DNA of 56,259 bases from Klebsiella pneumoniae (GTDB taxonomy: Bacteria > Myxococcota_A > UBA796 > GCA-2862545), in the NCBI GenBank assembly GCA_945882675.1, contig CAMCWU010000002.1:1-56259 (forward strand). The letters are read 5' to 3'. The translations under genes were made by a program, and so were the position numbers. The notes beneath the pieces were generated by a model, which was not told the DNA's origin, searched no databases, and was given only the letters and a program-made list of their open reading frames with translations. Below are positions 1 to 56,259 of this stretch, one piece after another (the first letter of the stretch is position 1; every line of letters begins with the position of its first letter).

Positions 1-1197
1 CCCGTTGAACAGCCCGGTCCAGGCCACCACGAACCACCACGACGGCCACAGGTCCGGCAGGCCCGCCCAGGCTGCCAGGCAGACGGCCATCCCCGTCATC
101 ATCAGGCCGATCCCGCGCTTCGCTCCGAGCCGATCCGCCAGCAGCCCGCCGGCCAGCGCGCCCACCACGCCCGCCACGGGGTCCACCACGCCGGACAGCC
201 ACGCGATGGCGTCCGCGGAGAGATCGAGCTCCACGCGAAGCATCCGCGTCGACGCCGTCGACACGAGCGCGTACCCGACGGGCGTGGCCGCCGCGACGAG
301 GAGGCCGAGCCACGGCGCACGGAAATCGAACGACGCCCGGAGCTTCGCGAAGCCCGCGGGATCCACGATGCGCCACCCGACCAGCGCCCCCAGCACGGCC
401 ACGAACGGCTGGATCACCGGGATCAACACGCCGATCGGCTGGTCGGCGAGCCGGTCCCCGAGCGTCGAGAGCGCCCCCATCGCGATGCCCACCAGCGCGA
501 ACGGCACGAGGAACCACGCGAGCTTCAGGCTGTCGCGCCCGACCGGCCGATCGTCGGCTTGCACCGGCCGCTCCCGCAGCAGGAGCGGGACGAGCATGAT
601 GGCCCACATGATCCCCGCCATTCCCAGGAAGAGCGTGTTCCACCCGTAGCGTTGGGCGATGACGGTCCCGCCGCCGCCGCCGAACACCACCCCGAGCGAC
701 TTCCCCGCCCACATGAGCGAGTTCGCGGTGCCGCGCTCGGCCGGGAGCAGCAGGTCGACGGCCATCCCGTCCGTCGCGACGTCCTGCAGCGACGCCGCCG
801 TGTTGTGCACGAACAGGAGCGCCGCGACGAGGCCGAGCTGGGTCACCGGGTCGGTGAACATCATGCCCACCAGCGTGATGCCCATCACCAGCTCCGCGAC
901 CGCGATGAACGGCCGCCGACGCCCGATCCGCCAGCGCGGCACCGCGTCGAGGAGCGGCCCCCACAGGATCTTGAACGACCACGGCAGGTACGCGAGCCCG
1001 ATCGCCACCCCCGCCTGGGTGTTGTCGAGCCCGAGGTCGGCGATCAGCACCACGTAGCCGACGCTGATGAAGCCCCACGGCACGCCCTGCGCGAAGTACA
1101 ACAGCGCGAAGCTCGACAACCGGAGGAACCGACTCTCGGACAGGGCGGGCGGGCGCCGACGGGGCGCGGGCGGGGCGGCAGGCGGCGCAGCGTGCAT
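1..1197 (-). CDS. MFS transporter, AmpG/PAT (acetyl-CoA/muropeptide) permease-like; 3' end truncated by window edge
   Basis: Minus strand open from ATG at 1197 to window edge; begins MHAAPPAAPPAPRRRPPALSESRFLRLSSFALLYFAQGVPWGFISVGYVVLIADLGLDNTQAGVAIGLAYLPWSFKILWGPLLD, typical of AmpG-like MFS; multiple hydrophobic helices. Confidence 0.8.
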   Translation of the reverse strand, partial: MHAAPPAAPPAPRRRPPALSESRFLRLSSFALLYFAQGVPWGFISVGYVVLIADLGLDNTQAGVAIGLAYLPWSFKILWGPLLDAVPRWRIGRRRPFIAVAELVMGITLVGMMFTDPVTQLGLVAALLFVHNTAASLQDVATDGMAVDLLLPAERGTANSLMWAGKSLGVVFGGGGGTVIAQRYGWNTLFLGMAGIMWAIMLVPLLLRERPVQADDRPVGRDSLKLAWFLVPFALVGIAMGALSTLGDRLADQPIGVLIPVIQPFVAVLGALVGWRIVDPAGFAKLRASFDFRAPWLGLLVAAATPVGYALVSTASTRMLRVELDLSADAIAWLSGVVDPVAGVVGALAGGLLADRLGAKRGIGLMMTGMAVCLAAWAGLPDLWPSWWFVVAWTGLFNG

Positions 1198-1274
1198 CCG
1201 CCAGCGTAATGGGTTGCGCGGCGCCGGGCGCGTTAGAGCGTGACCTCGGGCGCCAGCCGCCCGCGGAGGTCGAC

Positions 1275-1382
1275 ATGCCCAAGGGTCAGCAGGGAACCGG
1301 CGCCACGAACAAGCCGAAGCTCACGACGAAGGAGAAGAACGAGAAGAAGAAGGCGAAGGCCGAGAAGAACGCCCCCAAGTAG
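1275..1382 (+). CDS. Small Lys-rich basic protein, 35 aa (MPKGQQGTGATNKPKLTTKEKNEKKKAKAEKNAPK)
   Basis: ATG preceded by GGAGGT Shine-Dalgarno at ~1265-1270; TAG stop at 1380-1382; occupies the intergenic gap between two minus-strand genes; below the ORF-track length cutoff. Confidence 0.6.
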   Translation: MPKGQQGTGATNKPKLTTKEKNEKKKAKAEKNAPK

Positions 1383-1388
1383 GCGGCA

Positions 1389-2348
1389 CTACCGGTACCG
1401 GGTGTTCCGCTCGCGCCGCCACTCGGCTGCGCTGCGGTCGCCCGGCTGGCCGGCAGCGGTGCCGAGCCCGGCCACCGGCGCGCCTGTCGCGCTCTCCCAG
1501 GTGTACTGGGCGAACGCCAGGACCACCCCCACGAACCCCACACGCAGCGCCCGCCGCGTGAACTCGCGGGCGTCCGCCTCCGTGCCGCCGTTCGGCTGGC
1601 GGGACCAGATCGCGAGCCAGTGGTCGAGCCACAGGAACGCCGGCGCGCCCGCCAGGCAGATCCGCGGCAGCCAGCCGATCGCGGCCAGGACCATCGAGTC
1701 CGCGAGCGCGATACCCACGCAGATCCGCGCCGCCACCAGCACCGTGCGCGGGCCGTGCGTGGCGACCAGGGTGCGGTAGCCGCGCGACCGATCCTCGTCC
1801 GCCTGAAACGCCTGGGCCGCGAAGTATGTGCCGAGGACGCCGGATGCGAGCCCGACGCACACCGCAGCCGTCCGCGCGTTGAGGTCGACGCCGACCACCG
1901 ACCACCCCGCCAGCGGCGTCAGCCAGCCGTAGCCGACCAGGTTCACGAGCGGGCCGCCGAGCGGGTGCCCCTTCCACGCGGTCCCCGGCAGCGAGTACAG
2001 CACCGCGAGCACCGCGCACACCGCCACCGCCGCGAACGCCGTCGCCCCCGCGGGGAGCGCCAGGATCACCGCCAGCACCAGCGCGCCCAGGCCCCACCGG
2101 CCCACGCCATCGGGGACGGGCACGGCCGTGCCGTACAGGACCTCGCCGGAGTCCTGGTCGAGCGCCGCGTTCCACCACAGCGTGCCGGCGTGCAGGGCGG
2201 TCCACGCCGCCAGCACCCACAGCAGGTCCCGGCCGCCCGTGAAGAACAGCGCGCGGTCCCAGTGCGCCCAGCCGAAGCCGGCCGCCGCCAGGGCGAGCAC
2301 GAACGGGAGGAGCCGCGGCCGCGCGAGCTCCCACAGCGTGCGGATCAT
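1389..2348 (-). CDS. UbiA family prenyltransferase-like membrane protein
   Basis: MIRTLWELARPRLLPFVLALAAAGFGWAHW...WWNAALDQDSGEVLYG...AFQADEDRSRGYRTLVATHG; UbiA-like Asp-rich motifs and many TM helices. Confidence 0.7.
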   Translation of the reverse strand: MIRTLWELARPRLLPFVLALAAAGFGWAHWDRALFFTGGRDLLWVLAAWTALHAGTLWWNAALDQDSGEVLYGTAVPVPDGVGRWGLGALVLAVILALPAGATAFAAVAVCAVLAVLYSLPGTAWKGHPLGGPLVNLVGYGWLTPLAGWSVVGVDLNARTAAVCVGLASGVLGTYFAAQAFQADEDRSRGYRTLVATHGPRTVLVAARICVGIALADSMVLAAIGWLPRICLAGAPAFLWLDHWLAIWSRQPNGGTEADAREFTRRALRVGFVGVVLAFAQYTWESATGAPVAGLGTAAGQPGDRSAAEWRRERNTRYR

Positions 2349-3091
2349 GGCGCCACGCCCTCCACCGCTATCGGCCGGAGTGCCTTGCTGCTCGCGTTGA
2401 ACGCCGCGATCTCCTCCGGCGTGATCGGCGTATCGCTGCTCTGGACGACGCCGCGCAGGAACGACTCCACGGCCGCCCGGACCTCCAGGCCCCACGGCGA
2501 CTCGGTGCGCGTCTCCCAGAACGCGAGCAGCGCCTGCTTGCGCTCGGCGGTCGTGGCGAGCACGGGTCCTTCGCCGTCGATCGGCGTGCCGTCCTCCCAC
2601 AGCGCCGCGAGCTGGTCCGGCAGCGCGGCGATACGCTCCGACGTGTGCAGATCCGCCACGCGCTCGGCCCAGATGTGCACCTCGTCCGCCGCGGCCTGCG
2701 TCGCGCGCGTCTCCTGCGCCATGAACTTGCGGTGGCCCACGGTCTGACCGCTGGTGCGGATGCACAGCCACGGGTAGAGCACGCACCCGATGCCCGACGC
2801 GACGGAGCCCTCCTCCCCCCACGGCATCTTCGGCGAGCGCACCTGCACCGGCTGGCGCTTCGTGATCATGTAGCCGTCGTCGTAGATCACGACCTCGCCC
2901 TTCCAGGCCTGTGGGGCCCGGTAGATCACGTGGTCGCCCTTGTCGATCTCGTCGGTGAAGCCGGCTTCCCGCAGGGCCGCCACGACCTCTGCCCGGGCCT
3001 GCTGCACGAGGATCTCGCCGTAGACCACGACCTCCCTCGCCGCGGGTTCCTGGGCGTTCGCCATGGAGATCCACAGCGCCGTCAGCACCAC
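2345..3091 (-). CDS. Hypothetical secreted protein (signal peptide VVLTALWISMANAQ)
   Basis: GTG start with short signal peptide then EPAAREVVVYGEILVQQARAEVVAALREAGF...; overlaps the UbiA-like gene start by 4 nt. Confidence 0.6.
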   Translation of the reverse strand: MVLTALWISMANAQEPAAREVVVYGEILVQQARAEVVAALREAGFTDEIDKGDHVIYRAPQAWKGEVVIYDDGYMITKRQPVQVRSPKMPWGEEGSVASGIGCVLYPWLCIRTSGQTVGHRKFMAQETRATQAAADEVHIWAERVADLHTSERIAALPDQLAALWEDGTPIDGEGPVLATTAERKQALLAFWETRTESPWGLEVRAAVESFLRGVVQSSDTPITPEEIAAFNASSKALRPIAVEGVAP

Positions 3092-3420
3092 GGCTCCCGG
3101 TCGATCGGGACCGGTCCGAGCGCGTCTCGCGCCTCCCGCGCGGCGGAGAGGTCCGCATACACCCGCGTGTCCTGGCGGGGGTGGCCGGCGAGCAGGGTCG
3201 GGCTGGTCGAGAGCACGATCTGAACGTAGCCGGTGCCCCGGTCGCGGCACAGCGTCCAGCACGGCGCGAACGCATGCGGACCCGGATCGCGCGACCACGC
3301 GTCCCGCGTCCAGCCGGGCTCGAGCCGCAGCGATCCCTCGCGATCGAAGAGGAAGATCGCCGGCGGCCCGCCATCCGCCAGCAGCCGGTCGAACTCCGAC
3401 GAGAACACCAGCTGCGCCAT
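3082..3420 (-). CDS. Hypothetical protein, 112 aa
   Basis: ATG at 3420 (MAQLVFSSEFDRLLADGGPPAIFLFDREGSLRLEPGW...), between asnS and the downstream secreted protein, same strand, overlapping starts/stops. Confidence 0.55.
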   Translation of the reverse strand: MAQLVFSSEFDRLLADGGPPAIFLFDREGSLRLEPGWTRDAWSRDPGPHAFAPCWTLCRDRGTGYVQIVLSTSPTLLAGHPRQDTRVYADLSAAREARDALGPVPIDREPWC

Positions 3421-3425
3421 GGGAC

Positions 3426-4784
3426 CTAGAACTCCGCGTTGCCGGGGGTCCGCGGGAACGGGATCGCGTCGCGGATGTTCGCGATGCCGGTGAGCCACAT
3501 GAGCATCCGCTCGAACCCGAGGCCGAAGCCACCATGTTGCGTGCTGCCCCACCGCCGCAGGTCCAGGTACCAGTCCAGGTGCGCCGGGTTCATGTGCAGC
3601 GACTCCATGCGCTTCACCAGCACATCCAGCCGCTCCTCCCGCTGCGATCCGCCGATCATCTCGCCGATCCGCGGCACCAGCAGGTCCGTCGCCGCGACCG
3701 TCCGGCCGTCGTCCGACAGGCGCATATAGAACGCCTTCTGCGCGGTCGGGTAGTCGGTGACGAATACGGGGCCCTGGAAGTGCTCTTCCGCGAGGTACCG
3801 CTCGTGCTCCGCCTGCAGCGACGACCCCCAGCCGATCGGGTACTCGAACTTGCGGCCCGACCGCGCCAGGATGTCCTGCGCCTCCGTGTACGTGACCCGC
3901 GCGAACGGCTTGTCGATCGCCGCGTTCACCGCCGCGATCACGCCCGGCGACACGTGCTTGTCGAAGAACGCGAAGTCATCCGGGCACTGGGCCAGCGTCT
4001 CGCGCGCGACCGTGCGCACGAAGTCCTCTGCGAGTGCGATCACGTCATCCAGGTTCGCGAACGCCATCTCCGGCTCGATCATCCAGAACTCGGCGACATG
4101 CCGCGGCGTGTTGCTGTTCTCCGCGCGAAAGGTAGGTCCGAATGTGTAGACGTCCGTGTGCGACTGCGCGAAGCACTCGGCCTCGAGCTGGCCCGAGACC
4201 GTCAGGTACGTCTTCTTGCCGAAGAACGCGTCCGGCCCTTCCGGCGTCGACACCGAGAAGCACTCCCCCGCACCTTCGGCGTCGATCCCGGTGATCACGG
4301 GCGTGTGCACCCAGATGAACCCGCGCTCCTGGAAGAACCGGTGGATCTGCCACGACAGCGCATTGCGGACGCGAAAGGTCGACTGGAACGTGTTGGTCCG
4401 CGGGCGCAGGTGCGCGATGGTGCGCAGGTGCTCCATCGACGTTCCCTTCTTCTGAAGCGGATACTCCGTCGGATCCGCTTCGCCGACCACGTCGATCTTG
4501 TCCGCGCGGAGCTCGACCGCCTGCTCCTTGCCCGGGCTCTGCACCCACTCGCCCTCGACCCGGATCGCGGCGCCGATCCCGAGCCGCCGCTGCAGATCGG
4601 GGTCCGTGTCAGCCGCCAGCACCACCTGCAGCGTCTTCGGCGTGGACCCGTCGAAGATGTGGACGAAGCTCACGTTCTTGCTGAACCGGCTCGTCTTGAT
4701 CCACCCGTTGACGATCCCCCGCTCGCCGACCACGGCGGTCTCGAGGGCGGTGCGGATGGGCGTTCTGCGGGCGATACCGTGCAT
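3426..4784 (-). CDS. asnS: Asparagine--tRNA ligase
   Basis: 452 aa; N-terminal OB fold (VNGWIKTSRFSKNVSFVHIFDGSTPKTLQVVL) and class II motifs (FQERGFIWVHTPVITGIDAEGAGECFSV; GFGLGFERMLMWLTG). Confidence 0.97.
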   Translation of the reverse strand: MHGIARRTPIRTALETAVVGERGIVNGWIKTSRFSKNVSFVHIFDGSTPKTLQVVLAADTDPDLQRRLGIGAAIRVEGEWVQSPGKEQAVELRADKIDVVGEADPTEYPLQKKGTSMEHLRTIAHLRPRTNTFQSTFRVRNALSWQIHRFFQERGFIWVHTPVITGIDAEGAGECFSVSTPEGPDAFFGKKTYLTVSGQLEAECFAQSHTDVYTFGPTFRAENSNTPRHVAEFWMIEPEMAFANLDDVIALAEDFVRTVARETLAQCPDDFAFFDKHVSPGVIAAVNAAIDKPFARVTYTEAQDILARSGRKFEYPIGWGSSLQAEHERYLAEEHFQGPVFVTDYPTAQKAFYMRLSDDGRTVAATDLLVPRIGEMIGGSQREERLDVLVKRMESLHMNPAHLDWYLDLRRWGSTQHGGFGLGFERMLMWLTGIANIRDAIPFPRTPGNAEF

Positions 4785-4821
4785 GGCGACTCCGGGGCAC
4801 GCCCTCCTAACATGGCACCCG

Positions 4822-5472
4822 CTAGAAGTAGTACTTCTCGATGTCCACGCAGCGGGTCGCCGAGAACGAGACCTCGACCTCCCCTTCGCTGTCGCCCTGC
4901 CAGTCCACGACGTCCGTCTGGAAGCGGCCGCTGATGCGCTCGTCCTCCGAGAAGCCGGTGACCTGCACGTCGCCGCCGTCGGAGAGGTACGACTCGTAGT
5001 ACTCGTCGTAGTCGTCGATCCTCACGTCGCCGTCCCAGAAGTCGTCGTCCAGCGGCTGCAGGAAGTGCGTGAAGCTGCCGTTCGCCTCTCCGTCTTCGCG
5101 CAGGCCCTCGTCCCAGTCCGCGCCTTCCAGCTCCTCGTCCGGGTCGCCCATGTCATCGAGCCGCAGGTAGATGTCGACCTGCCAGAAGTCCTCCGGCAGA
5201 TTATCCGCCCACCACGCCACGATATCGTCGGAGTCGTCCCCGTCCTCCAGGTCCTCGTACAGCTCCTCGAGCTCGACGTACCGCTGGCACAGGTCCCCGC
5301 CCGCCCCGCCGGCTACGATGTGAACGAGGTCGTCCCCGTCGTCGTAGAACCCGCTCTCCTGCACGAAGAACGCGTCGTCGAGGCCCACGGTCTCGCCGTC
5401 GATCTCGCCCTGGACGCTCGTCCCTCCGCACGCCGCCAGCAGCACCGCCGCCAGGATCGAGAACCGGCTCAT
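4822..5472 (-). CDS. Hypothetical acidic lipoprotein, 216 aa
   Basis: Lipobox signal MSRFSILAAVLLAACGG; strongly Asp/Glu-rich mature region; TATACT-like -10 upstream on minus strand. Confidence 0.65.
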   Translation of the reverse strand: MSRFSILAAVLLAACGGTSVQGEIDGETVGLDDAFFVQESGFYDDGDDLVHIVAGGAGGDLCQRYVELEELYEDLEDGDDSDDIVAWWADNLPEDFWQVDIYLRLDDMGDPDEELEGADWDEGLREDGEANGSFTHFLQPLDDDFWDGDVRIDDYDEYYESYLSDGGDVQVTGFSEDERISGRFQTDVVDWQGDSEGEVEVSFSATRCVDIEKYYF

Positions 5473-5541
5473 CGCCCCTCCATGCTCGCCAGTATAGCGG
5501 ACTCCCGGGCCAGGGTCACCCGGTCCCCTGCTTCGGTTGTG

Positions 5542-5588
5542 GGGGGATCCGCGTGGGTCGGACCGCTCAGGGGCGCCGGTCCGCGCGC
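5542..5588 (+). repeat. 47-bp direct repeat, left copy flanking PIN/Phd module
   Basis: GGGGGATCCGCGTGGGTCGGACCGCTCAGGGGCGCCGGTCCGCGCGC; 39/47 identical by eye to 6297-6343, with the last 19 bp identical. Confidence 0.75.
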
Positions 5589-5598
5589 ACGGGAAGGG

Positions 5599-6024
5599 TC
5601 ACACGGGCAGTGCGAGCTCGGCGGCGGCATCCACCAGCGCGCGATCGAGCGACACGAACCGCGTGAGCGGGTCGCGCGCATGGAACCACACCGCCGTCTG
5701 GAGGTGGACGAGGTCCAGGCTCCGCGGTGTCGTGACCACTGGCAGAACCCGGCTCGTTGCCAGGTCGAGCGTCAGGTCGCGGAGCTGGAACCGATCGATG
5801 TCGGCGTCCAGCAGGTCGATGATCCGCCGCATCTGTGCAGCGGTCAACCTGCCCGTACGCGCGTACTGCACGGCGTTCCGGTGGGCCTCCACCAGCAGGA
5901 GCGTGCTCGACAGCCACAGCCCGCGATCCAGCTCGTCGCGGAGCGCCGCGCCCAGCGGCTCGTCCAGGACCATCGCCAGCCACGCGGATGTGTCGAGGTA
6001 GTACCGGGGCAGCTCACCGGTCAT
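5599..6024 (-). CDS. PIN domain (VapC-like) toxin
   Basis: MTGELPRYYLDTSAWLAMVLDEP...LVEAHRN...DLVHLQTAVWFHARDPLTRFVSLDRALVDAAAELALPV: PIN-fold acidic residues. Confidence 0.85.
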   Translation of the reverse strand: MTGELPRYYLDTSAWLAMVLDEPLGAALRDELDRGLWLSSTLLLVEAHRNAVQYARTGRLTAAQMRRIIDLLDADIDRFQLRDLTLDLATSRVLPVVTTPRSLDLVHLQTAVWFHARDPLTRFVSLDRALVDAAAELALPV

Positions 6025-6259
6025 CGCTGCGATCTTCCGCCAGCACGGCTGCGAACGCGCCAGGCGGGAGCCGGAACCCGACGGTCTCGATCCTCCCCGT
6101 GCCACACCTGGATCCGACGTTCAACCCCGACTCGCCCAGGGGACGGAGCTCCGCCACCGGTCGGTTGCGCCGGGTGACGACGATGCGCTCGCCCTGCTCC
6201 ACACGCCCGAGGTACTCGGCGAGGTGCTGCTTCAGATCCTGGACCGGTACGGTTGTCAT
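6014..6259 (-). CDS. Phd/YefM-type antitoxin
   Basis: MTTVPVQDLKQHLAEYLGRVEQGERIVVTRRNRPVAELRPLG; overlaps the PIN toxin by 11 nt. Confidence 0.87.
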   Translation of the reverse strand: MTTVPVQDLKQHLAEYLGRVEQGERIVVTRRNRPVAELRPLGESGLNVGSRCGTGRIETVGFRLPPGAFAAVLAEDRSDDR

Positions 6260-6275
6260 GCCCGAAGCATATCAC

Positions 6276-6289
6276 GAACCGTACGGTTC
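6276..6289. promoter_or_regulatory. Putative TA operator: 14-bp perfect palindrome GAACCGTACGGTTC
   Basis: Lies 17-30 bp upstream of the antitoxin ATG; the GTACGGTT half recurs at 6247-6254 inside the first antitoxin codons; adjacent GATATGCT -10-like box on minus strand. Confidence 0.55.
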
Positions 6290-6296
6290 CGCAGGT

Positions 6297-6343
6297 GGGG
6301 GATCCGCAGGGGTCGTCGGGTTCTGGGGCGCCGGTCCGCGCGC
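6297..6343 (+). repeat. 47-bp direct repeat, right copy flanking PIN/Phd module
   Basis: GGGGGATCCGCAGGGGTCGTCGGGTTCTGGGGCGCCGGTCCGCGCGC, matches 5542-5588. Confidence 0.75.
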
Positions 6344-6360
6344 CCGCGACGTCGCTCCCG

Positions 6361-6510
6361 GGTGCGATCCCCCGAGGATACTCGAGTATCCGGCCCTCAC
6401 CGCACCCTGGGGGTGCGAACCCCCAGGGATACCCGAGTATCCGGCCCTCACCGCACCCTGGGGGTGCGAACTCCGCGGGATACTCGAGTATCCGGCCCTC
6501 ACCGCACCGG
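6361..6510. repeat. Three tandem ~51-bp repeats, each containing a palindrome GGATACTCGAGTATCC
   Basis: Units start at 6361, 6412 and 6463; palindromes at 6376-6391, 6427-6442 (one substitution) and 6478-6493; second hairpin CGCACCC-TGG-GGGTGCG at 6401-6417 and 6452-6468. Confidence 0.93.
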
Positions 6511-6512
6511 AG

Positions 6513-7529
6513 TCAGGGGTTTAGCTTCGGGACCTGCATGCTCGGCATGTAGTCCGCGAGCCCCCAGCAGTCCGCCTGGCCGGCGAGCGTCACGCCGCAC
6601 CCTTCGTACTCGCCGAGGCCGATCATCGCCATCGGCTCGGGGAACGGGTCGGGCCAGAGGTCGAACCCGGCGTCGAGGCCGGCGCCCCACCAGCACTTCG
6701 CGACACCAGCGGCGTCGATTACGCAGGTGGCGCCGTCGAACGCCTCGATCTGGGCCCAAACACCGGGCGGTGGATCCGGGAAGGGGTCGGGCTCCGGGTC
6801 GAAGAGCGTGTCGGTCCCCCAGCAATACGCCGTGCCGGCAGCGTCCAGCCCGCACGAGTGCCGGCGGCCCACGGCGATCTGCGTCAGCGCGACCCCCGCG
6901 GGCGGGAGATCGTCCCCCCACTGGGTGCCGTACCCCCAACAGTGAAGCGTTCCGTCCTCCAGGACGCCGCACGCGTTCGACGAGTCAATCTGGTAGTCGA
7001 CGACCGGCTCCGCAGGCGCCCGCGCCGTGGCGAAGGCGTCGTCACCCCAACAGGTGAGCATGCCGGCCGCGTCCCGGGCGCACGCGGCAGCATGGCCGAC
7101 GTTCACGGACTCGAAGGTTTCGGACGGCGTCTCTGGGACGATGTCCTTGCCGGAGCTGTCCGGAAAGTCGCAACCCCAGCACGCGACCGTCCCGTCGGAG
7201 CGCAACCCGCAAGCCTCAAAGATGCCCACCGAGATCTGGGTGAACGTTTCGGTCGGCGGTGGTTCCGCCTTCGCGCACTCCGCCACGCCCCAGCAGCGAA
7301 CGGTCCCGTCGCTCACCAGTCCGCAGGCAAACTGCGCACCGATGTCGGCGGAGACCCACGTCAAGTCAACGTCGTCGCCGGTGTCCTCGGGGCCGGCACT
7401 GTTGCCGGTCTCCGCGACCGGCGGGTCCGTGTCCACCAGGGTGGTCTGGTCGGCCTCCACAGGTGCCACGTCGCCGGTGTCGAACGGAGTCTTGGGGGCG
7501 CAGGCCATGAGCAAGATGGCCAGCCACAT
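6513..7529 (-). CDS. RCC1-repeat Cys-rich lipoprotein
   Basis: Signal MWLAILLMACAPK, DTGD-type linker, then about seven repeats of the type CGLVSDGTVRCWG / CGLRSDGTVACWG / CGVLEDGTLHCWG. Confidence 0.85.
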   Translation of the reverse strand: MWLAILLMACAPKTPFDTGDVAPVEADQTTLVDTDPPVAETGNSAGPEDTGDDVDLTWVSADIGAQFACGLVSDGTVRCWGVAECAKAEPPPTETFTQISVGIFEACGLRSDGTVACWGCDFPDSSGKDIVPETPSETFESVNVGHAAACARDAAGMLTCWGDDAFATARAPAEPVVDYQIDSSNACGVLEDGTLHCWGYGTQWGDDLPPAGVALTQIAVGRRHSCGLDAAGTAYCWGTDTLFDPEPDPFPDPPPGVWAQIEAFDGATCVIDAAGVAKCWWGAGLDAGFDLWPDPFPEPMAMIGLGEYEGCGVTLAGQADCWGLADYMPSMQVPKLNP

Positions 7530-7603
7530 GACGGACGCTCCGCGCGATGACCCCACACTACATCGCACGCTCTTCGGGTGTCCACCACCGCCGCGGGGCG
7601 CGG

Positions 7604-10537
<2,934 letters not shown>

Positions 10538-10627
10538 GCTCCCCCGGCCTCGCGCGATGGAATATGACCTCCCCCGCGCGGGGTCAACTGCCGCGTTAGG
10601 ACGCTGCAGGGGCGAGGGACGACGGGG

Positions 10628-11446
10628 ATGGGCATCCGCCGCGAACATGCGAGGGCGCCGCAGCCGCGCGAGCTGCCGGTGGCCGGGTGGACGCGGACGC
10701 TGTGGCTCGGCCTCGGGGGCGCGGGCGCGCTGCTCGTGACCTGCGCGCTCGCGGCGACGCTCTGGCTCCAGCCGCGGGCCCGCCGGGAGCCGATCGAGCC
10801 GCTCCCGGCTTCAGAAGCGGAGGCGGAGGCAGAGGCGGAGGTCGGCGTGGAGCTCCCCGCGGACGCGCCCGTCGAGCCCATCGAAGTGGACGGGACGACC
10901 GTGCGGCTCGGCGAGTTCTCCATGGACATCGCGAGCGCGGCGCGGCGGCTCGTGGCGGCGCGGCGGCCCCCGGGCGGGTTCCGGAACGATTGCAGCGGCT
11001 TCGTCTCGGCGATCCTCACGTCCTCCGGGATCCCGATGGACGGGAACACCGCGCAGCTCTACGACGTCGCCAACCGGGAGGGCCTGCTCCACCACGACCC
11101 GATCCCGACCATCGGAGACCTGGCGTTCTTCGACAACACCCACGACCGCAACGAGAACGGCGCATGGGACGACGCGCGGACCCACATCGCGGTGGTCGTG
11201 GACGTGGAGCCGGACGGCACGATCCTGCTCGCGCACCATGGGTCCGAGCGCGCATTGGTGCGGATGAACCTGCTGCCCGAGCATATCCAGCAGCACGAGG
11301 GCGACGACGGCCGGCTCTACAACAGCTACCTGCGCCGCAAGTCCCTGTCGGACGGAAAGTGGGAGATCAACCTGACGGGGGAGCTGTGGGCGGCGTTCGC
11401 GCACCCGGCGCCCGACGTGGACTGGGAGGTCCGGGCGCGACGCTAG
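10628..11446 (+). CDS. Membrane-anchored CHAP/NlpC-P60-like peptidase
   Basis: N-terminal TM helix, A/E-repeat linker, then FRNDCSGFVSAILTSSGIPMDG...TIGDLAFFDNTHDRNENGAWDDARTHIAVVVDV (Cys/His pair of papain-like amidases). Confidence 0.75.
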   Translation: MGIRREHARAPQPRELPVAGWTRTLWLGLGGAGALLVTCALAATLWLQPRARREPIEPLPASEAEAEAEAEVGVELPADAPVEPIEVDGTTVRLGEFSMDIASAARRLVAARRPPGGFRNDCSGFVSAILTSSGIPMDGNTAQLYDVANREGLLHHDPIPTIGDLAFFDNTHDRNENGAWDDARTHIAVVVDVEPDGTILLAHHGSERALVRMNLLPEHIQQHEGDDGRLYNSYLRRKSLSDGKWEINLTGELWAAFAHPAPDVDWEVRARR

Positions 11447-12325
11447 CTAGTCCACCAGAATATCGACGAAGTCCGCCAGCAACGGGTCGAACACGAGGCC
11501 CGCCTGCTCCATCGCGCGGCGGTTGAGCGCCACCTTTCGCCCGAGCGGCGCCTCCCTGTCGATGTCGCTCGGGTACGCGCCGTCGAGGATCACCTGCACC
11601 ATCCCGGCGGCCTGCTGGCCCACGCCGACCGGGTCCGGGACGACTGCGAAGGTCGCGCCAGCGCGCACCAGGGTCGGGGTGTCCACCATCAGCGGGAGCT
11701 GGCGTCTGCGGCTGTCTTCCAGCAGGGTGCGGAACACGTTGGGCGTGAGGAGCTCGACCTCCGGCAGCAGCCACAGGGCGTCGATGTCGCGGGCGGCGTG
11801 GAGCGCCCCGCGGACGTCCCGCCCGCCTTCCACGCGCAGGATCGCGAGCGTCACGCCGACGTCGCCGGCCGCGCGGACGAGATCCGCCTCCGCTTCCGCG
11901 CCCAGCGCGGGGCCGCCCACCACGCCGATCCGCTTCGCATCCGGGAAGAACGCCACGAACTGCGAGAGCGTTGTCTCGGGGGGCACGGCCATCGTCACGC
12001 CCGTGACCATGGGGCCGACGATGCCGTACCGCGCCGGATCGCGCACCGCGGCGTACACCACCGGCACCTGCGGCAGCGCGCGCCGGGCGGTCCAGGCGGC
12101 CTTCGCGCCGACGGCGAACACGATCTGCGGCGGGTCGGAGGCGAGCCGGGCGCTGACGGCCGCGGCCTCGGCCTCGCGGCCGTGCAGGCGGTACACCGTG
12201 GTCTGGCCGTCGACGTCGGCGAGGAAGGACGCCACCGGCTCCTCGTACGCCGCGATGTCGTCCGAGATCACCACGGCGATGGGGGTCGCCGCGAGCGCCG
12301 TGCCGATCCAGGCCGCGAGCCACAT
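11447..12325 (-). CDS. ABC transporter substrate-binding protein-like (ABC_sub_bind family)
   Basis: Signal peptide MWLAAWIGTALAATPIAVVISDD; DPPQIVFAVGAKAAWTARRALPQVPVVYAAVRDPARYGI...GVTMAVPPETTLSQFVAFFPDAKRIGVV. Confidence 0.7.
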   Translation of the reverse strand: MWLAAWIGTALAATPIAVVISDDIAAYEEPVASFLADVDGQTTVYRLHGREAEAAAVSARLASDPPQIVFAVGAKAAWTARRALPQVPVVYAAVRDPARYGIVGPMVTGVTMAVPPETTLSQFVAFFPDAKRIGVVGGPALGAEAEADLVRAAGDVGVTLAILRVEGGRDVRGALHAARDIDALWLLPEVELLTPNVFRTLLEDSRRRQLPLMVDTPTLVRAGATFAVVPDPVGVGQQAAGMVQVILDGAYPSDIDREAPLGRKVALNRRAMEQAGLVFDPLLADFVDILVD

Positions 12326-12345
12326 CCGAACCTCCTCGGCAAATA

Positions 12346-14091
12346 CTACTCGAAGCGGACGCCCGTGATCTGACGGGGCCGAATGACGAAGGTTTGAGCG
12401 TCGTGACCATCGACCTCGACCGAGTGCTCCCCGACGGGGAGCGGGATCTTCGCCGGGGTGACGCGACCCGTGGCGACGCCGTCGACCCGGATGGCCGCCC
12501 CGAGAGGGGCTGAGGTGACCTGGAGCTCACCGGTCTCGGCGACCGCGGCCGGGGCAGGCTCGGGGACGGGAACGGGAACGGGAACGGGCTCGGGAACGGG
12601 AACGGGCTCGGGAACGGGCCTTCCCACTCCCTCCCCCGCGCGGGGAGGGTCGCGGAGGGGGGCGACGGGCTCGGCAACGGGCTCGGGAACCGGACTTCCC
12701 ACTCGCTCCCCCTCGTGGGGAGGGTCGGGGAGGGGGGCGACGGGAGCGGGCTCGGGGGCGCTGATCGTCACCGGCGTCGTTTCGACCGGATCGGGGCGTT
12801 GTACCCACCAGACGCCGAAAAACAGCAAGATTGCAGCGAGCAGGAGGCCGCCGCCCCCGACCACGCCGAGGAACGCCCCGCCCGCGATGATCCCCGCGGG
12901 CCGGACCAGGCTGATCGACGTATCCGTGGCGTCCCGGACATGGCGCGCCGCGCGCTGGCCGGGCCGCGGGGGCTCCGGCCGCATCGGCCGCGGGGCCTCC
13001 AGCGACGCCTCCATCGACGCCGCGAGCGACCGCTTCTCGATCGACGACGAGTCCGAGAACATCCCGCGCGGGTACGTGGAGCCGTCCACGCCCGAGCCGT
13101 CCTCGATCTGCACGACGACGCCCGGCGTCGTAAAGCTCTCGAGCTTGGCCTCGATCCGCTCGACCACGGTCGGCGAGGACTTGAGGAGGAACGCCGCGAC
13201 CTCTTCCGGCTCCGGCCGACCGCCGAGGGCGCCCAGCACCCCCACCAGCGCGTCGCGGAGCTCCGCCGCCGACTGGTAGCGGTCGTTTCGGTCGCGCTGC
13301 ATCATCCGCTCGTAGACCCGCCGGAGCACTGCCGGATCCGGTAGATCGGGGGCCTCCGGCATCTTCGGGATCTCGCCCGAGAGCATCTTGTGCAGGATCT
13401 GGATCTGGTTCAGGCCGGTGTACGGCCCGGCCCCGGCCATGAGCTCGTACAGCGTGAGCCCGACCGCGTACAGATCCGCGCGGGCGTCCACGATCTCCCC
13501 CGAGATCTGCTCGGGCGCCATGTACGAGAACTTGCCCTTGACGTGGTCCGTCCGCGTCCGCTCCAGCCGGTCCGTCGCCGACGCGACCCCGAAGTCGATG
13601 AGCTTCACGTCCCCCCGGATCGACACCATGATGTTCCGCGGGTTCACGTCGCGGTGGACGATCGCCATGGGCTTGCCGAGGGCGTCCCGCTTCTTGTGCG
13701 CGTGATCGAGCGCTTCGCACACGGACGCCAGGATCGCGAGCGCGAACCGCAGCGGCACCTTCTGCCGCCGGTCCGACAGCTCCGAGATGAGCTGGCGCAG
13801 GTCCATCCCGGGCACGTACTCGAGGACCAGGTAGTAATCGTCGCCCTCCCGCCCGAAGTCGTAGACGCGGCCGATGTTCGGGTGGTTCAGCTCGGCCGTA
13901 ATCCGAGCTTCGTCCTTGAACATCCGCACGAACGCGTCGTCCGCCGTGCGGTCCGCCTTGATCCGCTTGATCACGACGAGGCGGATGTAGCCGGCCTCCT
14001 CGACCGCGCGCCGCGCGAGATCGACCTCCGACATGCCGCCGACCCCGAGACGCTCGAGGAGGACATAGTTGGCGAAGGGGGCGGGGAACAA
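12346..14091 (-). CDS. Ser/Thr protein kinase with TM helix and C-terminal PEGA-like domain
   Basis: ANYVLLERLGVGGMSEVDLARR...VVIKRIK...IVHRDVNPRNIMV...KLIDFGVAS...YMAPEQ; TM; Pro/Val/Glu linker; GELQVTSAPLGAAIRVDGVATGRVTPAKIPLPVGEHSVEVDG. TTG start at 14091 proposed. Confidence 0.92.
   Translation of the reverse strand: MFPAPFANYVLLERLGVGGMSEVDLARRAVEEAGYIRLVVIKRIKADRTADDAFVRMFKDEARITAELNHPNIGRVYDFGREGDDYYLVLEYVPGMDLRQLISELSDRRQKVPLRFALAILASVCEALDHAHKKRDALGKPMAIVHRDVNPRNIMVSIRGDVKLIDFGVASATDRLERTRTDHVKGKFSYMAPEQISGEIVDARADLYAVGLTLYELMAGAGPYTGLNQIQILHKMLSGEIPKMPEAPDLPDPAVLRRVYERMMQRDRNDRYQSAAELRDALVGVLGALGGRPEPEEVAAFLLKSSPTVVERIEAKLESFTTPGVVVQIEDGSGVDGSTYPRGMFSDSSSIEKRSLAASMEASLEAPRPMRPEPPRPGQRAARHVRDATDTSISLVRPAGIIAGGAFLGVVGGGGLLLAAILLFFGVWWVQRPDPVETTPVTISAPEPAPVAPLPDPPHEGERVGSPVPEPVAEPVAPLRDPPRAGEGVGRPVPEPVPVPEPVPVPVPVPEPAPAAVAETGELQVTSAPLGAAIRVDGVATGRVTPAKIPLPVGEHSVEVDGHDAQTFVIRPRQITGVRFE
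12561..12619. repeat. GGGAAC/GGGCTC hexamer microsatellite encoding a (PVPEPV)n linker
   Basis: Tandem GGGAACGGGAACGGGCTC within the kinase ORF. Confidence 0.85.
12620..12669. repeat. 50-bp GC-rich palindromic repeat copy 1, inside kinase ORF
   Basis: CTTCCCACTCCCTCCCCCGCGCGGGGAGGGTCGCGGAGGGGGGCGACGGG; 46/50 identical to 12695-12744. Confidence 0.9.
12695..12744. repeat. 50-bp GC-rich palindromic repeat copy 2, inside kinase ORF
   Basis: CTTCCCACTCGCTCCCCCTCGTGGGGAGGGTCGGGGAGGGGGGCGACGGG. Confidence 0.9.
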
Positions 14092-14131
14092 AGGGTGGCG
14101 CTCTCCAGGGGGCCGTGACCGGGGAAGGTGC

Positions 14132-14854
14132 CTACTCCTGCTTGACCGCGTCCTTCTCGGCCTTCTTCTCTGCCTTGCGGGCGATGCGCTGGGCTTCGCG
14201 GATGCCCTCCTCCGTGCGGATGTCGAAGGCGATCGACTGCACCCGCGGCTCGACCGCCAGGCTCCGATCGCGCTCGGCGCCGTCCGGCCCCGGCTCCTTC
14301 CCGAACATGTACCGGCCCTGCGGGAGATACCCGTCGAAGATGCCCTTCTCGGCGATCTCCTTCTGGGCGTACTCGACGGCCTTGCGCTGGTTCGGGTCGA
14401 ACGGCATCGACTCGGGCTGCAGCTCGACCTTCCCGATGTCGCACGCCAGCAGCACGCGATTGTAGTTCGAGTCGATGTCCCACAGCCAGTCGACGACGGC
14501 GCGTTCCTCCCGCCGCGTGTTGGCGGCGATGAGGCGGTTGCGCGCGGACGCCACGTCCCCGAGCGCTCGCGCGGCATGGGCCCCGGCCACGAAGTCCTCG
14601 AACGAGGGCTCGATGCCCGTGGCCAGCAGCGCGGTGTAGGTCCGCTCGACTCCCGCCCAGGCGTTCCGGGACGCGAGCTTCTCGAGCTCCTGCGACAGCC
14701 GCTGGTACTCCCCCCGGTTCGGAAGAGCCGGGAACGCCGCCGGATCCGACGCGACGGAGGTCAGCTCCGGCCCGTTAGATGTCGGCTCCGGGGAAACACC
14801 CGGATCCGGCTCCTGAGCCAGTGCATTGCACAACGAGAACGAGAGCCACCACAT
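14132..14854 (-). CDS. Hypothetical secreted protein, 240 aa
   Basis: Signal peptide MWWLSFSLCNALAQEPD; ends KAEKKAEKDAVKQE; directly upstream of the PEGA kinase. Confidence 0.7.
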   Translation of the reverse strand: MWWLSFSLCNALAQEPDPGVSPEPTSNGPELTSVASDPAAFPALPNRGEYQRLSQELEKLASRNAWAGVERTYTALLATGIEPSFEDFVAGAHAARALGDVASARNRLIAANTRREERAVVDWLWDIDSNYNRVLLACDIGKVELQPESMPFDPNQRKAVEYAQKEIAEKGIFDGYLPQGRYMFGKEPGPDGAERDRSLAVEPRVQSIAFDIRTEEGIREAQRIARKAEKKAEKDAVKQE

Positions 14855-14963
14855 CGACGGATACCCGCGGCCGGGAGAGGCCGCCTGCGAGGTGTGATAC
14901 GTTACCCCAGCCTCGCGTCTCCCGGTAGTCCGGTGGGCCACGACGCGTCGGAAGGGGGTCTCG

Positions 14964-16589
14964 GTGCGCATGTCGTCGCTCGTGCTGCTCCTCGCCGCCT
15001 GTTCGGGGGGAAACCATTCCGAAACTGACAAAGTCACGGAAGACACCGTAGGGTCGGACACGGACGGGATCACGGCCGATCCGCTGACGCTCCTCACGGC
15101 AACAGTGGGCGCCCCGGCCTCCCCGCTGGTCTTCCTCGCGCGCCAGCTCGACGTGACGACGAGCCGGCCCGCGCGCGTCTCCGTGGCGCTCACGGACGCC
15201 GCGGGCGTGGCGCGCACGATCGCGTGGGACGCCCTCGCCGCGGAGCACCACCTGCCGCTGCTCGGCCTCCACGCGGGCTCCGCCCACACGGCCGTGGTGT
15301 GCGCGGAAGCCGACGGAGAGCGAGCCTGCTCCGAGCCGATCGCGTTCGTCGCCGGGGATCTCCCTGCCGACCTGCCGGAGCTCGACCTGCTCGTCAGCGA
15401 GCCCGGCCGGTTCACCCCGGGTTGGACGCTGCTCGCGCCGTTCGCGGGCCCGAAGGCCATGCTGCTCGTGGTGGACGACGCCGGGGCGCCGGTGTGGGCG
15501 TACGAACTGCCGCGGAGCTGGAAGGCCTTCGGCCTCACGCCGGCCGGCACGCTCTTCGCGCTGCAGAACACGATCGCCGTCGAGATGGACTGGCTCGGCC
15601 AGCCGATCCGGCGCTTCGCGCCGCTGTTGGAGGCCATCGAGCCCTACGATGTCCCGATGGACGTGAGCGATCCGCACCACGACGTCGTGCCCCTCCCCGA
15701 CGGCTCGATCTGGACGCTGAGCAACGAAGCGAAGCTGGTCGCCGGGTTCCCCCTCGACTACGACCGGACGCTGACGGGGGACGTGTCGGTCGCCGACCAG
15801 GAGATCCTCCACGTCGGCGGGGACGGGGCGATCCTCGCGCGGTGGTCCATGCTCGACCGGCTCGACCCCACGCGGATCGGCTGGGACGCCCTCGATCCCA
15901 CCCAGGCGGGGGACGTGGACTGGGGCCACGCGAACGCGGTCGTCCCCGGCGACGACGCCGTCCTCGTCAGCCTGCGGCACCAGGACGCCCTCGTCCAGCT
16001 CGACGCCGCCACGGGAGACGTCCGCTGGATCCTCGCGAACCACGACGGCTGGGACCCGGCGCTGCAGCCGCTGCTGCTCACGCCGGTCGGCGAGCCGTTC
16101 CTGTGGCCATCCCACCAGCACGGCCCGATGGTGCGCTCGACCGGCGAGATCCTCGTGTTCGACAACGGCAACAACGGGCACACCACGCCGTACGCGACCG
16201 ACGGGGCGGTCCCCAGCCTGTCGCGCATCGTGCAGTACACGGTGGACGAAGCCGCGATGACGGTCCGCCAGGACTGGGAGTGGCAGCCGACGATCGGCGG
16301 CCCGCTGTTCTCCACCGCGCTCGGCAACGCGGACTGGATGGCGGAGCGCGGCACCGTGTTCGCGACGTTCTCCTTCCTCACCCGGGAGGGCGGCATCGCG
16401 AACGCCGACATCGGCCGCGGCACGCACTCCACGCGGCTCATCGAGTTCGAACCATCGACCGGCGAAACGGTGTGGGATCTGTCAATATACAGCGACGCGT
16501 CCGCAGACAAGGCCGGCTGGCAGGTCGACCGAGCCGCTCGGGTGGGCCACCTGTACGGGTCGGCCGCCACCGACACGCTCTCACAATAG
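14964..16589 (+). CDS. Arylsulfotransferase (ASST)-like lipoprotein, paralog 1
   Basis: Lipobox MSSLVLLLAACSGG; DPHHDVVPLPDGSIWTL, DVDWGHANAVVP, SLRHQDALVQLDAATGDVRWILANHDGWD, WPSHQHGPM...ILVFDNGNNGHTTPY typical of ASST beta-propellers. Confidence 0.8.
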   Translation: MRMSSLVLLLAACSGGNHSETDKVTEDTVGSDTDGITADPLTLLTATVGAPASPLVFLARQLDVTTSRPARVSVALTDAAGVARTIAWDALAAEHHLPLLGLHAGSAHTAVVCAEADGERACSEPIAFVAGDLPADLPELDLLVSEPGRFTPGWTLLAPFAGPKAMLLVVDDAGAPVWAYELPRSWKAFGLTPAGTLFALQNTIAVEMDWLGQPIRRFAPLLEAIEPYDVPMDVSDPHHDVVPLPDGSIWTLSNEAKLVAGFPLDYDRTLTGDVSVADQEILHVGGDGAILARWSMLDRLDPTRIGWDALDPTQAGDVDWGHANAVVPGDDAVLVSLRHQDALVQLDAATGDVRWILANHDGWDPALQPLLLTPVGEPFLWPSHQHGPMVRSTGEILVFDNGNNGHTTPYATDGAVPSLSRIVQYTVDEAAMTVRQDWEWQPTIGGPLFSTALGNADWMAERGTVFATFSFLTREGGIANADIGRGTHSTRLIEFEPSTGETVWDLSIYSDASADKAGWQVDRAARVGHLYGSAATDTLSQ

Positions 16590-16598
16590 GATCCTCGC

Positions 16599-18236
16599 AT
16601 GCGTACGTCCGCCCTGCTCTTCGGCCTCGTCGCCTGCTCCGGGAAGCCGGCTGGCGACGCGCCGTTGCCCCCGGACACCGACGCCACCGACACGGACACG
16701 GACACCGTCCCGCCGACGTCCGAGCCGCTAAGCCTGCTGTCCGCGGTCGTGCGCGCGCCGGACTCGCCGCTCGTGTTCCAGGCCCAGCAGGCGGACGTCA
16801 CGACCTCCCACCCCGCCCGCGTGACCGCGACGCTCACGGATGCTGCGGGTGCGACGCGCACGATCGCCTTCCCGACGGTAGCGACCACCCACACGCTGCC
16901 GCTTGTCGGGTTCCCCGCCGAGAGCTCGCACACGGTCGTGCTGTGCGCCACGGACGAGCTCGCGCGGGAGGCCTGCTCGGAGCCCCTGCCGTTCACGGTG
17001 AGCGCAGGACCGCCGACGGCGCCGACCGTCGAGCTCCTCGAGAGCGACGCCGGGCGGTTCGCGGCGGGCTGGACGTTGTTCCCGCCGTTCTCGGACGAAG
17101 GCGACCTCGTGCTCCTCGCGGACGCGGACGGCGTGGTGGTGTGGGCGTTCACGGCGCCCCGCGACTGGAAGTCGGTGACAGTGACCGACCACGGCACGCT
17201 GACGGGCATCGAGAACACGAACCTCGTCGAGATGGACTGGCTCGGCAGGGTGGTGCGCCGCTTCCGCCCGAGCAGCCAGACGCTCGATCCCGGAGAGATC
17301 CCGATGCCGCTCGACAACCCGCACCACGAGCTGATCCCGCTCGCAGACGGGTCGATCTACACCCTCGACACCACGAGCCGGGTCGTGGACGGCTTCCCCA
17401 TCGACTACGACTTCTCGGCGTTCACCGACGCGAACGTGGCCGAGCAGGTCGTGGTCCACCTCGGCGGGGACGGGACCCTGCTGGAGTCCTGGTCGCTGCT
17501 CGACACGCTCGATCCCCTGCGCCTCGGCTGGTCTTCGCTCGACCTCACGATCAAGGGGGATCTGGACTGGGGCCACGCGAACGCGATCGCCATCGACGAT
17601 GTGGACGACACCCTCGTCATCAGCCTGCGGCACCAGGACACGATCGTGAAGCTCGACCCCGCCACGGGAGACGTGCGCTGGATCCTCGCGAACCACGACG
17701 GATGGAACCCGACGTTCCAGCCCGCGCTCCTCACGCCCATCGGCGCGCCGTTCGCCTGGCCCGCGCACCAGCACGGCCCGCAGCTCCTCGAAGACGGCGG
17801 GATCCTCCTGTTCGACAACGGGAACGAGAACCACACGACGCCCTACTCGGACGCCGCGTGGATGCCGCAGCTCTCCCGCGTCGTGCAGTACCGGGTGGAC
17901 GACGTCGCGCGCACCGTCGCGCAGCTTTGGGATTGGCGGCACCCGGACGGGCTGTACTCGCAGGCGCTCGGAAACGCGGATCTGCAGGTGGAAACCGGAT
18001 CGGTTCTCGCTACCTTCTCGTACCTGGCGAAGGAGGACGGCGTAGCGAACGGCGAAATCGGCCGCGGGAGGAACTCCACCCGCATCACTGAGTTCGACCC
18101 GGTCACCGAGGACGTCGTGTGGGACCTGTCCGTGTGGGACGACGCGGTCGAGTCCCCGGGCGGGTGGCTCGTGGACCGCGCAGTCCGGGTCGGGAGCCTG
18201 TACGGGTCCACCGCGACCGACACCGCGGCGCAATAA
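16599..18236 (+). CDS. Arylsulfotransferase (ASST)-like lipoprotein, paralog 2
   Basis: MRTSALLFGLVACSGKPAG; same motifs as paralog 1 (NPHHELIPLADGSIYTL, DLDWGHANAI, SLRHQDTIVKLDPATGDVRWILANHDGWN, HQHGPQ). Confidence 0.8.
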   Translation: MRTSALLFGLVACSGKPAGDAPLPPDTDATDTDTDTVPPTSEPLSLLSAVVRAPDSPLVFQAQQADVTTSHPARVTATLTDAAGATRTIAFPTVATTHTLPLVGFPAESSHTVVLCATDELAREACSEPLPFTVSAGPPTAPTVELLESDAGRFAAGWTLFPPFSDEGDLVLLADADGVVVWAFTAPRDWKSVTVTDHGTLTGIENTNLVEMDWLGRVVRRFRPSSQTLDPGEIPMPLDNPHHELIPLADGSIYTLDTTSRVVDGFPIDYDFSAFTDANVAEQVVVHLGGDGTLLESWSLLDTLDPLRLGWSSLDLTIKGDLDWGHANAIAIDDVDDTLVISLRHQDTIVKLDPATGDVRWILANHDGWNPTFQPALLTPIGAPFAWPAHQHGPQLLEDGGILLFDNGNENHTTPYSDAAWMPQLSRVVQYRVDDVARTVAQLWDWRHPDGLYSQALGNADLQVETGSVLATFSYLAKEDGVANGEIGRGRNSTRITEFDPVTEDVVWDLSVWDDAVESPGGWLVDRAVRVGSLYGSTATDTAAQ

Positions 18237-18240
18237 CCGG

Positions 18241-19194
18241 ATGGCAGAGCCAGATCCGTCGCGGCACCTCGACCTGTACCGCCACCTCGAGACCTTCACG
18301 GAGCCCGCGCGGGTCCGGCTCCTGTGGCTGATCGAGCGCGAGGAGCTCGGCGTGGGCGAGCTGTGCCGCATCCTGCAGCAGCCGCAGTCCACGGTCAGCC
18401 GCCACCTGAAGGCGCTCCAAGTCGGGGGCTGGGTCCGGCGGAGATCCGAGGGGACGAGCGGCTTGTTCCGTCTCGACGAGCTCGACCCCATGGCAGGGCG
18501 CCTGTGGACCGTCGTGCGCGACGAGCACGGGACGACGCGGCTCGCCGCGGAGGACGCCGCACGGCTGCAGGCCGCGCTGGACGCGAGGCGCCTCGACGGT
18601 CGCGGCTTCTTCGGCCGGATGTCGGGGGAGTGGGACGCGATCCGCGCCGAGCTCTTCGGCGATCAGCTCCTCCAGCCCGCGCTCCTGGCGCTGCTGCCGC
18701 CCGACTGGGTGGTGGCCGACCTGGGCTGCGGGACCGGCCAGGCGATCTGCGCGCTCGCGCCGTCGGTTCGCCGGGTGATCGGCGTGGACCGCGAGCAGCG
18801 CATGCTCGACGCCGCCGCGGAGCGCCTGCAGGGTGCGTCGAACGCCGAGCTCCGCCTGGGCGGCCTCGAAGCCCTGCCGCTCGCCGACGGAGAGGTCGAC
18901 GCCGCCCTGCTCTCTCTCGTGCTCCACCACGTGGACGACCCCGTCGCCGCGCTCATCGAGGTCCGCCGCGCCCTCCGGCCCGATGGTCGCGCCGTCGTCG
19001 TCGACATGGTCGCCCACCAGCGCGACGAGTACCGTTGGACCATGGGGCATATCCACCTCGGGTTCTCGAGGGAGGACCTGTTTAATCTGGCGGACCAGGC
19101 GGGGCTGGTGGTGGGGCGGTGGGCCGCCCTCCCGCCGGCGCCGGGGGCCGCGGGGCCGCCGCTGTTCGTGGCGGTGCTGGCCCGGTCGGGCTGA
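18241..19194 (+). CDS. ArsR-family HTH fused to SAM-dependent methyltransferase
   Basis: PARVRLLWLIEREELGVGELCRILQQPQSTVSRHLKALQVGGWVRRR (ArsR wHTH) then VVADLGCGTGQAICALAPSVRRVIGVDREQRML (motif I) and LHHVDDPVAALIEVRRALRPDGRAVVVDM. Confidence 0.9.
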   Translation: MAEPDPSRHLDLYRHLETFTEPARVRLLWLIEREELGVGELCRILQQPQSTVSRHLKALQVGGWVRRRSEGTSGLFRLDELDPMAGRLWTVVRDEHGTTRLAAEDAARLQAALDARRLDGRGFFGRMSGEWDAIRAELFGDQLLQPALLALLPPDWVVADLGCGTGQAICALAPSVRRVIGVDREQRMLDAAAERLQGASNAELRLGGLEALPLADGEVDAALLSLVLHHVDDPVAALIEVRRALRPDGRAVVVDMVAHQRDEYRWTMGHIHLGFSREDLFNLADQAGLVVGRWAALPPAPGAAGPPLFVAVLARSG

Positions 19195-19246
19195 GAGCAG
19201 GTCGGGAGGGACGCCTCCAGAACGGACCAACGCCGAGATGACCCTC

Positions 19247-19262
19247 GTCTAGACGTCTAGAC
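19247..19262. repeat. 16-bp perfect palindrome GTCTAGACGTCTAGAC
   Basis: Tandem duplicate of GTCTAGAC spanning the stop codon of the minus-strand membrane protein in a convergent gap. Confidence 0.8.
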
Positions 19263-20016
19263 TGGCGTCCCGCCGCCCCGCCGTGGCGCCGACGGCCACC
19301 CCGACCGCGATCCCCGCGATCGCGAGGCCGACCTGCCACACGTCCGGCGCGTACGCCTCCGACGGCCACCAGCGCGGATCGACCGACGCCACATCCGCCA
19401 CCGCCGGGGACGCGCCCAGGAGCCACCCGTCCAGGCGCGCGGGCGCCGGGCGCTGGAAGGGCCAGCAGGCCGTGGCCGACCCCGCCGCCAGCCCGAGGAG
19501 CGCCGGATGCCAGGATCGCCGCCGCCACACCATCCCGCCCACCGCGAGCCCGGCCACCGCAACCACGAGATCCAGTGGTCCGCTGGGCAGGATCCGCCAC
19601 GGCAGCCCCGGCACCGCCACGCCGAGCCCGGCCAGCGCCGCCCACGCCGGCCCCGTCACCCAACCCGCGGGCACGAGCCCCCCCAGGGTCGTCACGCCGA
19701 GCGTCGACGCCAGGATCGCGGCCGGGATCCCCTGCCCTCGCACGCGCGGGAGCGCCGACGCGCACACCCCGAGCGCGACCGCCTGGGCGACGAGCCGCTC
19801 GCCGTCCGTGGGCGCCGCCAGCCACGGGCCCGCGGCGAAAGCGACCGCCACGCCGACGCACAGCGCGCCGACCGCTACGCCCGGCGTCGCCGGATCGTCA
19901 GGATCGAGCAGGATCACCGGCAGGGCCCCCAGCCCGAGCGACGGCACCCACGAGCCGAGCCCGCCGAGCACGCCCAGGGCGAGAGCTGCGGCCGCAGCGT
20001 CTATCCGTCGGTCCAA
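19249..20016 (-). CDS. Polytopic membrane protein of unknown function (TTG start proposed)
   Basis: LDRRIDAAAAALALGVLGGLGSWVPSLGLGALPVILLDPDDPATPGVAVGALCVGVAVAFAAGPWLAA...; starts within the last codons of surE. Confidence 0.6.
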   Translation of the reverse strand: MDRRIDAAAAALALGVLGGLGSWVPSLGLGALPVILLDPDDPATPGVAVGALCVGVAVAFAAGPWLAAPTDGERLVAQAVALGVCASALPRVRGQGIPAAILASTLGVTTLGGLVPAGWVTGPAWAALAGLGVAVPGLPWRILPSGPLDLVVAVAGLAVGGMVWRRRSWHPALLGLAAGSATACWPFQRPAPARLDGWLLGASPAVADVASVDPRWWPSEAYAPDVWQVGLAIAGIAVGVAVGATAGRRDASLDV

Positions 20017-20732
20017 CGCCTGATCCGGTCCAGCAGGCCATCCACCCGCGGGTAGACGACGATCGGCGTCACGGTCGCCCACCCGCGCTCGACCCAGTAG
20101 CCGTCGGTCCCCTCCCCCTCGAACCCCAGGTGTGGGCCGCCGATCCAGAAGTATGGCTTGCCCCTGGGATCCTCGCGGACGTCCACGTGGTGCTGCCAGG
20201 TGCGCCGGCCGAGCGGGGCCGCCCGGATGCCCTCGATCTCCGCGACGTCCGGCACGTTCACGTTCAGGAACACCCACTCCGGCAGCGGCTGCGCGAGCAG
20301 AGCCTCCACCACCCGCACGGCCACGCGGCCGGCGGTCTCCCAGTGCTTGACGCCGTGAAGCGATACGGCCACCGAAGGCACGCGTTGCAGGCACGCTTCC
20401 CGCGCCGCCGCCACCGTGCCGGAGTAGTAGACGTCGCTGCCCAGGTTCGAGCCCGCGTTGATCCCGGACACGACGACGGCCGGATCCGGAACGAGGTGCC
20501 GCAGCGCCAGGTACGCGCAGTCGGCCGGCGTGCCCGTGATGGAGAAGCGCCGCTCCCCCCTCTGGTTCGCGCGGAGCGGCTCGTGCATGGTGAGCGCGTG
20601 GGACTGCGCCGAGCGCTCGCGGTCCGGCGCCGCGGTCCACACCTCCCCGAGCGTGGCCAGCGCGGCCTCCAGCGCCGCGAGGCCGGGCGCGTCGATGCCG
20701 TCGTCGTTCGAGCACAGGATCCGGGTCGTCAT
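20001..20732 (-). CDS. surE: 5'-nucleotidase SurE
   Basis: MTTRILCSNDDGIDAPGLAALEAAL...APDRERSAQSHALTMHEPLR...GTPADCAYLAL...VVSGINAGSNLGSDVYYSGTVAAAREA. Confidence 0.96.
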   Translation of the reverse strand: MTTRILCSNDDGIDAPGLAALEAALATLGEVWTAAPDRERSAQSHALTMHEPLRANQRGERRFSITGTPADCAYLALRHLVPDPAVVVSGINAGSNLGSDVYYSGTVAAAREACLQRVPSVAVSLHGVKHWETAGRVAVRVVEALLAQPLPEWVFLNVNVPDVAEIEGIRAAPLGRRTWQHHVDVREDPRGKPYFWIGGPHLGFEGEGTDGYWVERGWATVTPIVVYPRVDGLLDRIRRWTDG

Positions 20733-20805
20733 GGGCCCTCCGGCAGTCGCTCCCATAGCATCCCCGGCGGCGGGCCGGGTGCGGATCGGATAGGGGGACC
20801 GCGGC

Positions 20806-23145
20806 ATGGCCACCCCGCCCCGCAGAACCCGACTGCAGCGTGTCGTGCGGTGGGCCACCACCGCGGGCGGGATCACGGCAGCGCTTGCGGCCGCCGCCGG
20901 CTGGTGGGCGTGGAACCACCGGTTCCTCCCGTGGTACGAGCCGATCGAAGCGGACGCCATCGCGACCATCGATGCCCACTGGGAGCTCGAGACGTCGCAC
21001 CCAGGGTGGAGCTTCCACGCCCAGATCTTCTCCGCGGCCACGCCGATCGACGGGCTCACGCCCGCGCGCCTGGCGCTGGAGGCCGCCACGCGGGGCTACG
21101 TGGACGCCTGCCCGCCCACCGCGCCAGGGCACGTGTGCGCCGAAACCGGGGAGATCCTGCTCCGTGGCGGGCAATTCGCGGATGGGCCCCAGCCCGCGGG
21201 CAACGCCGGGTGGACGCGGCCCCTCGCGCTCGAGCCGATCGAGCTCGGCCTGATGGTCGGGCCGGACGCCGAGCTCCGCGAGCACCTCCCCCTCGCGGAC
21301 GCGCCGGAGCTGCTCCTCCGCGCCATCATCGCCAGCGAAGACGAGCGGTTCGAGCGGCATCTTGGCGTGGACCCGGAGGGCTTCGCGCGCGCCATGTGGG
21401 TCAACTGGAACGCCGGCGCGTTCAGCCAGGGCGCGTCGACCCTCGACATGCAGCTCATGCGGAACCTGACCGGCGACAAGGACCGGTCGATCGAGCGAAA
21501 GCTGGCCGAGATGGCGCGCGCGTACGCCGTCGACCAGTACGCCGGGAAGGAGCAGATCCTCCAGATGTACCTCGACGCGCCGTACCTCGGGCAGGCCGGC
21601 AGCTTCTCGGTGTGCGGCTTCGAGATGGCAGCGCAGTTCTACTACGGAAAGTCGGCGCGAGACCTCGATCTCTCGCAGGCGGCCACGTTGGTGGGGATCC
21701 TGCCCGCGCCGGGCAACTTCTCGCCCGAGAAGTACCCGGCCATCGCGAAAGAGAAGCGGGATCGGGTGCTCCGGCGCATGCGCGAGCTCGGCTGGGACCC
21801 GGCGCAGATCGACGCAGCGCTCGCCGAGCCCGTCGCCGCCACCCCGCACGAGCTGTTCCCGACCGAGCGGTACTACGCGTACCTCGCCGCATCCCGCGAG
21901 GCCGTGCTCCGCCAGTTCCCGCCCCAGGTGGCCTACGGCGCGGGCCTCGACGTCTACACCGCGCTCGACCCCGTCGCGCAGGAGGCGACCGAGCGCGTCC
22001 TCGAAGAGCGCACGCCGTTCCTCGATCGCAGGCTGTACGGCCGCGGCGAGGGGCCGCTGCTGTCGGCGAGCGCCCTGGTCGACACGGCGAGCGGCCTGCT
22101 GGTGGCCGTGCACGACACGGCGATCCTCGGCTCCAACGACTTCAACCGCGCGACGCAGATGCGACGCCAGGCGGGATCGAGCTTCAAGCCGGTGGTCTAC
22201 GCGCTCGCGTTCCAGCCGGGCCCGGACGGCCACCCGCGCAAGCGGCCCGACAGCCCGGTCAAGAACACGCCGAAGACCTTCAGTCCCGGCGAGGACGCGT
22301 GGACCCCGCGCAACGCGAACGGCTGGTATATGCCGACCGTGACGCTCGCGCGCGGGCTGACCGTGAGCGCGAACCTCGCGGCGGCGCACCTGCTGGAGGA
22401 GCTCGGCGGCCCGGATCCGCTCATCGACTTCGCGAGCACGCTCGGGTTCGACACCAGCGGGTTCCCGCGGGAGATGGGCCTCTCGCTCGGCCAGGCGCAG
22501 GTCACGCCGGTCGAGATGGCGCGTTTCTCCGGGATCGTCCTCGGGGGCGGGAAGAAGGCGAGCGCGTCGCCCATCGCGCTCGCGGTGGACGCGTTCGGGC
22601 GGGAGCGGTTCCGCGCGCCCCCTCCGCGCGATCAGGTGCTGACGCCGGTCGCGGCGCTCTACACGCGCGAGCTGATGCGCCTCGTCGTCCTCAACGGCAC
22701 GGGCTGGCGGGTCCGCGGCGAGGGCGGGTACAAGGGCGAGGTCGTCGGTAAGACCGGCACCGCAACGGGCGACCGCGACCTGTGGTTCGTGGGGGGAACC
22801 CCCGACTATGCGGGAGCGGTGTGGGTCGGGTACGAGCTGCCGGCGTCCGTCGGCGACCACGCGGGCGCGGTGGCGGGGCCCCTCTTCGGCTGGTGGATGG
22901 ACGCGCTGCACGAGGGGTTGGAGCTCCCGAAGTTCGACATCTCGGCGCTCGACCGGAAGTATGTGTGCGCCAACACCGGGCTGAGCGGGAACGAGACGTG
23001 CCCCGGGATCCAGGTGCCGTTCCTGAAGGGCGAGAAGCCGCGTGGAGGCTGCACGATCGTCCATGACCCATACGATCTCGCACCGCCCGTGAAGGAGGAG
23101 CCCCTCGTCGAGGAGGGCGCGATCCCCGCGCCCGCGACGCCCTGA
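20806..23145 (+). CDS. Class A penicillin-binding protein (transglycosylase/transpeptidase)
   Basis: GT51 motifs (AIIASEDERFERHLGVDPEGFARAMWVNW, GASTLDMQLMRNL) and transpeptidase motifs (GSSFKPVVYALAF, SANLAAAHL, GKTGTATGDRDLWFVGGTPDY). Confidence 0.95.
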   Translation: MATPPRRTRLQRVVRWATTAGGITAALAAAAGWWAWNHRFLPWYEPIEADAIATIDAHWELETSHPGWSFHAQIFSAATPIDGLTPARLALEAATRGYVDACPPTAPGHVCAETGEILLRGGQFADGPQPAGNAGWTRPLALEPIELGLMVGPDAELREHLPLADAPELLLRAIIASEDERFERHLGVDPEGFARAMWVNWNAGAFSQGASTLDMQLMRNLTGDKDRSIERKLAEMARAYAVDQYAGKEQILQMYLDAPYLGQAGSFSVCGFEMAAQFYYGKSARDLDLSQAATLVGILPAPGNFSPEKYPAIAKEKRDRVLRRMRELGWDPAQIDAALAEPVAATPHELFPTERYYAYLAASREAVLRQFPPQVAYGAGLDVYTALDPVAQEATERVLEERTPFLDRRLYGRGEGPLLSASALVDTASGLLVAVHDTAILGSNDFNRATQMRRQAGSSFKPVVYALAFQPGPDGHPRKRPDSPVKNTPKTFSPGEDAWTPRNANGWYMPTVTLARGLTVSANLAAAHLLEELGGPDPLIDFASTLGFDTSGFPREMGLSLGQAQVTPVEMARFSGIVLGGGKKASASPIALAVDAFGRERFRAPPPRDQVLTPVAALYTRELMRLVVLNGTGWRVRGEGGYKGEVVGKTGTATGDRDLWFVGGTPDYAGAVWVGYELPASVGDHAGAVAGPLFGWWMDALHEGLELPKFDISALDRKYVCANTGLSGNETCPGIQVPFLKGEKPRGGCTIVHDPYDLAPPVKEEPLVEEGAIPAPATP

Positions 23146-23197
23146 TGCGGAGCGGCGGTTATCCGGCGGAGCGTGTTACAACGCGAGACCCGAGGTC

Positions 23198-25152
<1,955 letters not shown>

Positions 25153-25177
<25 letters not shown>

Positions 25178-26349
25178 AGCCGGACGGGGATCCCGCCGTT
25201 CGAGAAGGACGCGAGCTCCTCGGTCGGGACCTTCAACGCCGACTTCAGCCGCGCGTCCGAGAGCAGGATCGCGAAGCGCCAGCCCTTCCAGCGCGCCGCC
25301 AGCACGTCGCCCACGGCCCGCATCCCCGCGAGGCCCGACCCGCGCTCGATCCGCTCGCCGTAAGGCGGGTTCATCACGATCAACCCGGTCTCCGCAGGCG
25401 GCACGACGTCGGCGAAGCTCCGCTCGTCGAACGCGACGCGGCGCTCGACGTCTGCGCGGGCGGCGTTGGCGCGCGACGCGCGGATCGCGCCAGGATCACG
25501 GTCGCTCCCGCGGATCGGCGCGACGAGATCGAGGGCGGGGCTCCGCTCGGCCTTCTCCGCGGCCCAGGCGCGGGCGTCGTGGCCGGGCCAGGTCTCGAAC
25601 GCGAAGGTCCGGCGCGCGCCCGGGGGCTGGCGCAGCGCGATGCCGGCGGCCTCGATCGAGAAGGTGCCGGACCCGCACATGGGGTCCACCAGGGCCTCGC
25701 CCGGGGCCCAGTCGGCGAGCCGGAGCACGGCGGCAGCGAGGTTCTCGCGCAGCGGCGCCTTCGCCGTCTCCTGGCGCCAGCCGCGCTTGTGCAGCGGCTC
25801 GCCCGTCGCGTCCACGGAGATCTCGACCTTCTCGTCTTCCGCCCGGATGAGGATGCCCACGGGCGTGCGGGGCGGGCGGCCGCCGCCGATGCGGGGTCCA
25901 CGGAGCGCGTCCGTCACCGCGTGCTCGACCTTCTTGAGCACCGCGTCCTTGAGGCGCAGGTGGCTCCCGCGCGCCGCGAAGTGGAGATCGAGCGGCTGGT
26001 GCGGGTGGACGAACCGCGCCCACGGCATGCGCCGGGCGCCGGTCCCGAGCTGCTCGAGCGTGCCCGCATTGAATCGCCCGAGGACCACCGAGATCCGCCC
26101 CGCGAGCCGCGACCAGAGGTGCACCAGCCGGAGCTGGGCGTCCGACGCGTCGAATACGACGGCGCCCTCTTCCGCCGTGCACTTCAGGCCGAGGTCGTCG
26201 AGCTCGTCCTTCAGCGCCGCTTCGAGGCCGGCGGCGATGGTGGCGCGGCAGTGGTAGACCACCGGGGCGGGCGGCGGGGGCGGCCGGCGGGCGGGCGGGG
26301 CGGGCTTGCCGGCCGGCTTGCCGGCGGGCGGGCGGTTTCGTGCGGGCAA
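25153..26349 (-). CDS. THUMP-domain rRNA (guanine-N2) methyltransferase, RlmL N-half-like
   Basis: VVYHCRATIAAGLEAALKDELDDLGL...RRMPWARFVHPHQPLDLHF...LVDPMCGSGTFSIEAAGIAL...LIVMNPPYGERI. TTG start at 26349 proposed. Confidence 0.85.
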
Positions 26350-26391
26350 GACGGCTCCGGGTCCCCGACCCCTTAGCCCGGCGCCCGGTGT

Positions 26392-27087
26392 ATGCTCGCC
26401 GGCGGAGGCGGGGTGGACGCAGGGCGAGCCAGGATCGACGCGCTGGGAGCGCTCGAACACCCGAACGTGGCGACGGGGCCGCTCGATCCGCTTCCGCCCG
26501 CCGGACCCGTCGGCCCGGAGCGAGCGATCCGGCTGATCACTCAGGTCGCGAGCGGGCTCGCGCACGCCCACCGCCGCGGGGTGGTGCACGGGAGCGTCGG
26601 GCTCGACCGGCTGCACGTGCGCGCCCTCGGCGACGGCTCAGAACTGGTGTTGGTGCTGTTCCTCCCTGACGGATCGGGCGGCGCCGCGCCGGAGCAGCTC
26701 CGCGGCGGGCCGGTGGACCACCGGGCGGACGTGTGGGCCACGGGCGCGCTGCTGTTCCGGCTCCTCACCGGTCGGGATCCAGCGGTGAACCCGGGCGATC
26801 CGGCTGTTCCACCGGCGCTCGCGGGCGTGGTGGCGCGGTGCCTCGCCGACCGCCCGGAGGACCGGTACGCCGACATGGGGGCGTTCGTGGACGCGATCGA
26901 CGCTGCGGCCCGGGCGCCCCTGGTCGTACCGCCGCCGACGCCGGCGCGCGGGTGGGTCCTCGGGACGGCGCTCGTCGTCGTCGCGGTCCTGTGCGGGCTC
27001 GCGGCCGCTTTCGCCACGATCGAGCTACGCGGGCCGCCGCCCGTGGACGCCCCGGAGCCAGCGCCCCCGCCGCCGCACGAAGGCTAG
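26392..27087 (+). CDS. Truncated kinase-like protein (pseudokinase C-lobe) with one TM helix
   Basis: LITQVASGLAHAHRRGVVHGSVGLDRLHV (HRD replaced by HGS), AAPEQLRGGPVDHRADVWATGALLFRLLTGRDP; no N-lobe Lys, no DFG; C-terminal TM. Confidence 0.75.
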   Translation: MLAGGGGVDAGRARIDALGALEHPNVATGPLDPLPPAGPVGPERAIRLITQVASGLAHAHRRGVVHGSVGLDRLHVRALGDGSELVLVLFLPDGSGGAAPEQLRGGPVDHRADVWATGALLFRLLTGRDPAVNPGDPAVPPALAGVVARCLADRPEDRYADMGAFVDAIDAAARAPLVVPPPTPARGWVLGTALVVVAVLCGLAAAFATIELRGPPPVDAPEPAPPPPHEG

Positions 27088-27102
27088 CGCCCGGGGAGTT
27101 GG

Positions 27103-27130
27103 GGGGAGGGTCGGGGAGGGGGGTGACGGG
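27103..27130. repeat. Copy of the GC-rich repeat (GGGGAGGGTCGGGGAGGGGGGTGACGGG), intergenic
   Basis: One difference from the corresponding 28 bp of 12695-12744. Confidence 0.85.
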
Positions 27131-27184
27131 CCTCCGTGCGCGTCGGCCGAAGCCGGAAGTGCCAAGGTCTACCCTGGCCAACGA

Positions 27185-27222
27185 CCCCCACCCCAGCCCT
27201 CCCCCGTGGAAGGGGGAGGGGG
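27185..27222. repeat. GC-rich hairpin repeat between convergent genes
   Basis: CCCTCCCCC-GTGGAA-GGGGGAGGG, 9-bp perfect stem at 27197-27220; related element in opposite orientation at 27103-27130. Confidence 0.7.
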
Positions 27223-27316
27223 TATGAGGCGGGTCGCCCCCTGCCCCGAGCGACCGGACCGGAGCCTCGGATGCGGGCATGGGCTCGCTCCCCCCCAAAA
27301 AATGGACGGAGATCGG

Positions 27317-28540
27317 CTAGGTCTCCCGCCGGAGTCGGACCTCTACGCCCGCGCCGCTGAGGCGACCGCGCAGGATCAGGCGATCTCCCAGCACTGCCCA
27401 GCCCCACGGCTCGTCGCACATGGCCTGCAGCCACTCGCCCATGCCGAAGCCGTTGGCGGGGACCATGAACCGGTCGCGCGTGCGGCCGTGCATGGTGAGG
27501 CCCTGCGGGACGATGCCTTCGAAGCGGAGTTGTTGCGGGCCTGCGACCGACCAGCGCCCGTCCGCCACGCCGCTCGTCCCGACCTGGCCCGCCATTCCGA
27601 CCGCCGCGAGGGGGCCGACGAACGCGTCCGCGAGGATCACTTCCAGCCGGCCGCTGACCTGGAACCGGAAGTCCACGCCGCGGGCGCCCATGACCTGGCC
27701 AAAGCCTTCTGCGCTCGCGACCGACCAGTTCCCGATCGGTCCGCCCGGCTCCGCCGTGAGGGTGCAGCCGCCCGCCGCCGACGCCGCGAGCGTGCGGTGC
27801 ACCTTGCCCGCGACGGCAAAGCGCTCCGCGACGTCCCCGTCGCCCGTGACGCCGACCTGGCCGCCGCGCGAATGTGCAGGGATATCCAGCGGGACCCAGC
27901 GCCAAGGCCGCAGCGTGACCGGGATGTCGACCGCTGGGACGCGCCGGAGCGGCATGGGCACCATACCCGGCACCTTCTCGAGGACCCAGCGCCCGATCCC
28001 GAGCCACTCGGCCGCCGAGAGCACGCCGTCGTCCAGCAGGTCCCGGCTGCGCGAGATGGGGTCGTGCCCCTGCGCCGCCCACGCCTTGCCGACGGCCACC
28101 CCAGCCCGCGGGAACCGGCCCGGATCGCCGGTCTCCACCGCCTGGGCAAGGTCGTTCGCGGCGATCCCGAGCTCCGGCGCCACCTGATCCGCGGCGTACA
28201 CGGCCGCTCCGATCCAGCGCCAGTCCGTGCCGGGCGGCTGCTCGACGAGCTGGGAGAGGCCGCGCAGCGCGGTCGCCTCCAGGACCGTGGCCGCCGCGCG
28301 ACGCCAGCGATCCAGCGGAGGAAGCGGGCTCTCGGGCTCTGCGGGGTGCACGACGCCCGGCCCCTCGAACGCGGCCGACAGCGTGAGCTCGTCCCCATGG
28401 AGCCGGTACAACCCCGGGATATCCCCGATACGCACCTTCAGGGGCGAGACGTCTGGCAGGTGCTCCATGCCCCGCTGGATCTCGGCCAGCACCGGTCCGA
28501 GGGCCACGCGCGAGCGGAGGTCGAGGTCGAGGCGGTCCAT
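27317..28540 (-). CDS. Hypothetical protein, 407 aa
   Basis: MDRLDLDLRSRVALGPVLAEIQRGMEHLPDVSPLKVRIGDIPGLYRLHGDELTLSAAF...; good coding continuity, divergent from pheS. Confidence 0.65.
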   Translation of the reverse strand: MDRLDLDLRSRVALGPVLAEIQRGMEHLPDVSPLKVRIGDIPGLYRLHGDELTLSAAFEGPGVVHPAEPESPLPPLDRWRRAAATVLEATALRGLSQLVEQPPGTDWRWIGAAVYAADQVAPELGIAANDLAQAVETGDPGRFPRAGVAVGKAWAAQGHDPISRSRDLLDDGVLSAAEWLGIGRWVLEKVPGMVPMPLRRVPAVDIPVTLRPWRWVPLDIPAHSRGGQVGVTGDGDVAERFAVAGKVHRTLAASAAGGCTLTAEPGGPIGNWSVASAEGFGQVMGARGVDFRFQVSGRLEVILADAFVGPLAAVGMAGQVGTSGVADGRWSVAGPQQLRFEGIVPQGLTMHGRTRDRFMVPANGFGMGEWLQAMCDEPWGWAVLGDRLILRGRLSGAGVEVRLRRET

Positions 28541-28607
28541 GCCGTGAGCTATCCACGGCCGGGTCCCGGGCAAGCCCGCGCGGGTTAGACGCCTCCCCGA
28601 GGTTCCG

Positions 28608-29675
28608 ATGGCCGATCCCGCTCCCGATCCCGTGGCCGACGCCCGCGCCCGCTCCGCAGCCCTCCTCGCCGCGTTCCAGGCGGATCTCACGGCCGCGACG
28701 GATCTGGGCGCCCTCGACGTCGTGCGCCGCGCCCACGCCGGCAAGAGCAGCCCCGTGAAGGCGCTCCTGAAGGCGCTCCGCGATGTCCCCGCCGACCTGC
28801 GGCCCGGCGTCGCGGCCGGAATCAACCAGGTCGCCGACCGGATCGAGGAGGAGCTCGCCGCGAAGGCGAAGGATCTGGAAGCCGTCGCGCTCGACGCCCG
28901 CCTGGACGCCGAGTGGCAGGACACGACGCTCCCCGGCGTCGGCCCGACCCGCGGCGCGCGCCACCCGCTCACCGACGTCGAGCGGCAGTGCGCGGACGTG
29001 CTGCGCCGCCTCGGCTTCGAGATGGTGGAGGGGCCGGAGGTCGAGCACCCGTTCTACAACTTCGACGCCCTGAATATCCCGGAGCACCACCCCGCTCGCG
29101 ACATGCAGGACACGTTCTGGGTCACGGGCGGCTACCTGCTGCGGTCGCACACGACGACGGTGCAGGCGCGGATCCTCGAGAAGGCGGCGGGCAAGCCGGT
29201 GAAGATCGCGAGCGCCGGCCGCACCTACCGGAACGAGGCCGTGGACGCCACGCACCTTGCCATGTTCCACCAGCTCGAGGGGATCTGGGTGGATCGCGGC
29301 CTGACCTTCGCGCACCTGAAGGGCGTGCTCGCGTTCGTCGCGCGCGAGCTGTTCGGCGAGCAGCGGATCCGGTTCAAGCCCAAGTTCTACCCGTACACCG
29401 AGCCCAGCGCGGGCGTGGACCTCGCGTGCAGCATGTGCGACGGCGCAGGGTGTGACGCGTGCCACGGCGCCGGCTGGGTCACGATCCTCGGCTCGGGCAT
29501 GATCCATCCGAAGGTCCTTCGGACATTCGGGTACGATCCGGATGAATATTCGGGAATCGCCTTCGGTTTCGGGACGACGCGGATGGCCGCCCAGCGCGCC
29601 GGCGTCGTGAAGGTCCGCAGCATGTACGAGCAGGATGTCCGCGTGATCCGCGCGCTGCACCGGGGGACGCCGTGA
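28608..29675 (+). CDS. pheS: Phenylalanine--tRNA ligase alpha subunit
   Basis: DTTLPGVGPTRGARHPLTDVERQCADVLRRLGFEMVEGPEVEHPFYNFDALNIPEHHPARDMQDTFW...SHTTTVQAR...GMIHPKVLRTFGYDPDEYSGIAFGFGTTRMAAQRAGV; includes CSMCDGAGCDACHGAGW insert. Confidence 0.97.
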   Translation: MADPAPDPVADARARSAALLAAFQADLTAATDLGALDVVRRAHAGKSSPVKALLKALRDVPADLRPGVAAGINQVADRIEEELAAKAKDLEAVALDARLDAEWQDTTLPGVGPTRGARHPLTDVERQCADVLRRLGFEMVEGPEVEHPFYNFDALNIPEHHPARDMQDTFWVTGGYLLRSHTTTVQARILEKAAGKPVKIASAGRTYRNEAVDATHLAMFHQLEGIWVDRGLTFAHLKGVLAFVARELFGEQRIRFKPKFYPYTEPSAGVDLACSMCDGAGCDACHGAGWVTILGSGMIHPKVLRTFGYDPDEYSGIAFGFGTTRMAAQRAGVVKVRSMYEQDVRVIRALHRGTP

Positions 29676-31723
29676 AGATCACCGCCGACACGCTGGCCCG
29701 ATTCGTGGACCTGCCGAGAGAGATCCTCGATCATCCGCGGGGGCTGCGCGATCTGCTCGACGACCTCGGGATCGAGGTGAAGCGGGAGGCCGGGGGCGTG
29801 TACACGCTCGAATTGCTGGCGAATCGCGGGGATCATCACTGCGTCGAGGGGATCGCGCGGGAGATCTCGGCGCGGTTCGACGTCGAGCTGCGCCAGCCGT
29901 CGATCGTTGCGCTGACCGAGGGGGACCCCCCGATTCCGCTCCGGATCGAGACGGACCTGTGCCTCGTGTACACGGCGACGTGGATCGAGGGGCCGGGCGG
30001 CGGGTCGGTCGACGGGACGCTGCTCGAGGTGAACGGGATGGCTTCGATCTTGGCGCCGGTGGACGCGACGAACCTCGCGAACCTGGAGCTCGGACAGCCG
30101 ACGCACGCGTTCGACGCCGACAAGATCGTGGGCGGGATCACGGTGCGCCTGGCGCGGCCGGGCGAGCGCGCCTGGCTCCTGTTCGAGGCGGAGGCCCGTG
30201 AGATCCCGGCCGGGACCATGGTGATCGCCGACGATACGAAGATCCTGGCGGTCGCGGGGGTCATCGGCTGCGAGGACTCCAAGACGACAGAGGCGACGAC
30301 CCGGGTGCTGCTCGAGAGCGCGACGTTCGACCCGGTCGCCGTGCGGAAGGCGAGCCGAGCGCTGGGTATCCACACGGACGCGTCCGCGCGGTTCGAGCGG
30401 GGGGCGGACCCGGCGCGGCCGCTCGTGGGCGCGGGGCGGGTAGCGCACCTGCTCCAGAGCGCTGGTTGGCGGGTGAGATCCACGGGTGTGGTGTCGCGAT
30501 GGGGGGACCCGGCGCGGGTGATCCCGCTGACGCTCGGCACGGCGAACGCGTACCTCGGGCTCGAGCTGACGGTGGAGCGCGTGAACGCGATCCTCGGCCG
30601 CCTCGGGTTCACGTTGTCCCCCGCCGGCTTCCGCGTGCCGACCTGGCGCCTGTGGGATGTCGAGAACGTTCAGGATGTGTACGAGGAGCTGGCGAAGATC
30701 GCGGGCTACGAGACGTCGCCGGCCACGCTGCCGCCGATCGACCACGGGGCCCTGCCGACGGAGCGCGAGCGCCGGAAGGCGATCATCGAGGAGGTCCTGA
30801 CCGGATCCGGCGCGTACGAGGTCTTCACGGACGGCTTTCACGGCCGCCCGCTGCGCGACAAGCTGCTCGGCCACCTCTCCGCCCCGGAGAGCCACCCGCT
30901 CTGGACCCACGTGGAGACGACGAACGCGCTGGACCGGGCGTACAGCCTGCTCAAGAACAACGGGCTCGCCCAGGCGCTGGACGCCGTGGAGCAGAACCTG
31001 CGGGTCCGCGAGGCCGACTACAAGCTCTACGAGCTCACCCGGACCTTCCACCCGCCGACCGAGAACGCGGAGCGCCTGGGAGCCGAGGAGCGCGGCCTGC
31101 TCTGGCTGATCGCGGTGGGGACCGAGCGCCCGCGGGCCTGGGCCGACCGGTCTCGGCCGGCGGATGTGTACTGGGGCCGGGCGCTGGTGGCCGAGCTGGC
31201 GGTGGCGCTGGGCATCGATCTCCAGATCGTACCTGGCGAATCGGCTCGACCGATCGCGGCCTGCCTTCACCCGAAGCGCCAGGTCGCGCTGGGAATGGGG
31301 CCGCGCATCGTCGGCGCGCTCGGGGAGGTGCACCCCGCGGTGCTCGCGACCTTCAAGATCAAGGGGGTCCGCCCGCTCTGGCTCGAGATCGACGTCGACC
31401 GGCTGTACGACGCCCCCGCGGCCCGCCCGGCGTACGCGGAGCCACCGACCGCGCAGCCCATCGAGCGGAGCCTGGCGTTCACCCTCCCCCATGGCTTCGA
31501 GGCCGGCGAGGTTGCGAGGACGCTGGCGCAGCCCGGGATCCGGGTCGCCATCACGGATCTCTTCGCCCACGAGGAGGACGGGAAGCCCGTGCGGACCGTG
31601 ACCTACGCGTTGTCTTGGGCGAACGCGGATGGAAAGCTGTCGGCGGACGCGGTGAACGCAGAGCTGGTCATGTTGACGGCTGCCGTCGTCGCCGAACACG
31701 GCGTGAAGCTGCGGGGAGCTTGA
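29672..31723 (+). CDS. pheT: Phenylalanine--tRNA ligase beta subunit (683 aa, apparently lacking the N-terminal EMAPII/OB tRNA-binding domain)
   Basis: NRGDHHCVEGIAREISARF, NLELGQPTHAFDADKI, GCEDSKTTEATTRVLLESATFDPVAVRKASRALGIHTDASARFERG, C-terminal FDX-ACB; GTG start overlaps pheS stop by 4 nt. Confidence 0.95.
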   Translation: MKITADTLARFVDLPREILDHPRGLRDLLDDLGIEVKREAGGVYTLELLANRGDHHCVEGIAREISARFDVELRQPSIVALTEGDPPIPLRIETDLCLVYTATWIEGPGGGSVDGTLLEVNGMASILAPVDATNLANLELGQPTHAFDADKIVGGITVRLARPGERAWLLFEAEAREIPAGTMVIADDTKILAVAGVIGCEDSKTTEATTRVLLESATFDPVAVRKASRALGIHTDASARFERGADPARPLVGAGRVAHLLQSAGWRVRSTGVVSRWGDPARVIPLTLGTANAYLGLELTVERVNAILGRLGFTLSPAGFRVPTWRLWDVENVQDVYEELAKIAGYETSPATLPPIDHGALPTERERRKAIIEEVLTGSGAYEVFTDGFHGRPLRDKLLGHLSAPESHPLWTHVETTNALDRAYSLLKNNGLAQALDAVEQNLRVREADYKLYELTRTFHPPTENAERLGAEERGLLWLIAVGTERPRAWADRSRPADVYWGRALVAELAVALGIDLQIVPGESARPIAACLHPKRQVALGMGPRIVGALGEVHPAVLATFKIKGVRPLWLEIDVDRLYDAPAARPAYAEPPTAQPIERSLAFTLPHGFEAGEVARTLAQPGIRVAITDLFAHEEDGKPVRTVTYALSWANADGKLSADAVNAELVMLTAAVVAEHGVKLRGA

Positions 31724-31742
31724 TCCGGGATGTAGAAAGCCT

Positions 31743-33080
31743 GTGAACCCGCCCACGTCGCCCCCCCCAGCGCGTACATTCACGCTCAGGGGGACCATGG
31801 CCGGGCTGTACCGCGTCGAGAGCGTGCTGGGGCGGGGCGCGTACGCGACCGTCTGCGTCGCGCGGCGCGTGTCGGACGGCGCGCGCGTGGCGCTCAAGGT
31901 GCTCCGCCCGGATCACGTCAGCGACATCGCGCTCCTCGCCCGCATGCGCGACGAAGCCCGCCTCCTGTCGACCATCGACCACCCCGACATCGTGAAGGTC
32001 TGGGCGCTCCAGGAGTTCGGCGTCCAGCCCGTCCTCGAGATGGAGTACGTCGACGGCGTGTCCCTCGCGCGCGTCCTGCGTGACACCGGCGCCCCGGTCC
32101 CAACGCGCATCGCCCTCGAGATCGTGCGTCGGACCGCCCTCGCGCTCGACGACGCGTACCATCAGCTCGCCGGGCCCCGCCGCGAGCCCATGCGCATCAT
32201 CCACCGCGACATCAAGCCGGACAACCTGCTGCTGACGCGGGCGGGCGAGCTAAGGGTCGTGGACTTCGGCATCGCGAAGGCGGAGTTCGCGGGGAGGAGC
32301 GCGATGACGCTGGGTATCGTGACCGGCTCCGCCGGCTTCGAGGCGCCGGAGCGCCGGCTCGGCGTGGACAGCCCGGCGACGGATGTGTTCGGCCTCGGGG
32401 TCACGCTGTTCGTGCTCGCGACGTCGAAGACCCTGGTCCTCGCTCGCGAAGGCGACGCGCGGGCGGCGGACGCGCTCAGGCAGATCGGGCGCGTCGGCGG
32501 GGACCTCGCGCAGCCGGAGAAAGTCCGCGCGCTCCTCGACCGCATGGTGGCGTCGGAGGCCGCGGACCGTCCGTCCGCCCGCGACGTGGCCGATGAGATC
32601 GGCGCCATCCTCGCGGTGGAGGGCGCCCCGGATCTCGCGAGCTGGGCCGCCGGCCTGCCGTGGTCGGACGCGCGCGTGCCGGCAGCCGAGCACCCCGAGT
32701 GGGACAACCTGCGGTTCCTCGAGACGGAAGCCCCGAACCCCCCGTCGATCCTCGGGCGGGCGGACGCCACGGCGCAGCTCCGCAGGCTCCTCGCCAGCCG
32801 CGACTGGCCGCGGCGCCTGCGCGAAATCGAGCAGGTCCTGTGCTCGTGCTCCGATCGCGTGGAGGGCCCGCTGATCACCATCCTGCAGCGCGCGTATCCG
32901 CCTTGGTGGCAGTTCTGGGCCCGTCCGTCGTCGCCCGCGGAGCTCGAGGCCGCACTGTGGGTCCTCGCGGACCGCCCGTCGAACGCCGTGCTCGGCTGTG
33001 CCCGTTCCCTGCTTACCCACCCGGTACCATCGGTCTCGCGCAGCGCGAAGCTGGTCCTCGAGCGGGCGCGCGCGGGCTGA
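31743..33080 (+). CDS. Ser/Thr protein kinase
   Basis: YRVESVLGRGAYATVCVARRVSDGARVALKVLRPD...IIHRDIKPDNLLL...VVDFGIAKAEF...FEAPERRLG. Confidence 0.92.
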   Translation: MNPPTSPPPARTFTLRGTMAGLYRVESVLGRGAYATVCVARRVSDGARVALKVLRPDHVSDIALLARMRDEARLLSTIDHPDIVKVWALQEFGVQPVLEMEYVDGVSLARVLRDTGAPVPTRIALEIVRRTALALDDAYHQLAGPRREPMRIIHRDIKPDNLLLTRAGELRVVDFGIAKAEFAGRSAMTLGIVTGSAGFEAPERRLGVDSPATDVFGLGVTLFVLATSKTLVLAREGDARAADALRQIGRVGGDLAQPEKVRALLDRMVASEAADRPSARDVADEIGAILAVEGAPDLASWAAGLPWSDARVPAAEHPEWDNLRFLETEAPNPPSILGRADATAQLRRLLASRDWPRRLREIEQVLCSCSDRVEGPLITILQRAYPPWWQFWARPSSPAELEAALWVLADRPSNAVLGCARSLLTHPVPSVSRSAKLVLERARAG

Positions 33081-33137
33081 TTTCAGGCGGGTAGCCGGGC
33101 GTGCGTCGCGGGTTCGGGTTAGAGACCCGGCTGCCTG

Positions 33138-34172
33138 TTGGGGATGATCATGTCCACTGCCGCGCTCGACCCGATCGAGACGAACACCGGCCTCCGCACC
33201 GGCGCCGAGCTCGTCCGCGCGACGAAGCCCTTCACGGTAGAGGACCGGGCGCGCACCTGGCGGCTCCTCGGCAGCGCGCTCGCGGTGTGGGCCGCGGCGT
33301 CCGCGGTCGGGCTCTTCGCGCCGTGGTGGCCGGTCCAGCTCGTGGGTGCCGTGCTCGCGGGCTTCACGAACGTCCGGCTGTTCATCTTCTACCACGACCA
33401 TCTCCATGGCGCCCTGTTCCACGATTCGCCTGCTGGCAAGGTGATCATGCGCATGGTCGGTATGTGGACGCTGAACCCGCCGTCGGTCTGGAAGGAGACC
33501 CACGACTACCACCACCAGAACAACGCGAAGCTGCTCGGGGCGAGCATCGGGTCGTATCCGGTGGTGACCGTGCGCATGTGGGACTCCCTGACGCCGGTGC
33601 AGCGGGCGTTCTACGCCGGCCTGCGCCACCCCGTGAATATGCTCGTAGGCTACTTCACGGTGTTCTCCCTCGGCATGTGCATCGCCCCGTTCAAGCGCGC
33701 GCCACGCCAGCACTGGCAGGGGCCGCTCGCGCTCGTCATGCACTGGTCGATGATCGGGCTCGCTGCCTACTTCCTCGGCTGGCAGGCCGCCGTGTTCGGC
33801 GTCTGGCTGCCGGTCGTCGTGGCGACCGCGCTCGGCGGCTACCTGTTCTACGCGCAGCACAACTTCCCGGACATCGAGCTGCGCGACCGGAAGAAGTGGG
33901 AGTACTGGTTCGCGGCCGTCAAGTCCTCGAGCATGTTCGATATGCACCCGATCATGCACTGGTTCACCGGCAACATCGGTTACCACCACGTGCACCACCT
34001 GAACCACAAGATCCCGTTCTACCGCCTGCCGGAAGCCATGGCCGCCATGCCGGAGCTCCAGAGCCCCGGCCGCACGAGCTGGGCGCTGTCGGATGTGCGG
34101 GCGTGCCTGCAGCTCAAGCTGTGGGACCCCGACCAGAACCGCATGGTCGGCTGGGATATCCTGACGAAGTAG
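33138..34172 (+). CDS. Fatty acid desaturase-like membrane enzyme (start may be ATG at 33144 or 33150)
   Basis: Three His boxes: HDHLHG, HDYHHQN, HHVHH; hydrophobic pairs between. Confidence 0.88.
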   Translation: MGMIMSTAALDPIETNTGLRTGAELVRATKPFTVEDRARTWRLLGSALAVWAAASAVGLFAPWWPVQLVGAVLAGFTNVRLFIFYHDHLHGALFHDSPAGKVIMRMVGMWTLNPPSVWKETHDYHHQNNAKLLGASIGSYPVVTVRMWDSLTPVQRAFYAGLRHPVNMLVGYFTVFSLGMCIAPFKRAPRQHWQGPLALVMHWSMIGLAAYFLGWQAAVFGVWLPVVVATALGGYLFYAQHNFPDIELRDRKKWEYWFAAVKSSSMFDMHPIMHWFTGNIGYHHVHHLNHKIPFYRLPEAMAAMPELQSPGRTSWALSDVRACLQLKLWDPDQNRMVGWDILTK

Positions 34173-34175
34173 GGT

Positions 34176-35888
34176 CTATGGCCCGTTTCCCGTGACGGTG
34201 CGCGACCCGCCCACGGAAGGGATCGCGTCTACGACCGCCTGGGCCCCGGCCTGCGGAAGCGCCGGGTTGTCCTGAACGATCACGTCGCCGGCGACCGTCA
34301 CGACGTCGAGCGCGATGAGGGACGTGAGCGCCGGGTTCTCCGCGATCGTGAGCGTGCCCGTCACGTCCTCGAGCTCGCCGATCCCGTAGACCGCGGGCAG
34401 CCCGGTCCGCGCGATGGTGACGTTGGCGGCGCTCTCCAGCGCGGGCAGCGGGATCTCCGAGAGCGCGGGATCGTCGTCGACGAGCAGCTCCCCGACCGAC
34501 GCCAGGGCCGTGAACGACGTCACGCCCTCCAGGTGCTCGTTCCCGACGAGCCGCAGGCCCCCGGGGAGCGCCGTGAGCAGGCCTCCGAAGCCGTCGATTG
34601 CCACCAGGGTCTCGCAATCCAGCACGTCGAGGGCCTGCAGCGTCGCGAGCGCGGGCAGCGCCGGGAGCGCTTCGAGGCTCCGGTTGTCCCGGATCACCAG
34701 GCCGCCCTCGGGCCACGGCTTCCCGGCACCGATGCTGGTGAGGGCCGGCAGCGCCACGATGGTCCGGAGGTAAGGATTCTCCTCGATCATGACGCGGCCT
34801 CCCACGGTCGCCAGCTCGTGCAGCCCGCCGAGCTCCTCGAGCGCGCCGTTCGCGCCGATGTGGAGCGAGCCGGGGATGTCCGCCAGCTCCTGGAAGCTCC
34901 ACAGCGCGACGATCCCGGTGCCGCTCACGTGCACGCTCCCGCCCACGGACGAGATCCGCAAGAGCGCGTCGAACCCGCGGTACGGGTCGCCGGTGAGCGC
35001 CGGGAGCCCGTCGAGCACGATGTCGCCTCCGACCGTGGCGAGCCCGCGCAGGCTGTCGGCGTCGGCCAGGAGGGGGCAGGCCTCGAGCCGCAGGTCGCCG
35101 CCCACGGACTCCAACCTCGGAAGCCCTAGAGCGCGAAGTGCAGGAACATCCAACACGATCACGCTCCCGCCGACGCTCGCGAGCTGCTCCACCGTCACCT
35201 CGTCCGCGGGCAGGTCGCGGAGCACGAGGTCGCCGTCGATGCGCGTGAGCGCGGGGAGCGTGAGCACGCCCAGCGCGGTCGCCCCGGTCGTCGTGAGGTC
35301 CCCGCCGATCGCCTGCAGGGCCGGCGCGTCCAGCGCCGTGGCGGCCCCGCCCACCGCCACATCCCCCGTCACGTCACACAGGCAAGAGAGGCTCACGTCC
35401 GCCTCCACGGCCAGGTCGCCGTCGATGGCGTTCCAGCCCCCCGCGCACGGGTCGTCGCCCGCCCCGACAACGACGTCGCCCGCGTGCGGCACCCGCACGT
35501 CGCACGCGTGCGTGCTCGTGGACGGCTCGCCCGGCATCCCGCAGTTGATCCACTCCTCGAGGAGAGCCAGGTCCTCCGCCGAGATCTGGCCCGAAGGCGG
35601 CATCCCGCCCGTCGGCCCGTACGTGCGCTCGGCGATGCGGGCGCCCCAGGCCACCGCTCCGACGTAGTCGTCGAGCGCCACGTCCACTGGAGCGCCGCTC
35701 CGGAGCGCGCCCTCCACCTCACTTCCGTGGCAGGCGTTGCACCAGGTGTCGAGGAGCGGCCGCGCGAACGTGTCCCACGTGGGCGGGCTGGCGCAGGCGT
35801 CTACAGGGTCCGCGTCGATCCCCGGCAGCTCGGCGTCGTCGCCGCCGCAGGCCGCGAGCAGGAGCACGCACAGGCGCGCACGCGTCAT
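34176..35888 (-). CDS. Lipoprotein with c-type heme motif and repeated receptor-L/LRR-like segment
   Basis: Lipobox LCVLLLAACGGDD; TWDTFARPLLDTWCNACHGSEVEGAL...GGMPPSGQISAEDLALLEEWINCGMP; then repeats such as LTRIDGDLVLRDLPAD / LESVGGDLRLEACP / LATVGGDIVLDGLPAL. Confidence 0.8.
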   Translation of the reverse strand: MTRARLCVLLLAACGGDDAELPGIDADPVDACASPPTWDTFARPLLDTWCNACHGSEVEGALRSGAPVDVALDDYVGAVAWGARIAERTYGPTGGMPPSGQISAEDLALLEEWINCGMPGEPSTSTHACDVRVPHAGDVVVGAGDDPCAGGWNAIDGDLAVEADVSLSCLCDVTGDVAVGGAATALDAPALQAIGGDLTTTGATALGVLTLPALTRIDGDLVLRDLPADEVTVEQLASVGGSVIVLDVPALRALGLPRLESVGGDLRLEACPLLADADSLRGLATVGGDIVLDGLPALTGDPYRGFDALLRISSVGGSVHVSGTGIVALWSFQELADIPGSLHIGANGALEELGGLHELATVGGRVMIEENPYLRTIVALPALTSIGAGKPWPEGGLVIRDNRSLEALPALPALATLQALDVLDCETLVAIDGFGGLLTALPGGLRLVGNEHLEGVTSFTALASVGELLVDDDPALSEIPLPALESAANVTIARTGLPAVYGIGELEDVTGTLTIAENPALTSLIALDVVTVAGDVIVQDNPALPQAGAQAVVDAIPSVGGSRTVTGNGP

Positions 35889-37198
35889 GCGGTGGCGCCG
35901 CGAAACGGCGTGGCGTCCGGGAGCCACTCGCCGGGATCCACGCCGCAATGCTCGAGGATCCCCGCGACGAGGCTCGCGTACGACAGGTACTCGCCGCTCT
36001 CCGTGACGTCCCCGCTCTGCAGATCCACGCGGAGCTCGCCCAGGAGATCGTCGGTCCCTCCGAGCGTCCGCCCGCCGCGGACGCCGTCGCCCAGGAGCAT
36101 GGCGCTCCCGACCGGCCAGTGGTCCTTGCCGCCATCCAGGTTGAACCGGGGGGTCCGCGTGAAGTCGGAGAGGACCGCCACGACGACGCCGTCCTCGACC
36201 GGCACGTCGCCCCGACCGGGCTCGTACAGCCGGTGCATGAGATCGTCGAGACCGTCGAACAAGGCCTCGAAGTTCTTGCCCTGCGCCGTGTTGACCACGT
36301 GGGTGTCCCAGGTGAGCCCCGTGTCGACGAACGCGCTCTGGCACACGTTACGCGCGAACAGGTCGACCGCGAGCCCGAGCGACGAGGAGAACCCGGGCTT
36401 CTGGCCGTCCGCCAGGGCGGAGAGGATGTCTGCCGCTTGCGCCCGGAAGCGCTCGACGCGATCCTGCGAATCGAAGTATTGCTCGATGCGCCGCCGGCTC
36501 TCGGTCCCGCGGCCGTGCGATTCCAGGAACCGCAGCGTGCGGGCGAGCAGCAACGCCTCGGCGTCCGCTGCGCCGTCTGCGTCCGGCACGTGCAGCGGGT
36601 ACGCGAGCGTGGAGCCTGGGGGCGGCGGCGGGCCAGCATACGGGTCGAGGAGCGCCTCGAGCTGGCCGTGCGCGCCGATGCGCCCGCTCGAGCTCGCGAG
36701 GTCGCCTGCGAGCGAGTACCCGGAGAAGTCGAGCGATCCGAGCGGGAGCGCGCTCCCGAGTGCGTGCCCCGTGATGACGGCGAGGTCGGGGTTCCGCGAG
36801 TCCGGCGTCCCCGTCAGCATCCGGAAGCGCGCCGGGTCGTGCCCGATGGACCCCACCTGCACGCCGTTGACGACCGCGACGCGGGATGCCCACTTCTCGA
36901 AGAACCGGCTCACGGACGGGCGAAGCGCGTCGTTGCACTGGATGCGGAGGTCGTCGCCGAAGGTCCGCACCTCCTCGTCGAGCGCGCCGTCACCGACGTC
37001 GTGGTCCTCCGGCCCGTCGACCAGGGGCGCACCGGGCTTGGGATCCATGCAATAGCTGACGTCCCAGGCGCCGTTCACCCACACCACGATCAGCTTCCGC
37101 CCGCCTGGCGACATGGCGCGGACGGGCGCGGAGCCACCCCCCGCGAGAGCGAGGGCGCTGGCGGCGGCGGAGCCGGTGATGAGGTCGCGACGGCGCAT
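35885..37198 (-). CDS. DUF1501-like secreted protein with N-terminal RR signal
   Basis: MRRRDLITGSAAASALALAGGGSAP...KLIVVWVNGAWDVSYCMDPK...NGVQVGSIGHDPARFRMLTG...TRTPRFNLDGGKDHWPVGSAMLLG. Confidence 0.75.
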   Translation of the reverse strand: MRRRDLITGSAAASALALAGGGSAPVRAMSPGGRKLIVVWVNGAWDVSYCMDPKPGAPLVDGPEDHDVGDGALDEEVRTFGDDLRIQCNDALRPSVSRFFEKWASRVAVVNGVQVGSIGHDPARFRMLTGTPDSRNPDLAVITGHALGSALPLGSLDFSGYSLAGDLASSSGRIGAHGQLEALLDPYAGPPPPPGSTLAYPLHVPDADGAADAEALLLARTLRFLESHGRGTESRRRIEQYFDSQDRVERFRAQAADILSALADGQKPGFSSSLGLAVDLFARNVCQSAFVDTGLTWDTHVVNTAQGKNFEALFDGLDDLMHRLYEPGRGDVPVEDGVVVAVLSDFTRTPRFNLDGGKDHWPVGSAMLLGDGVRGGRTLGGTDDLLGELRVDLQSGDVTESGEYLSYASLVAGILEHCGVDPGEWLPDATPFRGATA

Positions 37199-37211
37199 TC
37201 GACGGCTCCGC

Positions 37212-38975
37212 TCAGTAGAACAGCATGCGGGGATCGCGCAGCAGCGTCGAGACCACCAGGCTCCACGCGGTCACCGTGTCGCCGCGAGCGAGCGCAGACG
37301 AGAACAGCGTGTACATCTCGTCGACGTCCGGGCTGTCGGTCGCCACGGCGAGCCCGAGCACGCGCGCGTGTAGCGACGCGATCTCCTGGCGTACGGCCGA
37401 TTCTTCCGTGGTGTCCAGGGTGACGGCGGCGAACAGGCGGCGCTCCGCTCCGGCCACGAGCTCCTGGGAGACGGCGTACCCCGCGGCTTCCTCCGCGTGG
37501 CGCGCCATGGCGAGCAGCCGCGTCGGGGTGGGCTGGTGCGTGGGCCGCAGCGTGGCCTCGCCGTCGATCCCCCCCGCGAGGCTCCGGAAGCCGTAGTCGT
37601 CGCTCCGCGCCAGATCCACCTGCTCCACGCACGAGGGCGCGCAAGCGGCGGCGGCCGGCGCCGCCAGCCACTGGAACCCGGTGAGCTGCTCGATCGTCCG
37701 CGCGTACTGCTCGGGTCGGACCACCTGCATCGGCACGGTTCCGCCCGACTCGGCGGCGGCGACGGTCGCGTAGGAGTCCGCCAGGACGATGGATTTCACT
37801 AGGGCCTTGGCCGAGAACCCGCTGGCGGCGAACTCGGCCGTGCGCTCGGCGATCTCGTCGAAGGGCACGCTGCTCTCGTCCACCTGCCGCAGCCAGCCGA
37901 CGAAGTGGCGCACCGAGCACTGGTGGAAGCGGGGGTCGTCCGCCATCAAGCTACCGAGCTCGGCGAGGCCCCGGAAGGGCGTGCCGTAGTAGCCCGGCTC
38001 GGGGAGCGCGAAGTCCCGGTACATCGTCTCGAGGGTCGGCGTGTAGAACCGCACGGGGTAGCAGTAGTCCTCGAGCCGCTGGTCGAAAGGGGACTCCTCC
38101 CCTGGAATCTCGTCCTCCGGAGGGATGTGGCAGCCGTCCGTCATCGCGAGCTCGATCGGCCGGGGGTCCAGGTGCTGCTTGTAGCCCCAGAACGCCGAAG
38201 CCAGCGGATCGAGCGCCTTGTGGCACGCTACGCACGCAGGGTCCGTGGACAGGGCGTCGGCGACCGCGATCGGGTCCGACAGGTCGAGGTCCACGCTGAT
38301 CGTCACCTCGCGCGACGCGAAGTCCTCGCACAGGAACGCGGCGGCGACGAAGTTGGCACGGTGCCGCTCGAAGTTGTTGCCGGCGGACGCGTGCCGCCGG
38401 AAGATCTCGGACACCGACAGGAGGCCGGCGTGCTCGCGCCCGTCCACATGGCGCGTCTCCTGCCACGCGGGACCCGCGGGGTCGTGGGCGAGGCCGTAGA
38501 TCGTCGCCAGAGCGGCGTCCGCTACGGCGTAGTCCGCCGTGAGGATCTCGGTGTAGGGTCGGTCGTTCCCTACGATGTGCGCGACGAGCTCGAGCGGCTC
38601 CTCCATCGTCGCGTTCAGGATCACCGAGCCCGGGAACGCCGCCATCGGCCCGAGCGCCGGGAGCGCCGTCTGCGTGTCCACCCGGACATGGTACAGCTCC
38701 GCGTGCAGGTCCTTGACGGTCTGCAGGAACTCGGGAGAGTCGAGGTACTCGTCCACGATCTCCTCGATCGCATCCGGATCCGCCGCCATGCGATCGAGCT
38801 CCGCGACCGACGGGCGTACCCCGCGTACGGCCATGGACACCCGCACCAGTCGCTCCGCGGGCGTGAGCTGCACCGGGCCAGCCGGTACCGCCACGGGGAC
38901 CGGGTCGCCGTCGCCGCACGCGAGCGCGAAGAGGAACAGTACGGCGCGCCCACGACCCACCGCGGCCCCCCTCAC
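37212..38975 (-). CDS. DUF1549/DUF1588-type lipoprotein with CxxCH motif
   Basis: Lipobox-like FLFALACGDGD; STDPACVACHKALDPLASAFWGYKQHL; RHFVGWLRQVDESSVPFDEIAERTAEFAASGFSAKALVKSIVLADSY. Confidence 0.65.
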   Translation of the reverse strand: MRGAAVGRGRAVLFLFALACGDGDPVPVAVPAGPVQLTPAERLVRVSMAVRGVRPSVAELDRMAADPDAIEEIVDEYLDSPEFLQTVKDLHAELYHVRVDTQTALPALGPMAAFPGSVILNATMEEPLELVAHIVGNDRPYTEILTADYAVADAALATIYGLAHDPAGPAWQETRHVDGREHAGLLSVSEIFRRHASAGNNFERHRANFVAAAFLCEDFASREVTISVDLDLSDPIAVADALSTDPACVACHKALDPLASAFWGYKQHLDPRPIELAMTDGCHIPPEDEIPGEESPFDQRLEDYCYPVRFYTPTLETMYRDFALPEPGYYGTPFRGLAELGSLMADDPRFHQCSVRHFVGWLRQVDESSVPFDEIAERTAEFAASGFSAKALVKSIVLADSYATVAAAESGGTVPMQVVRPEQYARTIEQLTGFQWLAAPAAAACAPSCVEQVDLARSDDYGFRSLAGGIDGEATLRPTHQPTPTRLLAMARHAEEAAGYAVSQELVAGAERRLFAAVTLDTTEESAVRQEIASLHARVLGLAVATDSPDVDEMYTLFSSALARGDTVTAWSLVVSTLLRDPRMLFY

Positions 38976-39006
38976 CGCGCAGTTTAGCGCCTTCGAGGGC
39001 CGACCG

Positions 39007-39987
39007 CTACTCTCGCTCGCCCGCGACGTCGGCCTCCAGGTACGCGCGGCGCGCCACCCGGTCGGGGAAGCAGGCGAGCCCGTGCATCAGCTTCGGGATC
39101 GCAGCCTCCACCCGCATCTTTCCGCCCGGGATGGCGCCAGCGGCCTCGAGAACCTGGCTGTTCCGGTACATGCCGAGATCCACGATCCCGCCGTGCTGCG
39201 TCACCACGAGGACGTCCACGCCGGCGTCCACCGTGGCCCGGATCGCGTCCCCGAACGCGCGCTCCCGCGTGGGGATGGTGCCGACGCCGTACGCCGCGAA
39301 TACGAGGCCGCGGAGGTGCCCGCCGTCGACCACCCGGCGCACCATGTCCGGGTCGAGCCCGGGCGTGAGGTGGAGCACCGCCACCCGCGGATCGAACCGG
39401 TTGTCGCACGAGAACGGGCGCGTGGGACGGCGGACGTGCCGGCCGACCTCGATGTCGAAGCCGAAGCGCGCGAGCGGCTCGAGGCCCGGCGTGTCGAACG
39501 CGCGGTAGCTCCGGGCGTCCGACTTCACCGCGCGGCAGCCGCGCAGGAGCAGGCCATCGAAGCAGATCCCGACCTCCGGCAGATCGGTCGTCGCGACCTC
39601 CACCGCGTCCTGCAGGTTCCGGCGCGCGTCCGTCCGCAGCGCCGCGAGAGGCCGCTGGGCGCCCGTGAGCACCACCGGCCGGTCGAGCCCCGTTAGCGAG
39701 AACGCCAGGGCGGCCGCCGTATACGCCATGGTGTCCGTGCCGTGCACCACCACGAACCCGTCGAACTCCGTGCGCCGGCGCGCGATCGCAGCGGCCACGT
39801 CCGTCCACTCGGGCGGCCCGACGTCGCTCGAGTCGAGATTGCACACGATCTCGGTCTCGAGCTCTGCGATGGCGTCGAGCTCCGGCACGCGCTCGGACAG
39901 CGCCTGGGCGTAAACGCCGGGCTCGAGCGGCGTCCCGAGCATCCCGAGCGTCCCGCCGGTGTGCAGCACGAGGACCCTTCGGCTCAT
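39007..39987 (-). CDS. ansA: L-asparaginase (type I-like)
   Basis: VLVLHTGGTLGM; FVVVHGTDTMAYTAAALAFSL; LTGAQRPLAALRTDARRNLQDAVEVA. Confidence 0.9.
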   Translation of the reverse strand: MSRRVLVLHTGGTLGMLGTPLEPGVYAQALSERVPELDAIAELETEIVCNLDSSDVGPPEWTDVAAAIARRRTEFDGFVVVHGTDTMAYTAAALAFSLTGLDRPVVLTGAQRPLAALRTDARRNLQDAVEVATTDLPEVGICFDGLLLRGCRAVKSDARSYRAFDTPGLEPLARFGFDIEVGRHVRRPTRPFSCDNRFDPRVAVLHLTPGLDPDMVRRVVDGGHLRGLVFAAYGVGTIPTRERAFGDAIRATVDAGVDVLVVTQHGGIVDLGMYRNSQVLEAAGAIPGGKMRVEAAIPKLMHGLACFPDRVARRAYLEADVAGERE

Positions 39988-40030
39988 CTCCCCTCCCCGG
40001 CCCCCTGATACCCCGGATGTGCCCGGCGCG

Positions 40031-40459
40031 GTGGACCGGGAGGCGGCCCGTCGTTACGGACGCGCGACGGGGTGGTGGGTGGAGATCTGGGCGCGGCGAG
40101 TCGGCTTCGCGGCGGCGGTGCTTTGGATGCTCGTGCTACCGGCAGCGCGCGACATCTGGGGGGAGCCTCCCTGGGCCCGCTCGTGGCATATGTACGAGGG
40201 GCACGGCACGGAAGTCTGCCAGGTGGAGTACTACGAGATCCGACCTTCGGGTCGGGCTCCTATCGACCGCCTGGCGGTCCTGTCGCCCCAGGTGCCCCCG
40301 CCCATGGCCATGCGGTGGCTGAAGACCCCGAGCACCGTGAGCGTCCAGGGCGCGCGGCTGTGCAGGTTGCTCGAGGCCAGGGATGTCCGGGCGAAGGCGC
40401 GCTGCGGCACGCGCGACCGCTGGAACCACCTCGAGGAGACGAACCTGTGCAGGCGCTGA
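40031..40459 (+). CDS. Small membrane protein encoded upstream of HTTM protein
   Basis: GTG start; VDREAARRYGRATGWWVEIWARRVGFAAAVLWMLVLPAARDIWGEPPWARSWHMYEGHGTEVCQVEYY; overlaps the HTTM ORF by 13 nt. Confidence 0.6.
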   Translation: MDREAARRYGRATGWWVEIWARRVGFAAAVLWMLVLPAARDIWGEPPWARSWHMYEGHGTEVCQVEYYEIRPSGRAPIDRLAVLSPQVPPPMAMRWLKTPSTVSVQGARLCRLLEARDVRAKARCGTRDRWNHLEETNLCRR

Positions 40460-41313
40460 CGGCGTTCGACCGCTGGATCGGCGCGGAGGGCTCGAGCCGC
40501 CCCATGGGCCTCCTCCGCCTGCTCGTGGGGCTGATCCTGTGGGCACGTTGGGCGGATCTGCTCGCCGTGTACCGCTGGGACGAGCCGGCCGACTTGCCGA
40601 TCTCGCTCGGCGTCCTCTTCGGGTCGACCGCGCTCGTGGCCGGCTGGTGGTCACGCACCGCCGCCTGGTTCACGGGCGGCCTGCAGTGCTGGCTCGTCCT
40701 GTTCTCGGGCCGGGACGCGTGGGACTCCCACCACACCTGGCTGCTGGCGGTCGTGACGACCCTCCTCGCGTTCACGCCCTGCCATCTTTCGTTCTCGCTC
40801 GATCGGTGGCTGGCGCTGCGGTCGCCGGCCGGCGCGCCCCGCGAACACGGCCCCGTCTTCGGCGCGCGGCTGATCGCGCTCCAGGTCTCGGCGCTGTACC
40901 TCTTCGCCACCCTCGGCAAGCTGGAAATGTCGTTCCTCTCTGGAGAACGCCTCGAGATGATCGCAGCCGAGATCTACACGAAGAGCGAGTGGACCACGCC
41001 ACTGTTCCACGTTGCAGCGGTGGTATCCGCCTGGGGGGTGGTGGCGCTGGAGGGCTACCTCACCTTCGCGCTGTGGTTTCGCCGGACGCGCCCTTCCGCG
41101 ATCCTTGCCGGGCTGTTCCTCCATGCGATGCTGTACGTGCTCATCCCCGTCGCTACCTTCTCCGTGACGACGGTTGCGATGTACCTCGCGTTCGTCGACC
41201 CGGACGCGTTCCACCGCGCGATCGATCGGCTGCTCGGCGCCGGCACCCCGGACGGCCCCCGCGTGCTAGGATCCACGCCCGACCCGGGCACGGTGCGGCC
41301 GGAGGCGCGATGA
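40447..41313 (+). CDS. HTTM-domain (vitamin K-dependent carboxylase-like) membrane protein
   Basis: GTG start; RPMGLLRLLVGLILWARWADLLAVYRWDEP...FSGRDAWDSHHTWLLAVVTTLLAFTPCHLSFSLDRWLAL...LIALQVSALYLFATLGKLEMSFLSGERLE. Confidence 0.8.
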   Translation: MQALTAFDRWIGAEGSSRPMGLLRLLVGLILWARWADLLAVYRWDEPADLPISLGVLFGSTALVAGWWSRTAAWFTGGLQCWLVLFSGRDAWDSHHTWLLAVVTTLLAFTPCHLSFSLDRWLALRSPAGAPREHGPVFGARLIALQVSALYLFATLGKLEMSFLSGERLEMIAAEIYTKSEWTTPLFHVAAVVSAWGVVALEGYLTFALWFRRTRPSAILAGLFLHAMLYVLIPVATFSVTTVAMYLAFVDPDAFHRAIDRLLGAGTPDGPRVLGSTPDPGTVRPEAR

Positions 41314-42923
41314 ACAGCGAATATGGCGGATTGCGTCCGACGGGACGGCAGAATCGCGACCCTTCGTCGGTGCTCATGGAGCTCGAGTCGCAGGACGGCT
41401 TCGCGCACACGGCCGTCGTGTTCGAGCCCATGTTCCGCGCGCATCCCGCCCTCGCCAAGAACGTCGAGCTCGTCCTGCCGTTCCTCGAGTTCCCGATGGT
41501 GGCGGGCGTCGTCGACCTGTCGTGGTACGACATCGGCCGGTCGATCTTCGTGTACCCGACGGGCTCGGTGTGGACCGTCAACGAGATCCTGCGCTCCTTC
41601 CACGATCGTGGGAAGAAGGTCGGCGCGCGAGCGGCGCTCGAGCTCGCCACGCTGGGCACCGAGATCCTGGTGGAGGCCGCGGCGACGGGGGGCCTGCAAG
41701 GGTGCTTCTCCCACGGGAACATCAACCCGTGGCGCGTCGCGGTGCGGGACGACGGCGAGCTCGTGATCTTCGGGTACGGGCTGTCGCAGGTGGAGATGTC
41801 GCGGCGGCGGGAGAACGCGACCTTCGCGATCGGGCCGGACAGCCTGCGCTATTGCCCCCCGGAGCGGCTGCTCGGCGCGGCGGAGGACGACGCCGCGGAC
41901 ACGTACGCGCTCGCGCTCGTCACCTACGAGCTGATCACGGGGAAGCCCCTGTACGCGAGCCACGACCTCGCCGTGCTCGAGCAGAATGTGCGGCTGTCGG
42001 AAGGTGCGACGCTGCTCGCACGCCCCCCACCAGAGGTGAGCAAGCCCGTCGCCGAGATCCTGGCCCGCGCCCTGATCTACGACCCGGACACGCGCCTGAC
42101 CGGCGCCGAGCTCGCGGACGAGCTCAAGAAGCAGATCCGCGGCGCCCCGGGCCCGAGCCTGGCGGAGGTGATGGCGGATATGGCAGAGACGAAGCCGCTC
42201 GCGACCCGCCCGCGCAAGAAGGTGCTCCAGGCGAGCTCGCGCACGTCCGCGTTCACGCCGGACGAGCTGGCGGCCCGGCTCGAGGAGGAGGAGGCCCCGC
42301 GCGCTAGCGGCCGGTGGAACGCCCCGACCCGGCGGGTCACGAAGGTGGAGGAGCCCGCGGTCCCCGAGCAGCGCCGCGTCCGCCGCGACGACGCCGCGCC
42401 GTCGGGAGAGGTCCGGCGCCGGAACCGGACGGACGAGCCCGTCACGCCGCCTAAGGTAGACGCCCCGGCAGAGGAGCCCGTCGCGCCCCCCGCCCACGTC
42501 GACGCCGCGGAGCCCCGCCGCCGCCTCCGCCGTCCGACGGACGAGCTGGAGAACCAAATCCCGAAGCCGGAGGATCCGGCGCCGAAGACGGAGTATCCGG
42601 CGCGAAAGCCGGAGGATCCGGCGCCCGCCCCCCGGCTCGAAGAGCCTGCCCGCCCCCGCCGCGCGCCCATGGACGACCGCCCGGCGGCCGCCCCGGACCT
42701 GCGCGAGGAGCAGATCCAGGCCGCGGAGACCAACCGGAACGTCAACGACGGCGGCGAGCTCCCCGGGGACGGCGCGGTTCGCCGCCGCCTCCGCCGCGTA
42801 TCGGACGAGTCGCCGGCAGCGGCCCCGCCGGCCGAGGAGGCCGCTCCCCAGCGCGTCCTTCGCCGCGAGGACGCGGAGGTCGAGGGCGCGTTCCGCCGCC
42901 GCCTCCGGCGCGACGAGCCATAG
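41310..42923 (+). CDS. Pseudokinase-like protein with repeated basic RRRLRR tail motifs
   Basis: FSHGNINPWRVAVRDDGELVIFGYGLSQ (HRD to HGN, DFG degraded), RYCPPERLLGAAEDDAADTYALALVTYELITGKPLY; tail with RRRLRRPTDE, RRRLRRVSDE, RRRLRRDE. ATGA overlap with the HTTM stop. Confidence 0.8.
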   Translation: MNSEYGGLRPTGRQNRDPSSVLMELESQDGFAHTAVVFEPMFRAHPALAKNVELVLPFLEFPMVAGVVDLSWYDIGRSIFVYPTGSVWTVNEILRSFHDRGKKVGARAALELATLGTEILVEAAATGGLQGCFSHGNINPWRVAVRDDGELVIFGYGLSQVEMSRRRENATFAIGPDSLRYCPPERLLGAAEDDAADTYALALVTYELITGKPLYASHDLAVLEQNVRLSEGATLLARPPPEVSKPVAEILARALIYDPDTRLTGAELADELKKQIRGAPGPSLAEVMADMAETKPLATRPRKKVLQASSRTSAFTPDELAARLEEEEAPRASGRWNAPTRRVTKVEEPAVPEQRRVRRDDAAPSGEVRRRNRTDEPVTPPKVDAPAEEPVAPPAHVDAAEPRRRLRRPTDELENQIPKPEDPAPKTEYPARKPEDPAPAPRLEEPARPRRAPMDDRPAAAPDLREEQIQAAETNRNVNDGGELPGDGAVRRRLRRVSDESPAAAPPAEEAAPQRVLRREDAEVEGAFRRRLRRDEP

Positions 42924-42930
42924 CGCCGGC

Positions 42931-43428
42931 ATGCGCGTCTTCGGCATCGATCCCGGCTCCACGGTGACCGGCTACGGCGTGATCGAGCGCGTGCGCGGCC
43001 GCTTCGTGCACGTCGCGAGCGGCGCCATCCGGACGAAGTCCGACGAGCCCATGGGAGATCGCCTGCAGCGCATCCACACCGGGCTGCGCGAAGCCCTCGA
43101 GCGTACGAAGCCCGATCACGTCGCGATCGAGGCGATCTTCCAGCACAAGTCGTCCGAGAGCGCGCTGCGGCTCGGGCAGGCGCGGGGCGTCGCGATCCTC
43201 GCGGCCGCGCTGCAGGGTCACCATGCCGCGGAGTACAACCCCATGGCCGTGAAGAAGGCCGTCGGCGCGCACGGGGCCGCCGACAAGGACGCCGTCGCGC
43301 GGATGGTGTGCATGCTCCTCGGCGTGAAGCCGGAGGGGCCGGCGGACGTCACGGACGCGCTCGCCATCGCCATCACGCACAGCGCGAGCCTCGCGAGCCC
43401 GCTCGTGCGCGCCGGGGTGGTGCGTTGA
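42931..43428 (+). CDS. ruvC: Holliday junction endodeoxyribonuclease RuvC
   Basis: MRVFGIDPGSTVTGYGVIE...AIEAIFQHKSSESALRLGQARGVAILAA...VKKAVGAHGAADKDAVARMV...VTDALAIAITH. Confidence 0.97.
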   Translation: MRVFGIDPGSTVTGYGVIERVRGRFVHVASGAIRTKSDEPMGDRLQRIHTGLREALERTKPDHVAIEAIFQHKSSESALRLGQARGVAILAAALQGHHAAEYNPMAVKKAVGAHGAADKDAVARMVCMLLGVKPEGPADVTDALAIAITHSASLASPLVRAGVVR

Positions 43429-44039
43429 TCGCGCGGCTGGTGGGCACGCTCGTGGAGCGCGACGCGGGCGTCGGCGTCGTGGACGTCCACGGCGTCGGGT
43501 ACGAGGTCCACGCGCCCGGCCGCTGCCTCGACCTGTGGGGCCAGGCGTCGGAGCCCGTCACGATCCACGTGGCCACCCACGTGCGTGAGGACGCCATCAC
43601 GCTCTACGGCTTCGCGACCCTGCTCGAACGCCGCGCATTCGACGCGCTCGTCTCCGTGAGCGGCGTCGGCCCCAAGCTCGGGCTCTCGGCGCTGGATTCG
43701 ATGGCGCCGATGTCGCTGCACCGCGCCATCGAAGCGGATGATATCACGGCCCTCGCGCGGATCCCGGGCGTCGGCAAGAAGACGGCGATGCGACTCGCCC
43801 TCGAGCTCAAGGGCAAGCTTCCCGTCGACTTCACGGCGCCGACGACGGTCGGCCCGCCCCGACCGCGCGCCCCGGACGACGCGCTGCCCCTCGCGCTCGC
43901 GCAGCTCGAGTACGGTCGCTCCGAGATCGAGCGCGCGCTGGCCGCCCTCGCCGAGCAGGGGATCGCCGTGGACGCGCCGCTCCAGCAGCGCCTGGGCGCC
44001 GCCCTGCGCGTCCTCGCCCAGCCTCGGAGCAGCCCGTGA
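43425..44039 (+). CDS. ruvA: Holliday junction DNA helicase subunit RuvA
   Basis: TTG start; [32 protein letters not shown]...[39 protein letters not shown]...[20 protein letters not shown]. Confidence 0.96.
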
Positions 44040-45055
44040 GCGATCGCGGAAACACCGTGCTCGATCCCCGCGATCAGGCGGATCCGGCGCTCCGGCCGCG
44101 CCGGCTGTCGGAGTACGTCGGCCAGCGCAAGCTCGTGGACAACCTCCGCGTGTACATCCGCGCCGCGATCGGCCGTGGGGAAGCGCTCGATCACCTGCTG
44201 CTCGGCGGCCCGCCGGGCCTCGGCAAGACGAGCCTCGCGTACATCGTGGCGGAGGAGCTCGGCGTCGGCGTGCGCACGGCGTCCGGCCCGTCCATCGAGC
44301 GAAAGGGCGATCTCGCGGCCGTGCTGAACTCCCTCGAGCCGCGCGAGGTCCTGTTCATCGACGAGATCCACCGCCTCCCGAAAGCGACGGAGGAGGTGCT
44401 GTATCCCGCGATGGAGGACTTCTCGATCGACGTGATCCTCGGGTCTGGTCCGGGCGCGCAGTCGGTGAAGCTCCCGCTCCAGCGGTTCACGCTGATCGGC
44501 GCGACGACGCGCGCGGGCATGCTCTCGGCCCCGCTCCGCGCGCGGTTCGGGATCACGTTCACCTTCGACTTCTACGAGATCTCGGAGCTGTTCCTGATCC
44601 TCAAGCGCTCAGCCGAGCGCATGGAGATCCCGGCTTCGACGCGGGGCCTCGAGGAGCTGGCCCGTCGTTCCCGCGGCACCCCGCGCATCGCGAACCGCCT
44701 GCTCCGCCGCGTCCGCGACTTCGCCCAGATCGAGGGCGACGGGAGCATCGACGAGGGCCTCGCGAAGCGCGCGCTCGAGCGGCTCGACGTCGACGAGAGC
44801 GGCCTCGACGGCATGGATCGCCGGATCCTCCACGCGATCGCCGTGAAGTTCAGCGGGGGCCCGGTCGGCCTCGAGACGCTGGCGGCAGCCATCGGCGAGT
44901 CGAGCGATACGATCGAGGAGGCCTACGAGCCGTTCCTGCTCCAGCAGGGCTTCCTCATGCGCACCCCCCGCGGTCGCGTCGTCACCCCGCGCGGCCGCGT
45001 CCAGATCGGCCTCGCTCCCTACGAGTCCGAGCCACCCCAAGGATCCCTGCTGTGA
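44036..45055 (+). CDS. ruvB: Holliday junction DNA helicase RuvB
   Basis: [59 protein letters not shown]...[26 protein letters not shown]...[21 protein letters not shown]. Confidence 0.98.
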
Positions 45056-45480
45056 GCCACCTGTCCGCGCTGCTCCTCCTCGCCGCTTGTGGATCGCCGA
45101 GCGGCCTGCCGACCGCGACCCTCACCGTCGCCGGGCACCCCGTCACCGCCGAGATCGCCACGACGTCCGCCCAGAAGAGCAAGGGGCTGATGATGCGCGA
45201 CCACCTGGGCGCCGACGACGCCATGCTGTTCGTCTACCCGGACGACCGGATCCGCGAGTTCTGGATGAAGGACACCCGGATCCCGCTGTCGATCGCGTAC
45301 CTCGACAAGACCGGGAAGATCGTCAAGATCGCGGATATGCACCCGTTCGACGAGTCGCGCACGAGCAGCATCTACCCGGCGCGGTACGCGCTCGAGGTGA
45401 ACGTCGGCTGGTTCGCCGCGCACGGCGTCGAGAAGGGCTCGGTCGTCGAGGGGATCCCGGCCGGCCTGACCGCGGAGTAG
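45052..45480 (+). CDS. DUF192 lipoprotein
   Basis: GTG start; [67 protein letters not shown]. Confidence 0.9.
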
Positions 45481-45483
45481 CGC

Positions 45484-47235
45484 TCAGAAGCCGTCGTACG
45501 GGAGCGCCGCGATCTGTGCGTCGAGCGCCGCGCTGAGGCGGTCGAACGCCGCTTGCTGCTCGCCGGTGAGTGGACCGGCGCGGAGGAGATCTTGCCCTTC
45601 GTCGAGCGTAGACGTCGTCAGGTCGAAGAACTCGGTCTCCTGCATGCCGAGGCTGGTCGAAACGGCCTCGATGAGCTTCCAGCGGGCGTCCCGGATCGTC
45701 CGGGCGTCCCTCGACGGGTATGGGGGCGGGCCGAGCGGCGCGAAGAGCTCGGCGAACACGTACTCTCGCGCGGTCGGTAGCGCCGGGTCCGCGAACCATG
45801 GGAGCAGCGAAACGCCGTCGATCGCGCGAAGGTCACCGTCCTCGAGCTCGAGCGCGAGCCCCGTCGGCGTCGGCGCGAGCGGGACGCCGGCAATGTCCGC
45901 GATCGTGGCGAAGATGTCGACGACGTGGACGAGTGCGGCGGAGCGCCCCGGCGCGGCCACGAGCGGCCCCACGACCATAAGGGGCACGTGCACACCGCCC
46001 TCGTACATCGTGTGCTTGGACCTGTCCTTCTCGAAGGGCCCGGCGGTCCCCGGCTTGGACGTGCCGTTGTCGCCGACGACGATGACCGTGGTCCGTTGCA
46101 GCACCTCCGGGTCGAGCGCCCCGAGCACACGCCCGAGCTCCGTGTCGACGGCTTCGAGCATGGCGCCGTACAGCTCGTCCTCCGGCGCGTCGGAGGGCAG
46201 GTCCACGGTCGTCAGTTCGGGCGGAGGCACGTGGATCGGCGTGTGTGGCGCGTTGAACGCGAGCTGCGCGAACCACGGCTCGGGCGCCCCGCCGATCTGG
46301 GCGATGGCGTCGTTCGCAGTGTCCGTGGTCGCATAGACGGTCCAGTCCTGCAGCACGCCGGCCACGCTCTTGCGCCAGGCGAAGTAGCCGTCCGGCCGCT
46401 CGAGGAGGTTGTCATTCGAGCCCGCGTACCACGAGAAGCCCTGGAGGATCGGGGCGTCCAGCCCGGACTCCGACCTGCGCGACGCGAGGTGGTACTTCCC
46501 CATCGCGATGCTCGTGTAGTCGCCTGCCCGGGCTTCAGCGAGGGCCTCCGGCGCCGTGACGGCGTCGAGCGGGAGCTCGTCCGGGTTCGCGGCGGCGATC
46601 AGGCCGCCGATCCCGGTGCGGCGCGCATGCCGCCCCGTGAGGATCGCGGCGCGCGTGGGCGTGCACTCCGGTGCAGCATAAGCGTTCTCGAAGTAGACCC
46701 CAGCCCCGGCGAGCGCGTCGAGCACCGGCGTCCGGACCTGCCTGGACGCGACGTTGGAGGCGTTGAAATTATCGACTCCCACGTCGTCGAGGATGACGAG
46801 CAGGATGTTGCCGCCCGGCGGCGCCGGGACGACCACGCTGGTCGTTGCCGTGCGCCCGTCGGTGTCGGTGACCGTGACCTCCCAGGTCTCCCCGGGTAGG
46901 ATGTCCAGCGCGGGTACAGCGGGGCCAGCGTGGAGCGTCCGGGCTCCATCGACCGTCCATGACCAGGTCGCGGCGTCGCTCGCCCCACTGGCGTGCGCGG
47001 CGAGCGGGCGGATGCCGGTGACCGGATCGATGGCCACCGTGAGAGGCGCCGGGTCGGGCGGGACGGTCTCTGTGTCGGCGTGGTCCACGGTGTCGTCGGG
47101 CTCGAGGCCCGCTGTGGAGCACCCGCTCAGGACGAGCCCGAGCCCGAGCGCGACCGCGGGGATCTCGATCAGGCGACGCTTCAGCCGGACCTCCCACGAA
47201 CGCCCTGCCCAGCCGGATGCGGCCAGGACCCGCAA
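45484..47235 (-). CDS. Sulfatase family lipoprotein (Cys-type active site CTPTR)
   Basis: LVLSGCSTAG lipobox; NILLVILDDVGVDNF; AAPECTPTRAAILTGRHARRTGIGG; GKYHLA; VIVVGDNGTSKPGTAGPFEKDRSKHTMYEGGVHVPLMV. Start could be a downstream GTG. Confidence 0.9.
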   Translation of the reverse strand: MRVLAASGWAGRSWEVRLKRRLIEIPAVALGLGLVLSGCSTAGLEPDDTVDHADTETVPPDPAPLTVAIDPVTGIRPLAAHASGASDAATWSWTVDGARTLHAGPAVPALDILPGETWEVTVTDTDGRTATTSVVVPAPPGGNILLVILDDVGVDNFNASNVASRQVRTPVLDALAGAGVYFENAYAAPECTPTRAAILTGRHARRTGIGGLIAAANPDELPLDAVTAPEALAEARAGDYTSIAMGKYHLASRRSESGLDAPILQGFSWYAGSNDNLLERPDGYFAWRKSVAGVLQDWTVYATTDTANDAIAQIGGAPEPWFAQLAFNAPHTPIHVPPPELTTVDLPSDAPEDELYGAMLEAVDTELGRVLGALDPEVLQRTTVIVVGDNGTSKPGTAGPFEKDRSKHTMYEGGVHVPLMVVGPLVAAPGRSAALVHVVDIFATIADIAGVPLAPTPTGLALELEDGDLRAIDGVSLLPWFADPALPTAREYVFAELFAPLGPPPYPSRDARTIRDARWKLIEAVSTSLGMQETEFFDLTTSTLDEGQDLLRAGPLTGEQQAAFDRLSAALDAQIAALPYDGF

Positions 47236-47240
47236 CCGGG

Positions 47241-48602
<1,362 letters not shown>

Positions 48603-48739
48603 GCGACACCCCACATCTGGATTCTGGAGCGGCGCACCAGCCAGCGCAAGGCGGGCAACGGCCGTCGCCCTACTATCGGTGTTCTTCCACGACACTCGAG
48701 CGCTTTCATCCATCTGGCGATCGCGGCGCCCCGACGCCG

Positions 48740-51700
48740 CTAGCGCGGAGCGATCGCCTCCGCCCGACCGGCCAGGGTGGCCGCACGATCCGGCTTCCCG
48801 AGCGCCCGCCACTGCGCTGCCGCCATGGAGAGGGCGTCCCCCGCGAGCAGGCGCCGATCGGCCGCCTCCGCGTGCCTGGCGGCGTCCTCGAGCGCCTCCG
48901 CAACGTCCACGTCAGCGATCCCGCTGGCCGTGAGCAGTTCGCGCGCGCGGCCCGCGTGTCGATCCCAGCCGTCCCAGTCGAGGAGCAGCGCCATCGAAGG
49001 GAGCAGTAGCGCGTGGACGACGCCCTGGTATGCCTTCCTCCCCGATCTCTCGAGGGTCGCGAGCACGGCCAGGAGCGTGTCGCGCGCTTCCACGACGAGC
49101 CCCCGCTGCATGAGCACGAGGGCAAGATTGAGCTGTGGCACGAACGCCTCCGGCGACCCGAGCGCCCGGAGGGCGTTCTCGGCCGTGCGGTACGCGTCCT
49201 CCGCGCCGGCGAGGTCGCCCCGGAGCCGCAAGATCTCCGCGAGGATGTTTCGGGCCACGGCGACGCCAAAGCGGCTGCCCATCTGCTCGTACATCTCGAC
49301 TGCCTTCCGGCTGTACTCCTCGGTCTTCTCGTGATCTCCCATGCTCCTCGCGACCGCGGCGAGGGCCGTCATCGCGTCGGCGCGGCCCCGCGCGTCCTCG
49401 AGGGCGTCGAACCGCCCGAGGGCACGCCTGCCGAGCTTCAGCGCGTCGTCGAACCGGCCGCGGAGGCGAACCACGTCACACAGGGCGATCAGGCAGCGTG
49501 CCACCTCCAGCTCGTCGACGTCCCGGGCAGCGGATTCCGCACAGCGCAGGCGCTCTTCCGCCAGGCCGAGCTGGCCGCGCTTGGCGGCGACGGTCGCGGC
49601 ATGACGGTAGCCGGTCGACACCAGCGCCGGCCAGCCGTACGCGCCGGCGCGCGCGCCAAGCCGGAGCGCGGCTTCCTCCGCCTGGTCGAACCGCCCTTGC
49701 TGCACGAGGGACTCGGCACGCAGCGCCCAGCACTCGCCCCAGCGCGGGTCGTCCGTCCGCGCCTCCAGCTGGTGCAGCAGGGCCTCCCGCTGGTCGAGGA
49801 GCTTGAGCGCACCGTGGTAATCGCTCATCGCGCGGTGCTCGCTCGCGCCGACGGCGAGCGGCTCGTCGGCCTCCTCCGGGCGGCCTGCGTCCACCAGATG
49901 GCGGGCCAGCCGGCCGGCGAGCCCGGGCTCCCGCGCGATCGACCAGCGGATCTGCAGCGACGCCGCGACCGCGTGGTTCCACGCCCCGATCCGCCCGCTC
50001 TCGCGGGCCGCGCGCTCGAGGCTCTCCCGCAGCATCGCGTGCTCGAACGTCCAGCCGCCTTCGCGCGCCCGGGCGAGGCGGCGCGCCAGCAGCGCCGGGA
50101 GGAGGTCCGGCGGCACCGCGAGCCCGGCGACGAGGCACGCGGAGCGCCACTCCTGCTCGTCGACCTCGTTCCCGAGGATCGAAGCGATCTCCAGCACGGA
50201 GCGGCTCTCCGGCGGCCGGCCGTCCAGCGCGCGCTCCAGCCGCTGCTCCCAGAGCTGGTGGATGCCGTCCGGCAGCGACGGGCGCTCGCCGAGCTGGAGC
50301 TGGAACCCGGTCTTTCCGACCTCCAGCAGGCCGCGCTGAACCCAGTCGCCCACGAGCTGGACCGCGAACAGCGGGTTGCCCGCCGTGCGCTCCATGACCT
50401 GCGCCGCGACGTCGCCCTCGAGATACAGCAGCCCGCGCACGAGCGCAGCGCGATCGCGAGCTTCGAGCGGGCCGATCGGCAGGCGGCGGGCGCCGGGCCG
50501 CGCCAGGATGTCGTCCAGCAGCTTGCTCTCGAGCGGGAGATCGTGAAGCGCTTCGTCGCGGGCGGTGAGCACGACGACCATGGGACCGCCGTCGGCGAGC
50601 CGCTGGAGCCAGCTCGCGAGGCCCAGCGCGTCGCGGCCCCACTGCACGTCGTCGAGCCAGAGCACGATGGGCCGGGGGACGTCGTCGTCGTCGCGGCCGC
50701 CGTGGTACGCGAGCAGGCGGTAGATGGCGGCATACCGCTCGTTCGCCGAGCCGAATCGCACGGGGCTGGGCGACCGCTCCTCCTCCGGGGACGGCCAGAC
50801 GAGCTCCAGGAGCGCCTGGGCTTCGTACTCGTCCTCGACGTCGCGGCGACCGAGCCAGCGGTGGATGCGCCTGCCCGTTTCCGGGCGGGGCATGCCGATC
50901 GTGCCGAGGACCGAGCCCACCATGCGCCGCAGGCCGTCCGCCGGGCCGCTCGCGGGGCCGTGGGTGGCGCGCACGAAGGCGGCGACCCCGACCTCGTCCG
51001 CGCGGCGGCAGAACCACTCGGCGAGGCGGGTCTTCCCGATGCCGGCCGGACCCGTGAGGCCGACCACGCGGATCTCCCGGGTCGAGCGGGCCTCCTGCAA
51101 GGCCGCCCACAGCGCGTCGCGCTCCGCCCCGCGGCCCACGAGCGGGATCGCGCGCAGGCCGTACAGCCCGAGTCCGGCGCCGACGAGCTGGATCGAAGAG
51201 CGCCGGTTGAACCCGAGCTCCCAGCCGGCGGGCTGCGGCGGGTGGCGGCGCAGCGCCAGGTTCGCGCCCGGCGGTGCGACCGGTCCCGCCGCCTGCTGGG
51301 CCGCGGCGCGGGCGGCGCGCTCGAAGTCCGGCCACGAGCGGGTGAGCGTGTGCGCGGTGGTGAGCCGCACGCTGCGGTACCGGCGCTCCGGCGGGATCGG
51401 CGTGTCGAGTGGATCTCCGAGCGCGAACAGCGCCCACGCGGCGTCCGACGCCCGCTGGTACCGGTGCTCCGGCTCCTTCTCCATCAGGCGGCGGAGCCAG
51501 GGCTCGAACCCCTCCGGAACGGGCAGGCGCGGCTCGAGCTTCGGCAGCTCGCTGCCGAGGTGGGCCTGCATGAGCGCCGTCACGCCCTTCCCGCGGAACG
51601 GCGGCGTGCCCGTGGTGAGCGCCCACGCGAGGCAGCCGAGCGCGTACAGATCCGTCCACGGCCCGAAGTCCCGCCACGCCCCCCGGAACTGCTCCGGCGC

Positions 51701-52285
51701 CATGAACACCGGCGTGCCCGACGTCCCCTTGATCGCGCGCTCGTTGCGGTCCGTCGCGTGCGCGAGGCCGAAGTCGGTCAGCCGGAGCCGCGTGACGCCG
51801 GATCGGTAGCCTTCCACCGCGGGATCCTTGAACAGCAGGACGTTCCCGGGCTTCAGGTCGCGGTGGATCACCCCGTGCGCGTGGGCGTGCGCGAGGATGT
51901 CGAGCAGCCACGCCAGCATCCCACGCAGATCGTCCCAGCCGGGCGGCGCGTCCGCGCTCCGGAGCGCGCCGTTCTCCGCCAGCTCCATGGCCAGGTACGG
52001 GCTCCCCGCGACCATCCGGCCCATGGAGACCTCCTCTGCCCGGCCTCCGATCACGCCCGTCTCGAAGACCTGGACGATCCCCGGATGATCGAGGGCGGCG
52101 ACCGCCCGGACCTCGTTCGCGAAGGCCTCCCGGTAGCGGGCGTCGCGCGCACGCGCGGCCGTGATGACCTTGAGGGCGACGGGGACGCCCTGGGCGACGT
52201 GGACGCCGCGCCAGACCTCTCCTGCGCCTCCGACGCCGATCATCGCGTGGAGCTCGAACGGTCCGACGGGGACTGCGATATCCAT
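48740..52285 (-). CDS. Ser/Thr kinase-AAA ATPase-TPR fusion (1181 aa, PknK-like)
   Basis: Kinase (VIHRDLKPGNVLLF, RLTDFGLAH, FMAPEQFRG); P-loop GLTGPAGIGKTRLAEWF, IVLWLDDVQWGRDAL; C-terminal TPR-like repeats. Confidence 0.92.
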   Translation of the reverse strand: MDIAVPVGPFELHAMIGVGGAGEVWRGVHVAQGVPVALKVITAARARDARYREAFANEVRAVAALDHPGIVQVFETGVIGGRAEEVSMGRMVAGSPYLAMELAENGALRSADAPPGWDDLRGMLAWLLDILAHAHAHGVIHRDLKPGNVLLFKDPAVEGYRSGVTRLRLTDFGLAHATDRNERAIKGTSGTPVFMAPEQFRGAWRDFGPWTDLYALGCLAWALTTGTPPFRGKGVTALMQAHLGSELPKLEPRLPVPEGFEPWLRRLMEKEPEHRYQRASDAAWALFALGDPLDTPIPPERRYRSVRLTTAHTLTRSWPDFERAARAAAQQAAGPVAPPGANLALRRHPPQPAGWELGFNRRSSIQLVGAGLGLYGLRAIPLVGRGAERDALWAALQEARSTREIRVVGLTGPAGIGKTRLAEWFCRRADEVGVAAFVRATHGPASGPADGLRRMVGSVLGTIGMPRPETGRRIHRWLGRRDVEDEYEAQALLELVWPSPEEERSPSPVRFGSANERYAAIYRLLAYHGGRDDDDVPRPIVLWLDDVQWGRDALGLASWLQRLADGGPMVVVLTARDEALHDLPLESKLLDDILARPGARRLPIGPLEARDRAALVRGLLYLEGDVAAQVMERTAGNPLFAVQLVGDWVQRGLLEVGKTGFQLQLGERPSLPDGIHQLWEQRLERALDGRPPESRSVLEIASILGNEVDEQEWRSACLVAGLAVPPDLLPALLARRLARAREGGWTFEHAMLRESLERAARESGRIGAWNHAVAASLQIRWSIAREPGLAGRLARHLVDAGRPEEADEPLAVGASEHRAMSDYHGALKLLDQREALLHQLEARTDDPRWGECWALRAESLVQQGRFDQAEEAALRLGARAGAYGWPALVSTGYRHAATVAAKRGQLGLAEERLRCAESAARDVDELEVARCLIALCDVVRLRGRFDDALKLGRRALGRFDALEDARGRADAMTALAAVARSMGDHEKTEEYSRKAVEMYEQMGSRFGVAVARNILAEILRLRGDLAGAEDAYRTAENALRALGSPEAFVPQLNLALVLMQRGLVVEARDTLLAVLATLERSGRKAYQGVVHALLLPSMALLLDWDGWDRHAGRARELLTASGIADVDVAEALEDAARHAEAADRRLLAGDALSMAAAQWRALGKPDRAATLAGRAEAIAPR

Positions 52286-52307
52286 GGGCACTTCTACCAC
52301 ACGGATG

Positions 52308-53111
52308 TCAGTCGCCGCGCACCCGCTGGAAGACGGGCGCAGTCGCCTTTTTCCGCTCGCGATCGTCGAACAGCCGGTCGAGCAGCGGCGCGAGGCCGGC
52401 GAGACGGGCATCCACCAGCTCGTAGTCGCGGCCGTCCTCCGTCAGCAGCCGGATGCCCGCGCCGAGCGCGCCGTCGCGGCCGTAGCTGACGAGATCCGAC
52501 CACGCCAGGAACGCAGCTCCGTCCTGGAACCTGGCGACGATCCCGGTCGTGCACAGGCCGACGACCTCGATCTTGTCGAGGCCGACCCGCGCAACGATCT
52601 CGGCGTCCGGCTGCACGAGCGCGCCCAGATCCGCGCTCACCATCTGACCGCCCGCGAGCTGGACCGCGCTCCACTGCAGATCCTGGACCAGCCGCAGGAT
52701 CCGATCGGCCGCGAACCGCTCCTCCAGGCCGGGCTGCATCTCCCGCAGGACGCGATCCACGGCGGTCGGCGAGAGCTCCATGGCGGACGCGATCTCGACG
52801 AGCAGGGCGCGCTCCGCGGCCTCCAGCTGGCCGTCGCGCCATGCCATGCGCGCGGCGAACCGGAGCCCCGTGAGACGCCGGTCGATCGAGCGGAACTGGT
52901 CGGCGATCCCGAGCAGATCGATCCCGGACGCGCCAGCCCGGCGCTCGCACTCGGCGCGCAGGTCCGCCCGCGCGCGTTCCGGGAACAACCGGGCGAGCAG
53001 GTCGATCTCCCGCTCGTGCACCGCCCCGTCGGAGGACGCGACGATGGCCAGCAGCGCGAGCAGCGCGTCGTCGGAGGGGTCGGCCGGAGCGGGCGCGAAC
53101 TCTTCGTACAT
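52308..53111 (-). CDS. TerB-like domain protein with C-terminal beta-rich (possibly PH-like) domain
   Basis: DDALLALLAIVASSDGAVHEREIDLLARLFPE... TerB-like helical pattern; C-terminal region predicted beta-rich by eye. Confidence 0.6.
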   Translation of the reverse strand: MYEEFAPAPADPSDDALLALLAIVASSDGAVHEREIDLLARLFPERARADLRAECERRAGASGIDLLGIADQFRSIDRRLTGLRFAARMAWRDGQLEAAERALLVEIASAMELSPTAVDRVLREMQPGLEERFAADRILRLVQDLQWSAVQLAGGQMVSADLGALVQPDAEIVARVGLDKIEVVGLCTTGIVARFQDGAAFLAWSDLVSYGRDGALGAGIRLLTEDGRDYELVDARLAGLAPLLDRLFDDRERKKATAPVFQRVRGD

Positions 53112-53200
53112 GTCGACCTCGATGGTCCCGAGAGTACAACCCGGATCGCCGCCTGTCGATCGCGGCGCGAGCGGATTACGCGTGCGCCGTTGGAGGGGAC

Positions 53201-54199
53201 GTGGAGGACGCGCGGAGGGCGCTGGACCACTGGGATGTGCCGGGGGAGCTCCGGCCGGTCGACTCGGGGCTCATCAACCAGACCTGGGCGGTCGTGGACG
53301 GCGCGCGGACCACCGGGATCCTCCAGCGGCTGAACACGGCGATCTTCCGGGCGGTCGTCCACGAGGACATCGAAGCCGTCACGGCCCGCCTCGCGGAGCG
53401 CGGCATGCCGACGCCCCGGCTGGTGCGGACGCGAGCAGGCGGCCTGTGGCACGAGGATTCGACAGGTGTCTGGCGGATCCTCACGCCCGTGGGCGACCGG
53501 ACCGTCGCGAAGCTGGCGTCGCCGGAAGAGGCGCGGGAGGCCGGGCGGCTCGTGGCCCGTTTCCACGCGGAGACCAGAGACCTCGCGTGGGACTTCCGGA
53601 TGGTCCGGGCCGGCGCGCACGACACCGACCGGCACCTGACGCGCCTGAAAGAGGGCGTCGCACGCCACTCGGACCACCGCCTCCACCGGGACGTCGCGGC
53701 CCTGACGGTCGAGCTCGAGGCTGCCTGGCGGGCTTGGGGCGCCATTCCCGCCCTTCCGACGCGGATCATCCACGGGGACCTGAAGATCTCGAACCTCCGG
53801 TTCCTGGGCCCGCGGGCGCACGCGCTCGTGGATCTCGACACGCTGGCGCGCGGGACCCTCGACATCGAGCTCGGCGACGCGCTCCGCTCCTGGTGCAACA
53901 CGGGCTCCGAGGACACGCTGGAGCCCATGTTCGACGCCCACATCTTCGGCGCGGCGATGGCGGGCTACCGGGAAGCCGCCGCGGACGTCACCGACGCCGA
54001 GTGGGCCGCGATCGTGCCCGGCACCGAGCGGATCGCCACGGAGCTCGCCATGCGGTTCGCCCTCGACGCGCTCGACGAGAGCTACTTCGGCTGGAAGGAG
54101 GGCTTCGGGGGCCGAGGAGAGCACAACCTCCTGCGGGCGCGGGGGCAGGCGGCGCTCGCGCGGTCGATCCGGGAGCAGCGGAGCGCGCTGACGCCCTAG
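53201..54199 (+). CDS. Aminoglycoside/sugar phosphotransferase (APH) family protein
   Basis: GTG start; GLINQTWAVVDG, IIHGDLKISNLRFLGPRAHALVDLDTLARGTLDIELGDALRSWCN. Confidence 0.82.
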   Translation: MEDARRALDHWDVPGELRPVDSGLINQTWAVVDGARTTGILQRLNTAIFRAVVHEDIEAVTARLAERGMPTPRLVRTRAGGLWHEDSTGVWRILTPVGDRTVAKLASPEEAREAGRLVARFHAETRDLAWDFRMVRAGAHDTDRHLTRLKEGVARHSDHRLHRDVAALTVELEAAWRAWGAIPALPTRIIHGDLKISNLRFLGPRAHALVDLDTLARGTLDIELGDALRSWCNTGSEDTLEPMFDAHIFGAAMAGYREAAADVTDAEWAAIVPGTERIATELAMRFALDALDESYFGWKEGFGGRGEHNLLRARGQAALARSIREQRSALTP

Positions 54200-54244
54200 C
54201 CGACACGTCGTTCGTGGTACCCTCCCGACCCGGAGCCCCGCCCC

Positions 54245-55462
54245 ATGGACGTCCTGTTCCTCTCGCCCGCGTACCCACCGGAGATGATCCAGTTCACCCG
54301 CGGCCTCTCGCAGGCCGGGGCGCGGGTCTGGGGCGTGGGCGACAGCCATGTGGACGCGCTGCCGGCGAGCGTGCGCAGCCACCTCACCGCGTACCTGCAG
54401 GTCCCGCGCATCCTCGACGAGGACGACGTCATGGCGCGCGTGCACAACTGGCTCGACGGCCGGGAGATGGACCGGATCGAGGGCAACTGGGAGGTCGTCA
54501 CCCTCCTCGCCGCCCGGCTCCGCGAGCGGTACCGCGTCCCCGGCATGAGCGTGGACACCGTGACAGGCTTCCGGGACAAGCAGCTCATGAAGGAGCGCGT
54601 CGCCGCGGCGGGCCTGCGCGTGCCCCGGAGCTTCCGGGCCCGGTCGGTCGCGGAGCTGCGCGCGCACTGCAAGGAGCTTGGGTTCCCCCTCGTGATCAAG
54701 CCGGTCGCGGGCGCCGGCTCGGCCGACACGTTCCGGGTCGCCACGGGAGACGAGCTCGACCAGGCCATCCGCGCGACCGCCCACGTCTCCGAAGTCGTCG
54801 TGGAAGAGTGGGTGGAAGGCCAGGAGTTCACGTGCGAGACGCTGTGCGTGGACGGCGTTCCCGTCTTCGAGAGCGTCTCGATGTACCTCCCCAACACGCT
54901 CGTCGCGCGGCAGAACGAGTGGATCAGCCCGGTCATCCTCACCTTCCGCGATCTGGGCGCGCCGGAGCTCCAGGCAGGCCTCCAGCTCTCGCGCGACGCC
55001 ATCCGGGCGCTCGGCATGGGGACCGGCTTCACCCACATGGAGTGGTTCCGAAACGAGAGGGGGGAAGCCGTTTTCGGCGAAATCGCGTGCCGGCCGCCGG
55101 GCGCGAACATGGTCGACCTGATGAACTACGCGAACGACGTCGACCTGTTCCGCGAGTGGGCCAACGTTGTCGTGAAGCGCCGGTTCGAAGCTACGTTGAA
55201 GCGCGCGTGGAACGCCGCGATCATCTTCAAGCGCGCGCAGGGCCAGGGCCGCATCCGCCAGGTCATCGGGATGGACGACTTCCGCCGGAAGCACCGGGAC
55301 CACATCGCGCGGGAGGATCTGCTCCCCGTCGGCGCGCTGCGGCGCGACTGGAAGGCCACGTTCCTGTCGGACGGCAACCTCGTCGTGCGGCACCCGGACC
55401 TCGGCGAATGCCGGAAGCTCGCCGAGACCGCCGCGTCCTCCATCCGCATGATCGCGGGCTGA
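54245..55462 (+). CDS. ATP-grasp domain enzyme
   Basis: DKQLMKERVAAAGLRVPRSF...GFPLVIKPVAGAGSADTFRV...VEEWVEGQEFTCETLCVDG...GFTHMEWFRNERGEAVFGEIACRPPGANM. Confidence 0.88.
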   Translation: MDVLFLSPAYPPEMIQFTRGLSQAGARVWGVGDSHVDALPASVRSHLTAYLQVPRILDEDDVMARVHNWLDGREMDRIEGNWEVVTLLAARLRERYRVPGMSVDTVTGFRDKQLMKERVAAAGLRVPRSFRARSVAELRAHCKELGFPLVIKPVAGAGSADTFRVATGDELDQAIRATAHVSEVVVEEWVEGQEFTCETLCVDGVPVFESVSMYLPNTLVARQNEWISPVILTFRDLGAPELQAGLQLSRDAIRALGMGTGFTHMEWFRNERGEAVFGEIACRPPGANMVDLMNYANDVDLFREWANVVVKRRFEATLKRAWNAAIIFKRAQGQGRIRQVIGMDDFRRKHRDHIAREDLLPVGALRRDWKATFLSDGNLVVRHPDLGECRKLAETAASSIRMIAG

Positions 55463-55467
55463 GACCC

Positions 55468-56259
55468 ATGCTCCTCCTCCTCGCCGCCCTCGCAAGCGCC
55501 GCTCCCGCCACCACCCTCGACCACCGCGTGGAGTTCGCGATCGCGAGCGACCGCACGGTCACCACCCGCGTCACCTGGGTCGTGCGGATCGACGATCCGG
55601 CAGGGGTATCCGCCGGTCTCGTGGGCCCCGCATACCTCGACGGCGCGACGGACGGCTCCGCCCGGATGGTGGAGGACGTGCTGGCGCTGCCAGAAGGCGT
55701 CGCGGCGGGCCAGACGTTCACGCTCACCGCCACGCGCAAGGCGACCCTCGAATCTGCCGTATTCCTGGGCGCCCCGGGCCTGCCGGTCCAGCGCACGCAG
55801 GTGACGGTCCGCGCGCCCTCGAACCTCCCGCTGTCGGTGTGGGCCGACCCGAACGCGCACCCGAGCTGGTCGAGCAAGACGGGCCGCGTCCTCGATCTCG
55901 TGTGGGAGGACGTGCCCGAGGGCACCGACGTGCAGCTCGTGTGGAGCGTGCTGGACGACTGGTTCGAGGCCGGCTCCCGCACGACCGCGGCGGTCGCCGG
56001 GCGCCTCGCGTCCAAGTCGGATCTCGGCCGGGTCCTGGGGTCCGAGGCCGACTCCATCGGCCTGACGGAGGTCGTCAAGCGCGTCTACGACACCGTCTCG
56101 GTCGAGCCCGGCCAGATGGGGTCCTGGGCCACCGCGCGCCCCGCCCGCGAGCTGGTCAAGGGCGGCACGGCCACCGGCGCCGACCGGGGCGTCCTGCTGA
56201 TCAGCCTGCTGAAGATCGCGGGGTACGACGCCCGTCCCGCGTGGTACCGGCCGTACACC
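55468..56259 (+). CDS. Secreted DUF3857/transglutaminase-like protein, 3' end truncated by window edge
   Basis: Open to window end; MLLLLAALASAAPATTLDHRVEFAIASDRTVTTRVTWVVRIDD...LVKGGTATGADRGVLLISLLKIAGYDARPAWYRPYT. Confidence 0.65.
   Translation, partial: MLLLLAALASAAPATTLDHRVEFAIASDRTVTTRVTWVVRIDDPAGVSAGLVGPAYLDGATDGSARMVEDVLALPEGVAAGQTFTLTATRKATLESAVFLGAPGLPVQRTQVTVRAPSNLPLSVWADPNAHPSWSSKTGRVLDLVWEDVPEGTDVQLVWSVLDDWFEAGSRTTAAVAGRLASKSDLGRVLGSEADSIGLTEVVKRVYDTVSVEPGQMGSWATARPARELVKGGTATGADRGVLLISLLKIAGYDARPAWYRPYT

Follow-up and report, generated by a model that had tools for sequence, protein, structure and literature searches.

A REP-like array of phased double hairpins and its probable partner, a divergent Y1-type protein encoded elsewhere in the genome

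Why should three nearly identical palindromic units lie where an RCC1-repeat lipoprotein gene stops, ahead of the start of a Phd-type antitoxin gene? The window, that is, the whole stretch of 56,259 nucleotides analysed here (contig CAMCWU010000002.1 of assembly GCA_945882675.1), holds one such array (Table 1). An earlier note on this DNA had offered two local readings: a phased binding array controlling the PIN/Phd operon, or a repeated terminator for the lipoprotein gene. We consider, with a probability of about 0.83, that the array represents one dispersed copy of a REP-like element whose transposase, a divergent HUH/Y1 tyrosine enzyme of the REP-associated kind, is encoded elsewhere, in a REPtron-like system whose hairpins are phased and run head to tail. 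Few small repeats are as common in bacteria as REP systems, and their spread by the transposase and their persistence give such a system its interest.

The window array and its hairpin plan

A repeat search places the array at 6360-6508, with a spacing of exactly 51 bp (TRF: period 51, 2.9 copies, 91% matches). The three tandem units of the earlier note are thereby confirmed, with starts one base away from those it gave, as is its 16-bp palindrome, which units 1 and 3 carry in perfect form and unit 2 with a single T to C change. This core matches the window three times where 0.13 matches are expected, and none of 100 shuffles reaches three. Regular palindromic repeats are also found in CRISPR; here, however, the whole 51-bp unit repeats and there are no unique spacers, and we agree with the earlier view that the array is not a CRISPR. 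The second hairpin described at that time, CGCACCC-TGG-GGGTGCG, does occur twice (6401-6417 and 6452-6468), but a unit of the form arm-core-arm (GGGTGCG ... core ... CGCACCC) is a better description than an alternation of two hairpins, both because the window array starts and finishes on arms in that way and because sister arrays of 73 bp keep the arm-core-arm geometry while the arms that face each other across the junction of two units are widely separated. Each unit is then a 48-nt double hairpin, consisting of an arm, 9 nt, the 16-bp core, 9 nt and an arm. When folded as single-stranded DNA, units 1 and 2 give this double hairpin and unit 3 comes close to it, and both strands of the array beat shuffles (z -4.2 for the strand transcribed for the RCC1-type gene and -5.1 for the other).

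The plan is fixed while the sequence that fills it changes. Arrays in the window and on contig 99 have the arms GGGTGCG/CGCACCC, the contig 13 array has CCCGCG/CGCGGG, and the 73-bp arrays have CCGTCGATTCG/CGAATCGAAGG, which pair further inward; arms are wholly different between these arrays yet complementary. Over 21 units, both partners are altered in 28 cells, where shuffles give 12.6 (none of 500 reached 28), a result that rests on about three arm families and hence on few events, though each swaps a whole arm. Sliding the partner arm abolishes pairing, and five unrelated families share the same geometry when it is counted from the core centre.

Table 1. Features of the window, and related arrays and genes on other contigs of the same genome
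Feature	Location	Strand	Description
Array unit 1	window, 6360-6410		left arm GGGTGCG 6360-6366; core 6376-6391; right arm CGCACCC 6401-6407; 3-nt linker
Array unit 2	window, 6411-6461		left arm 6411-6417; core GGATACCCGAGTATCC 6427-6442; right arm 6452-6458; 3-nt linker
Array unit 3	window, 6462-6508		left arm 6462-6468; core 6478-6493; right arm CGCACC 6503-6508; ends 4 bases from the stop codon of the RCC1-type gene
RCC1-repeat lipoprotein gene	window, 6513-7535	minus	
Phd-type antitoxin gene	window, start 6259		PIN gene after it
Perfect palindrome GAACCGTACGGTTC	window, 6276-6289		inverted near-copy at 6241-6254
Second dispersed repeat	window, 6300-6354 and 5545-5594		GGGGCGCCGGTCCGCGCGCC ..., GGCGCCGGTCCGCGCGCC; first copy next to the array
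75-bp repeat	window, 12597-12744		two copies
Window array	contig 2		51 bp, three units
Core array	contig 13		52 bp, three units, middle one decayed
Core array	contig 99		51 bp, two units
Core arrays	contigs 160, 205 and 242		73 bp, three units each
Y1-like gene	contig 99, 5474-6283		protein of 271 aa; own array with the arms and core of the window array
Y1-like gene	contig 3		52-bp arrays on both sides; core GGATGGTCAACCATCC; about 40 sites genome-wide
Y1-like gene	contig 76		52-bp array, three units; arms GTGTCTC/GAGACAC; one further place
Y1-like gene	contig 220		52-bp array, seven units; core GGCTGGTGTACCAGCC; also dispersed (some weaker matches may be chance; reversed control 8-12)

Dispersal of the element and the Y1-like genes beside it

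In the genome to which the window belongs (3.71 Mb in 377 contigs, 81% complete), the core GGATACTCGAGTATCC is found at 21 sites on ten contigs with at most one mismatch; the reversed control gives none. Most of these sites are tandem pairs or triplets, with tandem arrays in six of the ten contigs and single or scattered copies in the others. The genes alongside (IleRS, AspRS, ExbD, VF530 and unknown genes) have no shared theme, and no TA genes were seen next to the element at about nine further places. The core had no match in any of 93 relatives, including a genome of the same genus, in which no Y1-like gene was found either; in a comparison with that genome, gene order is lost after enolase and there is no direct empty site. 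Plasmid records searched with the array and the protein gave no match. Exact matches to the 16-mer in other species (11 in a collection of 257 Gb) stand singly in scattered taxa and can be put down to chance. The earlier note had held that hundreds of copies in random contexts, as of a plain REP-type element, or a lack of conservation in close relatives would speak against regulatory DNA. The element is indeed dispersed in the manner of a REP and is not conserved in close relatives, but its copies number in the tens, not hundreds, and form phased arrays tied to a transposase-like gene.

A Pfam Y1_Tnp search of this genome gave no match at E 0.001, and the gene was therefore located by reading the open reading frames beside the arrays. 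Two related frames, 51% identical and neither named by Pfam, lie 136 bp from the contig 99 array and about 10 bp from the contig 205 array. Including the paralogues found by protein search (39-53% identical), five Y1-like genes are present, on contigs 99, 205, 3, 76 and 220, each adjoining its own array of 51, 52 or 73 bp. As in a REPtron, each gene has palindromes of its own type at its side, and these recur dispersed elsewhere. The window array and the contig 99 array are 85% identical over 125 bp, and because their arms are the same, we take the contig 99 protein to be the probable partner of the window array.

The Y1-like proteins carry D-[ED]-H-x-H (D-N-H in one) and Tyr-x-x-Arg-Gln...His. 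In 11 proteins of the family, H46-x-H48, Y97, the RQ pair and the last His are invariant, and Gln101 is at +4 of Tyr97 in every one. They thus combine an HUH motif with one catalytic-type Tyr in a Y1 fold, as RAYT/REPtron members do. The NCBIfam REP_Tyr_transpos model (NF047646) matches six of the 11 (best E 1e-5), with one match spanning both the HUH and Tyr regions, at scores far below its cut-off (at most 25.5 of 80 bits); Pfam Y1_Tnp (PF01797) likewise stays under its own, at 13.5 of 23 bits (E 0.07-0.08). An AlphaFold2 model (pLDDT 88.7, pTM 0.87) has as its best Foldseek match in the PDB the E. coli RAYT-REP complex, 4er8 (probability 1.00, E 3e-3, TM 0.35/0.53), followed by IS608 TnpA. 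The likeness to RAYT is good in fold and motifs and remote in sequence. The contig 220 gene (L162:1400-2500) is closer to class 2 TnpA-REP (YILDN ... WRWSS), yet it too has a 52-bp array, and phasing extends in this gene beyond the Tyr-x-x-Arg-Gln branch. Directly after the 73-bp array of contig 160 comes one of the contig 220 type (L019:3007-3118), placing two element families side by side.

Across the order, Y1-like genes were found in 24 of 63 genomes, with 1-19 per genome. A tandem array (TRF, period at least 40, within about 1.5 kb) lies near 55 of 95 gene loci as against 2 of 40 control blocks taken from the contigs of these loci (Fisher p 1.4e-9). The 55 include a small number of coding or low-complexity repeats (e.g. 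L131 2797-2966, L172, L212), which makes the true figure somewhat lower, and some of the 40 loci without a TRF array owe this to contig ends. In a sample of the phylum the gene occurs in 22 of 237 genomes, 18 of them from this order.

Array periods and helical spacing

The periods of the arrays at loci of the order are quantised. They fall at 50-53 bp (32 arrays), 62-65, 70-73 and 82-84 bp, with a few longer and none at 55-61 or 74-81 bp, and these clusters correspond to about 5, 6, 7 and 8 helical turns. Among arrays whose arms beat shuffles, the periods away from the mode are 62, 62, 63, 63, 64, 65, 73, 83, 84 and 95 bp. Their fit to a lattice counted from the mode has a p of about 0.002 at 10.5 bp, 0.006 at 10.4 and 0.0006 at 10.6, statistics in which related arrays are not fully independent; the arm-and-loop filter, which drops real arrays with an arm mismatch, was applied solely to this test. 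The hairpins mostly span 42-50 nt, and it is mainly the linker that changes with the period. Four genomes from outside the order, read after the pattern had been formed, gave periods of 72 bp (G173), 73 and 73 bp (G063) and three times 52 bp (G128), the exceptions being one low-complexity array of 56 bp in G173 and no array in G251. The earlier remark that 51 bp is near five turns, with the palindromes on nearly the same face, is thus strengthened by related arrays at 51/52, 62/63, 73 and 83/84 bp. We found no report of helical phasing, or of phased hairpins running head to tail, in the RAYT/REP literature that we covered, which consisted mostly of papers available without subscription, so that a report elsewhere may exist.

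For TnpA-REP, the binding and cutting of single-stranded REP hairpins are established (PMC8266576). In the system described here, the 48-nt unit would be recognised as folded DNA, and the protein would bind and nick its own hairpins, using the His-x-His metal site and Tyr as nucleophile, when these fold in single-stranded or supercoiled DNA. The element may thereby have been copied or moved to the site after the RCC1-type gene, and the tandem copies may have arisen together with some adjoining DNA. That the protein cuts DNA, that the element moves and that phasing has a role are all inferences. The helical spacing is puzzling, as hairpins in a single strand alone would not require it. It could bring neighbouring units onto one face of duplex or cruciform DNA for binding, for example by a multimer or via the C-terminal part of the protein. 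Somewhat short of even odds, in our estimate, is the wider proposal that a separate HUH Y1 lineage, at home in this order and sparse in the phylum, acts on phased arrays by multimeric recognition of duplex or cruciform DNA on one face, with proteins that may be domesticated, each with its own fast-changing hairpin sequence on a fixed plan. Dozens of unrelated hairpin sequences with one plan and one set of spacings amount to a natural experiment, in which the enzyme's reading of sequence (arms and core) is set apart from its measuring of distance (in helical turns). Quantised periods point to duplex DNA, which current single-strand models of REP handling do not require.

Known systems and alternative readings

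The system shares with REPtrons (TnpA-REP/RAYT with its REPs; class 2 of PMC6006769; 4er8) an HUH and Tyr enzyme of single-strand type, one gene per hairpin type, palindromes of its own flanking the gene and copies dispersed outside genes. It differs in that a GTAG (GT[AG]G) foot, sought in the window's unit, is absent; in having Tyr-x-x-Arg-Gln instead of Tyr-x-x-x-Asn-Pro, no conserved Trp between HUH and Tyr, and an HUH-Tyr distance of 49 rather than about 58-67; and in that its units are direct repeats, head to tail, whereas those of BIMEs and REPINs form inverted pairs. Class 3 TnpA-Y1 proteins likewise have Gln in the Y motif and a mixture of IS and REPtron traits, and atypical secondary structures adjoin their genes, but their Gln is at +5 (here +4) and they have a CnGA foot; although classes 2.6 and 3 both have atypical structures, their Y motifs are unlike those of this family (PMC6006769). 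In Pseudomonas fluorescens SBW25, tandem REPIN clusters, with peaks of REP spacing at 71, 110 and 184 bp, also repeat together with flanking DNA and adjoin a RAYT gene, but they consist of REP doublets, in contrast to the single double-hairpins at 51, 62, 73 or 84 bp seen here (PMC3116915). CGTC-tagged REPs are short palindromes too, and CGTC stands at the arm in some units of the system described here (in the contig 3 and 73-bp arrays); those REPs, however, have no adjacent transposase and differ in stems and loops, and head-to-tail pairs are rare in both the GTAG and CGTC families (PMC3733652).

Four other explanations were weighed. Neutral minisatellites, in which old REP-like palindromes were expanded by slippage and the transposase has no present role, would account for the variable copy number (about 2 to 11), for linkers that carry adjoining DNA and for decayed units; slippage predicts neither the association with the gene, nor the covariation of the arms, nor periods on a helical lattice, and we regard this explanation as improbable. 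We think it just as improbable that the array is in essence a hairpin cluster ending transcription or protecting the mRNA of the RCC1-type gene, a REP put to use at a 3' end. REP roles in gene expression are on record (PMC8266576), and the array starts 4 bases after the stop codon, with a strong fold on the transcribed strand. The terminator proposed earlier nevertheless found no support: a search of the array for an intrinsic terminator (G+C-rich hairpin plus T-run), on both strands, and for a sigma-70 promoter gave none, Rfam gave no match, and copies elsewhere are not limited to gene ends. Such a role may be a side effect of the element rather than its origin.

A plain insertion sequence of the IS200/IS605 type, with short non-autonomous relatives, is very unlikely. 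The Y1-type protein with Gln at +4 of Tyr does recall class 1 of PMC6006769, but the genes within this genome are so unlike one another that there are no recent copies, the hairpins form tandem arrays instead of standing one at each end, and the proteins carry a long extra C-terminal part that is absent from IS200 enzymes. Less likely still is the operator for a dimeric regulator of the Phd/PIN operon that the earlier note envisaged, for although the array lies 100 bp upstream of phd with a spacing near five turns, the element is not tied to a TA promoter or kept with the operon as a type II TA operator would be, standing instead beside many unrelated genes and transposase-like genes and missing from the nearest relative, and a separate perfect palindrome lies between the array and phd.

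This palindrome, GAACCGTACGGTTC, with its inverted near-copy, lies around the phd start and is the likelier candidate for an autoregulatory operator of the operon. The REP-like element is not the only repeat in this region. A second dispersed repeat, of a different family (Table 1), has about 30 partial copies in the genome and is found close to several of the hairpin arrays. Intergenic repeats shared by L018:140-300 and L023:2700-2930 (CCCTCCCCC...GGGGGAGGG) lie beside single copies of the core and are read by ORF finders as SPTLPHKGGGG. Further along the window, the two copies of a 75-bp repeat contain a G+C-rich hairpin.
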